Part shown: one piece after another, positions 1 through 64,000 of the stretch | Position numbering within the stretch: the first letter of the stretch is position 1 | How the letters are laid out: the number at the start of each line of letters is the position of its first letter | Origin: Glycomyces algeriensis | GTDB taxonomy: Bacteria; Actinomycetota; Actinomycetes; Mycobacteriales; Micromonosporaceae | Direction: 5' to 3' | NCBI RefSeq assembly: GCF_027622855.1 | Contig: NZ_JAPZVR010000002.1 | Location: 452,681 to 516,680, forward strand | Length of the DNA stretch: 64,000 bases | Notes under the pieces: model-generated | Told to the model about the DNA's origin: nothing | What the model saw: only the letters and a program-made list of their open reading frames with translations | Databases searched by the model: none | Position numbers and translations under genes: made by a program

Positions 1-46
1 CACCAACTGGACGCTGAGCGGCAACGGATCGCGGAACATCTGCTGA
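1..46 (+). CDS. C-terminal fragment of an unidentified protein
   Basis: Only the last 14 codons lie in the window, in the frame beginning at base 2 and ending at the TGA at 44-46 (tail TNWTLSGNGSRNIC). This frame was chosen because nearly every third base is G or C, as in the neighbouring genes; the other forward frames show no such bias or stop almost at once. A strong hairpin follows 12 bases later, as expected at a gene end. The family cannot be told from so little sequence. Confidence 0.4.
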   Translation, partial: TNWTLSGNGSRNIC

Positions 47-58
47 CGCTCAACGCAG

Positions 59-90
59 AGCAGGGCCGGAGCGGCTGCTCCGGCCCTGCT
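59..90. terminator. Bidirectional hairpin terminator
   Basis: A perfect 14 bp stem (AGCAGGGCCGGAGC and its complement) closes a 4-base GGCT loop. It lies between the end of the leftmost gene and the end of the convergent glucokinase gene, so it can serve both. No U-tract follows, which is usual in actinomycetes. Confidence 0.75.
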
Positions 91-105
91 GCGCGTTTAG
101 TGTCC

Positions 106-1065
106 TTAGGGGACGATCTCGCGGTGGCGGGCGAGGTCGGACGCGCCGATGACGCCGGCCTTGGAGCCGAGTTCGGCGGCGCGGACCTCGGCGACCGGGA
201 TGCGGTCGCGGCTGGCCAGGGCCTCCTTGTAGTGCTTGCGGATCGGGTCGAGGAGCAGGTCGCCCGCGTCCACGACGCCGCCGGCGATGAGGATGACGCC
301 GGGGTCGATGAGGTTGACCATGTCCGCGGCGGAGTTGCCGAGGTAGAAGCCGATGAAGTCGAAGGCGCCCAAGGCGACCTCGTCGCCCTGGCGGGCGGCC
401 TCGGTGACCTGGCGGCCGGTGATCGACTCGGGGTCGCCGCCGGCGAGTTTGAGGAGGACCGCGGCCTTCTCGGGGTGCTCGGCGGCGCCCTCCTGGGCGG
501 CCCGGGTCAGGGCCCGGCCGGAGGCGTACTGCTCGAGGCAGCCGGTGCGCCCGCAGCCGCATTCGCGGCCGCCGGGCATCACGGAGCGGATGTGGCCGAT
601 CTCGGCCGCGACGCCGTTGGTGCCGCGCAGGAGGTTGTCCTTGACGACGATGCCGCCGCCCACGCCGGTGCCGATCGTGTAGAGCACGGAGGAGCGGTGG
701 CGCTTGGCGGCGCCGTACTTGTGCTCGCCCCAGATCGCGACGTTGGCGTCGTTCTCGACGACGACGGGGAGGTCGATGGCCGCGGCGACCTTGTCGCGCA
801 GCGGCTCGTCCTTCCAGGAGAGGTTGGGGGCGAGCATCACGGTGGAGCGGTCGGAGGAGATCCAGCCCGCCGCGCCGATGCCGACGGCTTCGACCTCGCG
901 GCCGGCTCGCAGCTCGTCGACGACTTCCTTGACGGCTTGGATGACGCCGGAGGTGTCGTCCGCTGGGGTGGGGCGCCGGGACGTGGCGAGGACGTTGCCG
1001 TCCTCGTCGACGAGGCCGCCGCCGACTTTGGTGCCCCCGATGTCGACCCCGATAGTCAGACTCAC
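106..1065 (-). CDS. glkA: ROK-family glucokinase
   Basis: Predicted cytoplasmic sugar kinase that phosphorylates glucose to glucose-6-phosphate, using ATP or possibly polyphosphate. The 319 residues are the normal ROK length. The phosphate-binding DIGGTK motif is at 8-13, the catalytic Asp at 106 in ENDAN, and the ROK zinc site is formed by EIGH (His158) and the cysteines of CGCGRTGC at 169-176. No N-terminal helix-turn-helix is present, so it is an enzyme rather than a ROK repressor. The GTG start is preceded by GGAGGG at a normal distance. It is divergent from an acyl-CoA synthetase gene. In streptomycetes the orthologue GlkA also takes part in carbon catabolite repression; that role here is inference. 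Confidence 0.93.
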   Translation of the reverse strand: MSLTIGVDIGGTKVGGGLVDEDGNVLATSRRPTPADDTSGVIQAVKEVVDELRAGREVEAVGIGAAGWISSDRSTVMLAPNLSWKDEPLRDKVAAAIDLPVVVENDANVAIWGEHKYGAAKRHRSSVLYTIGTGVGGGIVVKDNLLRGTNGVAAEIGHIRSVMPGGRECGCGRTGCLEQYASGRALTRAAQEGAAEHPEKAAVLLKLAGGDPESITGRQVTEAARQGDEVALGAFDFIGFYLGNSAADMVNLIDPGVILIAGGVVDAGDLLLDPIRKHYKEALASRDRIPVAEVRAAELGSKAGVIGASDLARHREIVP

Positions 1066-1394
1066 TGCTGTACCCTCCAGCGGTTCACGGTTGAGGCGTG
1101 GGATGCCGCGCGACGCTGCGGGCCACCGAGGACTTTACAGCGCGATGACCTGGAGATGAAATCGGCCGTTCCGTCCCACTCGGCGAAGGTATCACCGGCC
1201 GCGAGGGGAAAGGGTCGCTTGAGTGACAGTCCCGCAACGTGCGTTCGACGGTCCCGCCCCTGCTCCGCTAAGCTGCCCTTAGCATCATGGTCTGCCTCAC
1301 AGTCCCTCTTCCATCGGAAGTTGACCCACCGGTAACATGAGCTGTGAGCCACTTTACAAAGCCGTGAACATGGCGTCTTGAACGGAGCCTTTCC
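1066..1394. other. Divergent intergenic region (glkA / fadD)
   Basis: This 329-base gap holds the promoters of two divergent genes. I see an inverted repeat GCTAAG-N5-CTTAGC at 1267-1283, which could bind a regulator, and a TTGACC hexamer at 1321-1326 without a convincing -10 at 17 bases. No coding frame with normal codon bias was found. Confidence 0.5.
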
Positions 1395-3203
1395 ATGCGC
1401 GAGTTCGCCGTCCCCCCCGTGGTGACTGTGCCCGACGAAGACAACACCCTCTCCGCGCTGTGGGACGCGGCCGAGAACCACCCCGCCTCGATCCTCTTCA
1501 TGCGCACCTTCGACGACGGCGCCACCTGGCAGGACGTCACCTCCGTCGAGTTCCGCGAGCAGGTCGTCGCCGCCGCCAAGGGCCTGGCCGCCGCCGGGAT
1601 CCAGCCCGGCGACCGGGTCGCCCTCATGTCGGCCACCCGCTACGAGTGGACACTCCTCGACTACGCGATCTGGGCCGCCGGCGCCGTCACCGTCACCATC
1701 TACGAGACCTCCTCCGCCGACCAGGCCAAATTCATCCTCGAGGACTCCGGCGCCGTCGCCGTGATCGTCGAGGACGCCGAGATGACCGCGATGGTCGAAG
1801 GCCTCGGCACCCAGGTCAAGCACGTGTGGACCATCGACGGCGGGGCGCTCGACGCCCTTGGCGCACTCGGCGCCGACGCCGGTATCGACATCGAGGAGCG
1901 CCGCACCTCCCGCAAGGCCGACGACCTGTGCACGATCGTCTACACCTCGGGCACCACCGGCCGCCCCAAGGGCTGCATGCTCACCCACCGCAACCTCCTG
2001 GCGGACATCCGCAACGTCATCCCCGAGGTGCCCGGCGTCCTCTACGACGGCGCGCGCATGCTGCTCTTCCTCTCTCTCGCCCACGTGCTCGCCCGCATCC
2101 TGCAGCTCGCCGGCATGGAATCGCGCACCACCATCGCCCACGCCGACCGCACCAAGCTCACCGCGGTCATGCCCGTGGTCAAGCCGACCACCCTGCTCGC
2201 CATCCCCCGCGTGTTCGAGAAGGTCTACGCCGGGGCGTACCAGAAGGCCGTCGACGGCGGCAAGGGCCACCTCTTCGAGAAGGCCACCGCCTGCGCCAAG
2301 GAGTACAGCCGCGCCCTCGACAAGCCCGGCGGGCCCGGCCTGGGCCTCAAGCTCCGCCACAAGCTGTGGGACGTGCTCGTCTACACCAAGATCCGGGCCG
2401 CCATCGGCGGCGAGTGCCGCACCGCGGTCTCCGGCGGCGCCGCCCTCGGCCCCGAGCTCGGCCACTTCTTCCGCGGCGTCGGCGTCACCATCTACGAGGG
2501 CTACGGCCTCACCGAGACCTCCCCCGTGCTCTCGCTCAACCTCGAGACCGCCATCAAGGTCGGCTCCATCGGCCGCCCCACCCCCGGCACCGCCCTCCGG
2601 GTCGCCGACGACGGCGAACTCCAGGCCAAGGGCCCGCAGGTCTTCCCCGGGTACTGGAACAACGACGCCGCCACCGCCGAGGTCCTCGACGCCGACGGCT
2701 GGTTCTCCACCGGCGACATCGCCGAGATCGACGACGACGGGTACGTCACCATCACCGGCCGCAAGAAGGACATCATCGTCACCGCGGGCGGCAAGAACGT
2801 CGCCCCCGGACCGCTCGAGAAGATCCTCGACGCCCACCCGCTCATCGCGTACGCCATGGTCGTGGGCGAGGGCCGCCCCTACATCGGCTGCCTCATCTCC
2901 CTCGACGGCGAGATGGTCCGCGACTGGCTCTCGCGCCACGACAAGGACCCGCAGACGCCCATCAGCGACCTCACCGACGACCCCGAGCTGCGCGCCGAGC
3001 TCCAGGCGAAGGTCGACGAGGCCAACCTGACCGTCTCCCGGGCCGAGCAGATCAAGCAGTTCCGGGTCATGCCGGTCGAACTCACCGAGGACGCCGGGGA
3101 AATCACCCCGTCGGTCAAGGTCAAACGACACGTCGTCATGGAAAAATACTCAAGCGAGATCAACGCGCTCTACGACACGGCGAAGGCGCAACGAAACGAG
3201 TAA
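1395..3203 (+). CDS. fadD: Long-chain fatty-acid--CoA ligase (AMP-binding)
   Basis: Cytoplasmic or membrane-associated enzyme that activates long-chain fatty acids with ATP and CoA through an acyl-adenylate. The 602-residue length matches the FadD15-like branch. The adenylate-forming P-loop YTSGTTGRPKG is at 183-193, the acyl-binding GYGLTE motif near 380, and the hinge/lysine region of the C-terminal subdomain (GRKKDIIVTAGGKNV) near 465-485. The ATG follows a GGAG ribosome site. It ends 13 bases before a sensor kinase gene, so the three genes fadD, kinase and response regulator may be co-transcribed. The fatty acid specificity cannot be read from the sequence. Confidence 0.93.
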   Translation: MREFAVPPVVTVPDEDNTLSALWDAAENHPASILFMRTFDDGATWQDVTSVEFREQVVAAAKGLAAAGIQPGDRVALMSATRYEWTLLDYAIWAAGAVTVTIYETSSADQAKFILEDSGAVAVIVEDAEMTAMVEGLGTQVKHVWTIDGGALDALGALGADAGIDIEERRTSRKADDLCTIVYTSGTTGRPKGCMLTHRNLLADIRNVIPEVPGVLYDGARMLLFLSLAHVLARILQLAGMESRTTIAHADRTKLTAVMPVVKPTTLLAIPRVFEKVYAGAYQKAVDGGKGHLFEKATACAKEYSRALDKPGGPGLGLKLRHKLWDVLVYTKIRAAIGGECRTAVSGGAALGPELGHFFRGVGVTIYEGYGLTETSPVLSLNLETAIKVGSIGRPTPGTALRVADDGELQAKGPQVFPGYWNNDAATAEVLDADGWFSTGDIAEIDDDGYVTITGRKKDIIVTAGGKNVAPGPLEKILDAHPLIAYAMVVGEGRPYIGCLISLDGEMVRDWLSRHDKDPQTPISDLTDDPELRAELQAKVDEANLTVSRAEQIKQFRVMPVELTEDAGEITPSVKVKRHVVMEKYSSEINALYDTAKAQRNE

Positions 3204-3216
3204 GCGAGGTGCCCGT

Positions 3217-4962
3217 ATGGGCGATGAGGCGGTGCTGGAGCGCCAGTGGCGACTGCCCGCCGTCGCGCTGCGGGGCGTGCTGTTCGCGCTGGTCGCGGTC
3301 TTCGGATGGGCCTCTCAAGGGCTCGCCGACGCCTTGACGTGGTGCGGCATCCTCGCCCTCGCGGCGCTGCCCGGCGTGGTCCTCCCCCGGCACCGGCTCC
3401 TGGCACCCGCTGGGCAGGTCGCCGAGGTCGCCGTCGTCGTGCTCGGCACGCTCGCCACGGACGGCCTCCCCGCCTGGATGCTGCCCTACCTCATCGCGCC
3501 GTTCGCCACGGCCGCGTTCGACGCCGCCGACCAGACCGGCGACGACCGGTACAGCCGCATGCGCGCCTGGGGCCCGCCCGTGCTCGTCGCCGTCGCCGCC
3601 GTCGGCCTCATCGCCCAGACACCGCGCATCTCCGCCTACGACCGCGGCACCTACGTGACGACCGTGGCCGTGGCGCTCGCCTTCGGGCTCGCCTCCGCCG
3701 TCGGCGCCTGGTGGCTGCGCCGCTCCCGCTCCTCCGACCTGCACCACTCGCAGCTGCCGTACGCCGAGGCCGCGGCCCTGCTCACCCAGTTGCGCGTCGT
3801 CGCCCGCCAACTCCCCGGCTCCACACTGGACCCTGGCGGGATCGCCACCGAGATCGTCGACACCGCCTCCCGCATCCCCGGCGTGGCCCGCGCCGCCGTG
3901 CTCTCCGCGGCCTCCGGCCGGCGCCTGGTCGTGCTCGCCCAGCACGCCGAGGAACGCGTCGACTGGGAGACCTCCCCGCAGCTCAACTCGCTCCTCGCCG
4001 ACGCCTGGGCCGGCCAGAAACCGCAGGCCGGACAGGTACCGCTGTCGCGTTCCACCCAAGGGCCCGTGGCGTCCCTGGTGATCCCGCTCGTCGCCGAAGG
4101 CCGCACCGTCGGACTCGTCGCGATCGAGTCCGACGACCCCGCCGCGTTCGGCCCCGAGGCCATCACCGCCGCCGAGGACCGCACCAAGGGCGCGGCCCTG
4201 CGCCTGGAGACCGCGCTCCTGTTCGAGGACGTGCGGTCCATGGCGACCACAGAGGAGCGCCAGCGCCTCGCCCGCGAGATCCACGACGGCATCGCCCAGG
4301 AGCTGGCGATGCTCGGCTACGGCATCGACAACGCCATGGCGATCCTGCCGCCCGAGGCCGGGGAGGCGAAGGGCGAGCTGGAGGACCTGCGATCCGAGGT
4401 GACGCGGCTCGTGACCGAGCTGCGGTTCTCCCTGTTCGAACTGCGGTCGAACGTCGACCGTCAGGGCGGGCTGGCATCGGCGATTGCGGACTATGCTCGT
4501 ACTGTGGGCGCTTCCGCCGGCCTCAGGGTGCACTTGTCGCTCGACGAGGGCGGGGCGAGGCTCCCCGCGAGTACCGAGGCCGAGCTGCTGCGGATCGCGC
4601 AGGAGGCGATCACGAACGCCCGCAAGCACGCCCGGGCCGAGAATCTGTGGGTGACGTGCGAGGTCGACCCGCCTTACACGCGCATCGAGGTGACCGACGA
4701 CGGCCAGGGCCTCTCCGGTGAGGCCTCGGAGGGGCGGTACGGGCTGGCGATCATGAGCGAGCGGGCGGAGCGGATCCGCGGATCACTGGAGATCCGGCCG
4801 CACCAGCCGCACGGGACGACGGTGGCCGTGGTGCTCAACGCGGGCGCGCGCCCCACGCCCCGGGCCGAGACGCCCCGCCCGGGCTCGGCGGCCTGGGCGG
4901 CCGCCGACCGCACTTCGAGAACTGAACAGCAGGCCCGACGGCCCGACCGCGACAAGAACTGA
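3217..4962 (+). CDS. Membrane sensor histidine kinase (NarL/LuxR type, GAF domain)
   Basis: Sensor of a two-component system. Residues 12-168 form about five hydrophobic segments, followed by a GAF-like domain at about 185-335. A HisKA_3 dimerisation domain has the phospho-acceptor His356 in LAREIHDGIAQE, and a HATPase_c domain follows with an N-box near 465 (AITNARKHA) and glycine boxes near 490-515. The C-terminal 40 residues are Ala/Arg-rich and probably disordered. The ATG has a GAGGTG ribosome site. The cognate response regulator starts 53 bases downstream. The signal is unknown; the membrane-embedded input region suggests a membrane or small-molecule cue, which is inference. Confidence 0.9.
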   Translation: MGDEAVLERQWRLPAVALRGVLFALVAVFGWASQGLADALTWCGILALAALPGVVLPRHRLLAPAGQVAEVAVVVLGTLATDGLPAWMLPYLIAPFATAAFDAADQTGDDRYSRMRAWGPPVLVAVAAVGLIAQTPRISAYDRGTYVTTVAVALAFGLASAVGAWWLRRSRSSDLHHSQLPYAEAAALLTQLRVVARQLPGSTLDPGGIATEIVDTASRIPGVARAAVLSAASGRRLVVLAQHAEERVDWETSPQLNSLLADAWAGQKPQAGQVPLSRSTQGPVASLVIPLVAEGRTVGLVAIESDDPAAFGPEAITAAEDRTKGAALRLETALLFEDVRSMATTEERQRLAREIHDGIAQELAMLGYGIDNAMAILPPEAGEAKGELEDLRSEVTRLVTELRFSLFELRSNVDRQGGLASAIADYARTVGASAGLRVHLSLDEGGARLPASTEAELLRIAQEAITNARKHARAENLWVTCEVDPPYTRIEVTDDGQGLSGEASEGRYGLAIMSERAERIRGSLEIRPHQPHGTTVAVVLNAGARPTPRAETPRPGSAAWAAADRTSRTEQQARRPDRDKN

Positions 4963-4980
4963 AGGCTTGCGAGCCGGTTC
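4961..4980 (+). repeat. Intergenic hairpin repeat, copy 1 (GAAGGCTTGCGAGCC type)
   Basis: Lies in the 53-base gap between the histidine kinase and its response regulator. The core GGC-TTGCGA-GCC can fold, with outer pairing of GAAC to GGTTC. Its core CTTGCGAGCCG is shared with sites at 9292-9313 and 56626-56656, and a diverged copy lies at 36464-36480. Function unknown. Confidence 0.5.
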
Positions 4981-5015
4981 GAGTGGCCGTGGCAGCCAAT
5001 GAGGAGAGAGACGAC

Positions 5016-5687
5016 ATGAACGCTGAGGCGCAGGAGACGACCGGTCAGACGACCGTGCTCATCGTCGACGACCACGACCTGATCCGCAAGGGTCTCCGGC
5101 ATGCCTTCGACCGCGACCCGGAGTTCGAGGTGGTCGGCGAGGCCGACACGGCCGCGGACGCGCTGCGGCACGCCGCTTCCCTCATGCCCTCCGTGGTCAT
5201 CATGGACCTGCGCCTGCCCGACGGCTCGGGCCTGGACGCGACGCGCAAGCTCCGCAAGGCGCACCCGAACATGGGGATCGTGGTGCTGACGATGTACGCG
5301 GGCGACGACCAGCTCTTCGGCGCTCTGGACGCGGGCGCTTCGGCGTTCGTGCCGAAGTCGGCCCCGGCGAACGACGTGGTCTCGGCGGCGCGGCACGCGG
5401 CGGCGAACCCGACGGCGTTCAGCGCCGCGGACCTGGCCGAGGCGATGCAGCGGCGGCTGACCCCCACGGGCCCGCAGCTCTCGCCGCGCGAGTCGCAGGT
5501 GCTGAAGCTCCTCGCCGACGGCCTGTCGGTGGCGGGTATCGCGAAGCAGCTGTACGTCTCGGAGTCGACGGCGAAGACGCACATCTCGAAGCTCTACGAG
5601 AAGCTCGGCGCGGGCAACCGCGCCCAGGCCCTCATGACCGCCCTGAAGCTCGGCCTCCTCGAAGCCCCCGACCAGCCGAAGTTCTGA
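5016..5687 (+). CDS. LuxR-family response regulator
   Basis: DNA-binding output protein of the two-component pair with the kinase just upstream. The receiver domain (about 14-130) has the acidic pocket Asp18/Asp19, the phosphorylation site Asp64 in VIMDLRLPDG, Thr92 and Lys114. The C-terminal LuxR helix-turn-helix (about 152-215) begins with LSPRESQVLKLLADG. The start was set at the ATG at 5016 because GAGGAGAG lies just upstream; an in-frame GTG at 4983 has no such site. Length is 223 residues, normal for the family. Targets are unknown. Confidence 0.93.
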   Translation: MNAEAQETTGQTTVLIVDDHDLIRKGLRHAFDRDPEFEVVGEADTAADALRHAASLMPSVVIMDLRLPDGSGLDATRKLRKAHPNMGIVVLTMYAGDDQLFGALDAGASAFVPKSAPANDVVSAARHAAANPTAFSAADLAEAMQRRLTPTGPQLSPRESQVLKLLADGLSVAGIAKQLYVSESTAKTHISKLYEKLGAGNRAQALMTALKLGLLEAPDQPKF

Positions 5688-5727
5688 GCGGGGCGGCCGC
5701 CCCGGCCGCTCCCCCGATCACCACTCC

Positions 5728-5751
5728 CGGGCGGCTCCTGCGAGCCGCCCG
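5728..5751. terminator. Hairpin terminator after the response regulator
   Basis: A perfect 10 bp stem CGGGCGGCTC/GAGCCGCCCG closes a CTGC loop and is followed by CTTCTC. A second GC-rich foldback, GAGCGG...CCGCTC, overlaps the stop codon at 5686-5711. The gap up to 5953 is otherwise without visible features; it separates convergent genes. Confidence 0.7.
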
Positions 5752-5953
5752 CTTCTCGCCGTCCGCACTTCCCCGCCCACGAACTGAGGCGCACCTTGCT
5801 GACCTGCGACGACGCCGGGATGTCGGACCCTTGTGGGAGCATCGTCCTTTTCGGTTGGTCGGAGGTGGATGCGGGTGGGAAGGGGCATGCCCTACGCCGC
5901 CGGCGGCCACGCCGCGACAGCGGTCGGAGCCGCCCCGGCCGCACCCGCTCGGC

Positions 5954-7093
5954 TCAGACCGTCTCGCCGTAGAGCATGCCCTCGAGCCTGCCGGCCTGGC
6001 GGTCCCAGGTCCATTCGCTCAGGGCCCATTCGCGACTGGCCTCGCCGAGTTTTCGCGCCAGCGAAGGATCGGCGAGGACCTGCGCGAGCCGGAACGTGAT
6101 CTCGCCGAGGTCGCGGCCGTCGACCACCCACCCGGACTGGTCGTGCAGCACCGTGTCCGGCGCGCCGCCCGAGTCGCCGGCGATCACCGGCAGGCCGCAC
6201 GCGGCCGCCTCCAGGAACACCGCGCCGAGCCCCTCCACGTCGAGGCCGCGGCGGCGCGTGCGGCACGGCATCGCGAACACGTCCCCGGCCGCGAAGTGCG
6301 CGGCCAGCTCGTGCTCGGGCACACCGCCGGTGAAGACCACCTGCTCCCCCACGCCGTGCATCCGCGCGAGCGCGCGCAGCCGCGCCTCGTACGGGCCCTG
6401 GCCGACGATGAGGAGCCGCACGTCCGCGCCCACCTGCTCGCGCACATGCGGCAGCGCCGCGATGAGCATGTCCTGGCCCTTGCGCGGCACGAGCCGCGAG
6501 ACGCACACGATCACCGGCAAACCCTGGAGGCCGTGCCGTTCGCGCACCGGTGAGCCGTCCACGCCGGGGTGGAACGTCTCGGTGTCGATGCCGAACGTCA
6601 ACTGCTCCAGCCGGGTCAGGTGCCCGGCGACCGGCGCGATGCGCCGGTGCGTGTAGTCCCCCAGGTAGGTCATGACGTCGAGCGATCCGGCGATGCGCCG
6701 CAGGGCGCCGCGCGTGCCGGGCATCATCGCCCAGCCGACCTCGTGCCCGTGGGTGAGGGCGATCGCGCGCTCGATGCCGGTGTCGTGCTTGAGACCCGCC
6801 GCGAGCAGGCCGAGAGGGGCGGCGGCGCCGAACCAGACGCGGTCGCAGCGGTGCTCGCGGGCGACGGCGGTGACGGCGCGGGCGACCCGGGGGGTGGGCA
6901 CGAGCATCGCGCTGCGGTCGCGCACCACGGTGAAGGGCTGGACGGCGTCGAACTCAGCCCAGCCGGGCGAGGTCGAGGTGTAGACCACCAGGTCGTCGGA
7001 GGGCAGCCGCAAAGCCATGCCGTGCACAAAGGTCTGTATGCCGCCCCGGCGGGGCGGGAAGTCGTTCGTCACCAGCAGCGTCCGGCTCATCAT
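5954..7093 (-). CDS. pimB: GT4 mannosyltransferase, PimB-like
   Basis: Predicted GDP-mannose-dependent phosphatidyl-myo-inositol monomannoside alpha-mannosyltransferase, which adds the second mannose in PIM/lipomannan synthesis on the cytoplasmic face of the membrane. The 379 residues match the family. The N-terminal LVTNDFPPRRGGIQ (7-20) is characteristic of PimB' enzymes. The donor-site residues are in SRLVPRKGQ (199-207) and the GT4 motif E287-x7-E295 in EGLGAVFLEAAACGLPVIAGDSGG-like sequence. The start ATG (an alternative ATG is the next codon) follows AGGGGG. It is divergent from the NYN-domain gene. A closely related hexosyltransferase activity cannot be excluded by sequence alone. Confidence 0.88.
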   Translation of the reverse strand: MMSRTLLVTNDFPPRRGGIQTFVHGMALRLPSDDLVVYTSTSPGWAEFDAVQPFTVVRDRSAMLVPTPRVARAVTAVAREHRCDRVWFGAAAPLGLLAAGLKHDTGIERAIALTHGHEVGWAMMPGTRGALRRIAGSLDVMTYLGDYTHRRIAPVAGHLTRLEQLTFGIDTETFHPGVDGSPVRERHGLQGLPVIVCVSRLVPRKGQDMLIAALPHVREQVGADVRLLIVGQGPYEARLRALARMHGVGEQVVFTGGVPEHELAAHFAAGDVFAMPCRTRRRGLDVEGLGAVFLEAAACGLPVIAGDSGGAPDTVLHDQSGWVVDGRDLGEITFRLAQVLADPSLARKLGEASREWALSEWTWDRQAGRLEGMLYGETV

Positions 7094-7218
7094 GACCCCC
7101 TACATGATCCGACCAGTCTGACACGCGGGCCCGGACGTGCGCTGCGATCCGCATGACCGGGGGTGAAGACCTGCGGTCGGCAGTCCCCGCATGTGACGGC
7201 GGTGGCACACTGGTGCCT

Positions 7219-8649
7219 ATGTTGAGCGGCCAGGAAAGCGGCGACGAAGGCCCTGAACCGACGGCCTCCGGAGACGGGGGCGGTGCGGACGGGGCGTCCG
7301 AAGAGGACCCCGCCGAACCGGGGGCCGGGCCGTCCGGCGGTGCCGCAGCGGACGGTGACGGACCGGCGGTGTTCCTCACGGAACCGGTGCGGCGCAGGGC
7401 CGTCGAGATCGCCGCGGTCGCCATGCCGGGGCTCGGCCAGGGGAAGGTCCCGGCCCGGCTCCGACGCTTTCTCAAGTTCAGTCCGGTCAAGCGGGCGAAG
7501 CTCGCGAAGCCCGAGCTCGTGGTCGCACTCGCCGCCGACGCCGCGTTCCGCGAAGGGCTCGCCGAGGTGCTCACCGCGACCGATTCGCCGCTGATCGCGG
7601 CCATCGCCACCGGCGGGGAGGTCTCGCCGATGGCCGATCCGGCCGAGGTCGCCGCGCTCGCCTACTTGATCCGGCCCGAGGGCTGGCGCGACCTCATCGC
7701 GACCGCGACCCAGGCCGTGGCCGAGGCCCCGGAGGCCCCGGCCGTCGAGACCGGCGCCGAAGTCGACGCGAAGCGGTTGGCGTCGTTGGAGAAGGAGATC
7801 GGGAAGCTCCGCGCGGCGCTCGCCGAGCAGCGGTCGGCCGCCGCGGTCCTGCAGGAGGAGCTGCGGCGGGCCCGCCGCGAACTGAAGGAGGCCGAGGACC
7901 GGGCCGCCAAGGCCGCCGGGGACCTCGCCGCCGAACGGGGCCGGCTCAAGCACCTCGACACCGAGCGCCGGTCCGAGCGCCGCCGCATCGAGGCGGAGGT
8001 CGAATCGTTGAAGGCGCAGCTCGAACGCGTCCGCAAGGCCGACAGGGAGCACGAGCGGCTCACCTCGGCCCGGCTGTGGCTGCTCCTGGAGACGCTCTCG
8101 GGCACGGCCACGGGCCTGCGCCGCGAGCTCGGCCTCGAACCGGTCGTGGAGCGGCCCGCGGACTACATCGCCGACGAGCTCTGCGACGAACCCGAGGAGC
8201 GCACCGCCGAGGGCTCGCGGGGCCTCGACCAGACCGACCCGCAGCGCCTCGACCACCTCTTGTCGCTGCCGAACCCGCACCTCATCGTCGACGGCTACAA
8301 CGTGACGATCTCGGCCTGGGGCGAGACGCTGACGCTCGAGCAGCAGCGCAACCGGCTCGTGCAGGGTCTGGGAGCGGTCGCGGCGCAGACGAACGCCGAG
8401 ATCACCGTGGTCTTCGACGGGGCCGACGCGATCTTCGGCGCCAAGCCGAACGCCCGGGGTGTGCGGGTCCTGTTCAGCGCCAAAGGGCAGATCGCCGACG
8501 ACGTGGTGGTCGAACTTGCGCGGGTCGAGCCCGAGGGCCGGCCGGTCGTCGTCGTCTCCTCCGACCAGGAGGTCGCCACGCGGGTCCGGCGCGAGGGCGC
8601 CTACCCGGTGCCGTCGCCGCTGCTCGTCCGCTGGCTGCAGCGGAGCTGA
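7219..8649 (+). CDS. NYN-domain (PIN-like) putative RNA-binding nuclease
   Basis: Probable cytoplasmic RNA-acting protein. A low-complexity acidic N-terminus (1-45) is followed by a globular region, a long coiled coil rich in Glu, Lys and Ala at about 183-282, and a C-terminal YacP-like NYN domain. That domain has the conserved acidic residues of LIVDGYNV (Asp358) and VFDGAD (about 399) and a final VSSDQEVATRV stretch. ATG 7219 was chosen rather than an in-frame ATG at 7153, because CACACT at 7206-7211 places a transcription start right at this codon (leaderless pattern). The family is conserved in actinobacteria but its substrate is not established; nuclease activity is inference from the PIN-like fold. 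Confidence 0.85.
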   Translation: MLSGQESGDEGPEPTASGDGGGADGASEEDPAEPGAGPSGGAAADGDGPAVFLTEPVRRRAVEIAAVAMPGLGQGKVPARLRRFLKFSPVKRAKLAKPELVVALAADAAFREGLAEVLTATDSPLIAAIATGGEVSPMADPAEVAALAYLIRPEGWRDLIATATQAVAEAPEAPAVETGAEVDAKRLASLEKEIGKLRAALAEQRSAAAVLQEELRRARRELKEAEDRAAKAAGDLAAERGRLKHLDTERRSERRRIEAEVESLKAQLERVRKADREHERLTSARLWLLLETLSGTATGLRRELGLEPVVERPADYIADELCDEPEERTAEGSRGLDQTDPQRLDHLLSLPNPHLIVDGYNVTISAWGETLTLEQQRNRLVQGLGAVAAQTNAEITVVFDGADAIFGAKPNARGVRVLFSAKGQIADDVVVELARVEPEGRPVVVVSSDQEVATRVRREGAYPVPSPLLVRWLQRS

Positions 8650-8664
8650 CGCTCGCGGAGCGAC

Positions 8665-8680
8665 CCGGGCTCACGCCCGG
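8665..8680. terminator. Short hairpin between convergent genes
   Basis: CCGGGC-TCAC-GCCCGG, a 6 bp stem overlapping the stop of the RDD gene and lying 16 bases after the NYN gene. Weak candidate for a shared terminator. Confidence 0.35.
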
Positions 8681-9105
8681 CGCGGTGGCACTTTCAGCAT
8701 CACCGAGCCGGCGGCGAGGTCGTGCAGGCCTCGGTGGTACGGGTGGGCCAGCGCCGTCAGGGCCGGGAGCAGGAGCGAGAGCAGCACCGCGCGGACCAGG
8801 GAGCGCAGGAGGCCGATCGGGCCGCCGTGGTCGGCCGAGACGCACGCGATGCGCATGAGCCACATGCCGAGGGTCTGGGTGCCGAAGGCGAGCAGGGCGG
8901 TGCAGTAGGCGGCGAAGAGCAGTGCTCGCAGGAGCGCCTGGCCGAAGGGGTCGGCGGTGACGAGGTCGAGCCAGCTGAGGCCGATCGCCAGGACCGTGCA
9001 GGCCATCCAGTCGATGAAGAGTGCGACGAACCGCGCACCGAGGGTCGCCAGATCCTGGCCGGAGCCGGTGGTTTGGGGGGTGTTCGCACCGCGTTCGCTC
9101 GTCAT
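8671..9105 (-). CDS. RDD-family membrane protein
   Basis: A 144-residue integral membrane protein with three or four hydrophobic segments (about 24-48, 52-75, 100-120). The RDD signature is in slightly altered form, ARFVALFIDW near 24-33, and the typical second block GTQTLGMWLMRI lies near 75-86. RDD proteins have been linked to transport in some bacteria, but this branch has no assigned role. It sits divergently next to glnA, an arrangement that also occurs in mycobacteria. The ATG has no strong ribosome site, so the start is the least certain part. Confidence 0.85.
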   Translation of the reverse strand: MTSERGANTPQTTGSGQDLATLGARFVALFIDWMACTVLAIGLSWLDLVTADPFGQALLRALLFAAYCTALLAFGTQTLGMWLMRIACVSADHGGPIGLLRSLVRAVLLSLLLPALTALAHPYHRGLHDLAAGSVMLKVPPRRA

Positions 9106-9196
9106 GGCGCGAGTCTACGGGTCGGCCCGAAAGATGGCTTGTGCACCGCCCTGAGCAGTGGTTTCGGTCAATGTAGAACAGACTCGAACAACGCAA

Positions 9197-9234
9197 GTAA
9201 CACGCACGAAACATTTGATTTACGGTGGGGCAAT
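9197..9234 (+). promoter_or_regulatory. GlnR-type operator upstream of glnA
   Basis: The array GTAAC-N6-GAAAC-N6-TTTAC-N6-GCAAT has the exact a-site/b-site spacing of the actinobacterial GlnR box (two copies of gTnAc-n6-GaAAc separated by 6). The first pair matches the consensus fully and the second pair loosely. It sits immediately before the -35 hexamer of glnA, where activators such as GlnR act under nitrogen limitation. The glnR gene itself is not in the window. Confidence 0.8.
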
Positions 9235-9262
9235 TGATCGCGGTTAGCGTTTCGCCTAATAA
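9234..9262 (+). promoter_or_regulatory. glnA promoter
   Basis: TTGATC at 9234-9239 and TAATAA at 9257-9262 are separated by exactly 17 bases. An inverted repeat CGCCTAA-N5-TTAGGCG (9253-9271) covers the -10 and the likely start point near 9269, and could be a second operator. The remaining leader to the GTG start is about 118 bases. Confidence 0.65.
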
Positions 9263-9291
9263 GCTTAGGCGTCGACAGCGAGGTCGGCCAG

Positions 9292-9313
9292 CCCGGCGAA
9301 GCTTGCGAGCCGG
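9292..9313 (+). repeat. Intergenic hairpin repeat, copy 2 (GGCGAAGCTTGCGAGCC)
   Basis: In the predicted glnA leader. CCGGC and GCCGG pair around the 11-base loop GAAGCTTGCGA. The 17-base core (9295-9311) is identical to the core at 56634-56650. Function unknown. Confidence 0.55.
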
Positions 9314-9386
9314 CCCTGAGTACGGCTGACGGGGGAACCGGCCTTCCCGGACCCGGCGGCACTCACCTACCGAGAGGAATACCTTC

Positions 9387-10811
9387 GTGTTCTCCAGCCC
9401 TGAAGAGCTCCTCGGCTACGTCCGCGACAACGACGTGAAGTTCATCGACGTCCGCTTCTGCGACCTGCCCGGCGTCATGCAGCACTTCAACATCCCGGCC
9501 GAGTCCTTCGACGACGACCTCCTCGAGGAGGGCCTCGCGTTCGACGGCTCCTCGATCCGCGGCTTCCAAGAGATCCACGAGTCGGACATGCTCCTGCTGC
9601 CCGACGTGGCGACCGCGTTCGTCGACCCCTTCCGCGAGCAGAAGACCCTCGCCCTGAACTTCTTCGTCCACGACCCCTTCACCCGCGAGGCCTACAGCCG
9701 CGACCCGCGCAACGTCGCGAAGAAGGCCGAGCAGTACCTGGCCGGCTCCGGCATCGCCGACACCGCGTACTTCGGGGCCGAGGCCGAGTTCTACATCTTC
9801 GACTCGATCCGCTTCGACCAGACCGCCAACCAGGCGTTCTACGAGATCGACTCGATCGAGGGCGCCTGGAACACCGGCGCCGACGAGCCGGGCGGCAACC
9901 TCGGCTACAAGCCGCGCCACAAGGGCGGCTACTTCCCGGTCGGCCCCGTCGACCACTTCGCGGACCTGCGCGACCGCATGGTCACCAACCTCATCGAGGG
10001 CGGCCTCACCATCGAGCGCGCCCACCACGAGGTCGGCACCGCGGGCCAGTCGGAGATCAACTACCGCTTCGACACCCTGCTGCACTCGGGCGACGACGTC
10101 CAGAAGTTCAAGTACATCATCAAGAACACCGCCACCCAGGCGGGCAAGACGGTCACGTTCATGCCCAAGCCCCTGTTCGGCGACAACGGCTCGGGCATGC
10201 ACACCCACCAGTCGCTGTGGGCGAACGGCGACCCGCTGTTCTACGACGAGACCGGTTACGCCGGCCTCTCCGACACCGCCCGCCACTACATCGGCGGCCT
10301 GCTCCGGCACGCCCCGAGCCTGCTGGCCTTCACCAACCCGTCGGTGAACTCCTACCGCCGCCTGGTGCCGGGCTTCGAGGCCCCCGTCAACCTGGTCTAC
10401 TCGCAGCGCAACCGCTCGGCGTGCACCCGCATCCCGGTCACCGGTTCGAACGCGAAGGCCAAGCGCGTCGAGTTCCGCGTGCCGGACCCGTCGAGCAACC
10501 CGTACCTGGCGTTCTCGGCCATGCTGATGGCCGGCCTGGACGGCATCAAGAACAAGATCGAACCGCCGGCGCCGGTCGACAAGGACCTCTACGAGCTTGG
10601 CCCGGAGGAGTACGGCGACATCCAGCAGGTCCCCGGCTCCCTCGACGCGGTGCTCGACAACCTCGAGGCCGACCACGACTTCCTCACCGAGGGCGGCGTG
10701 TTCACCCCGGACCTGATCGAGACGTGGATCTCCTACAAGCGCGAGAACGAGATCGACCCGATCCGCCTCCGCCCGACCCCGCACGAGTTCGACCTGTACT
10801 ACGAGGTGTAA
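9387..10811 (+). CDS. glnA: Glutamine synthetase type I
   Basis: Makes glutamine from glutamate, ammonia and ATP as a cytoplasmic dodecamer; the main nitrogen-assimilation enzyme. At 474 residues it is full length. It has the N-terminal signature FDGSSIRGF (54-62), the ATP-binding [12 protein letters not shown] block near 260-271, and the regulatory adenylylation site Tyr402 in [10 protein letters not shown], so GlnE-type adenylylation is expected. Three layers of control are suggested: the GlnR-type operator, the structured leader, and covalent modification. The GTG start follows CCGAGAGGAAT. A strong terminator lies 38 bases after the stop, so the gene is probably monocistronic. Confidence 0.98.
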
Positions 10812-10849
10812 CAAGGCTCGGGCCCGCAGGGCCTGAGTTCTCTTCGCGC

Positions 10850-10888
10850 AAGGGGCGCGACCGGTGTGACGCACCGGTCGCGCCCCTT
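10850..10888 (+). terminator. glnA terminator
   Basis: Perfect 17 bp stem starting AAGGGGCGCGACC with a 5-base TGACG loop, followed by GAACGTTTGTT. Confidence 0.88.
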
Positions 10889-10930
10889 GAACGTTTGTTC
10901 ACCCGGCCGGGCGCGAGGGATACTCGCCCG

Positions 10931-11626
10931 GTGCCTCCCCGCTTCATCCCCGAACGCGACCGGGGTGTCTTCCGCGACGCCCTCGCGATGTCGATCGGCA
11001 TCTGCATAGTCGGCGTCTCCTTCGGTGCCCTGGCCACTTCGGCCGGGCTGCCCTGGTGGATCCCGGTCGCCATGTCCTTCCTGACCTTCGCCGCCACTTC
11101 GCAGTTCGCGATGCTCGCCGTCGTCATGGCCGGCGGCGGCGTGATCGCCGGTCTCGCCGCGGGCGTGCTCGTGCACCTGCGGCACATCCCCTACGGCCTC
11201 GCCGTGGGGAACCTCTACTGGGACAAGTGGTGGACGCGGCTGCTCGGCACGTTCATGCTCATCGACCAGTCCACGGCGTTCGCCCTGGCGGCCGGGGACG
11301 ACCGGCGGCGCGCCAAGGCCGCCTACTGGATCACCACGCTGATCATGTTTGTCGCCTGGAACCTCGGCACCGTCATCGGCGTCCTCGCCGGCGGCTTCAT
11401 CCCCGACCCGGACGTGTTCGGCCTCGACGCCGCGTTCCCGGCGCTCCTGCTGGCGCTGGTGATGCCCGCGCTGAAGGACCACGACACGCTCCTGGCCGCC
11501 CTGGTCGGTGCGGCCATCGCCGCCGCGACCGCACCGTTCCTGCCCACCGGCATCCCGGTCCTGCTGGCCCTCATCGGGCTCCTGGCGACCTGGCCGCGCC
11601 GCAAGCCGAAGGAGGACGCGGCATGA
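10931..11626 (+). CDS. azlC: AzlC-family branched-chain amino acid exporter, large subunit
   Basis: Predicted large permease subunit of an AzlCD (BrnFE-like) exporter for branched-chain amino acids or related compounds. It has 231 residues with about six hydrophobic segments. The AzlC core runs from FRDALAMSIG near 14 through FTFAATSQFA-type sequence near 50-60 to LVHLRHIPYG near 80. The GTG start was chosen because GATACT lies just upstream, the leaderless pattern; longer frames extend back into glnA and are not real. The stop overlaps the start of azlD by four bases (ATGA), which implies translational coupling. Confidence 0.88.
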   Translation: MPPRFIPERDRGVFRDALAMSIGICIVGVSFGALATSAGLPWWIPVAMSFLTFAATSQFAMLAVVMAGGGVIAGLAAGVLVHLRHIPYGLAVGNLYWDKWWTRLLGTFMLIDQSTAFALAAGDDRRRAKAAYWITTLIMFVAWNLGTVIGVLAGGFIPDPDVFGLDAAFPALLLALVMPALKDHDTLLAALVGAAIAAATAPFLPTGIPVLLALIGLLATWPRRKPKEDAA

Positions 11627-11931
11627 CCATGACCGCAGTGCTCGCCCTCGCCGTCGGCGTCTTCCTGGTCCGCCTCGCCGGGCCGCTCATGCGCAGCCGC
11701 ATCAACGTCTCCGAGCGGTCCGAGACCCTCATGAAGCGCGGCGCCATCGTGGTCCTCGCGGCCCTCGTGGTCACTGGCGCGCTGTTCGCCGACGGCGGCT
11801 TCGCGGGCTGGGCGCTCCCCGCCGGGGTCCTGGTGGGCGGCCTCCTCGCCTGGCGCCGAGCGCCGATCCTCATCGTGGTCGTCGCGGCGGCCGGCACGAC
11901 GGCTCTGCTCCGGCTCGGCGGGATCGCCTGA
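11623..11931 (+). CDS. azlD: AzlD-family small subunit of amino acid exporter
   Basis: 102-residue membrane protein with about four hydrophobic segments, the usual size for AzlD/BrnE. It begins at the ATG overlapping the azlC stop; an ATG two codons later is also possible. The motif RLAGPLM near 17-23 and a short polar loop at about 28-37 precede the transmembrane run. It is expected to form the export complex with AzlC. The substrate is inferred only from the family. Confidence 0.87.
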   Translation: MTMTAVLALAVGVFLVRLAGPLMRSRINVSERSETLMKRGAIVVLAALVVTGALFADGGFAGWALPAGVLVGGLLAWRRAPILIVVVAAAGTTALLRLGGIA

Positions 11932-11972
11932 GCGGCAGCGACACCGACGAAGTCCTCGCGCTGAGCGCACGA

Positions 11973-12004
11973 AACGGGGGCCGCGCGATTGCGCGGCCCC
12001 CGTT
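11973..12004. terminator. Convergent-gene terminator (azlCD / surface protein)
   Basis: Perfect 14 bp stem AACGGGGGCCGCGC with a GATT loop. It lies between two genes that converge. Confidence 0.85.
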
Positions 12005-12035
12005 CGTCAAGACCTGCAGTCAGGCCTTGCGGGTT

Positions 12036-13139
12036 CTACCAGTCCTGCGCGGCGCGGCGGCGACGCATGATCAGGAAGATGGCGGCGGCGGCCACGATGA
12101 GCGCGGCGGCCGAGCCGATCATGATCGTCATCGAGCTACCGGTGGTGGGCAGCTGCGGCTGAGCGGACGGGGTGCCGCTGGGCGAGGGGGTCTCCTCGTC
12201 GCAGGGGGTCCACCACACGTCGCCGTAGACGGAGTCCTTCGGGGTCTCGACGTAGTAGCTGGCCCAGACTTCCTCAGCGCTGTCGATGGCGACGGGCACG
12301 ACCACGGACTCACCGGGGTTGAGCTCGTGGACGATGGCGTCCTCGCTGAAGTCGGTCCAGATCTCGAAGTACGTCGGCTCGCCGTCCTCAGGGACGGTCA
12401 GCGTGAAGGTCAGGCCCTCGCAGTCGGACTCCACAGCGATGTAGGAGCACAGCTCCTTGTCGTACCACTCGAAGGTCTCGATCAGCTCGCCGTCGACGAG
12501 CACGTCGACGGAGAGGCCCGCCTCGAGGTCCTCTACGAAGAAGTACCAGCCGAAGCCCTCGTCGACCTCGGGGGTGTAGCTCTCCTCTTCACCGTCGCTG
12601 GAGACGAAGGTGAACTCGGCGAGCGCTTCCGGGTTGGTGTTGTTGGCCCAGACCCAGATGCCGACGCAGTCAACGTCGCTGTCGATCTCGAAGCCCGGCT
12701 CGGGCTCCTCGGTCGGCTCGCAGCCGCCCTCGGGCTGGGAGACGATGTAGGGCTGGCCGGTCTCCTTGACGCCGTTGGACCACTTGGACGTGAGCGTGAG
12801 GCTCACGGACTCGACGTCGGCGGCCACGACCTGCTCACCCTTGAGGGTGTCGGTCGAGCCGTGGGCGGGGAGGGGCGCGCCTGCGGCGAACAGGCCGCCG
12901 GAGACTTCGCCGTCGACGGTCCAGGACTCGACCGCTCCGGTGAGCCCGTCTTCGCGGCCCCCCCAGGTGCCGTCGGTGGCTTCCCAGGTGACAGTCCAGC
13001 TGCCGTCTTCGTTGCACTCGGAGGTGCCCCAGTAGTCGGAGTGGTGGGCTTGGGCGGCGGACGCGAAGGTGACCGCTCCTGCGAGGCCGAGGACGACGCT
13101 ACCGCTCAGTCCCAGCACCCGCTTGAGGGTACGGTTCAT
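12036..13139 (-). CDS. Sortase-anchored cell-surface protein (LPXTG type)
   Basis: A 367-residue exported protein. A signal peptide with a Lys/Arg n-region ends in ASAAQA (cleavage after about residue 31). The mature protein begins HHSDYWG and is very acidic. Its C-terminus carries a complete sorting signal: LPTTG at 330-334, a hydrophobic segment, then RRRR near the end. The mature region contains pairs of Cys residues and beta-rich segments that may be immunoglobulin-like; I do not recognise a named domain. ATG 13139 was chosen because TTAGGAGA precedes it and the signal peptide begins there; upstream in-frame codons look non-coding. The ligand or role at the surface is unknown. Confidence 0.85.
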   Translation of the reverse strand: MNRTLKRVLGLSGSVVLGLAGAVTFASAAQAHHSDYWGTSECNEDGSWTVTWEATDGTWGGREDGLTGAVESWTVDGEVSGGLFAAGAPLPAHGSTDTLKGEQVVAADVESVSLTLTSKWSNGVKETGQPYIVSQPEGGCEPTEEPEPGFEIDSDVDCVGIWVWANNTNPEALAEFTFVSSDGEEESYTPEVDEGFGWYFFVEDLEAGLSVDVLVDGELIETFEWYDKELCSYIAVESDCEGLTFTLTVPEDGEPTYFEIWTDFSEDAIVHELNPGESVVVPVAIDSAEEVWASYYVETPKDSVYGDVWWTPCDEETPSPSGTPSAQPQLPTTGSSMTIMIGSAAALIVAAAAIFLIMRRRRAAQDW

Positions 13140-13327
13140 GGTTCTCCTAAGGATGGCAATTGCTTTGGGGGATTCGGAGCCGCGCGGCCGAGGGTGTGAG
13201 CGCTCGTCCGGCTTCGGCAACTTACCAAAGGAGACACGCCCCCGCACGAGGAGAGGTCGCATAACGATCGCATAACGGGACGACTGCGATCGGCAGTGGC
13301 GCAACGGAACCGAGTGGACACAGCGAA

Positions 13328-13351
13328 ACGGCCGGGCTTTCGCCCGGCCGT
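13328..13351 (-). terminator. Terminator after the sugar-binding lipoprotein gene
   Basis: Stem ACGGCCGGGC/GCCCGGCCGT with a TTTC loop, 28 bases beyond the end of the minus-strand gene that stops at 13380. Confidence 0.75.
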
Positions 13352-13379
13352 AGCCGTTTTGTCCGTCCGATTCGGGGGA

Positions 13380-14489
13380 TCAGCCCTCGTCCTCGGGTGC
13401 GTTGTCGATCGCTTCTTCGGTGGCGTACGCCGAGTCGACGACGACCTCCTTGTAGTTCTCCACGGTCACGTCGACCGGCTCGAGCAGGTAGGAGGGGATG
13501 AACTTGAAGCCGTTGTCGTACGTGCCGAGGTCGTTCACGTCGGGGGTCGAGCCGCCGACGATCGTCTTCACCATCTCCACGGCGACCTCCGCGAGCTGGC
13601 GGGTGTCCTTGAAGACCGTCTCGGTCTGGCCGGTGCCCTCCTTGATCGCCTTGAGGGAGCGCAGTTCGGCGTCCTGGCCGGTGATGACCGGGAAGTCGTC
13701 CGATCCGGGCTCGAAGTCGGCGTCGACGAGCGCCTCGACGATGCCGCGGCTGATGCCGTCATAGGGCGAGAGCACGGCGTGGAGCGGCCGGTCCTGGTAG
13801 TGGTCCTCGAGGAGCTGGGCCATCCGGGTCCGCGCGGTCTTGCGGTCCCACTGCTGGGTGGCGGTGGCCTCCTGCTCGGTCTGGTTGGAGGGGACCACGA
13901 CCGAGCCGCCGTAGATGTAGGGCTCGAGGGTGTCGAGGCCGCCCTGGAAGAAGTACTGGGAGTTGTTGTCGTCAAGGGAGCCCGAGAACAGCTCGACGTT
14001 GTACTGCTCGGTGGTGTCCTGGGTGAGGCCGAGCTTCGTGATGATGTGCTTGGCCTGCAGCACGCCGACCTGGTAGTTGTCGAACGAGGCGTAGTAGTCG
14101 ACGTCCGGAGTCTCGAGGATGAGCCGGTCGTAGGCGATGATCGTGACGCCCTTGTCCTTGGCCTTGCTCAGGACCTCGCCGAGGGAGGTGTTGCCGATGG
14201 CGCCGATGATGAGGAACTCGACGCCCTGCTCGATCATCGACTCGATCTGGGCGACCTGGGTGGGGATGTCGTCCTCGCCGTTTTCGAGGATGGTCTTGTA
14301 GCCGAGGTCCTGCAGCCGCTTCTCCAGGTCGGCGCCCTCCAGCACCCACCGGTCGGACGTCGTGGTGGGCATGGCGATGCCCGTGAAGCCGGTCAGCTGC
14401 TTCGAATCCTCGCCCGCGCCGCATGCGGCGAGCGATACGGCTGCGACGCCTGCCGTTCCGTACAACAGGCCGCGACGACTGAGGTGCAT
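13380..14489 (-). CDS. ChvE-like sugar-binding lipoprotein
   Basis: Periplasmic-binding-protein type 1 family member resembling ChvE/xylose-binding proteins, expected to deliver a monosaccharide to an ABC importer or a sensor. An N-terminal twin-arginine motif SRRGLLYG and a lipobox VSLAAC (Cys23) suggest a Tat-exported lipoprotein. Family landmarks include TGIAMPTTTSDRW near 35-47, an IIGAIGNTSLGE stretch near 94-105, and the ligand-contact region VLSPYDGISRG near 231-241. The length (369) is normal. The ATG follows AAGGAGT. No ATPase or permease gene is adjacent, which is unusual, so either the transporter is elsewhere or the protein acts in chemosensing-like signalling (inference). Confidence 0.87.
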   Translation of the reverse strand: MHLSRRGLLYGTAGVAAVSLAACGAGEDSKQLTGFTGIAMPTTTSDRWVLEGADLEKRLQDLGYKTILENGEDDIPTQVAQIESMIEQGVEFLIIGAIGNTSLGEVLSKAKDKGVTIIAYDRLILETPDVDYYASFDNYQVGVLQAKHIITKLGLTQDTTEQYNVELFSGSLDDNNSQYFFQGGLDTLEPYIYGGSVVVPSNQTEQEATATQQWDRKTARTRMAQLLEDHYQDRPLHAVLSPYDGISRGIVEALVDADFEPGSDDFPVITGQDAELRSLKAIKEGTGQTETVFKDTRQLAEVAVEMVKTIVGGSTPDVNDLGTYDNGFKFIPSYLLEPVDVTVENYKEVVVDSAYATEEAIDNAPEDEG

Positions 14490-14816
14490 GGGGAAAGTAC
14501 TCCTTCGTACAGGTGAGGGGGTTCATATCACCCCCGAAACTTACACGAGTGGAAAGCTCGCCAAATCGGGTCATTCCGTGATCGAACCGTGTCCTGGAAG
14601 GAGGGACGAAACGGGATTCGGAGGCGCTTCGCGCCCTATTGCCCCGCTGCGTTCAAGGACCGTGCTCGATTATTTCGCGACCATCCGGAACGAACGTAGA
14701 ACCTGCGGGTAACCCGCTTCCCGGCGGCCCCCGCGCAAAGCGACGGGTCTCGCTCCCACCAGAACGCTGTGATGACCTTCGATGTGTTCGCGCTTCGACC
14801 GCATATCATTGCGCGC
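14490..14816. other. Divergent intergenic region without a gene
   Basis: Between the sugar-binding lipoprotein and the metallo-hydrolase. It is lower in GC than its neighbours. The only clear signal is TATCAT 9 bases before the ATG at 14817, consistent with leaderless transcription of the right-hand gene. No RNA gene or repeat seen. Confidence 0.4.
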
Positions 14817-15728
14817 ATGAGTGATCGGTGGATCGATGTGGCTCCGCGCGTGTGGGTGCGGCGGCTGGAGGAACTGGACCAGACCCTGGGACTGGTGATC
14901 GGTGACGACTGCTGCCTGGTGATCGACACCGGCATCAACGCCGAGGCGGGGTTCGCGTACGCGACGGCGATCCGCGAGAAGACCGACCTGCCCTGGCAGG
15001 TGGCGTACACGCACGACCACTTCGACCACTGGTTCGGGACCTCGGCGTTCGGCGAGTCCGCGATCTGGGCGGTCGGGGACGGCGCCCACTACCTGCGCGT
15101 GGGCGACGAGGCGCGCAAGATCAGGGCCGCGTCCTACCGCCGCGAGGGCCGGGAGGAGGAGGCGCGCCGCATCGCCCGCACGAAGCTCGTGCCGCCGAAC
15201 TGCCGGGTGAGCGGCGCGATCGGGCTGAATCTGGGCGGGCGCACGGTGGTGCTGCGCCAGGTCGGCTTGGCGCACAGCGACACCGACATGGTGATCGAGG
15301 TGCCCGACGCGGGCGTCCTGTTCGCCGGGGACCTGCTGGAGAACGGCGCGCCGCCCTCGTACGACGGCGCGTTCCCGTACGAGTGGCCGCAGGCGGTCGA
15401 GTACCTGCTGAGCTGGAAGCCCTCGGTGGTGGTGCCGGGCCACGGCGACCCGGCGGACTACTGGTGGGCGCGCGCGCAGGCGCGGGACCTGGCCGAGGTG
15501 GCGCGGATGTGCGGCGAGGTGGCGCAGGGGTTCCTTACCGAAGAGGAGGCGCTGGCGCACAGCCCGTTCGGCGAGGCGCCGATGCGCGCGGCGCTCGACC
15601 GGTGCAAGGCCCTCACCCCTCCCCCGCCGCCGGAGCCCGCAGTGCCGGCGGCGCAGCCGCAGACGCCGCCGCCACCGGTGATCGTGTACGACGTCTTCGA
15701 CTACAGCGTGGACCTGACGCAGCGCTGA
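14817..15728 (+). CDS. Metallo-beta-lactamase-fold hydrolase
   Basis: 303-residue cytoplasmic metal-dependent hydrolase. The signature THDHFDH (His66, His68, Asp70, His71) supplies most of the dinuclear metal site. Later ligands are probably the His of LAHSDTD near 160, the Asp in FAGDLLENG near 177 and the His of PGHGDP near 205. The C-terminal 45 residues are Pro-rich, then DVFDYSVDL. The start is ATG 14817, because TATCAT just upstream fits a leaderless promoter; an ATG 16 codons earlier would overlap that promoter. The substrate is not predictable; related proteins include lactonases, glyoxalases and thioesterases. No signal peptide is present. Confidence 0.82.
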   Translation: MSDRWIDVAPRVWVRRLEELDQTLGLVIGDDCCLVIDTGINAEAGFAYATAIREKTDLPWQVAYTHDHFDHWFGTSAFGESAIWAVGDGAHYLRVGDEARKIRAASYRREGREEEARRIARTKLVPPNCRVSGAIGLNLGGRTVVLRQVGLAHSDTDMVIEVPDAGVLFAGDLLENGAPPSYDGAFPYEWPQAVEYLLSWKPSVVVPGHGDPADYWWARAQARDLAEVARMCGEVAQGFLTEEEALAHSPFGEAPMRAALDRCKALTPPPPPEPAVPAAQPQTPPPPVIVYDVFDYSVDLTQR

Positions 15729-15740
15729 TCCGAAGGCCGC

Positions 15741-16271
15741 CTAGTCGCCGAAGGGCTGGTCCTCGAAGCCGAGGTGCAGCTTGCGCAGCAGTGCGCCGAG
15801 CTGCGTCCGCTCCTCGTCGGTGAGCACGGCGAGCGTCTCGAGCTGCAGGTCGACGCCGGTACGCACGGCCTCTTCGATGACCTCGCCACCGCGTTCGGTC
15901 ATGCGGACCTTGAGGCCGCGCCGGTCGGCCGGATCGGGGAGGCGCTCGATGAACCCGGCGGCCTCGAGCTTGTCGAGGCGCCCGGTGAGCCCGCCCGAGC
16001 TGAGCATCAGGGTCGCGCCGATCTCCTTGGGCGACAGCGTGAACGGCTCCCCCGATCGGCGGATCGAGGCGAGCACGTCGAACTCGTTGCGCCCCAGGCC
16101 CTGCCGGGACCGGAGCTCGTGGAGGCGGGAGCCGAGCTTCTGCGAGATGCGGTGGATGCGCCCGTAGAGGGCCATGGATTCGAGTTCGAGATCGGGCAGC
16201 TCACGGTGCCACTGGGCGACGATCCGGTCTACGGCGTCCTGCTCCACGGCGTCTTCGGTCATGGGGGTCAT
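15741..16271 (-). CDS. MarR-family transcriptional regulator
   Basis: 176-residue winged-helix regulator, normal for MarR. The DNA-recognition region is about 65-125: FTLSPKEIGATLMLSSGGLTGRLDKLEAAGFIERLP-type sequence with the wing DPADRRGLKV. The start ATG 16271 has AGGTGG upstream. It is divergent from an EamA exporter, with a perfect inverted repeat between them overlapping the exporter promoter. By the usual logic of this family it represses the exporter, and perhaps itself, until a small ligand binds; this is inference from layout. Confidence 0.92.
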   Translation of the reverse strand: MTPMTEDAVEQDAVDRIVAQWHRELPDLELESMALYGRIHRISQKLGSRLHELRSRQGLGRNEFDVLASIRRSGEPFTLSPKEIGATLMLSSGGLTGRLDKLEAAGFIERLPDPADRRGLKVRMTERGGEVIEEAVRTGVDLQLETLAVLTDEERTQLGALLRKLHLGFEDQPFGD

Positions 16272-16335
16272 TCTGGCCCACCTGCCTTCCGGTCGCTGAA
16301 GTACCTCAGGATGATCTAACTCAACCATAAGTATC

Positions 16336-16363
16336 TTGACATCAAGTAGCTTGTGAGTAAGCT
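16336..16363 (+). promoter_or_regulatory. Promoter of the EamA exporter gene
   Basis: Consensus -35 TTGACA at 16336-16341 and TAAGCT at 16358-16363, 16 bases apart. The predicted start is near 16370, giving a leader of about 25 bases that contains the CAGGAG ribosome site. Confidence 0.65.
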
Positions 16364-16367
16364 ACTT
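16344..16367. promoter_or_regulatory. MarR-type operator
   Basis: Perfect inverted repeat AAGTAGCTT-N6-AAGCTACTT covering the spacer and -10 of the exporter promoter. A related half-site overlaps upstream (CTTGA-CA-TCAAG, 16335-16346). Placement between a marR gene and its divergent neighbour makes it the likely binding site of that regulator. Confidence 0.78.
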
Positions 16368-16394
16368 CTTATCAAGTTACCCTCAGGAGCCATC

Positions 16395-17303
16395 ATGAAC
16401 CGCAGCACCAAGGACCTCCTCCTCACGGCCCTCGCCCCCGTCATGTGGGGCACCACCTACGTGGTGACCACCGAGTTCCTCCCGGCCGACCGGCCGTTCC
16501 TCACCGCCATGCTGCGGGCCCTCCCCGCGGGGCTCCTCCTCATCGTCCTGTCACGAAGGCTCCCCAGAGGCTCATGGTGGTGGCGGTCCGCCGTGATCGG
16601 CACGCTGAACATCGCCGCGTTCTTCGCCCTGCTCTTCATCGCGACCTACCGGCTCCCCGGCGGCGTCGCGGCGGTGGCGGCGGCCGTCGGCCCGCTGGCC
16701 ACGGCCGGGGCGACGCTCCTGATCCTCCACCAGAAGGTCCGCCTGCGCACCTGGCTGCTGGGCCTCACCGGCGTGGCGGGCGTGGCGATGGTGGTGCTCT
16801 CAGCGGAAGCGGAGCTCGACACCCTCGGCGCCGCGGCCGGCATCGGCGGCGCGGTCTCGATGGCGGTCGCGGTGGTCCTGACCAAGCGCTGGGGCATCCC
16901 GAAGGAGGCCGGCCCCGCCGCCCTCGCGGGCTGGCAGCTGACCGCGGGCGGCCTGCTGCTCATCCCCCTGGCGTTCGCGGTCGAAGGCGCCGTCCCGGTC
17001 CTCACCGGCACGAACCTCCTCGGCTACCTCTACCTCGGGCTCGTGAACACCGCGCTCGGCTACTGGCTCTGGTTCCGCGGCATCGGCCGGCTCTCGGTGG
17101 TGCCCTTGAGCTTCCTGGGCCTGCTCTCCCCGCTCACCGCCGCCACGGTCGGATGGATCGCCCTGGGCGAGACCTTCACGCCCCTGCAGACCGCCGGCTT
17201 CGCAGTGGCCCTGGCGGCGACAGTGGCCGCCCAGCTGCACGCCCGGCCGAAGCCCCCCGCCGTCGCCGTCGCACCGGCGCCGAAGACCCTCGTCCACTCC
17301 TGA
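16395..17303 (+). CDS. EamA/DMT-family transporter
   Basis: 302-residue inner-membrane protein with ten predicted helices in two EamA repeats, the usual drug/metabolite transporter fold. The first repeat begins TALAPVMWGTTYVV near 12-25 and the second repeat contains LAGWQLTAGGLLL near 175-187 and PLTAATVGWIALGE near 244-257. Start ATG 16395 has CAGGAG upstream; an in-frame codon at 16353 lies inside the operator and is rejected. Control by the divergent MarR regulator is likely. Export of an amino acid, nucleoside or toxic compound is the family expectation; the substrate is unknown. Confidence 0.88.
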   Translation: MNRSTKDLLLTALAPVMWGTTYVVTTEFLPADRPFLTAMLRALPAGLLLIVLSRRLPRGSWWWRSAVIGTLNIAAFFALLFIATYRLPGGVAAVAAAVGPLATAGATLLILHQKVRLRTWLLGLTGVAGVAMVVLSAEAELDTLGAAAGIGGAVSMAVAVVLTKRWGIPKEAGPAALAGWQLTAGGLLLIPLAFAVEGAVPVLTGTNLLGYLYLGLVNTALGYWLWFRGIGRLSVVPLSFLGLLSPLTAATVGWIALGETFTPLQTAGFAVALAATVAAQLHARPKPPAVAVAPAPKTLVHS

Positions 17304-17310
17304 GCCGACG

Positions 17311-17345
17311 CGGGCCGGCCGATCCAGCGGGGATCGGCCGGCCCG
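17311..17345. terminator. Convergent-gene terminator
   Basis: Perfect 15 bp stem CGGGCCGGCCGATCC/GGATCGGCCGGCCCG with a 5-base AGCGG loop, then TTCGTCG. It separates the EamA gene from the convergent ABC permease gene. Confidence 0.82.
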
Positions 17346-17358
17346 TTCGTCGTCCCGG

Positions 17359-18162
17359 TCAGACCATCTTGCGCTTGTAGGCGCGCATCGCCAGGGGCGC
17401 GGTGACGGCGAAGATCGCCACGGCCCAGACGAAGGTCCACATCAGCGGCTCCGTGATGGGGCCGAACGAGAGGAGGCCACGCATGGCGTCCGCGAGGTGG
17501 GTCACCGGGTTGACCTTCGCCCAGGCCTGCATGAAGCCGGGCATCGTGTTGATGTCGACGAAGGCACTGGAAGTGAAGGTCAGCGGCATGATGATCACGA
17601 AGGCGTAGATCTGGACCTTCTCCTCCGAGTCCGCGACCACGCCCATCAGCACCGAGATCCACGAGATCGCCAGCGCGAAGACCACGAGGACCAGGGTCGC
17701 GAGGAACGCGCCCGCGACTGAGCGGAGCTCGAATCCCATGAGCAGGCCCAGGCCGAGCATGACCACGATGGACCAGACCTGCTTGAACATGTCTGCGAAG
17801 ATCTTCCCCGCCAGGGGCGCGGAGCGGGCGATGGGCAGGGAGCGGAAGCGGTCGTACACGCCCTTGCGGAGGTCGGCGTTGATGCCGGTGCCGGTGTACA
17901 TGGTGAGGAAGATGGCGTTCTGGGCGATGAGGCCGCCGAGGACGTACTGGAGGTAGTCCGAAGTGGATCCGGCCATCTGGCCGCCGAAGACGTAGACGAA
18001 CAGCAGCAGGAACATGATCGGGCTGAGGCTGAGGTCGACGAGTTCGAACGGGTTGTGCTTGATGCGGACCATCTGCCGCCAGGCCATGGAGAGGGTCTGG
18101 CTGACGGTGGCGCCGAGCCCGGGGCGGTGGACGACCGGGGCTTCGATTGTGGCGGCGGTCAT
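17359..18162 (-). CDS. ABC-2 permease of a DrrAB-type exporter
   Basis: 267-residue membrane component with six predicted helices of the ABC-2 type, beginning with a soluble stretch and WRQMVRIKHNPFELVD. Segments such as LYVFGG-like VYVFGGQMAG near 58-67 and the TSSAFVDINTMPGFMQ loop near 200-215 are typical of the daunorubicin-resistance permease (DrrB) family. The ATG overlaps the stop of the ATPase gene by four bases, so both subunits are translationally coupled. The complex probably exports a hydrophobic drug or lipid; neither a biosynthetic cluster nor an adjacent dedicated regulator was identified. Confidence 0.9.
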   Translation of the reverse strand: MTAATIEAPVVHRPGLGATVSQTLSMAWRQMVRIKHNPFELVDLSLSPIMFLLLFVYVFGGQMAGSTSDYLQYVLGGLIAQNAIFLTMYTGTGINADLRKGVYDRFRSLPIARSAPLAGKIFADMFKQVWSIVVMLGLGLLMGFELRSVAGAFLATLVLVVFALAISWISVLMGVVADSEEKVQIYAFVIIMPLTFTSSAFVDINTMPGFMQAWAKVNPVTHLADAMRGLLSFGPITEPLMWTFVWAVAIFAVTAPLAMRAYKRKMV

Positions 18163-19154
18163 TTCGCGGGCTCCTGGTCGGTCTGGGCGGCGCTTTCGGC
18201 TTCGGGGTCTTCGGTCTCGGTGCGGCGTCCGGTGAGGGTCAGGAAGACCTCGTCGAGGCTGGAGAGTCCGAGGTGGAACTCGGTGAGCGCGATGCCGCGG
18301 TCGCGGAGGTCGGCGGCGAGGGCCGGCATGATGCCGTCGTCGTTGACGCCGACGGTGATCGCTCCGGCTTCGACCGCGGGTTCGAGCTCGGGGTAGCGCG
18401 CGGCGACGAGTTCGCGCACGGTGTCGAGCTGGGCGTGGTCTTCCGGCTGGATGCGGAGGCTCTGGCCGCCGATCTTGGCCTTGAGCTGGGTCGGCGTGCC
18501 GGTGGCGATGACCTTGCCGTGGTCGATGACGGCGATCTCGTGGGCGAGCTGGTCGGCCTCTTCGAGGTACTGCGTGGTGAGCAGGACGGTGGTGCCGTCG
18601 GCGACGAGGCCGCGCACGAGTCCCCAGAGCTCGCCGCGGGCCCGGGGGTCGAGCCCGGTGGTGGGCTCGTCGAGGAAGAGGATGCGGGGGCGGCCGACGA
18701 GGCTGGCGGCCAGGTCGAGGCGGCGGCGCATGCCGCCGGAGTAGGCCTTGGCGGGCTTCTCGGCGGCGTCGGAGAGGTTGAACTGGGCGAGCAGTTCGCG
18801 GGCGCGGGCCTTGGCGTCCCGGGTGGGCATGCCGAGGAGGCGGCCGATGAACCGCAGGTTCTCCTCGCCGGTGAGCAGTTCGTCGACGCCGGCGAACTGG
18901 CCGGTGAGGCCGATGAACGTGCGCACTTTGGCGCCGTCCTTGACGATGTCGTAGCCGCCGACGCGGGCGGTCCCGGCCGTGGGCTGGGAGAGGGTGGCGA
19001 GCATGCGGACCATGGTGGTCTTGCCCGCGCCGTTGGGTCCGAGGACGCCGAGCACGGTCCCGGCCCGGGCCGTGAGGTCGACGTGGTCGAGGGCGACGAG
19101 GTCGCCGAAGTGCTTGGTCAGGCCCTCGGTTTCGATGGCGTTGTCTTGCGACAC
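18159..19154 (-). CDS. ABC ATPase of a DrrAB-type exporter
   Basis: 331-residue ATPase with Walker A GPNGAGKTT at 39-47, signature YSGGMRRR near 140, Walker B ILFLDEPTTGLD near 160, and a DrrA-type C-terminal extension (about 225-331) containing the LSSLDEVFLTLTG motif near 303-315. The GTG start at 19154 was chosen because GGAGGA precedes it; a longer frame to 19217 has no site. It pairs with the overlapping permease gene. A long-range inverted repeat lies upstream and may bind a regulator. Confidence 0.92.
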   Translation of the reverse strand: MSQDNAIETEGLTKHFGDLVALDHVDLTARAGTVLGVLGPNGAGKTTMVRMLATLSQPTAGTARVGGYDIVKDGAKVRTFIGLTGQFAGVDELLTGEENLRFIGRLLGMPTRDAKARARELLAQFNLSDAAEKPAKAYSGGMRRRLDLAASLVGRPRILFLDEPTTGLDPRARGELWGLVRGLVADGTTVLLTTQYLEEADQLAHEIAVIDHGKVIATGTPTQLKAKIGGQSLRIQPEDHAQLDTVRELVAARYPELEPAVEAGAITVGVNDDGIMPALAADLRDRGIALTEFHLGLSSLDEVFLTLTGRRTETEDPEAESAAQTDQEPAK

Positions 19155-19226
19155 TTCGTCCTCCTTTGGAGTGGTGTCGTGGAAGGGTTCGAGTTCTGGT
19201 TTCCGGGCAGCGTGCACCCGAGATCA

Positions 19227-19256
19227 TGATGTCATATTGATGCGTGCTTGACATCA
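19227..19256. promoter_or_regulatory. Inverted repeat upstream of the DrrAB-type operon
   Basis: TGATGTCA at 19227-19234 and TGACATCA at 19249-19256 are exact complements with a 22-base centre-to-centre distance, about two helical turns. It lies 73-102 bases upstream of the ATPase start. This geometry suits a dimeric or tetrameric repressor; no regulator gene is adjacent. Confidence 0.5.
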
Positions 19257-19347
19257 CCTTTGCGGTGGCGTTTCGCCGTACCGTGCGCGGCGCACACCGG
19301 AACTCGATCATGCACCCGGGGTGTGACATCCGGGGTGCGATTAGGGC

Positions 19348-22300
19348 TTAGAGCGTCTGGAGGAGCTTCCGGATGCGCTTCTCGCTCACCTGGTAGCGGG
19401 TGCCGAGCTGCTGCGCGAAGAAGCTCACGCGCAGCTCTTCGAGCATCCAGCGGACCTCGCGGCCCTCGCCGGAGCGGAGCGCGGCGGGCCGGGTGCGCGC
19501 GAGCGAGTCCCGTTCGGCCTCCAGGGACTGGATCACGTTCATCTTGCCCTGGTCCCCCGCGACGTCGGCGACCGCGCGCTTGGCGCGGAAGCTGATCGCC
19601 TTCACGTACCGCAGCAGGTCGTCCAGGCGCCACCAGCCGGTCGAGCCCACGAAGCCGTCCGCGCCGACGAGCGATTCGAGCTGGCGGCGCATGTCGCTCA
19701 ACGCGGGCAGCACGCGGAGGTCGAACTTGCCCTCAAGGAGGCGGGACGCCTCGCGCGCCTCGGTCAGCACCGCGGCGGCCTTGCGGGCCACTGCGGGCGA
19801 CTCGCCCGCGACCTCCGGCCGCGCGCGCTTGAGCAGCGCCTCGAAGCCCTCGCGGTCCCAGGCGGGGCCGCCGCCTTCGATGAGGACCTTGTCGAGCACC
19901 GTGCGCACGCAGTCGGCCAGCAGCGCGTCCACGTTCGCGTAAGGGCCGGTGGCCAGTGCGAGCTGCTCGTTGCGGGTCAGGGCTTCCTTCAGGCGCGGGT
20001 CCGGCGTGTTCAGGCGCAGGAGCCGGCGCGTGCCCGCCCACATGTTCGCGGCCTGGGAGGCGGGGTCGGGGAAGGCCTTGACGCCGACCGAGCCGCCCTC
20101 GTCCACCAGCGCCGGGTACGCCTTCGCGGTGTAGCCCTTGCGCGGGGTCTCGTGGATCTTCGGCAGCGCCTCGAGGTCCCAGGTCTTGAGGCCCGTGCGT
20201 TCGAGCTCGAACGCCTCGGACGCGGCCTCCTGGGTCTTGGGGGCGAGCTGGCGCTGCAGGGCGCCGAGCTCCTTGCCCTCGGCGAGGACCTTGCCCTCCT
20301 CGTCCTTGACCTGGAAGGTGACGAGGAGGTGCCCGGGGACCTTCGCGAGGTCGAAGGCGTCCTCGGGCACGTGCACCTGGGTCATCGACTTCAAGGTGTC
20401 GGCGAGCGCGGCCATCATCGGCCGGCCGGGCGCCGGGGCCATGCGCGCGACGGCGGCCTTCGCGAAGTCGGGTGCCGGGACGAAGCTGCGGCGCAGGGAC
20501 TTCGGGAGGCTCTTGATGAGCGCTTCGGCGAACTCGGCGCGCAGGCCCGGGACCTGCCAGGTGAAGGCGTCCTGGTCGAGCTGCTGGAGGGCCGGGAGCG
20601 GGACGGCCACGGTGACGCCGTCACGGGCGGAACCGGGCTCGAACTCGTAGTCGAGCTCGAGGTCGGCGCCCTCGGAGGTCCAGACCTCGGGGTAGGCGTC
20701 GGCGGCGACGCGCTCGCCGCGGTCGCCCAGGAGGAGCTGCTCGTCGAAGTCGAGGAGGGTCTTGTCCTTCTCCTTCTTCCACCAGGAGTCGAAGTGGCGG
20801 CCGGAGACGATGTCCGCAGGGAGCCGCTCGTCGTAGAAGTCGAAGAGGGTCTGCTCGTCGGCGAGGAGGCCGCGCTGGCGCACCCGGTTCTCGAGGTCTT
20901 CGACCTCGCTGATCTTGGCGAGGTTGCGGGCGAGGAACTGGTGGTGGGTGTCCCACTCGGCCTGGACGAGCGCGTGGCGGATGAACAGCTCGCGGCTGGT
21001 CTCGACGTCGATGCGGCCGAAGTTGACCTTGCGGCGGGCGACGATCGGGACGCCGTAGAGGGTCACGCGCTCGAACGCGAGGACCGCCCCGGCCTTCTTC
21101 GACCAGTGCGGTTCGGAGTAGGTGCGTTTGCTGAGGTGCTCGGCGAGCGGCTCGACCCACTCGGGTTCGATCTTCGCGCAGACGCGGCCCCAGAGGCGGC
21201 TGGTCTCCACGAGCTCGCCGGCGACGACCCAGCGCGGCTGCTTCTTGGCGAGGCCGGAGCCGGGGAAGATCGCGAACTTGGCGTTGCGGCCGCCGAGGTA
21301 CTCGCGGGTGTCGGCCTCTTTGACGCCGATGTGGGAGAGGAGCCCGGCGAGGAGCGCGGTGTGGACCCGCTTCGGGTCGGGGGTGGTGCCGGGGGCCTCG
21401 ATCTCGATCTTGAGGCTCTTGAGGACGCCGAGGATCTGGCGCACCAGGTCCTGCCACTCGCGGATGCGCAGGTAGTGCAGGTACTCCTGCTTGCACATGC
21501 GCCGGAACGAGCTGGAGGAGCGGGTCTTGCGCTCGTCCTCGAGGTACCGCCACAGGTTGAGGTAGGCGGAGAAGTCGGAGTCGGGGTCGTTGAAGCGCGC
21601 GTGCGACTGGTCGGCCTGGGCGCGCTTGTCCGCCGGGCGCTCCTTCGGGTCCTGGATGGACATCGCGGCGGTGATGACCGCGACGGCGTGGACGCAGCCC
21701 TCCTCGCGGGCTTGGAGGATCATCCGGGCCAGGCGCGGGTCGATCGGCAGGCGCGCGATGTCGCGCCCGGCCTTCGTGAGGCGCCGCTCCCCCGCCCGCA
21801 CGTCCTCGAGCGCGCCGAGCTCCACCAGGAGGTCCATGCCGTCCTTGATGTTCCGCGAATCGGGGGCGTCGACGAACGGGAACGTCTCGACCCGGCCGAG
21901 CTTCGCGGCGGTCATCTGCAGGATGACGCTGGCGAGGTTGGTCCGCAGGATCTCCGCGTCCGTGAACTCGGGTCGGGCGTTGAAGTCGTCCTCGGAGTAG
22001 AGGCGGATGCAGACGCCCTCGGCGACGCGGCCGCAGCGGCCCGCGCGCTGGTTGGCGCTGGCCTGGCTGATCGCCTCGATGGGGAGGCGCTGCACCTTGG
22101 TGCGGGCCGAGTAGCGGGAGATGCGGGCGTACCCGGCGTCGACCACGTACCGGATGCCGGGCACCGTCAGGGAGGTCTCGGCGACGTTGGTGGAGAGGAT
22201 GATCCGCCGGCCGGTGTGGGAGGAGAAGACCCGGTGCTGCTCCTGCGCGGAGAGGCGCGCATAGAGCGGGACGACCTCGGTGTGGCGGAGCTTGGCCTTC

Positions 22301-23241
22301 TCGAGCGCGTCCGCGGTGTCGCGGATCTCCTGCTCGCCGGAGAGGAAAACGAGGACGTCGCCGTCGCCGACGCGGCCGAGCTCGTTCACGGCGTCGAGGA
22401 TGCCGTCGATCTGGTCGCGCTGCTCCTCGCCGTCCTCGTCGCGCAGCGGCCGGTAGCGGACCTCGACGGGGTAGGTGCGGCCGGAGACCTCGAGGATCGG
22501 GGCCGGGCCCTGCTCCCCTGCGAAGTGGTTGGAGAACCGCTCGGGGTCGATGGTCGCGGAGGTGACGATGACCTTGAGGTCGGGGCGCTTGGGGAGGATC
22601 TGGCGCAGGCATCCGAGGATGAAATCGATGTTGAGGCTGCGCTCGTGCGCCTCGTCGATGATGATCGTGTCGTAGGCGCTCAGGAGCCGGTCGTGCTGGA
22701 TCTCGGTGAGCAGGATGCCGTCCGTCATCAGCTTCACGTAGCTCTTGTCCGACACCTGGTCGGTGAAGCGGACCTTCCAGCCCACGGCCTCGCCGAGCGG
22801 CGACCCGACCTCGTCGGCGATGCGCTCGGCCACCGCGCGGGCGGCGATCCGCCGCGGCTGCGTGTGCCCGATCATGCCGCGCACGCCGCGACCGAGTTCG
22901 AGGCAGATCTTCGGGATCTGCGTGGTCTTGCCCGAGCCGGTCTCGCCGGCGATGATCACGACCTGGTTGTCGCGGATCGCCTCGAGGATGTCGTCCTTGC
23001 GCTGCGACACCGGCAGCTCTTCGGGGTAGACGATCTTCGGGACGCCGGCGGCGCGGGCCGCCAGCGCGGCCTCTTTCCGCTCGACGTCGGCCTCGAGCCT
23101 CGCGAAGGCCTCGGTGCGGGCCGGGCCCTCGAGTTCGCGGGCCTCGCGCAGGCGGCGGCGCAGCGCACGCTGATCGGCCGTGCGCAGGGCGAAGACGCGC
23201 TCGCGCAGGCTGGTTCGGGATTCAGGGAGGCTACTGGGCAT
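19348..23241 (-). CDS. hrpA: ATP-dependent RNA helicase HrpA
   Basis: A 1297-residue DEAH-box helicase, full length for HrpA. Walker A GETGSGKTT is at about 99-107, the DEAH motif in IIIDEAHERS near 200, motif III TSATID near 240, and motif VI QRAGRCGRV near 400. After these come the HA2/OB-fold region and the long HrpA-specific C-terminal DUF3418 domain (about 660-1297). The enzyme acts on mRNA or stalled translation complexes. The ATG start is preceded by TATCCT in a leaderless arrangement; codons further upstream lack a site. A weak hairpin GCACCC...GGGTGC (19312-19338) follows the gene. Confidence 0.95.
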   Translation of the reverse strand: MPSSLPESRTSLRERVFALRTADQRALRRRLREARELEGPARTEAFARLEADVERKEAALAARAAGVPKIVYPEELPVSQRKDDILEAIRDNQVVIIAGETGSGKTTQIPKICLELGRGVRGMIGHTQPRRIAARAVAERIADEVGSPLGEAVGWKVRFTDQVSDKSYVKLMTDGILLTEIQHDRLLSAYDTIIIDEAHERSLNIDFILGCLRQILPKRPDLKVIVTSATIDPERFSNHFAGEQGPAPILEVSGRTYPVEVRYRPLRDEDGEEQRDQIDGILDAVNELGRVGDGDVLVFLSGEQEIRDTADALEKAKLRHTEVVPLYARLSAQEQHRVFSSHTGRRIILSTNVAETSLTVPGIRYVVDAGYARISRYSARTKVQRLPIEAISQASANQRAGRCGRVAEGVCIRLYSEDDFNARPEFTDAEILRTNLASVILQMTAAKLGRVETFPFVDAPDSRNIKDGMDLLVELGALEDVRAGERRLTKAGRDIARLPIDPRLARMILQAREEGCVHAVAVITAAMSIQDPKERPADKRAQADQSHARFNDPDSDFSAYLNLWRYLEDERKTRSSSSFRRMCKQEYLHYLRIREWQDLVRQILGVLKSLKIEIEAPGTTPDPKRVHTALLAGLLSHIGVKEADTREYLGGRNAKFAIFPGSGLAKKQPRWVVAGELVETSRLWGRVCAKIEPEWVEPLAEHLSKRTYSEPHWSKKAGAVLAFERVTLYGVPIVARRKVNFGRIDVETSRELFIRHALVQAEWDTHHQFLARNLAKISEVEDLENRVRQRGLLADEQTLFDFYDERLPADIVSGRHFDSWWKKEKDKTLLDFDEQLLLGDRGERVAADAYPEVWTSEGADLELDYEFEPGSARDGVTVAVPLPALQQLDQDAFTWQVPGLRAEFAEALIKSLPKSLRRSFVPAPDFAKAAVARMAPAPGRPMMAALADTLKSMTQVHVPEDAFDLAKVPGHLLVTFQVKDEEGKVLAEGKELGALQRQLAPKTQEAASEAFELERTGLKTWDLEALPKIHETPRKGYTAKAYPALVDEGGSVGVKAFPDPASQAANMWAGTRRLLRLNTPDPRLKEALTRNEQLALATGPYANVDALLADCVRTVLDKVLIEGGGPAWDREGFEALLKRARPEVAGESPAVARKAAAVLTEAREASRLLEGKFDLRVLPALSDMRRQLESLVGADGFVGSTGWWRLDDLLRYVKAISFRAKRAVADVAGDQGKMNVIQSLEAERDSLARTRPAALRSGEGREVRWMLEELRVSFFAQQLGTRYQVSEKRIRKLLQTL

Positions 23242-23424
23242 GACGATGGTCAAGGATACGTGGGCGCCCGGTCCGGTCGCCACGCATTAACCGCCGCAGT
23301 GGCCTGCATTGGGTGGGTCCAGGCGGGAGCGTCCTCGCAAATCGGACACCCGAAGCCCCCCGATGCCATCATCCCCGCCCGGTCCGACACCCGCTCGGCA
23401 CGCGAGCGATGCTCGCGGTGCCGC

Positions 23425-23931
23425 TCAGCCGTCTTCGAGGTCGCCGCACAGCACGCGGTCGGCGTCCAGGCCCTCGGAGTCGGTGAGCGCCTGCGGGGCG
23501 TGGACGACGACGCTCTCGGCGCGGTCGTCGAGCATGAGCGGGGCGGAGACGGTCGTGTCGCCCACGCCCGTGTCCGAGGTCGTGAAGGTCAGCTCGATGA
23601 TGTTCCCGGCGGCGTCCTCGCCGTTCGGGTCGGACATCCAGTGGCCGCCGCCGGGCGGGTCCTCGTCGCATTCGCCGTCGTGGACGTGCGCCGTGTACTC
23701 CACGCTCGGGCCGAGGCCGGTCACCGTGAGCTCCACGGAGGTCCCGTCGGAGGACGAGACCTTCGCGGTGCCGGTCCCCCGCGGGTACACCGCGTTCCAC
23801 GTCGCGGTCGGCTCCAGGGTGGCGGTCCAGGAACCGCCGAGGTCGGGACTGTCCTCGGCGTCGCTGCCGCAGCCCGCGAGGGCTCCGGCGAGGACGACCG
23901 CCGCGGCGGTCAGGGCTCGGGTGGACGGCAT
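23425..23931 (-). CDS. Cu/Zn superoxide dismutase-like lipoprotein
   Basis: 168-residue predicted lipoprotein: a signal peptide ends in the lipobox LAGC (Cys21). The mature domain is beta-rich, with AHVHDGEC near 90-97, GGGHWM near 103-108 and VVVHAPQ near 145-151. These resemble the copper and zinc ligand regions of SodC, and the CGDL near the end resembles its disulphide Cys. Some metal ligands of true SodC (the second zinc-loop His residues) are not evident, so it may bind copper or no metal rather than act as a full dismutase. Start ATG 23931 follows GAAGGAGC. It is probably anchored outside the membrane. Confidence 0.65.
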   Translation of the reverse strand: MPSTRALTAAAVVLAGALAGCGSDAEDSPDLGGSWTATLEPTATWNAVYPRGTGTAKVSSSDGTSVELTVTGLGPSVEYTAHVHDGECDEDPPGGGHWMSDPNGEDAAGNIIELTFTTSDTGVGDTTVSAPLMLDDRAESVVVHAPQALTDSEGLDADRVLCGDLEDG

Positions 23932-24020
23932 CGGCGCTCCTTCATCAGTGCCCCCGAAGTCAGCGGGCGCACCCAGTATCGGTCCGCCGGTGCCGTCCGT
24001 CCGGGATTCCACGCCGGTCG

Positions 24021-25613
24021 CTACGCCGCGACCGGGACGTCGACCGCGATCCCCTCCCCGCGCGTCAGCGCCACCCGGCGCGTCAGGCCCAGCCCCTCGA
24101 GGAACGCCTCGTCGTGGCTCACGACCACCAGCGCCCCCTGGAACGCCGTCAGCGCCTGCTGGAGCTGCCTGATCGAGCTCATGTCGAGGTTGTTCGTCGG
24201 CTCGTCGAGCAGGAGCAGCTGCGGCGCGGGCTGCGAGGACAGCACGGTCGCGAGGGCCGCCCGCAGGCGCTGGCCGCCCGAGAGGGTCGCCACCGGCTGG
24301 AACACCGATTCGCGGCGCATCCCGAAGCGGGCCAGGCGGGTCCGCAGGATCTTCTCCTCGGCTTCGGGGGCTTTGGCGCGCACGTTGTCGAGCACGCTCG
24401 CCTCGTCGTCGAGCAGTTCGAGCCGCTGGGTGAGGAAGCCGTGCGGGACGCGGGCGGCGTCGGCGATCGCGCGCAGCAGCGTGGTCTTGCCCGCGCCGTT
24501 GTCACCGGTGACCGCGACGCGCTCGGGACCGCGGAGGTGCAGTCCGAGGCCCTCCTCCCCGTACAGGTCGCTCACCTTGAGCCCCTTGATGATCGCGATG
24601 TCGCGGCGCGAGGAGACGCTGGTCTCGGGCAGGTCGACGCTGATCCCGCCGTCGTCGCGCAGGCCCTCCTCGGCCTCGTCGAGGCGGTCGCGGGCCTCGG
24701 CCACGTCGTCGAGTTTCGCGTTGAGCAGCTTCGCCGAGGAGACCTCGCCGGCGTTCTTCTTGGCGTTGAGCAGTATTTTCGGCGTGCCGCCGCGCGCCTG
24801 CTCGCGGCGCCAGGACGAGGCGCCCCGGTCGTTCTGGGTGCGGGCGGCGATGAGCTCCCTCTTCTGGCGGGTGAGGTCCTGCTTGGCGTCGCGCACGGCG
24901 CGCGCGGCGGCCTCCTGCTCGGCCTCGATGACCTGCTCGTAGGCGCTGTAGTTGCCCTCGAAGACGCGGATATGTCCTTTGTAGAGGTCGGCGACGGCGT
25001 CCACGTGCTCCAGCAGCGCCCGGTCGTGGCTCACGACCACAAGGGTGCCGTTGAAGCGGCGGATCGCCTGGTACAGGCGCTTTCTCGCCGAACCGTCGAG
25101 GTTGTTCGACGGTTCGTCGAGGAGCAGCACGTCGGGTCGGCGCACGAGGCGTCCGGCCAGGCCCACGAGCATCGACTCGCCGCCGGACAGGGTGGCGACG
25201 GTGCGGTCGAAGCCCACGTGGTCGAGGCCGAGTTCGTCGAGGGCCACGCGGGAGCGGTCCAGGAAGTCCCAGTCCTCGCCGATCACGTTGAAGTTGGCCT
25301 CGTCCGCGTCACCGGCCTCGATGGCGGCCAGCGCGCGGCGCTTCCCGGCGATGCCGAGCAGGTCGGACACGGTGTCGCCCAAGCGGAGCGGCAGCTCCTG
25401 CGGCAGGTACTCGATGAGCCCGGAGGCGGTGATCGAGCCCGATTCGGGCTTGAGCAGTCCTGCCACGAGCTTGAGCAGGGTCGACTTGCCGGTGCCGTTG
25501 TCGCCGATGAGCGCGGTGCGGCCGTCGGAGAAGACGACGTCGAGCCCGTCGAAGACCTTTTCGCCTTCGGGCCATAGGAATCGGAGCTGTTGGACGTTGA
25601 TATAGGTGGTCAT
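24021..25613 (-). CDS. ABC-F family ATPase (ribosome-acting, possible antibiotic protection)
   Basis: 530-residue soluble protein with two ABC domains and no membrane region. The first has GDNGTGKST near 36-44, LSGGES near 142-147 and LLLDEPSNNLD. The second has TGDNGAGKTT near 342-351, LSGGQR near 440-445 and LLLDEPTNNLD. The charged interdomain linker at about 225-300 is where ABC-F proteins reach into the ribosomal E/P site. It differs from EttA (second ABC-F protein in this window, ending 50671). Start ATG 25613 has GAGAGAGG upstream, inside a hairpin. The long structured leader suggests inducible expression, as in antibiotic-resistance ABC-F genes; that role is inference. Confidence 0.88.
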   Translation of the reverse strand: MTTYINVQQLRFLWPEGEKVFDGLDVVFSDGRTALIGDNGTGKSTLLKLVAGLLKPESGSITASGLIEYLPQELPLRLGDTVSDLLGIAGKRRALAAIEAGDADEANFNVIGEDWDFLDRSRVALDELGLDHVGFDRTVATLSGGESMLVGLAGRLVRRPDVLLLDEPSNNLDGSARKRLYQAIRRFNGTLVVVSHDRALLEHVDAVADLYKGHIRVFEGNYSAYEQVIEAEQEAAARAVRDAKQDLTRQKRELIAARTQNDRGASSWRREQARGGTPKILLNAKKNAGEVSSAKLLNAKLDDVAEARDRLDEAEEGLRDDGGISVDLPETSVSSRRDIAIIKGLKVSDLYGEEGLGLHLRGPERVAVTGDNGAGKTTLLRAIADAARVPHGFLTQRLELLDDEASVLDNVRAKAPEAEEKILRTRLARFGMRRESVFQPVATLSGGQRLRAALATVLSSQPAPQLLLLDEPTNNLDMSSIRQLQQALTAFQGALVVVSHDEAFLEGLGLTRRVALTRGEGIAVDVPVAA

Positions 25614-25803
25614 GAGACCTCTCTCAGGTCGATGCTGAACGGAATCGAGATGAGAGACATCGCGCCGAATGGGCGTAAAGGAAATCCCCGGAAATGGGCA
25701 CCCTCTTGATCGAAGACACACCGGTCACGTGCACAGAGACGTGATGGCGCGATGTCTACGACCTAGAGCTTCAAGTGAGTGCCTAACGTCGGGAACAAGG
25801 ACG
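25614..25803 (-). promoter_or_regulatory. Structured mRNA leader of the ABC-F gene
   Basis: About 190 bases of leader with three nested foldbacks. A perfect 12 bp pair AGACATCGCGCC (25655-25666) and GGCGCGATGTCT (25746-25757) encloses 79 bases. Inside, TCACGT/ACGTGA pair across 8 bases (25725-25744). Next to the start codon GACCT-N5-AGGTC (25617-25631) folds over the ribosome site GAGAGAGG. This looks like an attenuator that can mask the ribosome site. Whether control is transcriptional or translational cannot be told. Confidence 0.6.
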
Positions 25804-25809
25804 TCGTCA

Positions 25810-25839
25810 AGGTTAGGCCAGGTTCGGCCGGGTCGTCAA
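25810..25839 (-). promoter_or_regulatory. Promoter of the ABC-F gene
   Basis: On the minus strand, TTGACG (25839-25834) and TAACCT (25815-25810) are separated by 18 bases. The predicted start is near 25803. A second TTGACG lies at 25810-25805 and could form an alternative promoter. Confidence 0.5.
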
Positions 25840-25897
25840 GGGAGATGAGTGCCACGGGCCCCTGGTGACGGGGAGGCCCGTGGCCGGGAAGGCAGGT

Positions 25898-26713
25898 CTA
25901 GCAGGCGGCGGCCGGTCTCCAGACCCCCCATTCGCCGGTGGTGCCGGGCTCCTCGCCGGAGGTCCACCAGCCGGCGCGGTAGATGGTCCCCTTGTGGGTG
26001 ACGGTGTCGCCCGCGGTGTAGACGGCCGCGTCGTTCCAGGCGCCGCAGTCGGTGCCGCCGGTGGGCTGCTCGGTCGGGGTGGAGGTGGTCGGGCTGGCGG
26101 TCGGGGTCTCCGTGCCGCCACCGCCGAAGTCGACGTCGATGCAGGAGTAGAAGGCGTTGACGGTGTCGGCGATGTTCCAGACGCCGAGGACCAGGTGCTG
26201 GCCGCTGCGGGCGGGCAGCGTCACGGTGTGGTGCATCGTGTGGTCGGGTCTGGCCCCGCCCATCTGGAAGGAGGCGAAGGGCTTGAGGTCGAGCATGCCG
26301 CGGGTGAGCGGCTTCGCGGGGTCGTAGCGGTCGTTGGTGAGGTAGTAGTCGAAGGTCGCCGTGGCGTGCGCGGCGGTCATCGTCCAGGTGAACGTCCGGG
26401 TGCCGGCGCTCACGGCGGTGGTGGGCCAGTCGCCGCCGCGGGGGTCGTCGAGTTCGGCGAACTCGGCGTGGCCGCCGGAGCAGATCGCGCCGTCGGCGGG
26501 GCCGGCGGCGGGGAAGCCCTTGGGGCCTTCGACGCTCTGGGGTTCGTAGGAGATGGCGCCGCAGTTCGACACCGCGCCGCTGGCGCAGAGCGCCGAGCGG
26601 CTGGGCGGGTTGGAGGTGTAGCCGTGGCCCCAGGCCAGGGCGGCCATGGAGACCGAGACCGCGAGGGTCGCGGCTCCGGCGAGGGACAGGATGATTTTGC
26701 GCTTCGTGCGCAT
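25898..26713 (-). CDS. Secreted AA10 lytic polysaccharide monooxygenase with CBM5/12
   Basis: Secreted copper enzyme that oxidatively cleaves crystalline chitin or cellulose. A signal peptide ends at residue 29 so that the mature protein starts with His30 (HGYTSNPPSR), the essential first copper-brace ligand. The second brace ligand is His116 in AAHATATF, and the axial aromatic residue is the Phe in CIDVDF near 199. Cys residues for the usual disulphides are present. A Thr/Pro-rich linker (about 203-222) joins a C-terminal carbohydrate-binding module family 5/12 domain with the AWNDAAVYTAGD and YRAGWW motifs. The latter favours chitin, but cellulose activity is possible. Monocistronic; no chitinase gene is nearby. 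Confidence 0.95.
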   Translation of the reverse strand: MRTKRKIILSLAGAATLAVSVSMAALAWGHGYTSNPPSRSALCASGAVSNCGAISYEPQSVEGPKGFPAAGPADGAICSGGHAEFAELDDPRGGDWPTTAVSAGTRTFTWTMTAAHATATFDYYLTNDRYDPAKPLTRGMLDLKPFASFQMGGARPDHTMHHTVTLPARSGQHLVLGVWNIADTVNAFYSCIDVDFGGGGTETPTASPTTSTPTEQPTGGTDCGAWNDAAVYTAGDTVTHKGTIYRAGWWTSGEEPGTTGEWGVWRPAAAC

Positions 26714-26875
26714 CTTCGTCTCCTATCGACGATGGGTCAGCAGGGTCCTTCGGGGAATCGATGGTGATCGATAGATCGAATTAAAAAGGAACCTAACAGT
26801 TAAGTTTGCTTCACACAAGGGGCAAGCGCGCGCCAATCGCCGCAACCCGTATGGGCGTGCCGCTTTCGCACACAA

Positions 26876-26914
26876 CGACAACGGCCGCACCCGAACCGGG
26901 TGCGGCCGTTGTCG
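26876..26914 (-). terminator. metPS terminator
   Basis: Perfect 18 bp stem starting CGACAACGGCCGCACC with a 3-base AAC loop, 9 bases beyond the metS stop. One of the longest stems in the window. Confidence 0.88.
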
Positions 26915-26923
26915 ATCCGAGGA

Positions 26924-27037
26924 TCAGTCGTCTTCGGGCTCGTCCGGATGGGTCATCAGCGTGACGGCCGAGACGAGGAGTCCTCCGCCGATGATGACGA
27001 TCGCGATGATCATCATGGTCAAGGCACTGGCGCTCAT
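26924..27037 (-). CDS. metS: Methionine/alanine importer small subunit
   Basis: A 37-residue protein made of one hydrophobic helix (about 6-28: LTMMIIAIVIIGGG then LLVSAV) and an acidic tail PDEPEDD. This matches the MetS accessory subunit of the corynebacterial MetPS importer in size and pattern. Its ATG overlaps the metP stop by four bases (ATGA), so translation is coupled. MetS is required for MetP activity in Corynebacterium glutamicum; the same is expected here. Confidence 0.9.
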   Translation of the reverse strand: MSASALTMMIIAIVIIGGGLLVSAVTLMTHPDEPEDD

Positions 27038-28587
27038 CGGGTCGCCCCCATTTCCGCTTCGGCTTCTTCTTCGGTCTCGAGCTCGGGCAGCTCCCTGCGC
27101 CGCAGGATCAGCGCCATGATGACGCCGAAGGCCAGCGCCCCGCCGGCCAGGGACCAGCCGAACGCCTGGTACGTGCGGTAGCCGTACAGGGAGCTCTCAG
27201 CGTCGGCGGACAGCAGGTCGCGGATGTTGAGGAACAGGATGATGGCCAGCATGATCGGCGTGATCACGCCGAGGCACACGAACCAGATCGGGCCGACCTT
27301 GAAGGTGGAGGTGGCGTTCGCGTTGTCGCGCAGCTCCTTCCACTTCCACAGCACCCAGACGACCACCACGATGGAGACCAGCGCGGCGACGACGATGCCG
27401 TACTGGTTGATGAAGTAGTCGGAGACGTCGAGCAGCATCAGGCCGTTCGCGGCGGGCATCAGCGCGAGCGAGACGAGGGCCATGCCGCCGCCGAAGATCA
27501 TCGTCGCCTTCTTGCGGCCCCAGCCGAAGCGGTCCTCCATGGCCGCGACGGGCACCTGCACGATGCTGACCATCGAGGTCCAGCCGGCCACCACGAGCGA
27601 GCCGAAGAACAGCACGCCGAACAGGTCCGCGCCGTACGGCAGGGTGTTGATGATGGTCGGGAACGCCACGAAGGCCAGGCCGACGCCCGTGCTCACCTGC
27701 TCGTCGATCGGGGTCCCGGACTGCAGGGCCATGAAGCCCAGGGCCGCGAAGACGCCGATGCCGGCGAGGATCTCGAACGAGGAGTTCGCGAAGCCGACCG
27801 TCAGCGCCGAAGTCGTGATGTCCGACTTCTTCTTCAGGTAGGACGCGTAGGTGATCATGATGCCGAAGCCGATCGACAGCGAGAAGAAGATCTGGCCGTA
27901 GGCGTTGAGCCAGACCTTCGGTTCTTCGACCAGGGCGTTCCAGTCGGGGGTGAAGAAGGCGTTGAGGCCGTCGACGGCGCCGTCGAGCGTCAGGGCCTGG
28001 ACGACCAGGACGCCGAACATGACCAGGAGCAGCGGGATGAAGACCTTGCTGGTGGTCTCGATGCCCTTCTTGACGCCCGCTCCGATCACCCAGAGGGTGA
28101 AGGCCCAGACCACGACCATCGCGATGAGGAGGCCGAGCTGGTAGCCGCCGAACTCGTAGAGGTCGGGCGTCATCTGCAGGAAGTCGGTGAAGAGGTAGGC
28201 CTCGGGCTCGCTGCCCCACTGCTGGCCGATCGAGAAGAACGCGTACCAGCCGGCCCATGCGATGATCGCCGCGTAGTAGACGGCGATGACGATCGAGATG
28301 GCCACCTGCCACCAGCCGATCACTTCGGCGTTCTTGTTCAAGCGCCGGAAGGCCACCGGAGCCGAGCCGCGGTGCTTGCGGCCGATGGTGAACTCCATGA
28401 TGAGCAGCGGGATGCCCGCCGTCAGCAGAGCCACCAGATAGGGCACCATGAACGCCCCGCCGCCGTTCTCATAGGCGACGCCGGGGAATCGCCAGATGTT
28501 GCCGAGTCCGACCGCCGAACCGATGGCGGCCAGGATGAACCCGACTCGGGTCCCCCAGTTCTCTCTGATCACTTTCTCTTTGGCCAT
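27034..28587 (-). CDS. metP: Sodium-dependent methionine/alanine importer (NSS family)
   Basis: 517-residue sodium symporter of the neurotransmitter:sodium symporter fold with about twelve helices. The sodium and substrate site motif GLGNIWRFP lies near 27-35 and the unwound helix-6 region ASYLKKKSD near 250. The ATG at 28587 was chosen because GGAGAG precedes it and the typical N-terminal ENWGTRVGF follows; a frame extending to 28635 has no site. The overlapping small subunit gene metS identifies the system as MetPS. Importer of methionine and alanine by family knowledge. Confidence 0.92.
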   Translation of the reverse strand: MAKEKVIRENWGTRVGFILAAIGSAVGLGNIWRFPGVAYENGGGAFMVPYLVALLTAGIPLLIMEFTIGRKHRGSAPVAFRRLNKNAEVIGWWQVAISIVIAVYYAAIIAWAGWYAFFSIGQQWGSEPEAYLFTDFLQMTPDLYEFGGYQLGLLIAMVVVWAFTLWVIGAGVKKGIETTSKVFIPLLLVMFGVLVVQALTLDGAVDGLNAFFTPDWNALVEEPKVWLNAYGQIFFSLSIGFGIMITYASYLKKKSDITTSALTVGFANSSFEILAGIGVFAALGFMALQSGTPIDEQVSTGVGLAFVAFPTIINTLPYGADLFGVLFFGSLVVAGWTSMVSIVQVPVAAMEDRFGWGRKKATMIFGGGMALVSLALMPAANGLMLLDVSDYFINQYGIVVAALVSIVVVVWVLWKWKELRDNANATSTFKVGPIWFVCLGVITPIMLAIILFLNIRDLLSADAESSLYGYRTYQAFGWSLAGGALAFGVIMALILRRRELPELETEEEAEAEMGATR

Positions 28588-28914
28588 CTGCGGCTCTCTC
28601 CAGTCACGCTGTTCTCCGGGCACATTTCGGGCCAACCCTAATGGGACGTGTAGAGCAGGTCAAATGTTTGTTATACGTACGTTACCAATGTTCACATAGT
28701 GGAACTGCGGTTGTGAGGACAAGTGGCCCGCCGCCCGAGCGGGTGGTCACGTTCGCGCCCGGAACGAGACGACTCCCCCTCACGAGCGCTAAGCTTTTTC
28801 AGTTGCGCACTTCGCAGCCTCGGCGATGCTGGCGGGACCGGATTTCCCGCAGCGCCCAGGAGTATTCGCGCACCTTCGTCTTGAATCCCATCCGCTCCGC
28901 ATCCGAGGAGAGCC
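28588..28914. other. Divergent intergenic region (metP / helD)
   Basis: Contains the metP promoter (28635-28663). On the helD side a hairpin built on GCGGGA-N7-TCCCGC (about 28832-28850) lies in the presumed leader. I looked for the rifamycin-associated element known before some helicase genes and saw no convincing match. No coding frame with normal codon bias. Confidence 0.45.
28635..28663 (-). promoter_or_regulatory. metP promoter
   Basis: Minus-strand TTGACC (28663-28658) and TAGGGT (28640-28635) with a 17-base spacer, giving a leader of roughly 40 bases before the metP ATG. Confidence 0.6.
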
Positions 28915-31128
28915 GTGTCCGCTGCCATCACTCCGGCCGTCAAGTTCGAGCAGCAACGCCTCGACGAGCTGTACGCCCGCCTCGACCGGCTCCGCGAGGA
29001 GGCCGCCGAGCGGCTCGGCGAGTCGCGGCGCAAGCACGTGGAGAACGACCAGGAGCGCTCGCAGCGCGACGCCGAGACCCACCTGTACCGTCAGCGGATC
29101 GCCCAGCTCGACGCCGTCGAGGAGGGCCTGTGCTTCGGGCGGCTCGACTACCTCGCCTCTGACGTGCCGATGTATCTGGGCCGCATCGGGATCCACGCCG
29201 AGGGCGGCGAGCAGCTGCTCGTCGACTGGCGCTCCGAGGCCGGCCGCCGGTTCTACCTCGCGACCGCCGCGTCCCCGGCCGGGGTGCGCCGCAGGCGCCA
29301 CCTCCACACCAAGGGCCGGCGCCTGCGCGCGGTGAACGACGAGGTCCTGGACCTGGACGCCGCGGGCGAGTCGAGTTCCACGATCGGCTCCGAGGGCGCG
29401 CTCATGGCCGCGCTCGACGCGGCCCGCACCGGCGCGATGCAGGACATCGTCGCCACGATCCAGGCCGAGCAGGACCGGATCATCCGCGCGCCCCTCGAAG
29501 GCGTCATGATCGTCGACGGCGCGCCGGGCACCGGCAAGACCGCCGTCGCACTCCACCGCGCCGCCTACCTGCTGTACGAGCACCGCGAGCGGCTCAAGCG
29601 CCAGGGCGTGCTCATCATCGGCCCCGGCAAGCAGTTCCTGCGCTACATCTCCGAGGTCCTGCCGGGCCTGGCCGAGTCGGACGTGCTGCTGCGCACGCCC
29701 GCGCAGTTGTTCCCCGGCGTCGTCGCCGACCGCCCCGAGACCGAGGCCGTCGCCGCGGTCAAAGGCCGGGCCGTGATGGCCGGCGTCATCGCCAGCGCGG
29801 TCGCCGACCGCCAGGTGGTGCCGCGCGAGCCCGTGCCGGTCGACTTCGAGGGCCACGAGCTGTACCTGCGGCCCGAGAAGATCACGGCCGCGCGGGACGC
29901 GGCGCGCGAGACGGGCCTGCCGCACAACGAGGCCCGCGAGACCTTCCACAAGCGGGTGATCGCGGATCTGGCGACGCAGTACGCGGACATCATCGGCGAG
30001 GACCCGCTCGGCGGGGAGAACCTGCTGGGCCTGGCGGACCGGGCGCAGTTCGCGGTCGAGATCGCCTCCGACCCGGTGATCCGGGGCCAGATCGAGGTGC
30101 TGTGGCCGCAGCTCTCGGCGCGGGAGCTGCTGGAGGACCTGTTCGCGTCCCGGGAGCTCATCGCCTCGGCGGCGGCGGTCCTGAAGAAGGAGGACCGGGC
30201 GCTGCTCCTGCGCAAGCCCGGCGGCTGGAGCGAGGCCGACGTGGCGCTGCTCGACGAGGCCGCTGAGCACCTGGGCGAGATCGAGGCGCCGAAGCGCGCC
30301 GGCGAGCTGACGGCCGAGCAGATCGCGTACGCGCAGGACGTGCTGACGATCGCGGCCGGTTCGGCCTCGTTCGACTTCGAGGACGAGGAGTCGGAGATCC
30401 TGCAGGCCACCGACGTGATCGACGAGTTCTGGCTCGGCGAGCGGCAGGTGGACGACGTGTTCGTCTCCGTGGCGGAGCGGGCGGCGGCGGACCGGCGCTG
30501 GATCTTCGGGCACGTGATCGTCGACGAGGCCCAGGAACTGTCCCCTATGGAGTGGCGGGCGCTGCTGCGGCGCTGCGTGACGCGCTCGTTCACCATCGCC
30601 GGGGACCTCGCGCAGGCCGCGGGGCCGACGGCCCCGAAGAGCTGGGGCGAGGTGTTCGGCAGCTCCGGGCTCGCATGGCGCGCCGAGCAGCTCACGGTCT
30701 CCTACCGGACCCCGGCCGAGATCATGGAGGTCGCGGCCCGGGTGCTCGACGCGATCGACGTCGAGGCCGCCCGGCCGCGCTCGGTGCGCGAATCGGGCCA
30801 CCGGCCGTGGCTGGAGATCGCCCAAGAGGACCTCGACGCGCGCGTCGAGGCATTGGTCGCGGCCGAGAAGTCCGCCGTCGGCGAAGGCAGCGTCGCGATC
30901 GTGACGACCGCCGAGCGGGCCGCGGGGCTCGCCGGGATCGCGGAGGCGTCCGTGCTCACAGTGAAGCAGGCCAAGGGGCTCGAGTTCGACAGCGTGATCG
31001 TCGTCGACCCCGACGCGATCGCGGCCTCGGGCCTGCGGAACCTCTACGTGGCCCTCACCCGGGCGACGAAGCGGCTCGGCGTCGTCGCGCCCGACAAGCC
31101 TGTGTTCCCCGGCGCAGAGGTCCTGTAG
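28915..31128 (+). CDS. helD: HelD-like UvrD/Rep-family helicase
   Basis: 737-residue superfamily 1 protein resembling HelD, which binds RNA polymerase and releases stalled or inhibited enzyme from DNA. The N-terminal arm (1-80) is a charged coiled coil. Walker A GAPGTGKTA is at 203-211, motif II VIVDEAQELS near 535-544, the Q/R motif TVSYRTPAE near 598 and the late VTKQAKGLEFDS-like LTVKQAKGLEFD near 678-690. The GTG start has GAGGAGAG upstream. The length and arm fit actinobacterial HelD class proteins, some of which (HelR) protect against rifamycins; which subtype this is cannot be decided here. Confidence 0.9.
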   Translation: MSAAITPAVKFEQQRLDELYARLDRLREEAAERLGESRRKHVENDQERSQRDAETHLYRQRIAQLDAVEEGLCFGRLDYLASDVPMYLGRIGIHAEGGEQLLVDWRSEAGRRFYLATAASPAGVRRRRHLHTKGRRLRAVNDEVLDLDAAGESSSTIGSEGALMAALDAARTGAMQDIVATIQAEQDRIIRAPLEGVMIVDGAPGTGKTAVALHRAAYLLYEHRERLKRQGVLIIGPGKQFLRYISEVLPGLAESDVLLRTPAQLFPGVVADRPETEAVAAVKGRAVMAGVIASAVADRQVVPREPVPVDFEGHELYLRPEKITAARDAARETGLPHNEARETFHKRVIADLATQYADIIGEDPLGGENLLGLADRAQFAVEIASDPVIRGQIEVLWPQLSARELLEDLFASRELIASAAAVLKKEDRALLLRKPGGWSEADVALLDEAAEHLGEIEAPKRAGELTAEQIAYAQDVLTIAAGSASFDFEDEESEILQATDVIDEFWLGERQVDDVFVSVAERAAADRRWIFGHVIVDEAQELSPMEWRALLRRCVTRSFTIAGDLAQAAGPTAPKSWGEVFGSSGLAWRAEQLTVSYRTPAEIMEVAARVLDAIDVEAARPRSVRESGHRPWLEIAQEDLDARVEALVAAEKSAVGEGSVAIVTTAERAAGLAGIAEASVLTVKQAKGLEFDSVIVVDPDAIAASGLRNLYVALTRATKRLGVVAPDKPVFPGAEVL

Positions 31129-31198
31129 AAGTCGTATCGAGCTCCTACACTGTTCACCAGGTGGAGGGACACGGCGCCCGCTTGCCGGCAGTGAACGA

Positions 31199-33010
31199 GT
31201 GAGGTGCGGGTTGACAACGACGACAGGGGACTTGACCGGTGCGCGGGTCGACGGGCGCTACCGGTTGGAGCGGCTCATCGCGCGCGGCGGGATGGCCGAC
31301 GTCTACGAGGCGCGGGACGAGCGCCTCGAACGCACCGTGGCGGTGAAGATCATCACGAACGCGGCTGTGGCCGGGTTCGACGTGAAGGCCTTCGCCAACG
31401 AGGCCAAGACCATCGCGCGGCTCTCCCACCCGAACGTGGTGGCCGTGTTCGACCAGGGCGTCCACGAGGGCCTGCCGTACGTCGTCATGGAGTACGTGCC
31501 CGGCACGACCTTGCGCGACCTGCTCAACCGGCGGCGGCGCCTGCGCATCGACGAGGCCGTGGAACTGTGCGTCCAGGTCCTCGACGGGCTCCAGGCCGCG
31601 CACGACGCCGGGCTCGTGCACCGCGACATCAAGCCCGAGAACATCCTGCTCAAGAACGGCGGCCGGGGCGACCGCGTCAAAGTGGTGGACTTCGGCCTGG
31701 CCGAAGCGGTCCACGGCGACCGCGACACCGGCGGGCCGCTCGTCGCCACCGCCGCGTACGTCGCGCCCGAACTGGTCAACGGCAAGCCCGCGACGACTGC
31801 GAGCGACGTCTACTCGACCGCGATCCTCCTGTACGAGCTGCTCACCGGCGAGGTGCCGTTCGACGGCCCCGACTCGGGCGCGGTGGCGCGCAGGCACGTC
31901 GACGAGGACGTGCCGACCCCGCAGCTGAAGGCCCCTGACGTGTCGGACGGCCTCGCCGAGCTGGTGACCACCGCCGCAGCGCGGCGGCCCGGCGCGCGCC
32001 CGGTCGACGCCGGGGCGTTCCTGCGCCGCCTCCAGGCGGTCGACGTCCGGCCCGCGAAGGGCAGCACCGGAAAGGTCCCCCGGCCCACCCGGGTCGTGCA
32101 GACCACCATGGTCGTCGACCCGCCGGGCACCAAGCGCTCATGGAAGGCCCTGCTGACGCTCGGCCTCATCGCACTGCTGCTCGTGGGCGTCGCCGCGGCC
32201 GGATGGTGGATCGGCATCGGCCGGTACACCGCGACCCCGTCGCTGCTCGACCAGAGCCGCGAGTCCGTGGCCGCGTACGCCGAGGAGGAGGGCTTCGAGG
32301 TCGACCTCGTCGACGGCTACAGCGAGAGCGTCCCCGTCGGCGGCATCATCTCGCAGGAGCCGGGCGTGGGCGACCGCATCCGCCGCGGCGCCACCATCAC
32401 CGTCGTCGTCTCCCAAGGGCCCGAGCGGTACCAGGTGCCCAACCTCGCCGGGATGACCGAGGACGAAGCGCGCGGCGAGCTCGCGGCGTTCTCCGCCGAG
32501 ATCGAGGTCGAGCACGAGTACAGCGTCGACGCCAAGGCCGGCGAGGTCACCCGCACCGACCCGACCGCAGGCGAGGAGGTCAAGGCCGGCACCCCGGTGA
32601 CGCTCTACGTCTCCGACGGCTACCCGCCGAACGAGGTGCCTGACGTGGTGGGCCTGACCGAGGCCGACGCCCGGGCCGCGATCGAGACCGAAGGACTCCC
32701 GGTCGGCGAGGTCACCCGCCGCACCAGCGACACCATCGCCGAGGGCCTGGTCATCGAGCAGGACCCCAGCCCGGCCTCGCCGGTCGGGCCCGAGAACCCC
32801 GTGAACCTCGTGATCAGCTCCGGCCCCGAGATGATCGAGGTCCCCGATGTCGTGGGCATGGACCTCGGCGAGGCGACCGACGAGCTGGAAGGCCTCGGGT
32901 TCACCGTCAAGACCGCCCAGATCTGGTTCAGCGGCACGGTCTTCGACCAGTCGATCGACGGCGGCACCGACGCCGAGAAGGGCGCCGAGATCTGGCTCTG
33001 GGCCAACTGA
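31199..33010 (+). CDS. Ser/Thr protein kinase with PASTA domains (PknB/PknL-like)
   Basis: 603-residue membrane kinase. The catalytic domain (about 21-285) has a Gly-rich loop ARGGMADVYEA, the HRD Asp143 in VHRDIKPEN and DFG Asp164; all key residues are present. A basic juxtamembrane stretch leads to one transmembrane helix at about 315-338. Outside lie four PASTA repeats (about 345-603), each with a VP-x2-x-GM or VPDVVG start, which in other kinases sense peptidoglycan or lipid II. Candidate starts are GTG 31199 and TTG 31211; GAGGTG at 31201-31206 favours the TTG. Likely role is coordinating cell-wall growth with phosphorylation of cytoplasmic targets. Confidence 0.93.
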   Translation: MRCGLTTTTGDLTGARVDGRYRLERLIARGGMADVYEARDERLERTVAVKIITNAAVAGFDVKAFANEAKTIARLSHPNVVAVFDQGVHEGLPYVVMEYVPGTTLRDLLNRRRRLRIDEAVELCVQVLDGLQAAHDAGLVHRDIKPENILLKNGGRGDRVKVVDFGLAEAVHGDRDTGGPLVATAAYVAPELVNGKPATTASDVYSTAILLYELLTGEVPFDGPDSGAVARRHVDEDVPTPQLKAPDVSDGLAELVTTAAARRPGARPVDAGAFLRRLQAVDVRPAKGSTGKVPRPTRVVQTTMVVDPPGTKRSWKALLTLGLIALLLVGVAAAGWWIGIGRYTATPSLLDQSRESVAAYAEEEGFEVDLVDGYSESVPVGGIISQEPGVGDRIRRGATITVVVSQGPERYQVPNLAGMTEDEARGELAAFSAEIEVEHEYSVDAKAGEVTRTDPTAGEEVKAGTPVTLYVSDGYPPNEVPDVVGLTEADARAAIETEGLPVGEVTRRTSDTIAEGLVIEQDPSPASPVGPENPVNLVISSGPEMIEVPDVVGMDLGEATDELEGLGFTVKTAQIWFSGTVFDQSIDGGTDAEKGAEIWLWAN

Positions 33011-33017
33011 GCACGGC

Positions 33018-33055
33018 GAAAAGGGGGCGGACGCCGTAGCGTCCGCCCCCTTTTC
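33018..33055. terminator. Convergent-gene terminator (kinase / pyrE)
   Basis: Perfect 17 bp stem starting GAAAAGGGGGCGGACGC with loop CGTA. The ends of the stem supply A- and T-runs on both strands, so it can act in both directions. Confidence 0.9.
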
Positions 33056-33061
33056 CTTGTC

Positions 33062-33601
33062 TCAGTTCGCTCCAGCGGTCTTCAACTCGGTCATCGTGAA
33101 CAGCGGCTGGATCTCCACGCCCACATCGGTCAGGTTCTTCAACCCGCCCGACTCGCGGTCGATGACGCACAGGCCCCGCTCGACGATCCCGCCCCGGTTC
33201 CGCAGCTCCGCCACGGCGTCGAGCACGGCGCCGCCCGAAGTGATGACGTCCTCGACGATGAACAGCCGCCGGCCCTCGACCTCGCCGCCCTCGGCCAGAC
33301 GGCACGTGCCGTAGGTCTTGGCGGCCTTGCGGACGAACAGGGCCGGCAGGCCCGTCACCTGCGACAGGGCGGTCACGATCGGGATGCCCCCGAGCTCCAG
33401 GCCCGCCAGTGCGTCCACGCCGTGCGCGGGCACCAGGGGCGCCAGCGCCTCGGCGATGCGCCGCAGCAGGACCGGGTCGGACTCGAACAGGTACTTGTCG
33501 AAGTACTCGTGCGCGACCACACCCGACCGGAGGGTGAACTCCCCGGTCAGGTGCGAGCGGTTGAAGATGTCGCGCGCGAGCTCGGCGTCACTGGTGCTCA
33601 T
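33062..33601 (-). CDS. pyrE: Orotate phosphoribosyltransferase
   Basis: Joins orotate to PRPP to give orotidine-5'-phosphate, the fifth step of pyrimidine synthesis. The 179 residues are normal for the short actinobacterial form. The PRPP-binding loop VEDVITSGGA is at 116-125 and the Lys/Arg pair VRKAAKTYG is at 90-98. It is apart from the main pyr operon, as is common. The adjacent upstream gene is a PhyH oxygenase 26 bases away on the same strand, so the two may share a transcript. Confidence 0.95.
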   Translation of the reverse strand: MSTSDAELARDIFNRSHLTGEFTLRSGVVAHEYFDKYLFESDPVLLRRIAEALAPLVPAHGVDALAGLELGGIPIVTALSQVTGLPALFVRKAAKTYGTCRLAEGGEVEGRRLFIVEDVITSGGAVLDAVAELRNRGGIVERGLCVIDRESGGLKNLTDVGVEIQPLFTMTELKTAGAN

Positions 33602-33627
33602 GCGGTCAGCCTGCCACGTGCGGGCCC

Positions 33628-34506
33628 TTACGGGCGCAGCGGCGGGTAGTCCGGGTCGAGGAGGTCACGCTCGGCCAGCCAGTTGTACAGCGGAGTCTCC
33701 TTCGGCCAGTGGCCCCAGCCGTGGTCGCCGGTGGCCATGTGGCCGCCGAGCATCTGCTGCTGGACCGGGTCGAGGTCGTTCCACCACGGTTCATTCGGCA
33801 GGTGGTCGACGAGGTCGCGGGCGCGGATCCAGCGCGGCGTGAACCCGAAGAACGCGACCTTGCGGGTCAGGTCCGAGTAGTTGTCGCTGCGGGCGTGCCA
33901 GATGCGGCGGTCGAAGAACATGACGTCGCCGGCGTTGCCGGTGACCTCGATGGCGCCTTCGGGGTCGGGCCATTCGACGTCGCGGCGCGGCGGGCCGTCG
34001 ATCGTGTTCCACAGGTGCGAGCCCGGGATGATCTTGGTGTTGCCGCGCCCCTCCTCGTTCAGGTCGCTGAAGAAGTACGCGAGCTTGACCGACAGGCGCG
34101 GGCGGGGGTCGGTCTCGGTCTCGCGGTTCTGGCGGCCGCCGTCCTGGTGCCATTCGAAGCGGAACGGGCGCTGGCCGGAGATCGGCGGGTGCTTGTCCAC
34201 GTGCGAGTGGTACACGTGGAAGTTCCAGCCCAGGATCGACCACACGTAGTGGAAGGTCTTCGGGTGGTTCAGGAGGAACGCGAGCTCCGGGCAGGAGGTC
34301 ACGGCGTCGAGGCGGTGCATCGCGCCCTCGGGGCTGAGCCGCCCCGCTTCCCGCTCGAGCTCGTATACGCGGTCCAAAGCGTCGGAGCAACGCTGGATCT
34401 CGTCGGCGTCGAGCGCGCCGCGGATCATCAGATAGCCGTCGCGATCGAAGGCTTCACGCTGCTCAGGGGTGAGAGCTGCGGCACCGACCGATGTCAATGC
34501 GGTCAT
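33628..34506 (-). CDS. Phytanoyl-CoA dioxygenase (PhyH)-family oxygenase
   Basis: 292-residue Fe(II)/2-oxoglutarate-dependent oxygenase. The facial triad is His120 and Asp122 in EWHQD and His204 in RIWHARSDN; an Arg about eleven residues later (SDLTRK) is placed to bind 2-oxoglutarate. The length is normal. The PhyH family hydroxylates varied small molecules; I see no ectoine-synthesis genes and the protein does not have the EctD signature, so the substrate is unknown. ATG 34506 has GGAAAGG upstream. Upstream, a 14-base perfect palindrome and a longer inverted repeat suggest regulation. Confidence 0.88.
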   Translation of the reverse strand: MTALTSVGAAALTPEQREAFDRDGYLMIRGALDADEIQRCSDALDRVYELEREAGRLSPEGAMHRLDAVTSCPELAFLLNHPKTFHYVWSILGWNFHVYHSHVDKHPPISGQRPFRFEWHQDGGRQNRETETDPRPRLSVKLAYFFSDLNEEGRGNTKIIPGSHLWNTIDGPPRRDVEWPDPEGAIEVTGNAGDVMFFDRRIWHARSDNYSDLTRKVAFFGFTPRWIRARDLVDHLPNEPWWNDLDPVQQQMLGGHMATGDHGWGHWPKETPLYNWLAERDLLDPDYPPLRP

Positions 34507-34539
34507 CTCAATGCCTTTCCGGTTTCCAGGGGGATCTGT

Positions 34540-34553
34540 CGTCTAGCTAGACG
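34540..34553. promoter_or_regulatory. Palindrome upstream of the PhyH gene
   Basis: CGTCTAGCTAGACG, a perfect 14-base palindrome, 34 bases before the start codon. Thirty bases further lies an inverted repeat CCGCGGGA (34578-34585) and TCCCGCGG (34606-34613). Either could be an operator. The binding factor is unknown. Confidence 0.45.
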
Positions 34554-34727
34554 CGCGTTCCGCCCTACTCGGTTGCACCGCGGGAGTCGGAAAATCAGGC
34601 AAGATTCCCGCGGCGTTGATTACCGGAAAGCGTAGTTCCCATCACTTCAGGAGCGCTGGAGAAAGTCTCGAAGTTTCGTGGGAAACCGCGAAAACAGGCG
34701 TGGAATCCGAAAATCGGGACCGTTCCG

Positions 34728-36425
34728 TCACTCTCCGAATAGGTCGGTGATCCAGTCGAACCATCCGAAGTCGAGCGAGATCCAGTTCCAGCTGAGCTGG
34801 TCGAGGTAGCTCATGCCGACCATGAACAGGAAGATCCCGGTCGCCAGGTGCGCCAGGCGCGCCGATTTGCGCTTGGCGTGCAGCCAGCGCCCCCACAGGA
34901 TGCCGCCCGCGATGCGGATCAGGAAGAACACGCCCACGGCCACGGCCAGCACGAACAGGTAGCTGAAGACCTGGCTGCGCAGCGTGTCCATGCCCTGCTG
35001 GATCGCCCAGATCAGCCACATGATGAGCGAGAAGAGACCGCCGATCACCGAGAGCTCGAAGCCCTTCGAGAGCGAACCGGGCGGGCCGAGCAGCGGCGGC
35101 CGGTCGGCCTTGTCGAGCTCGCGCTCGCTCGGCTCCTCGGGGTCGGTGGAGAGCTTCAGGCGCGGCAGCGGGCCCCGGCCCGGGGGCGGCCCGGCGGAGC
35201 GGCCGGGCGAGTAGCCGTCCGGGTGCTCGTTCTGGCCGGGGACGCGCACGCGCCCGGCGACCGGCTTGTCCTTGGCCGGGCTCGGGCTCTGGAGGCCGGC
35301 TTCCATGACGCGGGTGCCGTCGGCCATCACGCGAGTGCCGTCGCCCATCACACGGGTGCTGTCCGCGGCGGGCGCGACCTGGGTGGCCGCGGCGGCCGGC
35401 GCGGACGGGCGGTCGAGGCGGCGGGTCGCGGCGGAGTCCATCGGCGAGCCGCCCACGGGCATCGAGTGCGGGCCGGCGGTGTGCTGGGTGTGCCAGTCGA
35501 CGCCGAGGTCGGGGAGGTTCGCGCGGAAGACGACGTCGCACAGCTCGGAGATCCAGCGCGGCAGCTCCTCGGTGCGCGGCCGGTTCTCCGGGTTGTCGTC
35601 GAGCGGCGCGGTCAGCAGCTCGCGCAGGCGCGGGTTCGACTCCAGGACCGGGTGCTTGCGCAGCCGCGCCCACGGGACCGACTGCTCCTGGCCGGGCGAG
35701 TCCGTGCGGGCGCTCGCGCCGGTGACCAGGTAGAACGCGATCGAACCGAACCCGTGCACGTCGTAGGCGGGGCCCACGGTCCCCTGGTGCGCTTCGGGCC
35801 CGGCGGTCTCGCGGGTGTACGCGATCGTGGTCAGGTGCGCCGGGGTGTAGTAGCGCGCGCCGGTGAAGTCGATGACCTTCGCCGAGCCGTCCGGGCCGAT
35901 GATCACGTTCGCGGGCTTGAGATCCATGTGCAGCACCGGGTGGGCGCCCACAGGCGGGTGGTGCATCGCCTGCATGACCTCGGCGACGGACTTGAGGGTG
36001 CGGGCCGCGTCCACGCGGCCGAGCCGCCACTGCAGTAGCTGGCGCAGGTCGTGGCCGGGCAGGTACTCGAGCACCTGGAACGGCACCGGCTCCCCCTGCG
36101 GGGGCTGGCCGGGCGGGTGCGGCAGGCGGCCGTAGAAGGCGTCGATGCGGCGGCAGATGGCGCCCACGCCCCGGCCGTGGAGGTCCATGAGGACCGCGTC
36201 GCCCTTGTCCCAGGAGCGGAACTGGTGCTCGCGGGTGTCGTGCGGGTTCAGGCGCAGGACCTTGACGCTCAGCGGCGCTGAGGCGACCCCGGCGGACACG
36301 CGAACGGCCTGGTACACGTCGGCCTGCCCGCCCGAGCCGAGCAGGCCGGTCAGCCGGTAGCTCTGCTCAGACCCCGGCAGGGGGTCGGCCGGGCCGCAGA
36401 CGAGGTCGACGGTGGCGTTCGACAT
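34728..36425 (-). CDS. Membrane Ser/Thr protein kinase with altered DFG motif
   Basis: 565-residue kinase-like protein. The kinase region (about 22-300) has Gly-rich GSGGQADVYQA (30-40), Lys55, HMDLKPAN with the catalytic Asp168, and DFT in place of DFG at 186-188. The metal-binding Asp is kept, but the glycine change and the unusual activation segment question full activity. A Pro/Ala-rich linker (about 320-455) contains three TRVM repeats. Three or four hydrophobic segments lie at about 460-550, an uncommon C-terminal membrane region for a bacterial kinase. ATG 36425 follows GAAGGA. A small two-helix membrane protein is encoded just upstream on the same strand. Confidence 0.83.
   Translation of the reverse strand: MSNATVDLVCGPADPLPGSEQSYRLTGLLGSGGQADVYQAVRVSAGVASAPLSVKVLRLNPHDTREHQFRSWDKGDAVLMDLHGRGVGAICRRIDAFYGRLPHPPGQPPQGEPVPFQVLEYLPGHDLRQLLQWRLGRVDAARTLKSVAEVMQAMHHPPVGAHPVLHMDLKPANVIIGPDGSAKVIDFTGARYYTPAHLTTIAYTRETAGPEAHQGTVGPAYDVHGFGSIAFYLVTGASARTDSPGQEQSVPWARLRKHPVLESNPRLRELLTAPLDDNPENRPRTEELPRWISELCDVVFRANLPDLGVDWHTQHTAGPHSMPVGGSPMDSAATRRLDRPSAPAAAATQVAPAADSTRVMGDGTRVMADGTRVMEAGLQSPSPAKDKPVAGRVRVPGQNEHPDGYSPGRSAGPPPGRGPLPRLKLSTDPEEPSERELDKADRPPLLGPPGSLSKGFELSVIGGLFSLIMWLIWAIQQGMDTLRSQVFSYLFVLAVAVGVFFLIRIAGGILWGRWLHAKRKSARLAHLATGIFLFMVGMSYLDQLSWNWISLDFGWFDWITDLFGE
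35304..35366 (-). repeat. Three 21-base tandem repeats coding TRVM-x-DG
   Basis: Units at 35304-35324, 35325-35345 and 35346-35366 encode successive TRVM motifs in the kinase linker. The Thr residues are candidate phosphorylation sites (inference). Confidence 0.7.
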
Positions 36426-36463
36426 GAGTGGTCCTTCGTGCAGGGAGTTCCGAGGCCGCCCTC

Positions 36464-36480
36464 GGCGACGCTTGCGGGCC
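36464..36480 (+). repeat. Intergenic hairpin repeat, diverged copy (GGCGACGCTTGCGGGCC)
   Basis: Matches the 17-base core at 9295-9311 and 56634-56650 at 15 positions; the GGC/GCC ends can still pair. It lies 39 bases upstream of the minus-strand kinase start, in reverse orientation to that gene. Confidence 0.35.
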
Positions 36481-36583
36481 GTAAACCCGTATAGCGTAAC
36501 GCCCGGAATCCACCTTCCACGGCCCCCGGAGGCGCCGCTGTTCGCATCATCTCAGCTGACAACCCGGCGCGGGGGTCGGGAGC

Positions 36584-37021
36584 TCAGCGGCCCCCGCCCC
36601 ACGGGCTCCCGGCCTGCGGGGAGGAAGTCGGCGTGATGCCGCCCGCGGAGGGCTGGCCGTAGGAGCTCGACGGCGGCGCCGGGGCCTGGCTCGCCTGCAT
36701 CGGCTCGAACACCCCGCCGGGCTGCTGCTGCGGCTGGGACGGGACGGCGTTCGGGGCCTGGACGCGGTCGAACGTCCCGGCCGACTGGGCGGCGGGGGCC
36801 TGGCCGCCGACGCGGGAGAGCGACCACAGCGCGGGCGAGAGCGCGAGGGTGAGCACGCCGAAGCCGACGGCCCACAGCTCGACCGGCGCGGAGTCCTCCG
36901 CGAGCCCGGTCAGATCGAAGTCGGCGATGTACCACAGGAGCGAGGAGGTGAGGAACAGCAAGGTGCCGACCAGACCCACGGTCTGGAAGATCTGGAGGAG
37001 AACGCGAAAACCCTTGGACAT
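36584..37021 (-). CDS. Two-helix membrane protein with Pro/Gln/Ser-rich tail
   Basis: 145 residues. Helices lie at about 10-32 and 47-66, and are followed by an 80-residue disordered tail rich in Gln, Pro and Ser with QPQQQPGG. No named family recognised. TAGCGT just before the ATG suggests a leaderless transcript. It precedes the DFT kinase gene on the same strand with a 158-base gap. The Ser/Thr-containing tail could be a substrate of that kinase, which is only a suggestion from proximity. Confidence 0.7.
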   Translation of the reverse strand: MSKGFRVLLQIFQTVGLVGTLLFLTSSLLWYIADFDLTGLAEDSAPVELWAVGFGVLTLALSPALWSLSRVGGQAPAAQSAGTFDRVQAPNAVPSQPQQQPGGVFEPMQASQAPAPPSSSYGQPSAGGITPTSSPQAGSPWGGGR

Positions 37022-37098
37022 GTGTCGACGCTACCAACAAGCGTCCAATTACTCCAGATCCGAAGTGTCGAATTCGCCTGGTTTCCGGCGACGGGAAA

Positions 37099-37122
37099 GG
37101 GCCCAGGCAGCAGCCCGGGCCC
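37099..37122 (-). terminator. Hairpin downstream of rpiB
   Basis: GGGCCC-N12-GGGCCC foldback (with further AGG/CCC partial pairing), 21 bases beyond the rpiB stop. Confidence 0.5.
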
Positions 37123-37142
37123 CTCCTGTGGTTCGTTGCCGC

Positions 37143-37610
37143 CTAAGGGAGTTCGGGCAGCTCGTGAGTGGCCTCCCACTCGGTCAGCATGTCGATGCGG
37201 CGCTGGTGGCGCTCGGCCCCGGAGAAGGACTCGTCCACGAACGCGTCGGCGAAGCTGGTGGCCTCGTCGAGCGAGTGCATGCGGCCGCCGATGGCGACCA
37301 CGTTCGCGTCGTTGTGCTGGCGTCCGAGCTTCGCGGTCTCCACGCTCCAGGCCAGGGCCGCGCGGCAGCCCGGGACCTTGTTCGCGGCGATCTGCTCGCC
37401 GTTGCCGGAGCCGCCGACCACGATGCCGAGGCTGCCCGGGTCCGCGACCACCTGCGAGGCGGTGTTGAGGCAGAACGGCGGGTAGTCGTCCTCGGCGTCG
37501 TACTGGTGCGGGCCGACGTCGACGACCTCGAAGCCGCGGCCGCTCAGGTGCTTCACCAGGTGGTCTTTGAGTTCGAGGCCGGCGTGGTCGGATCCGAGAT
37601 AAATGCGCAC
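37143..37610 (-). CDS. rpiB: Ribose-5-phosphate isomerase B
   Basis: Interconverts ribose-5-phosphate and ribulose-5-phosphate in the non-oxidative pentose phosphate pathway. 155 residues, normal length. It begins IYLGSDHAGLELK with the RpiB DHAG motif at 8-11 and has the GSGNGEQIAANK loop near 68-79 that binds phosphate. The Cys active-site base of enterobacterial RpiB is replaced, as in other actinobacteria. The GTG start lies nine bases after the stop of the DUF1015 gene, with no clear ribosome site of its own, so coupling is likely. Confidence 0.95.
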   Translation of the reverse strand: MRIYLGSDHAGLELKDHLVKHLSGRGFEVVDVGPHQYDAEDDYPPFCLNTASQVVADPGSLGIVVGGSGNGEQIAANKVPGCRAALAWSVETAKLGRQHNDANVVAIGGRMHSLDEATSFADAFVDESFSGAERHQRRIDMLTEWEATHELPELP

Positions 37611-37619
37611 GATGGGACT

Positions 37620-38825
37620 CTAGCCTTTCGGGAGCTCGACGATGGCGAGACCGGCACGGGCCTTGGGCACGAACCAGGTCGACTTGCGCGGCATCTTCAG
37701 CCGCTGGAGGTTCACGTCGATGAAGTCGGGGACCGTCACCGGCGCGATGAGGATCGCCAAGTCGGCCTTGCCCGCGTCCACCTGCTCGGCGAGCCACGAC
37801 GCCGGGTAGTCGCCGCCCACGTACGTGATGCGCTTGTCCCCCGCGTCCCAGCCGAGCAGGCCCGTGAACACCTCGTTCTCGACCTGCGTGTGGTCGAGCC
37901 GGTCCACGACCGAGCCCTCAGCCGCCGGGAACGCGATCTCCCAGGTGCGGCCCTGGCCGTAGACGACCACGGTGCCGCCTTCGGACGGGGTCTCGGGCGG
38001 GCCGTCGGTCTCGATGACCGAGGCGCCGATCTGCCCGATCTGCTCAACCAGCTGCGCGGCCGAGCCGGGCAGGCCCTTGACGAGGCGGTGGTAGGGGCGG
38101 ATGACGACCGACTGCGGGGTGGTGATCACCGCGAGGAACCGGTCGAGCCCGCCCACCTGGGCGGCCAGCGACCGGTGGTTGCCGTCGGCCACGATGAGGT
38201 CGCCGGCTCCGGCCAGCGCGGTCAGGGCTTCGCCGTCCTCGCCGCCGATCGCCCAGATCTCGTGCGCGCGACCGGCCTCGTCCACGTCCTTCGCGACGGG
38301 CTCGCCCGCCGCGGCGACGGCGGCCTCGATCGCGGCGTGCAGCTCCTCGCCGCGGCTCGACTGGAGCAGCAGGACGGGGCTGAGCAGGTGGCGCAGGCGC
38401 TGGTTGAGCTCGTTGCGCTGCTTGACCTTCTCGATGAAGACGTCCTCGTTGCGGATGACCTTGCCGGGCTCCTCGGCGGAGGAGGAGATCTCGGCGGTGT
38501 CGACGAGGCAGAACACGCCGTACGCGGTGGGCTCTTCGCCGCCGGAGATCCGGTAGGCGACCGCCACGTCGCCGAACGCGGCGAAACGCCCGGCCTCTTT
38601 GAGGGCCGCGAGGCGCTCGGCCGCGGCGGGCAGGGCCTGCTCGAACGTGAGTCCGGCGGCCACCGCCTCGGGCGTGTGGGCGGGCATCTCGACGCCCAGC
38701 ATGGAGGTCGGGTTCGACTCGATGATCCGCGTGATCTCGGTTTCGTCGGGGAACTCGTCGTAGTTCTTCGCACCAGTGTTCCCAGTGGAGAGCCAGGCCT
38801 GGTCGATCGGGTGTGCAGCAGTCAC
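37620..38825 (-). CDS. DUF1015 family protein
   Basis: 401-residue cytoplasmic protein of unknown function in the DUF1015 family. It has the conserved IVADGNHRS near 212-220 (usual form DGHHR), an early NPTSMLGVE block near 38-46, and ends with the MPRKSTWFVPKARAG stretch near 381-395. The family often sits near serine or one-carbon genes in anaerobes; here it precedes rpiB. The GTG start has TACCCT just upstream, a leaderless pattern. The IS element ends about 60 bases upstream of the start, so the native promoter was kept or replaced at the -10. Confidence 0.82.
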   Translation of the reverse strand: MTAAHPIDQAWLSTGNTGAKNYDEFPDETEITRIIESNPTSMLGVEMPAHTPEAVAAGLTFEQALPAAAERLAALKEAGRFAAFGDVAVAYRISGGEEPTAYGVFCLVDTAEISSSAEEPGKVIRNEDVFIEKVKQRNELNQRLRHLLSPVLLLQSSRGEELHAAIEAAVAAAGEPVAKDVDEAGRAHEIWAIGGEDGEALTALAGAGDLIVADGNHRSLAAQVGGLDRFLAVITTPQSVVIRPYHRLVKGLPGSAAQLVEQIGQIGASVIETDGPPETPSEGGTVVVYGQGRTWEIAFPAAEGSVVDRLDHTQVENEVFTGLLGWDAGDKRITYVGGDYPASWLAEQVDAGKADLAILIAPVTVPDFIDVNLQRLKMPRKSTWFVPKARAGLAIVELPKG

Positions 38826-38885
38826 GCCACGAGGGTAGTCGACCCGCCTCGGCGCCCACGTGGCCGCTTAATGAACTTCCAAGAT

Positions 38886-39040
38886 TTGACATCCTCCCCC
38901 TTACTGAGAGGAATTTCCCGGCTTGCAGTCCGCGATCGCGATCCGGCTACGGGTGGGTTCCTGGTTCAACGCCCACTGCCCGGTCTCCCGGGACTTGCGC
39001 AGGCTCCGCAGGCGTTTTTACGTGTCCGGCGGTCCCTCGG
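38886..39040 (-). ncRNA. Predicted TnpB guide RNA (reRNA / omega RNA)
   Basis: In this superfamily the 3' end of tnpB and the right end of the element produce a structured RNA whose guide is the flanking host DNA. Here the region after the tnpB stop contains GC-rich foldbacks and ends at TCAA (38886). The guide would be the first 16-20 bases beyond, toward 38866. The 5' limit given is approximate. Confidence 0.45.
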
Positions 39041-40172
39041 CCACAAGGCGCCTACCTTCGCGCCTGATGTTGATCTCCGCGTTCGCATCACGGTCATGTC
39101 GCGCACCGCACGGACAAGTCCACCTTCGGACCTCGAGCCCCGCGAGTCCCTTCGGTCCGGTCAGGGTCCCGCACGCTGAGCACAGCTGCGTGGAGGGGAA
39201 GTTCCGGTCCACCATTGCGAACGTCCGGCCCGCTCTCGCGGCCTTGGATTCCAGCCGGGTCAGGAACATGCCCGCAGCCGCATCGTGCCACGACTTCGCG
39301 GCCCGGCCCCGGGCCAGACCCCTGACGTTGAGGTTCTCGACGTAGATACCTTGATTCTCGGCAACGATCGTCGCAACCTGCTTGTCGATCCAGTCCGACC
39401 GCTTGTGTCTGACCTGCTCATGGACTCGCGCGACCTTCACACGAGCCTTCGCCCAGTTCGCCGAACCCTTCACTTTTCGCGAGAAGGCGCGCTGCACCTT
39501 CTTCAACTTGCGTTCGAGCCGTTTGAAGAACCGCGGGTTGTCGATCACCTTGCCGCCACGCAGCACGGCGAAGGCCTTGAGACCCATGTCGATCCCGGTC
39601 TCCGCCTCCAGGTCGCTCAACGGCTCCAGCACCTCGGCGTCGTCATCGACCGTCACCACGAAGCTTGCGTAGTACTTGCCCGTGGGCGTTCTGATCACTG
39701 TCACCGAAGAGGGATCCGCAGGCAGTTTCCGGGACCAGGCGACCTTGAGTTCGCCGACCTTCGCCACATACAACCGGCCGTTCGGCCGCAGCGCAAACCC
39801 TCGGCGCGTGAACCGGGCTGCCTGGGTCCCGGTCCGGCGCTTGAATCCGGGCAGGCCGATACGCGGACCTCGGCGCTTCCCGCTCAACGAATCGAAGAAG
39901 TTCTGGTAAGCCATGTGACAGTCCCGCAGCACCTGCTGCAACGGCACTGTCGATACCTCCGCCAACCAGGACCGCTCCTTGGTGCGCTTCGCTTCGGTGA
40001 TCAGCACCTTGTCGAGCACTGCCGTCGTCGGGTAGGGAAGCCCTGAGGCGTGCGCGTGCTTCCGAGCCGCAACCGCGTCGTTCCAGACCGTGCGCACACA
40101 CCCGAACGTCCTCGCGAGCACCGCCCGCTGCGGTGCTGTCGGATAAACCCGATACCGGTATCGAAGCAGCAC
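39018..40172 (-). CDS. tnpB: TnpB RNA-guided endonuclease
   Basis: 384-residue IS605-type TnpB, ancestor-type relative of Cas12. The RuvC-like catalytic acids are all present: Asp195 in TGIDMGLKA, Glu279 in YVENLNV and Asp362 in HDRDANAEIN. The zinc ribbon is formed by Cys331, Cys334, Cys353 and Cys355. The N-terminal helix-turn-helix region begins YRYRVYPTAPQR. The GTG start gives the canonical N-terminus. The gene appears intact and likely active. Its codon use is less GC-biased than its neighbours (for example more Arg and Lys codons ending in A), in line with transfer. No partner tnpA is present. Confidence 0.95.
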   Translation of the reverse strand: MLLRYRYRVYPTAPQRAVLARTFGCVRTVWNDAVAARKHAHASGLPYPTTAVLDKVLITEAKRTKERSWLAEVSTVPLQQVLRDCHMAYQNFFDSLSGKRRGPRIGLPGFKRRTGTQAARFTRRGFALRPNGRLYVAKVGELKVAWSRKLPADPSSVTVIRTPTGKYYASFVVTVDDDAEVLEPLSDLEAETGIDMGLKAFAVLRGGKVIDNPRFFKRLERKLKKVQRAFSRKVKGSANWAKARVKVARVHEQVRHKRSDWIDKQVATIVAENQGIYVENLNVRGLARGRAAKSWHDAAAGMFLTRLESKAARAGRTFAMVDRNFPSTQLCSACGTLTGPKGLAGLEVRRWTCPCGARHDRDANAEINIRREGRRLVAEGPPDT

Positions 40173-40367
40173 ACCTGTACAACGACTCTCCAGGCGACCC
40201 GAAACGGCTTCGCGACATGACCGTGCTCACGTCCGCTGCCAGGATCTCGGGACTAGGCGATGCTCGCGTCGCCTCCAAGCCTGAAACGGCGGCATCCCGC
40301 TACGGATGAGGACTTCCAGCCGGATGTGACACACTTCTTTCATATCCGAACCCTGACTGGAGGCATT

Positions 40368-42905
<2,538 letters not shown>

Positions 42906-42924
42906 CACCGGTTCGAGTCGTATC

Positions 42925-42967
42925 GGGGCTCCGGGACCGCCGCGCACAACGGCGGTCCCGGAGCCCC
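42925..42967 (+). terminator. pepN terminator
   Basis: Perfect 18 bp stem starting GGGGCTCCGGGACC with the 7-base loop CGCACAA, 19 bases after the stop. Confidence 0.88.
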
Positions 42968-43004
42968 GAGCGCTTTTCGCGCCGTTGATAAGCTCGCGTT
43001 GTCG

Positions 43005-43025
43005 CCAGGGCCTGACAGGCCCTGG
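43005..43025 (+). other. Hairpin upstream of a membrane protein gene
   Basis: CCAGGGCCT-GAC-AGGCCCTGG, a perfect 9 bp stem, 41 bases before the TTG start at 43067. It is either part of that leader or a second pepN terminator. Confidence 0.4.
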
Positions 43026-43066
43026 ACCCCCTGTGCCTCCCGAACATCGAATAGGAGAGAGCCGTC

Positions 43067-43999
43067 TTGTCCGCGCTTTTGCCGGTGGCCGTCCTGAGCG
43101 CCACCTTGGTCGCGTTGTTCGGGATCGTCCTGCCGCTCCTGCTGCTCGGCCCCGTGCTCGCCTCGCGCACCCGGCCGCAGCCACAGCAGCTGATGTTCGC
43201 CGTCGTGCTCCTCATCCCCACGGTGCTCATCGGCTCGGGCTTCATGGCCTGGTGGGCGATCGACTGGCTGCGCCGCTACGACGTGCCCGCGCCCGAGCTC
43301 GTCGGCATCTCGCTCGTGGCCGCGGCCGTGATCGGCCTGATGGCGCCGCTGCGCCTGCCCGGCGGCAACGGGCCGTTCTGGCTCAAGCCGCTGCTCGGCC
43401 TCGCCTCGGGCGTGCTCGTGCCGATGTCGATCATCTGGTCGCTCGACGCGGGCCTGCATGAAGTCGCCGCGGTCGGCATCGGCGTGCTCGTGCTCGCCGC
43501 GCTCGTGGTCCTGTTCCGGCTCGTCGCCAAGCCGCTCGCCGACCGCCGCCAGGCCAAGCAGGCGCGGAACTCGGTGCGGCGCTTCGAGGGCCAGCTCGTG
43601 GACGTCACCGACGCGGCGTGGAGCCTCTCCAGCGCGCGCGGGGACGCCAACCGGATCGTGCTCACCTACAGCGGCGAGTCCGGCGGCAAGACCGTCGGCG
43701 CGGCCCTGATGCTCAAGCGCGACATGGAATGGGTGCCGAAGGCCAAGGAGAACGAGGCGGCGGTGTTCGAGCTCGCGAAGGGCCTCAACGGCCAGCCGAC
43801 CGAGGCGGTCCTGGCGCAGAAGCAGATCGGCTCCCCCGCCACGCTGACCATGCGCATCCCGGGAACGACGATCCTGTCGATCCGCGAGACCGTCGCCGAC
43901 TCCCTCTCATGGGTCGAGTTCATCGGCAAGCTCGAACTCGTCGAAGCCGACGCCCTGCTCAAGCGCCAGTTCCCCGAAGACGCCGGGAAGGCCAAGTAG
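43067..43999 (+). CDS. Membrane protein of unknown function
   Basis: 310 residues. The N-terminal half has five hydrophobic segments (about 5-28, 43-65, 77-95, 103-122, 131-155). The C-terminal half is soluble, beginning with a basic stretch (LADRRQAKQARNSVRR near 160-175) and containing a beta-rich domain with EGQLVDVTDAAW near 176-187. No family recognised. The TTG start has ATAGGAGAGA upstream. It may be a transporter accessory or a membrane-anchored binding protein; nothing in the sequence decides this. It converges with the DUF5130 gene. Confidence 0.72.
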   Translation: MSALLPVAVLSATLVALFGIVLPLLLLGPVLASRTRPQPQQLMFAVVLLIPTVLIGSGFMAWWAIDWLRRYDVPAPELVGISLVAAAVIGLMAPLRLPGGNGPFWLKPLLGLASGVLVPMSIIWSLDAGLHEVAAVGIGVLVLAALVVLFRLVAKPLADRRQAKQARNSVRRFEGQLVDVTDAAWSLSSARGDANRIVLTYSGESGGKTVGAALMLKRDMEWVPKAKENEAAVFELAKGLNGQPTEAVLAQKQIGSPATLTMRIPGTTILSIRETVADSLSWVEFIGKLELVEADALLKRQFPEDAGKAK

Positions 44000-44008
44000 C
44001 CCAAGGCA

Positions 44009-44049
44009 TGGCGAAGGCCCGGAAGCCTCGGCTTCCGGGCCATTGCCAT
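44009..44049. terminator. Convergent-gene terminator
   Basis: Stem GGCCCGGAAGCC/GGCTTCCGGGCC (44016-44041) with outer ATGGC/GCCAT pairing. Eight bases beyond it lies the stop of the DUF5130 gene. Confidence 0.78.
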
Positions 44050-44056
44050 GTCTGGT

Positions 44057-44491
44057 CTAGCGGCTCGAGGCGGTCTCCGCGAGCATGCGCAGGCCGGTGA
44101 TGATGCCCCCGGCCAGCTGACCGGCGCCGAACGCGGCCTCCATCGAGAAGACCACGAGGGCCGCGGAGCGGTCCGGGACCTTCTCCTGGGCGAGCTTGCC
44201 CGTCACGATCTCCAGCTGCCGCTGCTCGGGCGAGACGGCGATGAGGATCGACCGGTCGGGGTCGGAGAGCTTGTCGTGCATCGCCTCCGCCGCGCCCCGG
44301 ACGGGGTCGTGCAGCGGTCCGACGTAGACGCTGTAGTGCAGGCCGCCGCCGTCGCGCTCGGCGACGGAGAGGGCCTCGTCGATGTGCAGCAGTTCGCGGG
44401 TGTCGAACGGGCCTTCGAGGACGGCCGGCTGGACCTCCTCGGGGCTCTTGTCGACGCCCTCGACGATCGCCACCTGGTTACCACTTGCCAT
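44057..44491 (-). CDS. DUF5130 family protein
   Basis: 144-residue soluble protein of the actinobacterial DUF5130 family, structurally related to TPM domains. The conserved core includes PFDTRELLHIDEAL near 28-41, HYSVYVGPL near 51-59, DPDRSILIAVSPEQR near 76-90 and LEIVTG. Function unknown. The start at 44491 has GGGAGG upstream and overlaps the end of the neighbouring small membrane protein gene by 14 bases, so the two are translationally coupled and may act together at the membrane (inference). Confidence 0.82.
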   Translation of the reverse strand: MASGNQVAIVEGVDKSPEEVQPAVLEGPFDTRELLHIDEALSVAERDGGGLHYSVYVGPLHDPVRGAAEAMHDKLSDPDRSILIAVSPEQRQLEIVTGKLAQEKVPDRSAALVVFSMEAAFGAGQLAGGIITGLRMLAETASSR

Positions 44492-44738
44492 GCGAGCCTC
44501 CCTTGGGTCCACTGGCGACGGCCTCGGCGCCGTGGGCGCCGGACTCGAGTTCGGCCAAGCCGGACTCGCCTGCCACCGCGCCATTGCGGGCGACGAACCA
44601 CACCGGTTTGAAGTTGTAGGGATCGCCCGCGCGGTAGCGGGACTGCGGCCTCGGGTGCCGCAGGAAGATCACGGTGAAGACCGCGACCACAACCAGGATC
44701 GGGGCGCCGAACAGTATCAGCAAGTCCTGGATCGTCAT
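44478..44738 (-). CDS. Small single-pass membrane protein
   Basis: 86 residues: one N-terminal helix (about 6-27), then RHPRPQSRYRAGDPYNFKP, an aromatic KPVWFVARN stretch and a Gly-rich tail ending in KW. ATG has GGGGAG upstream. The tail overlaps the start of the DUF5130 gene in another frame. I do not recognise a named family, although the close coupling to DUF5130 suggests a conserved pair. No homologue comparison is possible here. Confidence 0.72.
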   Translation of the reverse strand: MTIQDLLILFGAPILVVVAVFTVIFLRHPRPQSRYRAGDPYNFKPVWFVARNGAVAGESGLAELESGAHGAEAVASGPKGGSHGKW

Positions 44739-44948
44739 GTTGCTCCCCTAAATACAGGTACAGGGCGACTCGGCGAAGTCACGGCCGGCAGGCCGCCGCC
44801 CCGCTTCGGTAACGGCTGGCAAGCGGGCACCAAGCCTGCCACTCAGACTAATCCAATTACGCCCCTCACATCGCCGCAGGTGGTAACTCCGTGCAGCCGG
44901 TCGCACAAGGGCCGAAAGCGTTGGTGCGCCAATGCAAGGACGCGAACA

Positions 44949-44984
44949 GGGCCCGCCGGCGGTCATGCGACCGACGGCGGGCCC
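44949..44984 (-). terminator. Terminator of the HNH gene
   Basis: GGGCCCGCCG and GGTC pair with GACC and CGGCGGGCCC around an ATGC loop, with a 2 by 2 internal mismatch. It lies 20 bases beyond the HNH stop. The rest of the gap 44739-44948 shows no feature. Confidence 0.7.
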
Positions 44985-45003
44985 CGCTCGTCCGATGGCG
45001 GCT

Positions 45004-45615
45004 CTAGGAGAGCCGGGCGCGCTCCTTCCCGTGGCGGGGAAGCCAGGCCTCCCACGCCGGGTCGGGACGGCGCTGGCCGCGGAACCCGCGCAGCTGCCAG
45101 CCCGAGGGCGGCCGGGGCAGCCGGGGCAGGCGCCAGCCGAGCTCGGCCAGGGTCTTGTCGCTCTTGCGGTGGTTGCAGGGGGCGCACGCCGCCACGACGT
45201 TGTCCCACGTGTGCGTCCCGCCGCGCGAGCGGGGCATCACGTGGTCGATGGTCTCGGCCGACGCGTTGCAGTACACGCAGCGCCAGTCGTCGCGGGCGAA
45301 CACGCCGCGCCGAGAGGGGCTCGCCCCGACCTGCCTGGGGATCGGCACGTAGCGGTTGAGGCGGACCACCGAGGGGACGGGGATGTGCATGGTTTCGGAG
45401 CGCAGAAAACCGTCACCAGGAGTGACGGTTTCGGCCTTGCGCGTGAGCAGCAGCACCGCCGCCCGCTTGACTGGTATCACGCACAGTGGCTCGTAGCTCT
45501 GGTTCAGGACGAGGGCGGAGCCCAGCGTGGCCGCGTTGTGCGTGAAGAAGTTCGGGAGCACCCCTGGGGCAGGGTCATCGCTGTCGAGCGTGCTCCTATG
45601 TCGAGGACCTATCAC
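45004..45615 (-). CDS. HNH endonuclease family protein
   Basis: 203-residue protein with the actinobacterial HNH layout. The N-terminal part contains LVLNQSYEPLCVIPVKRA, followed by PSVVRLNRYVPIP. The HNH nuclease core is CVYC...IDHVMPRSRGGTHTWDNVVAAC-type sequence with the zinc-binding CxxC pairs and the catalytic His of the DH dipeptide and Asn of WDN. The start is uncertain: GTG 45615 has GGAGG nine bases upstream and is preferred; longer frames to 45804 exist. Biological role unknown: not linked to a methylase or phage gene here, so it is probably a housekeeping nuclease. Confidence 0.8.
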   Translation of the reverse strand: MIGPRHRSTLDSDDPAPGVLPNFFTHNAATLGSALVLNQSYEPLCVIPVKRAAVLLLTRKAETVTPGDGFLRSETMHIPVPSVVRLNRYVPIPRQVGASPSRRGVFARDDWRCVYCNASAETIDHVMPRSRGGTHTWDNVVAACAPCNHRKSDKTLAELGWRLPRLPRPPSGWQLRGFRGQRRPDPAWEAWLPRHGKERARLS

Positions 45616-45818
45616 GGTGACGTACCTCCAAGCCATCGGTCCCGTCAAGTTTGACCTATATCTCAGAAAATTGCACCCTGGTTCCGTGGGATCTTGAATG
45701 ACACGCGAATATCGTCTGTGCGAACCCACGACGACACCGGATCGGACGGACGTCGGTAAGGGTGCGCGCGGGCCGTGAACGCTGCGGACGCGACTCGATG
45801 ACATTGAGAAGGACGAAC

Positions 45819-46847
45819 GTGGAACTGCTTGCCGCCGCTGAGGGGAACCCGTGCGACCCGGGCTTCAACTCGTGCTCGCTGCTGTACAAGGTCACCAACA
45901 GCGAAGGGTTCGCCGTCGACGGCGGCGTGGTGCTCGACAAGATCGGGCAGGTCCTGCTCATCGTCCTGGCGGCCTTCTTCCTCCGCTGGCTCGTCAACCG
46001 GGCCATCGAGCGCATCATCAAGCAGGTCACCTCGATCAAGGGCCCGCAGTCGATCGCCGACCTCGCCGACAAGCTCGGCTCCGGCAACGCCCGCCGCGAC
46101 GAGCTCCTCGGCGACCGCAGCGACAAGCGCGCGGAGACCCTCACCGGCGTGCTCCAGCACGTCTCCGGGATCGTCATCTTCACCGTCGGGTTCATGCTGG
46201 TGCTCAGCGCCTTCAACGTCAACCTCGCGCCGATACTGGCCAGCGCGGGCATCGCCGGCATCGCCATCGGCTTCGGCGCCCAGAACCTCGTGCAGGACTA
46301 CCTGGCCGGGATCTTCATCCTCATCGAGGACCAGTACGGGGTGGGCGACAACGTCGACGTGGGCGACGCCCAGGGCACCGTGGTGGACATGGGCCTGCGC
46401 GTGACCACGCTCCGGTCGCTCGACGGGACCCTCTGGTACGTGCGAAACGGGCAGATCCTGCGGGTCGGCAACTCCAGCCAGAGCTGGGCGTACGTGGTGG
46501 TGGACACCCCGCTGCCGCCGACGACGGACATCGACCGGGCCGGCGAGATCATCACGCAGGTCGCCGAGGAGTTCGTCGCGGACGAGGACTGGAGCACCCA
46601 CATCCTCAAGGAGCCCGAGTACCTCGGCCCGATCGAGATGACGATCGACGAGATCAAGGTGCGCCTGGGCGTGCGGACCACCTCCGACCAGCAGTGGGCG
46701 GCCGGGCGCGAGCTGCGGCTGCGCGTCACGGAGGCGCTGCGCGCGGCCGGGATCATCGACCTGGCGTCGGCCGGGCGGATCTACGTGCCGCGCACGGTCG
46801 CGAACGGCGGGCCCGGTGCGGCCGGGGCGTCCGGAACGACCGCCTAG
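45819..46847 (+). CDS. mscS: Small-conductance mechanosensitive channel
   Basis: 342-residue MscS-type channel that relieves turgor on osmotic downshift. The first membrane segment is at about 33-52; the pore-lining helix has the Gly/Ala pattern ASAGIAGIAIGFGAQNLVQDYLAGIF near 145-170, followed by the beta domain signature ILIEDQYGVGD. The GTG start was chosen because AGAAGGA lies five bases upstream; a longer frame to 45762 has no site. A loop of charged residues (about 68-105) separates the first two helices, longer than in E. coli MscS. The C-terminal 20 residues are disordered. Confidence 0.9.
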   Translation: MELLAAAEGNPCDPGFNSCSLLYKVTNSEGFAVDGGVVLDKIGQVLLIVLAAFFLRWLVNRAIERIIKQVTSIKGPQSIADLADKLGSGNARRDELLGDRSDKRAETLTGVLQHVSGIVIFTVGFMLVLSAFNVNLAPILASAGIAGIAIGFGAQNLVQDYLAGIFILIEDQYGVGDNVDVGDAQGTVVDMGLRVTTLRSLDGTLWYVRNGQILRVGNSSQSWAYVVVDTPLPPTTDIDRAGEIITQVAEEFVADEDWSTHILKEPEYLGPIEMTIDEIKVRLGVRTTSDQQWAAGRELRLRVTEALRAAGIIDLASAGRIYVPRTVANGGPGAAGASGTTA

Positions 46848-46926
46848 GCAGTGATATACGGCCCATTCGGTGTGACGCGTGCCGGATCGCCTTCCCAGTC
46901 GGTCCCGCCCACGGCACGATTGGGAG

Positions 46927-47355
46927 ATGCCTAGTGACAGCCCGCGGGCCGTGGTGGCCTTGACGCCGACCGGACAGCCTGCGCCCACGCAGTCCTTCTA
47001 CGAGGCCGTGGGCGGCGAGGCGACCTTCGAGCGCCTGACCGCCGCGTTCTACGCGCAGGTGGCCGACGACCCCATCATGCGGCCCATGTACCCCGAAGAG
47101 GACCTGGCCCCGGCCGCCCGGCGGCTGAAGATGTTCCTCGAGCAGTACTGGGGCGGTCCGCACACGTACTCCGAGGAGCGGGGCCACCCGCGCCTGCGGA
47201 TGCGCCACGCCCCTTACACGATCGGCGAGCGCGAGCGCGACGCCTGGCTGCGCTGCATGCGCCACGCGATGGACGAGGTCGCCCTGGCGCCCGAGTACGA
47301 CAAGGTCATGTGGGAGTACATGGAGCGCGCGGCGGACTTCATGCGGAACGCATGA
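46927..47355 (+). CDS. glbO: Truncated haemoglobin, group II
   Basis: 142-residue 2-over-2 haemoglobin like GlbO, a haem protein binding oxygen or nitric oxide. The core includes GGEATFERLTAAFYAQV (helices B-C with Tyr), PMYPEEDL, FLEQYWGGP with the aromatic of CD1/E region, MRHAPY with the proximal His, and VMWEYMERAADF carrying the group-II Trp at G8. Start ATG 46927 is placed right after an ACGATT-like -10, a leaderless pattern. Its last codons (ATG CGG AAC GCA TGA) are the first unit of a tandem repeat running on downstream. Confidence 0.93.
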   Translation: MPSDSPRAVVALTPTGQPAPTQSFYEAVGGEATFERLTAAFYAQVADDPIMRPMYPEEDLAPAARRLKMFLEQYWGGPHTYSEERGHPRLRMRHAPYTIGERERDAWLRCMRHAMDEVALAPEYDKVMWEYMERAADFMRNA

Positions 47356-47445
47356 TCGGAGCACAGCATGAGGAACTCATGAAGCATGAGATCAGCATGA
47401 GGAACGCATGGAGCATGTGAGCAGCATGCGCAACTCGTGAGTCGG
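47341..47445 (+). repeat. Imperfect 27-29 base tandem repeat overlapping the glbO 3' end
   Basis: Four units start at 47341, 47368, 47397 and 47426. Each begins ATG(A/C)GGAAC(G/T)CATG or a close form, and units 2 and 3 are 29 bases long with 25 identical positions or so. The first unit contains the glbO stop, so the repeat arose from the gene end. It contains no array-like spacers. Confidence 0.8.
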
Positions 47446-47470
47446 CTTACGCGCCAAGGCAACTGAACAA

Positions 47471-47510
47471 CGAGAACGGAGCGGCGGGTTTCCCCGCCGC
47501 TCCGTTCTCG
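47471..47510. terminator. Convergent-gene terminator
   Basis: Perfect 18 bp stem starting CGAGAACGGAGCGGCGGG with a TTTC loop, then TTCGTCC. It lies between glbO and a convergent gene. Confidence 0.88.
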
Positions 47511-47522
47511 TTCGTCCTCAGA

Positions 47523-48404
47523 TCAGACGAGGCACTGCCGCTCGACCTCGCGGTAGAGCTCGTCGTGGGCCTCGGCCCACGCCAGGTACTCGGCGCTGAC
47601 GAGGTCCTCGAAGTCGTCGACGGTGCCCGGGTACTCGTCGGCGATCAGGGTGTCGAGGGCGTCGGAGCAGACCTGGCGCGCGTCGGAGTCGGCTTGGAGG
47701 TTGTCGCGCTCCAGTTGGAGCGCGACGATCTCGTCTTCGAGTTCGGCGCGTTCGGCCTCGGCGGACTCCAACTGGTCGGCCTGCTCGGTGAAGTCGTTCG
47801 TCTTCTCCGAGTAGAGGATGCCGAAGGTCGCGGCGGCGGCGAGCAGGACGATCGCGATCACGCCGAAGGCGACTGCGGCCTTGTTGCGGGGCTTGCGCGG
47901 TGCCGGCGACATCGGCATCGGACCCGTCGGCATGCCGGGGGGCGGGCCGGCGGGCGCGCCCATCTGCGGCGGCGGTCCGGCGGGAGACCCCATGGGGGGC
48001 GGGGTCATCGAGTAGCCCTGGGCGGGCGGGGGCGCCGGCGACGGGAGGGTCGTCTGGGGCATGGCGCCCGCCGAGGCTGCGGCCGGAGGCGGGTATCCGG
48101 GCGGGTTCGTCGGGTGCGAGGCCACGGGCGGCCGCGCCTCCGTGAGGAAGTCGTCGTTCGTTGCGGCGAAAGCGGACTGCGGCGCTTCGGCCGGTGCGGC
48201 AGCGGGCGCCGGGACGGGCGCGGCGGGCTGGGGGGCCGATCCGGGGACGACCTTGACGGTCGCGTCGGACTCGGATTCGAAGACCGACGGCGAAGCCTGG
48301 GCGGGGATCTTGACCGCCGCGTCCGCCTGCGGCGCTGCGGGCGCATGGTCCGGAGCGGCGGCGGGTGACTCGGGTGGTTGGGCGCCTTGGGGTTCGGGAG
48401 TCAT
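47523..48404 (-). CDS. Pro/Ala-rich single-pass membrane protein with coiled coil
   Basis: 293 residues. Residues 1-170 are disordered and rich in Pro, Ala and Gly, with repeated PPP and AGPPP stretches. One transmembrane helix (about 177-198) follows a KPRNK basic anchor, so the disordered half should be cytoplasmic. Outside are a Glu-rich coiled coil (about 199-240) and a short globular end with two Cys. ATG has TAGGAGA upstream. It resembles in layout actinobacterial membrane proteins with proline-rich cytoplasmic tails, but no named family fits. Function unknown. Confidence 0.75.
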   Translation of the reverse strand: MTPEPQGAQPPESPAAAPDHAPAAPQADAAVKIPAQASPSVFESESDATVKVVPGSAPQPAAPVPAPAAAPAEAPQSAFAATNDDFLTEARPPVASHPTNPPGYPPPAAASAGAMPQTTLPSPAPPPAQGYSMTPPPMGSPAGPPPQMGAPAGPPPGMPTGPMPMSPAPRKPRNKAAVAFGVIAIVLLAAAATFGILYSEKTNDFTEQADQLESAEAERAELEDEIVALQLERDNLQADSDARQVCSDALDTLIADEYPGTVDDFEDLVSAEYLAWAEAHDELYREVERQCLV

Positions 48405-48479
48405 GGGGTCTCCTATCCAATTTGGAGATGGGGGTTCCTCATGATCGTACCGGCCGAAAGCTCATCGCACCTGCTCAAA

Positions 48480-48517
48480 GCGCCGCCCCGGATTCCCATG
48501 GGAGTCCGGGGCGGCGC
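48480..48517 (-). terminator. Terminator of the YbjN gene
   Basis: 13 bp stem GCGCCGCCCCGGA/TCCGGGGCGGCGC plus inner TCCCA/TGGGA pairing, 25 bases past the stop of the minus-strand gene. Confidence 0.82.
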
Positions 48518-48542
48518 CGCACAACGGTCAGACCGGCAGGGT

Positions 48543-49340
48543 CTACAGCAGTTCACCCTCGAGCCACTCGACGAATGTGCCCGAGATCGCGGTGCCGCAG
48601 TCGATGAGCTCTTCGAGCAGGGCGGTGGTGATGCCGGGGCGGACGGGCACCTGGATCTCGCCGAAGACCGGGAGCGCGCCCGAATCGGTCGGCTCGCCCA
48701 GGTAGGCCTTGAGGAAGCGGCGGGTGCGGTTCCACTCGTTCATGGCCGCGTAGCCGCGCTCGGCCCACTCGCGGGGGACGGTCTGGTACGCGCGGGCGCG
48801 CAGGACCAGGATGTCGGCGTCGGGGCCTTCGGCGCGCACCTGGACGATGTGGCGCTCCCAGAGGGCCACGATGCCGCCGTTCTCGTCCACGAGGTAGCGG
48901 ATGTCGAGGTTCTTCAGGGCCGCGATGATGCGGTCCGAGTCGAGCGGGGCGGCCTCGTCGGTCTCCTGGGCGACCGCGTCGGCGGCGATCTGCTCCAGGT
49001 CCGAGATGAACTCCGGGTCGATCTCCTCGAGGTCGCGCTTGATGAGGTGCCAGCGGTCGACCTCGGAGATCTGCTCGTGCTCGGGGCCGAGCAGGAGCTG
49101 TTCCGCGGTGAGCTCGTGGCGCAGCTCGCGGGAGGCGAACTCGAGGTCGACCTCGTACTCCTCGGTGTCGAGCTCGGGGTCCTCGTGCCGTTCGGCGCGC
49201 GGGTTCGGGACCGCGCTCGGCTGGCTGCCGCGCGCCTGGGCGCGTTCGGCCGCTCCGCCGAGCTCGGTGTCGGGTTCCGCGACCGCCTCGGCGATCGATT
49301 CTTGCTGTGCGTCGCGTTTTCTGCTGCGCCACCATGCCAT
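48543..49340 (-). CDS. YbjN-domain protein
   Basis: 265-residue cytoplasmic protein. Residues 1-70 are charged and disordered; a second acidic region follows. The C-terminal YbjN domain (about 130-262) contains LKNLDIRYLVDENGGIVALW near 142-161, typical of the putative sensory-transduction-regulator fold, which resembles secretion chaperones. The start is placed at ATG 49340, with GGAAGGCGG upstream and the sequence MAWWRSRKRD; longer frames to 49421 show poor codon bias. Role in actinobacteria unknown. Confidence 0.75.
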   Translation of the reverse strand: MAWWRSRKRDAQQESIAEAVAEPDTELGGAAERAQARGSQPSAVPNPRAERHEDPELDTEEYEVDLEFASRELRHELTAEQLLLGPEHEQISEVDRWHLIKRDLEEIDPEFISDLEQIAADAVAQETDEAAPLDSDRIIAALKNLDIRYLVDENGGIVALWERHIVQVRAEGPDADILVLRARAYQTVPREWAERGYAAMNEWNRTRRFLKAYLGEPTDSGALPVFGEIQVPVRPGITTALLEELIDCGTAISGTFVEWLEGELL

Positions 49341-49681
49341 GGTGTTGTCCGCCTTCCCACCCAAATGCGAATCACTGGCAGTGTTGGGTAATACGTTGGC
49401 ATTCATGCTGAGCTGAACCATTGGATGTGATTGGTTGTGCTTCGCGGGGCATAGCCAAGTTACGTCGTGTTGCAGTGAGCAGACTAGGGCTCACCACCGA
49501 CATGGCACAACCGTCAACCAATCCTGACCAAAAGTATGAACCGTCGCGCGTTTGTTCGCAGGCACGAACTGGGTACTGTCACCGGTTTCATATGTATCAG
49601 AACAAGAAGCGCCGTCCCATCCTCCGGACGTCGGGTATCCGTCACCGATCGGGCCGATGGTGACTGTCTGTTCCGAATCGG
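49341..49681. other. Intergenic region of lower GC
   Basis: 341 bases between two minus-strand genes, noticeably poorer in GC than its surroundings. Apart from the hairpin at its right end (49641-49664) and the presumed promoter of the YbjN gene, no feature was recognised. Short frames present lack codon bias. Confidence 0.4.
49641..49664 (-). terminator. Hairpin downstream of an unknown gene
   Basis: GTCACC pairs with GGTGAC and ATCGG with CCGAT around a small loop. It lies 17 bases beyond the stop at 49682. Confidence 0.55.
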
Positions 49682-50248
49682 TCACAGCATCGGCAGGCCG
49701 CGGTCCCTGTCCCAGACGGTGCCGTAGGTGGCGGCGAGTCCGATGCGGCGGCCGGCCTTGACCACCCGCACGGGTTCGTCGCCGAGGAAGCCCATGCGGC
49801 AGAGGCCCGCGACGAGCCGGAACTCGACCGGGTAGATGCGGCCGTCGTGCTCGACGCGGAGGGTGACGTGCTCGAGCATCGCGTCGCGCAGGCGCCGGTC
49901 GCCGATGCCCTGGCCGCGGCGCTCCCGCAGGGCCTGTGCGGCCTTGCGGTCGATGTCGGCGATGTCGGCGGCCGGGACGGCCTCGACGGCCGTCCACGGC
50001 TGCTTGGGGAGGCGCCCGCGCCATTCGGCGGCGGGCCGCACCGCAACGTTGCCCGCGGCGAGGTCGCCGGCGCGGTAGACCCCGTCGGGCAGGGCGCTGG
50101 CGTCGCCCGCCTCGCGGGCGGCGAGGACCCCGATGGGCAGGGCGGCCCAGAGGCGGCCGCCCTGCGCGAGCACCAGGGTGTCGGGATCGAGCCGGGCGGC
50201 GCGCGCGGCGAAGGCCGCGTCGTCTCCGGCGGTCGTCGTGTCGGTCAT
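49682..50248 (-). CDS. Conserved hypothetical protein
   Basis: 188 residues, soluble, Ala/Arg/Asp-rich. No recognised domain. It has a basic helical segment (IDRKAAQALRERRGQGIGDRRL near 98-120) followed by a beta-rich end. Codon bias is typical of a real gene. It lies 18 bases downstream of the thioesterase gene on the same strand, so it probably belongs to an ettA-thioesterase transcript. Function unknown. Confidence 0.7.
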   Translation of the reverse strand: MTDTTTAGDDAAFAARAARLDPDTLVLAQGGRLWAALPIGVLAAREAGDASALPDGVYRAGDLAAGNVAVRPAAEWRGRLPKQPWTAVEAVPAADIADIDRKAAQALRERRGQGIGDRRLRDAMLEHVTLRVEHDGRIYPVEFRLVAGLCRMGFLGDEPVRVVKAGRRIGLAATYGTVWDRDRGLPML

Positions 50249-50266
50249 CGGTTCGTCATCAGCGCT

Positions 50267-50668
50267 TCAGTCGGTCCACTGCTCGAGGAACGCCCGCTCC
50301 TCGGCGGTGAGGCGCCGGGGCCGCTGGGAGGCGGTGTCGAAGGGCACCATCACCGACTTTGCGCGCAGCGCGAGCTTGTCGTTCGCCATGAGCTCGTAGG
50401 CGAACGAGAACGAGGCGTTCCCGATCCGCTCGACCCAGAGCTCGACGCGGACCTCGGCGGGCACCACCACGGGCAGCAGGAAGTCCACCTCGTGGCGGGC
50501 GACGACGACGCCTTCGCGGAAGCCGGGGACGCCGGCCTCGTAGGCCGCGGAGAACATCATCGCGACCCGGGCCTCTTCGAGCAGCACCATGAACTGGTTG
50601 TTGTTCACGTGCCCGAAGGCGTCCATGTCCGACCACCGCAGCGGCACGTCGGTCTTGAAGCGCGCCAC
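50267..50668 (-). CDS. Acyl-CoA thioesterase (4HBT hot-dog fold)
   Basis: 133-residue hot-dog thioesterase of the YbgC/4HBT type. It begins RFKTDVPLRWSDMDAFGHVNN, with the catalytic Asp of DMDAFGHVNN near 15 and the active-site loop that follows; the VDFLLPV strand is near 62-68. Substrate likely a short or medium acyl-CoA, not determined. The GTG start is two bases after the ettA stop, so translation is coupled. An overlapping longer frame in ettA is a shadow and is rejected. Confidence 0.88.
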   Translation of the reverse strand: MARFKTDVPLRWSDMDAFGHVNNNQFMVLLEEARVAMMFSAAYEAGVPGFREGVVVARHEVDFLLPVVVPAEVRVELWVERIGNASFSFAYELMANDKLALRAKSVMVPFDTASQRPRRLTAEERAFLEQWTD

Positions 50669-50670
50669 GG

Positions 50671-52350
<1,680 letters not shown>

Positions 52351-52512
52351 GCTGATCCTTCGCTTTGGGACGAGCCGTACTGAACTGACCGGTGTCAATG
52401 ATGTCAAGTCCCGGGGCGCCCCCGCAAACGGGCCCTTCGCCGTGACCGTCTGCGTCACCGCGACCGCCGGGCCGCGCCTCCCGGTAGGCTGGCGAAAAGG
52501 AGGAAATACGAA

Positions 52513-53931
<1,419 letters not shown>

Positions 53932-53996
53932 TACCCGGCGGTCGGGCGGCAGGCACAGACATTTCCGCAACGACGGTGTTGGAGAGATACGCCACG

Positions 53997-56591
53997 ATGA
54001 CCGCACCACGCCCTGAGGGCCCCGCGCCGGAGGACTTCAGTTCCTCCGAGGAGCTGCGCTCGGCCCTCACACTGCTCGCCCGCGTTCCGCAACTGCTGAT
54101 CGCGTGCGACTACGACGGCACGCTCGCGCCGATCGTGACCGATCCTTCGCAGGCGATGCCGCTCCCCGAGTCGGTCTCGGCTCTGCGGACGCTGGCGAAC
54201 CTGCCGCAGACGAAGGTCGCGGTCATCTCCGGCCGGGCGCTGCGGGATCTGGCGGCACTCTCCCGCCTCCCTTCCGAGATCCACCTGGTCGGGTCCCACG
54301 GATCCGAGTTCGACGTCGGCTTCACCCGGGCGCTCTCCAGCGAGGACCAGCGGTTGCGCGACAAGCTCGTAGCCGAGCTGTCCGCGATCGCCGAACGCTA
54401 CGAGGGCGCCCGGGTCGAGCCCAAGCCCGCCGGCTGCGCACTGCACGTCCGGGAGGCGTCCGAGGCCGACGCGATGCGCGCGGTCGAGGACGTCCACGAA
54501 GGACCGTCCACTTGGGACGGCGTGCAGACCACCGAGGGCAAGGCCGTCGTCGACCTGTCCGTGGTCACCACCCACAAGGGCGACGCGCTCGACAAGCTGC
54601 GCCACCAGCTGGGGGCCTCCGCGGTCCTCTTCCTGGGCGACGACGTGACCGACGAGAATGCGTTTGCGCACCTGCACGGCCCGGACGTCGGCGTCCGCGT
54701 CGGCCCCGGCCCCACCCGCGCCTCGTTCCGCATCGGCGACCCCGAGGACGTCGCGAAGCTCCTCGCCCGCCTCGTCGACACCCGCCGCGCCTGGCTCCAG
54801 GGCGAGCAGGCGCAGCTCATCGAGCGCCACACGATGCTCGCCGACGGCGCCAACCACGCGCTCCTCACCCCCGACGGGCGCGTCACCTGGATGTGCCACC
54901 CGCGCCCCGACTCCGGGTCGGTCTTCGCCGACCTCCTCGGCGGCGAGCACGCCGGTCACTTCAGCGTCCAGCCCGTCAACGCCGGCATCCCCCTGGGCCA
55001 GCGGTACGTGTCCGGCACGATGACCGTCGAGACCCGGTGGCCGGGCCTCTCGGTCACCGACTGGCTCGACTCCACGCCGCGCCGCCGCGGCGACCTCAAC
55101 GCCACCGTCCTCGTCCGCGAGATCAACGGCGAGGTCCCCGTCAAGATCACCTTCGCCCCGCGGCCCGAGTTCGGGCAGCTGCCCGTGCAGCTCCAACCCG
55201 TCGGCGACGACGGCCTGCGCGTCCTCGGCGGCCGTGAACCGATCAGCCTGCGCTCGCCGGGCGTGGACTGGCACATCGAGTACGACGGCCAGCACTCGCT
55301 CGCCGTCGCCGTCGTCGACCTCGCCGCCGTCGGCGGCTCCGTGGTCCTCGAGATGCGCTCGGGATCGGCGAGCCTCGACGAGTGGAAGCCCGCCGTCAAC
55401 GTCCGCCGCCGCACCACCGAGGCCGGCTGGCGCAACTGGTCGGACTCGCTCAAGCTCCCGCGCGTGGAGACCGAGATGGTCTCCCGCTCCGCGCTGGCGC
55501 TCAAGGCGCTCTGCTACCAGCCCACGGGCGCGATCCTCGCCGCCGGCACCACCTCGCTGCCCGAGGAGCTCGGCGGCGTCCGCAACTGGGACTACCGCTT
55601 CTGCTGGATCCGCGACGCCGCGATGACCGCGAACGCGCTCGTCGACCTCGGCTCGCTCCAAGAGGCCGAGGCGTACTTCGCATGGGTCGCCGGCATCCTC
55701 GAGCGCACCGCGGGCCACCCCGAGCGGCTCGCCCCGCTCTACGACATCGAGGGCATGGCGCCCAGTCCCGAGGCGATCATCGACACGCTCCCCGGGTACG
55801 CCGGGGCGCGGCCGGTGCGCATCAACAACGCCGCGTCGAACCAGGTCCAGCTGGACGTGTTCGGCCCTGTGGCGATGCTCGTCGAGGCGGTCGCGCAGCG
55901 CCGCGGGCACCTCTCGGACTTCGAGCAGCAGGTCCTCGGCAGCATGGTCGAGGCCGTCGCCAAGCGCTGGCACGAACCCGACCACGGCATCTGGGAGGCC
56001 CGCCAGGCCCCCCGCCACCACGTGTACTCGAAGGTCATGTGCTGGGTGACGGTGGACCGCGCGCTCAAGGTCGCGGACCACTTCGGCATGGAGTACGGCC
56101 CGAACTGGCACGAGCTGCGCGACCAGATCGCGAAGAACGTGCTCGAACTGGGCTGGAACGACGAGGCCGGGGCCTACACGGCCGCGTACGGCCACGACGA
56201 CCTCGACGCCGCGTCGCTGTGGATCGGCCTCTCCGGGCTGCTCCCGCCGGACGACCCGCGCTACCTCAGGACCGTGCTCAAGATCGAGGCCGGGCTGCGC
56301 TCGGGCCCGACGGTCTACCGCTACCACCGCGACGACGGCCTGCCGGGCACCGAGGGCGGGTTCATCATCTGCGCCGCCTGGCTCGCCGAGGCGTACCTGC
56401 AGGTGGGCCGCCGGACCGACGCCGAGGAGCTGTTCGAGCAGATCCTCGCGTGCGCGGGCCCGACCGGCCTCCTGCCCGAGCAGTGGGACCCGATCGCCGA
56501 GCGCGGCCTGGGCAACCACCCGCAGGCGTACTCGCACCTGGGCCTCATCCGGGTCGCGAATCTGCTGAACGGCCAAAGCGGACGCATCTAA
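53997..56591 (+). CDS. Trehalose-6-phosphate phosphatase fused to GH15 hydrolase (trehalase-like)
   Basis: An 864-residue two-domain protein. Residues 1-255 are an OtsB-type HAD phosphatase: DYDGTLAP with Asp38 and Asp40, SGR motif near 75-77, and LGDDVTDENAF near 215-225. From about 275 to the end is a glycoside hydrolase family 15 domain, with RNWDYRFCWIRDAAMT near 526-541, a GMAP..INNAASNQVQLDVFG-type active-site region, and EGGFIICAAWLAEAYLQVGR-like sequence near the end. GH15 members in this branch are trehalases or glucoamylases. So one chain could form trehalose and also split it. ATG 53997 has GGAGAG upstream. No frameshift joins the domains; both reading frames are continuous. Confidence 0.92.
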   Translation: MTAPRPEGPAPEDFSSSEELRSALTLLARVPQLLIACDYDGTLAPIVTDPSQAMPLPESVSALRTLANLPQTKVAVISGRALRDLAALSRLPSEIHLVGSHGSEFDVGFTRALSSEDQRLRDKLVAELSAIAERYEGARVEPKPAGCALHVREASEADAMRAVEDVHEGPSTWDGVQTTEGKAVVDLSVVTTHKGDALDKLRHQLGASAVLFLGDDVTDENAFAHLHGPDVGVRVGPGPTRASFRIGDPEDVAKLLARLVDTRRAWLQGEQAQLIERHTMLADGANHALLTPDGRVTWMCHPRPDSGSVFADLLGGEHAGHFSVQPVNAGIPLGQRYVSGTMTVETRWPGLSVTDWLDSTPRRRGDLNATVLVREINGEVPVKITFAPRPEFGQLPVQLQPVGDDGLRVLGGREPISLRSPGVDWHIEYDGQHSLAVAVVDLAAVGGSVVLEMRSGSASLDEWKPAVNVRRRTTEAGWRNWSDSLKLPRVETEMVSRSALALKALCYQPTGAILAAGTTSLPEELGGVRNWDYRFCWIRDAAMTANALVDLGSLQEAEAYFAWVAGILERTAGHPERLAPLYDIEGMAPSPEAIIDTLPGYAGARPVRINNAASNQVQLDVFGPVAMLVEAVAQRRGHLSDFEQQVLGSMVEAVAKRWHEPDHGIWEARQAPRHHVYSKVMCWVTVDRALKVADHFGMEYGPNWHELRDQIAKNVLELGWNDEAGAYTAAYGHDDLDAASLWIGLSGLLPPDDPRYLRTVLKIEAGLRSGPTVYRYHRDDGLPGTEGGFIICAAWLAEAYLQVGRRTDAEELFEQILACAGPTGLLPEQWDPIAERGLGNHPQAYSHLGLIRVANLLNGQSGRI

Positions 56592-56611
56592 GGCACCCAC
56601 AAGGCGAGGGC

Positions 56612-56617
56612 TACTCT
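56612..56617 (+). promoter_or_regulatory. -10 hexamer of the kinase gene
   Basis: TACTCT places a start near 56623, so the following hairpin would be at the very 5' end of the mRNA. No clear -35 was seen at 17 bases. Confidence 0.4.
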
Positions 56618-56625
56618 GTTCAGGA

Positions 56626-56656
56626 ATGCACACGGCGAAGCTTGCGAGCCGTGCAT
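56626..56656 (+). repeat. Intergenic hairpin repeat, copy 3 (GGCGAAGCTTGCGAGCC)
   Basis: ATGCAC and GGC pair with GCC and GTGCAT, with a two-base bulge, around loop GAAGCTTGCGA. The 17-base core (56634-56650) is identical to the glnA-leader copy. It lies in the leader of the kinase gene starting at 56691. Confidence 0.55.
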
Positions 56657-56690
56657 GAGCACAGTCGCCTTCTGACAGGAAGCCCTCGCC

Positions 56691-58535
56691 TTGAGCTCCC
56701 CCACTCCTGCCATCCCCGGCTACCGCGACTTCGCGATGGTCGCGCACGGGTCGACCGCGTTCGTCTACACCGCCGTCCAGGAGCGGCTCGACCGCACGGT
56801 CGCCGTCAAGGTCCTGCTCGTCGACGACGACATGACCACCGCGGACTCGGTCGAGAAGGAGCTCGAGGCCACCGTCGCGGTCTCGAACCACCCCCACATC
56901 GTCTCGATCATCGACACCGGGCATACCGACGCCGGGCAGCCGTACATCGTCATGGAGTACTGCGAGGGCGGTTCCTACTCCGCGATCCTCAAGGCCGGCG
57001 GGCCGCTGCCCGTGGACGACGTGATCGACATGGGCGTCAAGATCGGGCAGGCGCTCCAGGCCGCGCACAGCGCGGACATCCTCCACCGGGACGTCAAGCC
57101 GCAGAACATCCTGCGCGGCCAGTACGGGCCCGCACTGGCGGACTTCGGCATCGCGCGCACCCCCGCCTCGCTGGCCGCGACCGCCGCGATCGACAAGCTC
57201 ACGCCGCTCCACGCCTCCCCTGAAGCACTCCTGCGCCAGGCCCAGACCTCCGCGAGCGACCTGTTCAGCCTCGCGTCGAGCATGTGGCACCTCCTGGCCG
57301 GGTACGCGCCGTTCGCGAACCCCCAGGGCGGCACCGACCCCGACACGCACCGCGAGCGCGTCACCTCCGACGCGCCGCCGCCGAAACTCCCCCGCGACGA
57401 CGTCCCCGAATGGCTCGAGAGCCTGCTCGTGCGCGGCCTCTCTCGCGACCCGGCCCGCCGCCCCGCCTCGGGGCAGGCGTTCGCCGAGGAGCTCCAGCGC
57501 GGCATGTACGGCGGCGGGGTCGGCAAGGCCGCCGCGCCCGCCGTGATCGGCGACGTGAGCAACGAGGAGACGGTCTACCGGCCCGAGGTCGCCTCGCGCG
57601 GCACGCGGGTGCCGCTGGACCCGTTCGCGCCCGTGCAGCAGATGCCGATGCCCGACCGGGGCGGCACGCTCGGCGGCGGCATCACCGGGGGCCGCACCGG
57701 CGGTTACGCCGGGGAGCTGGGCCACCCGGTCGACCCGCGGTACGCGCAGCTCGACGGCCTCGCCCAGGGCGGGACGCAGGGCGGGCCGGTCTCGGCCGCG
57801 CCGTTCTCGGGCGTGCCGATGAGCGGGCAGCCGTTCTCGGGGGCGCCCATGAGCGCCCAGCCGTTCTCCGGCGCGCCGCAGAGCGCGCTCCACGCCGCTC
57901 CCGGCATCGCCCCGTACTCCGCGCCCCCGCAGGCGCCGGTGAGCATGCAGCCGCCGCCGATGCCGTGGGGGCAGCAGGCAGCGCAGTCGCCGCAGTCGCC
58001 GCAGTCCTCCGTGCAGGAGCAGGTGTTCGCGCCGCCGGTGATCGGCCGCGACGGGTCCAAGCCGCGCAAGACCCAGGCGTACAAGGCGCCCAAGCCGGTG
58101 CAGCCGAAGCAGAAGGACGAGCGCAGCCTCAAGTCGTACGTGTACCTCGGGCTCACGATCACGGTGCTGCTCGGCGGCATCATGACCGTGTGGCTGTGGC
58201 TCATCTCCCCGAACCGGGACGCCGAGGACCTCGACCAGGCGAACACCGCGGGCGACGCCGCGCAGGAGCTCACGATCGCGTCGTGGGAGGACGGCTCGGT
58301 GAGCCTGACCTGGGGCGCGGCCGAGGACGCCGAGGGCCTGCGGTACATCGTCTTCGCCCAGCGGGTGGGCGACGAGAAGGCCGAGCCGCTCAACCCGGAC
58401 GGCACCACGGCGACCGAGTTCTCCGCCGCGGGCCTGATCCCCGGCGAGGACTACTGCTTCACCGTGGGCGTGTTGCGGGCCGTCGACGACGTGCCGATGT
58501 CGGAACCGGTCTGCACCGCCGATCTGCCCGACTGA
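56691..58535 (+). CDS. Membrane Ser/Thr protein kinase with C-terminal fibronectin-like domain
   Basis: 614 residues. Kinase domain about 10-270 with Lys40 (VAVKVLL), HRD Asp134 and DFG 151-153; the Gly-rich loop is degenerate (VAHGSTAFVYTA) and the APE motif is SPE, yet catalytic residues are present. A Pro/Gly/Ser linker (about 290-470) contains three FSGxPMS repeats. One helix at about 482-503 is followed by an external domain of about 100 residues with the W...L.W pattern of fibronectin type III and two Cys. TTG start after AGGAA. It follows the trehalose genes but has its own leader. Its ligand is unknown. Confidence 0.88.
   Translation: MSSPTPAIPGYRDFAMVAHGSTAFVYTAVQERLDRTVAVKVLLVDDDMTTADSVEKELEATVAVSNHPHIVSIIDTGHTDAGQPYIVMEYCEGGSYSAILKAGGPLPVDDVIDMGVKIGQALQAAHSADILHRDVKPQNILRGQYGPALADFGIARTPASLAATAAIDKLTPLHASPEALLRQAQTSASDLFSLASSMWHLLAGYAPFANPQGGTDPDTHRERVTSDAPPPKLPRDDVPEWLESLLVRGLSRDPARRPASGQAFAEELQRGMYGGGVGKAAAPAVIGDVSNEETVYRPEVASRGTRVPLDPFAPVQQMPMPDRGGTLGGGITGGRTGGYAGELGHPVDPRYAQLDGLAQGGTQGGPVSAAPFSGVPMSGQPFSGAPMSAQPFSGAPQSALHAAPGIAPYSAPPQAPVSMQPPPMPWGQQAAQSPQSPQSSVQEQVFAPPVIGRDGSKPRKTQAYKAPKPVQPKQKDERSLKSYVYLGLTITVLLGGIMTVWLWLISPNRDAEDLDQANTAGDAAQELTIASWEDGSVSLTWGAAEDAEGLRYIVFAQRVGDEKAEPLNPDGTTATEFSAAGLIPGEDYCFTVGVLRAVDDVPMSEPVCTADLPD
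57801..57890 (+). repeat. Three 30-base tandem repeats coding PFSGxPMSxQ
   Basis: Units at 57801-57830, 57831-57860 and 57861-57890 encode ten-residue repeats in the kinase linker. Confidence 0.75.
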
Positions 58536-58758
58536 GCCGCCGGCCGGAGACGCTCGCCCCATTGGGGATCGTCCGATCGGGTGAGGCGTGCGCGTTCAAG
58601 GGCCTATTCGAAGTGACCCTTGATAAACCGCGACCGGCAATTTGCATAGGCACGGTTCCTTAAGACGCGGATCACGGTGACGAGATCCGCAGTTCGGTTT
58701 AGATCGCGCATTCGAACAGGCGATCGAGCAATTCGGGACCGCGGTCCGACCGGGAACG

Positions 58759-58794
58759 AAAAAAGCGCCCCACGCCCTCTCGGGCATGGAGCGC
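58759..58794 (-). terminator. Rho-independent terminator
   Basis: GCGC...GCCC pairs with GGGC...GCGC with mismatches around a TCTC loop; read on the minus strand the stem is followed by six Ts. The only classic U-tract terminator seen in the window, 20 bases after the stop of the next gene. Confidence 0.8.
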
Positions 58795-58814
58795 GAAGTT
58801 CGCGGGTGCGAAAC

Positions 58815-59165
58815 CTAGGCGGCGACGGCCTCGGCGGCGAAAGCGTCAGCCTCTTCGAGGGTCTTCAGGGTGGTGTCCCAGCCCTGGTCCGCGGGCTGCT
58901 TGGCCGCGAGGCCCTCGATCTCGGCCTTGATCTTCGCGCCGTGACCGGCGGCGGCGAGGGCCTTGACGGCCTCGGTGAACGCCTCGGAGCCGGTGGCCAG
59001 GTGCAGGGTCTTGCCGTTGGTCAGGTTGCGCAGGTACACGTGCTTCCCGTTGTTGAGCGGGATCAGGTACTTGAACTCGCCGAGGACGTTGAGTCCGCCA
59101 GCGGAGCCGCCCTTCTGGCCGGCCTTGACGGAAGCGCGTGCTGTCTTGGAAGTGTTGGCTGCCAC
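58815..59165 (-). CDS. Small hypothetical protein
   Basis: 116-residue soluble protein, Ala/Lys/Gly-rich. Basic N-terminus (KTARASVKAGQKGG), a short beta stretch (FKYLIPLNNGKHVYLRNL) and an Ala/Glu-rich helical end. No family recognised. GTG start with GTGAGGAG upstream; it ends in a classic terminator, so it is probably a well-expressed single gene. Function unknown. Confidence 0.7.
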   Translation of the reverse strand: MAANTSKTARASVKAGQKGGSAGGLNVLGEFKYLIPLNNGKHVYLRNLTNGKTLHLATGSEAFTEAVKALAAAGHGAKIKAEIEGLAAKQPADQGWDTTLKTLEEADAFAAEAVAA

Positions 59166-59558
59166 GCCGGTCTCCTCACCATGTCGTTACGACGTATCTT
59201 CGGCCCGGCGCAGGGAGAGCAGCTCGAAAGGCGGGCTCTGAACCTGGGTTGGACCACAAAAGAAAACCGACAGTCCGCCGGTCATGCGCAAGTCTAGCTC
59301 AGGCGGCGGCTGCGGCGACTAGCACACGTACCGGGTGTGACGCATCGAATGATCGAAAAAGTGAGCCCCCGGGGCGCTTTAAGCCTAGCGCGATGCTTTC
59401 GAAGCTGTCAGTATGTAACTGAGCGGAATAGCGTGCCGGGTTCGAGTTCATCCCACTCTCATCCCGGCCGATACCCGTTGCACGACTTCAAGTCGTTATG
59501 AAATGACCACAAGGAGTGAGCCAGTACTCAGATACGCCGATTCCCAAGGAGGTGCGCG
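59166..59558. other. Long divergent intergenic region
   Basis: 393 bases between two divergent genes. It holds the palindrome at 59482-59496 and the ribosome site AAGGAGG of the right-hand gene. A tRNA-like GGTTCGAGTT stretch near 59450 was examined and rejected. No coding frame with normal codon bias. Confidence 0.4.
59482..59496. promoter_or_regulatory. Palindrome upstream of the DUF3145 gene
   Basis: ACGACTT-C-AAGTCGT, a perfect 7-1-7 inverted repeat. TTGCAC overlaps it, so it would cover a -35 region. The factor is unknown. Confidence 0.45.
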
Positions 59559-60071
59559 ATGCAGACACGCGGCGTGATCTACATCCACTCCAGCCCGTCT
59601 GCGGTCTGCCCGCATGTCGAGTGGGCGATCGGACGGGTCCTGGAGCGCTCCGGCTCCGCGGCGAGCCAGGGCGTCAAGCTCGGATGGACCCCGCAGCACG
59701 CCGAGCGCGCCACCATGCGCGCCGAGCGCCCCTGGACCGGCTACGCCGGCATGGGCGCCGAGTTCGCGAAGGCCCTCGCGCAGTGGCCGATGCTGCGGTT
59801 CGAGATCACCGAGGACCCGAGCGCCGGCGTCGACGGCGAGCGGATCATGCACGTCCCCGGCCGCGGCATCTACCGCGCGGCGATGAGCGCCGGCGGCGAC
59901 ATCATGATCGCCGAGGACCGCATCCGCGCGCTGCTGGCGACCACCACCAGCGCCGAGGCGCTCCGCAACGGGCTGGACCAGCTGCTGGGCCTGGAGTGGG
60001 ACCGGGAACTGCGGCCGTACCGCCAGGCCGCGGGCGGCACCGAGCAGTCCTGGCTGTCCCAGGTCGGCTAA
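59559..60071 (+). CDS. DUF3145 family protein
   Basis: 170-residue actinobacterial protein of unknown function. The conserved start TRGVIYIHSSPSAVCPHVEWAIG-like sequence (3-25) and SCR-like MHVPGRGIYRA near 102-112 identify the family. Start ATG follows a strong AAGGAGG at the ideal distance. Soluble and cytoplasmic by sequence. Closed by a very long terminator hairpin. The family is widely conserved in mycelial actinobacteria and mycobacteria, which suggests a core role, but none is established. Confidence 0.9.
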   Translation: MQTRGVIYIHSSPSAVCPHVEWAIGRVLERSGSAASQGVKLGWTPQHAERATMRAERPWTGYAGMGAEFAKALAQWPMLRFEITEDPSAGVDGERIMHVPGRGIYRAAMSAGGDIMIAEDRIRALLATTTSAEALRNGLDQLLGLEWDRELRPYRQAAGGTEQSWLSQVG

Positions 60072-60077
60072 ACGAGA

Positions 60078-60124
60078 CGAACACTAAGGCCCGCAACGCA
60101 AAGCGTTGCGGGCCTTAGTGTTCG
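60078..60124. terminator. Convergent-gene terminator, 22 bp stem
   Basis: Perfect stem starting CGAACACTAAGGCCCGC with a 3-base AAA loop; the longest perfect hairpin found in the window. It separates the DUF3145 gene from a convergent oxidoreductase gene. Confidence 0.9.
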
Positions 60125-60130
60125 CGCCGT

Positions 60131-60778
60131 CTAGAGGTCGGCGGTGAGGTTGTCGAAGTTCGGGCCGTCGGTGCGCGAGCGCTTGAGCTCGTAGAAGCCC
60201 GGGGTCGTGACCACGGCGTAGACGCCGTCCCACAGCTTCGCGGCGGCCTCGCCCTGCGGAGCGGGGGTGACCACGGGGCCGAAGAGGCCGACCTGCACGC
60301 CCTCGTCGTTCTCGACGGCCACCACCGGGGTGCCGACGTCAGTGCCGACGAGGCCGATGCCGCGCTGGTGCGAGGCCCTGAGGGCCTCGTCCCATTCCTC
60401 GCTCTTGCCGGCGTCGGCGAGCTCGGCCGGAAGGCCGACGGCCTCGAGCGCGGCCGGGATGTAGACCTCGGCGTCCTTCTCGGCGCCGAGGTGGATGCGG
60501 TTGCCGAGGGCGGTGTAGAAGCGCCCGAGGGTCTCGTTGTCGTACTGCTGGGCCACGGCCGTCGCGACGCGCACCGCGGGCAGTGTCTTGGGCATGAGGG
60601 CCCGGTACTTCTCGGGGAGCTGGTCGAGGTTCGGCTCGTTGAGCACGAAGAGGCTCATCACGTTCCAGCGGACGTGGATCGGACGGAGCTTCGCGGCCTC
60701 GATGATCCAGCGGGAGGTCATCCAGGCCCACGGGCAGGCGGGGTCGAACCAGAAGTCGACGGTCTTGGTTTCAGCCAT
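60131..60778 (-). CDS. DsbA-fold oxidoreductase, mycothiol-dependent Rv2466c-like
   Basis: 215-residue thioredoxin-fold protein of the DsbA/FrnE group. The start VDFWFDPACPWAWMTSRW is the hallmark of the mycobacterial Rv2466c family, a mycothiol-dependent reductase active on nitro compounds. Here the motif is Cys15-Pro-Trp-Ala18: the nucleophilic Cys is kept and the resolving Cys is Ala, as in a monothiol mechanism with mycothiol. Other family landmarks include the GTPVV cis-Pro segment near 148-152 and FGPVVTP. ATG has no strong ribosome site. Divergent from an AraC-type regulator. Confidence 0.88.
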   Translation of the reverse strand: MAETKTVDFWFDPACPWAWMTSRWIIEAAKLRPIHVRWNVMSLFVLNEPNLDQLPEKYRALMPKTLPAVRVATAVAQQYDNETLGRFYTALGNRIHLGAEKDAEVYIPAALEAVGLPAELADAGKSEEWDEALRASHQRGIGLVGTDVGTPVVAVENDEGVQVGLFGPVVTPAPQGEAAAKLWDGVYAVVTTPGFYELKRSRTDGPNFDNLTADL

Positions 60779-60871
60779 GCGGACTACACTACTTCAAATT
60801 TAAACAAGTTTCCTGGGCGGCTCGGCCCTATGATCGAGACACAACGTGGAACCACGATAAAAGGGATAAAC

Positions 60872-61777
60872 TTGCCGTCGATGCTGGTGAATACGCGACA
60901 AGATGACATAACGGGCCACCTTTTCGGGCCCGTTCCGGAGGCGGCCGGGCACGACGGCCGCGGTCCCTTGATCGAGATCCTGACGCTCGCGCGGCTGCGC
61001 GCGAGCGGCGGCGCTCCCGCGCTGGCGCGGCCGTTCCGGTCCGACCGGCACTGCCTGCTCACCCTCACGTCCGGATCGATGCGGCACTCGGTGGACTTCA
61101 CCGAGCACGACCTCGCGCCGGGCCAGTGGCTGTGGGCGCGGCCGGGCCAGGTGCAGCAGTGGGGCGGCCTCGACGGGGCCGAGGGCACCGTGATCCGCTT
61201 CGCGACCGAGTTCCTGGACCCCGACACGGCGATCGGCGTGTGCGTCGACGACCCGCACGCTCCGGCGGTGCGGGTCCCGTCGAGCGAGGACCACGCGCTG
61301 CTGCGCGCGGCGACCACGCAGTTGCAGTGGGAGCACTCGGCGGACAAACTGCCGCTGGACACGCGGCTGCAGGTGCTGCGGCACCTGCTCGCGGTGCTGG
61401 TGCTGCGGGTCGTGAGCCTGCCCGCGCCGCAGGCGGGACCGGACCCGAGCGAGGTGTACCTGGCGTTCCGGGACGCGGTCGAGCGGGACTACGCGAACTC
61501 GCGGCGGCTCAGCGACTACGCCGAGGCGCTCGCCTACTCCCCCAGGACCCTGTCGCGAGCCACGCTCGCGGCGGCGGGGATCCCGGCGAAGGAGTTCATC
61601 GACCGCCGGGTGGTCTTGGAGGCCAAGCGCATGCTCGCCTGCTCCTCGATCCCCGCGGCCCGCATCGGCGAACGGCTCGGCTTCAGCAGCGCCACCAACT
61701 TCAACAAGTTCTTCACCCAGCGAACCGGCACCACCCCGATCGCCTTCCGCGACTCCGCCCGATCACAAGGACACTGA
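60872..61777 (+). CDS. AraC-family transcriptional regulator
   Basis: 301-residue regulator with an N-terminal cupin-like sensor region (about 40-135) and C-terminal AraC double helix-turn-helix (about 195-295): YAEALAYSPRTLSR for the first and IGERLGFSSATNFNKFFTQRTGTTP-like sequence for the second. The start is uncertain: TTG 60872 has AAAGGG six bases upstream and is preferred to ATG 60830. It is divergent from the Rv2466c-like gene and separated by an AT-rich stretch (AAATTTAAAC), so it may control that gene. The inducer is unknown. Confidence 0.88.
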   Translation: MPSMLVNTRQDDITGHLFGPVPEAAGHDGRGPLIEILTLARLRASGGAPALARPFRSDRHCLLTLTSGSMRHSVDFTEHDLAPGQWLWARPGQVQQWGGLDGAEGTVIRFATEFLDPDTAIGVCVDDPHAPAVRVPSSEDHALLRAATTQLQWEHSADKLPLDTRLQVLRHLLAVLVLRVVSLPAPQAGPDPSEVYLAFRDAVERDYANSRRLSDYAEALAYSPRTLSRATLAAAGIPAKEFIDRRVVLEAKRMLACSSIPAARIGERLGFSSATNFNKFFTQRTGTTPIAFRDSARSQGH

Positions 61778-61819
61778 ATCCGTACGAGGAGCCCTTGAAC
61801 ACCGCACACCGCCACGATC

Positions 61820-62752
61820 TCAGCTCGCCGCGGCGAAGACCGTCTCCGGCTTCGCCTTGCCGTCACGCTCGATCATGACCGCGAGCAGGTCGCCGTCCTC
61901 GCTGAGGACCGCGTAGCGTCCCTCCATGCCGACCGGCTCGAGCTGCTTGCCGTACGACAGCGCCTTCGCCTCAGCCTCGGTCGCCGTGCGCGTCGGCATG
62001 AGCCGCGCCGCCGCCTCGCCCATCGCGAGCGCGCCCAGCGGCGCGCCCGCCTCGGACCGCTCCCCCAGCGTCTCCAAGGTCGCGGCGACATCGATCCCGA
62101 ATCCGCCGATCCTGGTGCGCCGCAACGCGGTCAGATGCCCGCCGACCCCGAGCGCAGTCCCGAGGTCGCGCGCGATCGCGCGGATGTACGTGCCCGAAGA
62201 GCACGACACGTCGACGTCCACGTCGACGAACTCGCCCTCGCGCCGGATCGCCTCGACCGCGATGGACGCGATCGTGACCCGCCGCGCCTTCAACTCGACC
62301 TTCTCGCCGTCGCGCACGAGTTTGTAGGCGCGCTGGCCGTCGATCTTCACCGCGCTCACCGCGCTCGGCACCTGGTCGATCTCGCCGGTCATCGCCGCGA
62401 GGCCCTCGCGGATCGCGGCGTCGGCGACCGCAGAGGCGTCGGCGCTCTCGGTCACGTCGCCTTCGGCGTCGTCGGTCACGGTGGCCTGGCCGAGCCGGAT
62501 CGTCGCCGTGTAGGACTTGTCCAGGCCCGACACGTACGTCAAGAGCTTGGTGGCCTTGCCGACCGCGACGATGAGCACGCCGGTCGCCATCGGGTCGAGG
62601 GTGCCGCCGTGGCCGACCTTGCGGGTGCCGCAGATGCGGCGCATCCGGGACACGACCCCGTGCGAGGTGATGCCCTGCGGCTTGTCGACGACGATGAGGC
62701 CCGGCTGCACCGGGCGCGCGGACTTGGCGGATGAGGGCGGCACTGTGGTCAC
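61820..62752 (-). CDS. truB: tRNA pseudouridine(55) synthase
   Basis: Makes pseudouridine at position 55 of the T-loop in tRNAs. 310 residues with the catalytic Asp53 in GHGGTLDPMATGVL, the N-terminal DKPQGITSH block near 23-31, and SCSSGTYIRAIARDLG near 184-199. A C-terminal extension carries a PUA-like domain. GTG start; no strong ribosome site, so possibly leaderless. It stands alone here instead of the common infB-rbfA-truB-ribF order, whose other members are not in the window. Confidence 0.95.
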   Translation of the reverse strand: MTTVPPSSAKSARPVQPGLIVVDKPQGITSHGVVSRMRRICGTRKVGHGGTLDPMATGVLIVAVGKATKLLTYVSGLDKSYTATIRLGQATVTDDAEGDVTESADASAVADAAIREGLAAMTGEIDQVPSAVSAVKIDGQRAYKLVRDGEKVELKARRVTIASIAVEAIRREGEFVDVDVDVSCSSGTYIRAIARDLGTALGVGGHLTALRRTRIGGFGIDVAATLETLGERSEAGAPLGALAMGEAAARLMPTRTATEAEAKALSYGKQLEPVGMEGRYAVLSEDGDLLAVMIERDGKAKPETVFAAAS

Positions 62753-62800
62753 GGTCGTAGAGGCTAACCGCGCCCCGGACCGTGCCCGCCGCGCGGGTGG

Positions 62801-62914
62801 CTACTGGTGCCGGTCGAGCGATTCCTGAAGGGCGCGCAGTGCCTCCGCCTTCTCCTCGTCCCAATTATCGGGACGGGTGCGGCGCTTCCGTCGAGTCGAT
62901 GCATCAGTCTTCAT
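62801..62914 (-). CDS. Very small basic/acidic protein
   Basis: A 37-residue frame, MKTDASTRRKRRTRPDNW then an acidic helical end DEEKAEALRALQESLDRHQ-like. GC-rich third positions are only partly kept. AAGG lies about 12 bases before the ATG. It sits in the gap between the MATE and truB genes, on their strand. The charge split and helical end look like a real small protein, but no homologue can be named. Confidence 0.5.
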   Translation of the reverse strand: MKTDASTRRKRRTRPDNWDEEKAEALRALQESLDRHQ

Positions 62915-62979
62915 CCTCGAGACCTTAACGAAGGTTCAGGAAAAATGCTGCGCACAATTCACATAGTGGGATGAGATTT

Positions 62980-64000
62980 TCAGGAGCGTTCGGCTCCGGT
63001 GACGGCCCACTCACCCGAGCGCAGGCGCCAGAGGATCATGCCGAGCCGCACGAGCATGAAGACCGCGATGCCGCCCCAGATGCCGGTGAGGCCCCACCCG
63101 AAGACGAGCGTGAGCCACGTGAACGGGAGGCCGCTCGCGATCGAGATGACGGTCATGTTCCGCATGAACCGCAGGTCGCCCGCGCCGATGAGCACGCCGT
63201 CGAGCGCGAAGACCACCCCGGCCACCGGCAGGAGCAGCACCAGCCACGGCCAGATGTAGCCGAGCTGGTCGTGGACGCCCACTTCGGCGGTGAACAGGTC
63301 CGGCAAAACCGGGAGCAGCGCGAGCACGACCACGAGGAAGGCCGCGCCGTACCCGAAGCCGACGATCGTCAGCCGCTTCGCGGTGGCGCGCGCGGCGTCC
63401 GGCCGGCCCGCGCCGAGGTCGGCGCCGATGAGGGCCTGAGCCGCGATCGCCACCGCGTCGAGCGCCAGCGCCGCGAAGAACCACAGCTGCATGCCGATCT
63501 GGTGGGCGCCGAGCGCGACCGTGCCGACGCGCGCGGCGACGGCGGTGGCCGAGAAGGAGCTGACCTGGAAGGCGATGCCGCGGATGATCAGGTCGCCGTT
63601 GGCGACGAGCTGCTTCGACATGAGCTGCCGGTCGATGCGCAGGGGCACCCGTTCGCGGCGCAGCGCGAGGAGGAACAGGACGCCGGAGACGGCCTGCGCG
63701 ACGGCGTTCGCCCAGGCCGAGCCGACGAGGCCTAGGCCGACCGGGTAGACGAGGACCGGCGCGAGCACGGCTGAGAGCAGGAACGAAGCCGTCACGAACC
63801 ACATGGGGCGCTTGGTGTCCTGGACCGCGCGCATCCAGCCCTGGCCGGCGCCGGCCACGAGCAGGAACGGAGCGCCGAGGACGGCGACGCGCAGCCATTC
63901 GGCGGCGGCGGCCTCCACGGCCGGGTCGTCGCCCATGAGACCGGCGACGGACCCGGCGAGGAACTGGAAGGCGATGATCATGGCCAGGCCGGCGGCGAGC
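62980..64000 (-). CDS. MATE-family efflux transporter (N-terminus beyond window)
   Basis: C-terminal about 340 residues of a multidrug/toxin extrusion transporter; the frame stays open to the last base. Nine or so hydrophobic helices are visible. A hallmark of the DinF-like branch is the GAGQGWMRAVQDTKRPM stretch and, after the middle, the GAHQIGMQLWFFAALALDA-like block. An internal ATG at 63981 is probably not the true start, since coding continues upstream without a stop. Likely a proton- or sodium-driven exporter; the substrate is unknown. Confidence 0.88.
   Translation of the reverse strand, partial: LAAGLAMIIAFQFLAGSVAGLMGDDPAVEAAAAEWLRVAVLGAPFLLVAGAGQGWMRAVQDTKRPMWFVTASFLLSAVLAPVLVYPVGLGLVGSAWANAVAQAVSGVLFLLALRRERVPLRIDRQLMSKQLVANGDLIIRGIAFQVSSFSATAVAARVGTVALGAHQIGMQLWFFAALALDAVAIAAQALIGADLGAGRPDAARATAKRLTIVGFGYGAAFLVVVLALLPVLPDLFTAEVGVHDQLGYIWPWLVLLLPVAGVVFALDGVLIGAGDLRFMRNMTVISIASGLPFTWLTLVFGWGLTGIWGGIAVFMLVRLGMILWRLRSGEWAVTGAERS

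Follow-up and report, generated by a model that had tools for sequence, protein, structure and literature searches.

Bacterial OtsB proteins (TIGR00685; entries 6upb-6upe, 6qj6, and 5gvx) share HAD motifs I to IV with the fusion protein described here, which differs from them by an additional C-terminal TREH_N-GH15 portion and, in a clade of Arthrobacter-type fusions (hereafter the dead clade), by the loss of the catalytic aspartates. In mycobacteria, GH15 trehalases are encoded by genes that we take to be Rv2402 and MSMEG_4535. The mycobacterial, Microvirga, and archaeal enzymes, as covered in part of PMC10969515, combine TREH_N with GH15 and share the catalytic glutamate pair with the fusion; the fusion, in contrast, is joined to OtsB, branches apart from the stand-alone GH15 proteins, and lies below the TreH1 cut-off. 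Isomaltose glucohydrolase (5z3a-f and 7c24-7c27) has the same GH15 fold with an aligned catalytic pair, but acts on a different substrate, lacks an OtsB domain, and is about 21% identical. OtsB1 of Mycobacterium tuberculosis (Rv2006, 1327 aa), another large OtsB-type protein whose fused hydrolase probably belongs to GH65, may parallel the dead clade. In that organism only OtsB2 has trehalose-6-phosphate (T6P) phosphatase activity and the function of OtsB1 is unknown, according to a portion of PMC11046441. Fusions of trehalose-6-phosphate synthase with phosphatase (TPS-TPP, or OtsA-OtsB) likewise unite domains of the same pathway (PMC1769515, in excerpt), however these join two synthetic steps, whereas OtsB-GH15 joins synthesis with breakdown. 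No description of an OtsB-GH15 fusion was found among the titles and abstract openings listed for the subject. A section of PMC8171050 places a 2.6-kb T6P phosphatase gene of Arthrobacter sp. PAMC25564 under GH15, presumably such a fusion judging from its size and family, and a 3.2-kb T6P phosphatase of the same genome under GH65.

The window, meaning the whole 64,000-nucleotide stretch of Glycomyces algeriensis DNA analysed here, encodes OtsB and GH15 in one continuous frame, as the first-pass annotation had proposed (Table 1). Translation gives 864 residues without an internal stop, and the Pfam search suggested at that stage placed both domains far above their cut-offs, with 109.4 bits for Trehalose_PPase (PF02358; cut-off 27) and 190 bits for Glyco_hydro_15 (PF00723; cut-off 22). 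Between them lies a TREH_N domain that had gone unnamed (273 bits versus 23.1), as is typical of GH15 trehalases. The linker between OtsB and TREH_N is coding and is predicted to form a helix, and the frame is 89-97% identical in three named Glycomyces and kept in 8/8 sampled genomes of the genus, window genome included. Because the frame is conserved across many genomes, chance, a frameshift, or an annotation join is ruled out as its origin, in agreement with the original view that no frameshift is needed.

Table 1. Features of the OtsB-GH15 locus, with positions counted from the first letter of the window.
Feature	Position	Strand	Basis
otsA, sole GT20 match of the genome	52513..53931	+	462 bits, E 2e-138
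OtsB-TREH_N-GH15 fusion protein, 864 aa	53997..56591	+	Translation, Pfam, NCBIfam
HAD trehalose-6-phosphate phosphatase domain, residues 37-227	54105..54677	+	Pfam; motifs I-IV
Helical join OtsB/TREH_N, helix 249-267	54741..54797	+	Structure model
TREH_N trehalase-like N-terminal domain, residues 262-478	54780..55430	+	Pfam
GH15 catalytic domain, residues 491-854	55467..56558	+	Pfam; E667 (GIWE), E828 (LLPE)

The HAD motifs of the OtsB half are complete, namely DYDGT (motif I, D38 and D40), SGR (motif II, S78), K194 (motif III), and GDDVTDE (motif IV, D215, D216, and D219), with roles as set out for a T6P phosphatase in part of PMC4081830. The same half reaches 127.9 bits on TIGR00685, above the curated cut-off of 68.05, so that the description of a complete HAD phosphatase stands. 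All seven of these residues occur in 40/40 aligned active-type fusions, a set that includes the window protein and omits the near-identical L082-L089. E141 and K143 align with E123 and K125 of StT6PP, which presumably contact the sugar. A genome search returned a single OtsB match, the fusion itself, which supports a putative T6P phosphatase role for this half; since the genome also has a single OtsA, the OtsAB pathway would need the phosphatase half of the fusion. One further TREH_N/GH15 protein (paralog L002) is encoded on another contig.

The GH15 half was likewise described as complete, a description borne out by its catalytic glutamates. In the alignment with the isomaltose glucohydrolase entry 5z3d, E667 and E828 fall on chain positions 198 and 355, which would correspond to E178 and E335 assuming a 20-residue offset; E178A and E335A mutants are named in PDB entry titles of the 5z3 series. 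Missing GH15 acids, which had been put forward as grounds for rejecting the assignment, were not found: E667 and E828 match the catalytic pair of this solved enzyme in position, and both are invariant in a 39-sequence alignment. The model of the fusion has a pLDDT of 89.2 and a pTM of 0.82, with the domain arrangement judged from pTM alone. Foldseek places this model with T6P phosphatases and its GH15 half with glucoamylase, glucodextranase, and dextran dextrinase (1lf6, E 1.7e-19; 1ug9; and 5z3 matches), the half showing an (alpha/alpha)6 barrel with an N-terminal beta domain. A phmmer search of the PDB with the window protein alone (E 0.001) gave no GH15 match, and a profile search did match.

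The otsA gene was correctly located just upstream of the fusion, with 65 bases separating its end from the fusion ATG and a GGAGAG 10 bases 5′ of that codon. The window OtsA is without 12 bases (four residues, GADL) at about 53064, at a short CCTGG repeat, that are kept by 10/10 Glycomyces-type relatives compared; the stretch includes an aspartate that we take to bind glucose 6-phosphate in E. coli OtsA. The gap is either a real deletion or an assembly error, and the absence of residues kept by relatives makes the T6P supply of the window strain uncertain. At the Glycomyces albidus locus (L012, 3300-4990), the first half of otsA was not found and other, N-free sequence stands in its place, reflecting either rearrangement or misassembly. 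Downstream of the fusion, a serine/threonine protein kinase gene (56691-58535, +) begins 99 bases past the fusion stop on the same strand; inspection by eye shows a membrane segment in its product, followed by a C-terminal portion.

A full-length match to the fusion is present in at least 115 of the 298 genomes of the window's order, so that the fusion, treated as unusual in the first-pass annotation, is real but common, and rarity is ruled out. Scoring was confined to the 2 to 6 best candidates in each genome, which makes the genome counts for the order and the phylum lower bounds. Among the 116 full-length matches of the order scan, 18 carry a flag for an internal stop in the aligned region; four of these 18 (L096, L098, L128, and L129) were read as a single frame spanning the two domains. 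Scanning genome contigs gave at least 79 loci among its best 80 matches, and phylum-wide at least 8 of 396 genomes had matches beyond E 1e-120, six of them fused and two GH15 only. Full-length fusions among the matches listed come from Glycomyces, Stackebrandtia, Micromonospora, Rhizocola, Salinispora, Catellatospora, and Arthrobacter hankyongi, as well as from metagenome-assembled genomes labelled Acidimicrobiales, Phycisphaerales, and Deltaproteobacteria; a Nocardia farcinica record matches across 97% of the query. Two OtsB-GH15 fusions (L101 and L102), both with their motifs intact, occur in one genome (G111), and otsA adjoins just one of them.

Directly upstream of the fusion and on the same strand, otsA is found at 37 of 61 fused loci, a set that includes duplicates (L001, the window genome; L091, identical to L099) and L023. 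It is absent there from the other 24, some of which offer only 1.3 to 2.5 kb of upstream sequence, and 11 of these belong to the dead clade. At L017 otsA lies on the other strand, and at L020 and L021 an OtsA-like frame is located downstream. The association also takes other forms: in one Salinivirgaceae and one Rubritalea genome (L025 and L068) an OtsA-OtsB fusion is followed by a GH15 gene, and in Sulfitobacter otsB adjoins a GH15 gene in eight plasmid records among the matches listed, with otsA on the opposite strand at a distance of about 2 kb in the one record inspected. Since the L025 and L068 GH15 proteins fall on the stand-alone side of the GH15 tree, the pairing of OtsB with GH15 probably arose more than once. 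No other evidence speaks as strongly as this repeated pairing for the two activities belonging to one process.

The GH15 tree, a quick LG+G4 reconstruction of 132 sequences that carries a warning of long-branch joins, omits the duplicates L091 and L112 as well as L023, whose GH15 frame ends early and which was also left out of residue counts. One side of the tree holds 48 active-type fusions, 11 dead-clade fusions, and four unfused proteins, and the other holds 67 stand-alone GH15 proteins (paralog L002 included) with the GH15 proteins of L025 and L068. The branch leading to the fused side has SH-aLRT support of 100 and a length of 0.59 changes per column, which marks the fused GH15 domains as a subfamily of their own, apart from the stand-alone ones, in a tree without a sequence identified as a characterised trehalase. 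On the simplest reading, this topology would reflect a single ancient fusion and several later losses. The four members of the fused branch without an OtsB domain (L033, L093, L094, and L095) indicate that GH15 can do without OtsB; the first of these, read from the preceding stop, has about 170 residues before TREH_N with no Pfam match, perhaps an OtsB remnant.

The proposal that the otsA-fusion pair both makes and breaks down trehalose is supported in part, namely for the fusion, the adjoining otsA, and the GH15 acids, and trehalose hydrolysis by the GH15 half is likely in view of the strong TREH_N match. The best NCBIfam matches of this half are archaeal trehalase models, with a weak match to an oligosaccharide amylase model (46 bits). 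The window fusion scores 336.5 bits on archaeal TreH1 (NF041084) against a cut-off of 820 and is not a TreH1 equivalog; all fused and unfused GH15 proteins scanned fall below this value, four fused proteins scoring 322-348 bits and five unfused 362-409. The tree, in which no sequence was identified as a characterised trehalase, and the lower archaeal-model scores form the main weakness of the trehalase assignment, and the separate branch, at 0.59 changes per column, means that the substrate may differ from trehalose.

Of particular relevance to the purpose of the fusion is the dead clade, made up of the A. hankyongi sequence (L016) and those from ten genomes belonging to a single family (L092 and L116-L124). 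The OtsB half of these 11 sequences reads NYGGT and GDAxSD, and they group together with support of 100 in the GH15 tree. With the 28 best-scoring new loci from a search using a dead-clade query, the set grows to 39 sequences (38 distinct). In their OtsB half D38 is replaced by N, D40 by G, D216 by A, and T218 by S in 39/39, and thus all are without the motif-I aspartates of a T6P phosphatase. In a Brugia T6P phosphatase, replacing either motif-I aspartate abolished detectable activity, as stated in a portion of PMC4081830. Other OtsB residues persist in 39/39 (S78, G79, R80, S100, H101, G102, E104, K143, P144, H150, K194, D215, and D219), deviations being found at E141 (V in 3/39), G195 (changed in 31/39), R152 (2/39), and E220 (1/39). 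By the spacing given in the same part of PMC4081830, D215 and D219 would be the two motif-IV magnesium ligands. D532, R539, D540, E667, and E828 of the GH15 domain are likewise kept in 39/39, and a decaying GH15 half is ruled out by the retention of both acids here and in the window protein.

With its stripped domain, L092 scores just under the TIGR00685 cut-off (65.8 versus 68.05 bits) and above that of Pfam (57 versus 27). The dead-clade domain is predicted to be folded, with residues 33-35 under pLDDT 50, in a model built on an alignment also holding active-type sequences. Median dN/dS in the dead clade is 0.205 for the OtsB domain (55 pairs) and 0.111 for GH15, with higher values in the active-type set (0.349 and 0.256, respectively), all of them rough pairwise Nei-Gojobori estimates on GC-rich genes. 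By this rough estimate, the dead-clade OtsB domain is under purifying selection. A second OtsB is encoded in 10/10 dead-clade genomes checked, with coordinates adjoining the sole otsA match. Nine of these proteins read DxDGT and GDDxTDE (L136-L139, L142, L140, L141, L143, and L145), the motif-III pattern being unmatched in L142, and L144 reads DFDGV, SGR, and GDD. The locus search found no otsA around the dead-clade fusion gene, and three neighbouring frames scanned yielded one Pfam match, a luciferase-like monooxygenase. In one genus of the same family, the dead-clade protein has matches with E values of 1e-200 or lower in 92 of 121 genomes, some of these matches being partial or broken (G854, G915, and one copy in G931); the more distant window protein recovered at least seven genomes of that genus. 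The kept active-site residues favour, without proving, a ligand-binding role for the dead-clade OtsB domain, and they could serve folding only.

We tentatively favour, at a little under an even chance, a protein that acts as both phosphatase and trehalase and in which T6P, sensed by the OtsB half, also controls GH15. OtsA would use a sugar nucleotide and glucose 6-phosphate to form T6P, which the OtsB half would dephosphorylate to trehalose, and the GH15 half would split trehalose into two glucoses when the pool is to be drawn down. The OtsB half would double as a T6P reader, its occupancy setting GH15 activity via helix 249-267 and thereby preventing a futile trehalose cycle; such control through the join is our reading, and the sign that would fit best is GH15 being inhibited as long as T6P occupies the OtsB half. 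A more far-reaching version, possible at most, is a T6P-gated trehalase in which synthesis and breakdown are mutually exclusive and the dead clade represents a pseudophosphatase stripped of catalysis to become a dedicated T6P receptor. In plants and yeast, T6P is known to act as a signal. Within Arthrobacter, OtsA together with T6P governs the growth switch and cell form of strain A3, as reported in part of PMC5685639, which provides a precedent there for T6P as a signal. As a side idea, phosphate released by OtsB would activate GH15 if the phosphate requirement reported for the mycobacterial GH15 trehalase holds.

The first-pass annotation had offered setting of the trehalose pool, glucose recycling, or substrate channelling as reasons for the fusion. 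Of these, channelling or glucose recycling alone is weakened by the dead clade, which lost the catalytic aspartates and yet retains the fusion: channelling cannot explain retention of a stripped phosphatase and is ruled out as a general explanation, and T6P control becomes the better common account. The most durable rival is a plain bifunctional enzyme, in which a shared chain would secure co-expression, a fixed ratio, or trehalose turnover without cross-talk. The intact sites, the adjoining otsA, the wide occurrence of the fusion, and the existence of unfused neighbouring versions are all consistent with it, yet we regard it as doubtful, since the stripped OtsB stays in frame under purifying selection in a clade with another OtsB, a situation hard to explain by channelling or simple co-expression. 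A structural role there is possible, and the OtsB half might chiefly brace TREH_N/GH15 through folding or oligomer contacts, its sole remaining role in the dead clade. A helix spanning the join, the pTM of 0.82, and W266 (in 52/55 of the fused clade and a gap in 62/65 stand-alone proteins, which start near there anyway) point that way, but motifs II and III of the active site and two residues of motif IV persist in 39/39 dead-clade sequences, and four GH15 proteins of the fused branch manage without OtsB, making this account unlikely. Least probable is a GH15 half with a different alpha-glucoside as its substrate, such as an isomaltose-, maltose-, or glucosylglycerol-type product, so that the gene would not serve trehalose breakdown, an idea that draws on the separate branch, on isomaltose glucohydrolase and glucoamylase as best solved profile and fold matches, and on archaeal trehalase scores lower than those of stand-alone GH15 proteins, and that is opposed by the strong TREH_N match, by archaeal trehalase models as best NCBIfam matches with oligosaccharide amylase far behind, and by linkage to OtsA and OtsB in three forms.

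For annotation, such fusions can bear a T6P phosphatase label, as is presumably the case in the example given in part of PMC8171050. The fusion alone is of modest interest; it is the clade with a stripped OtsB that poses the question of a T6P-reading pseudophosphatase gating a trehalase. If the dead-clade protein still binds T6P, it would represent a concrete case of a T6P receptor in bacteria and would show how they prevent a futile trehalose cycle.
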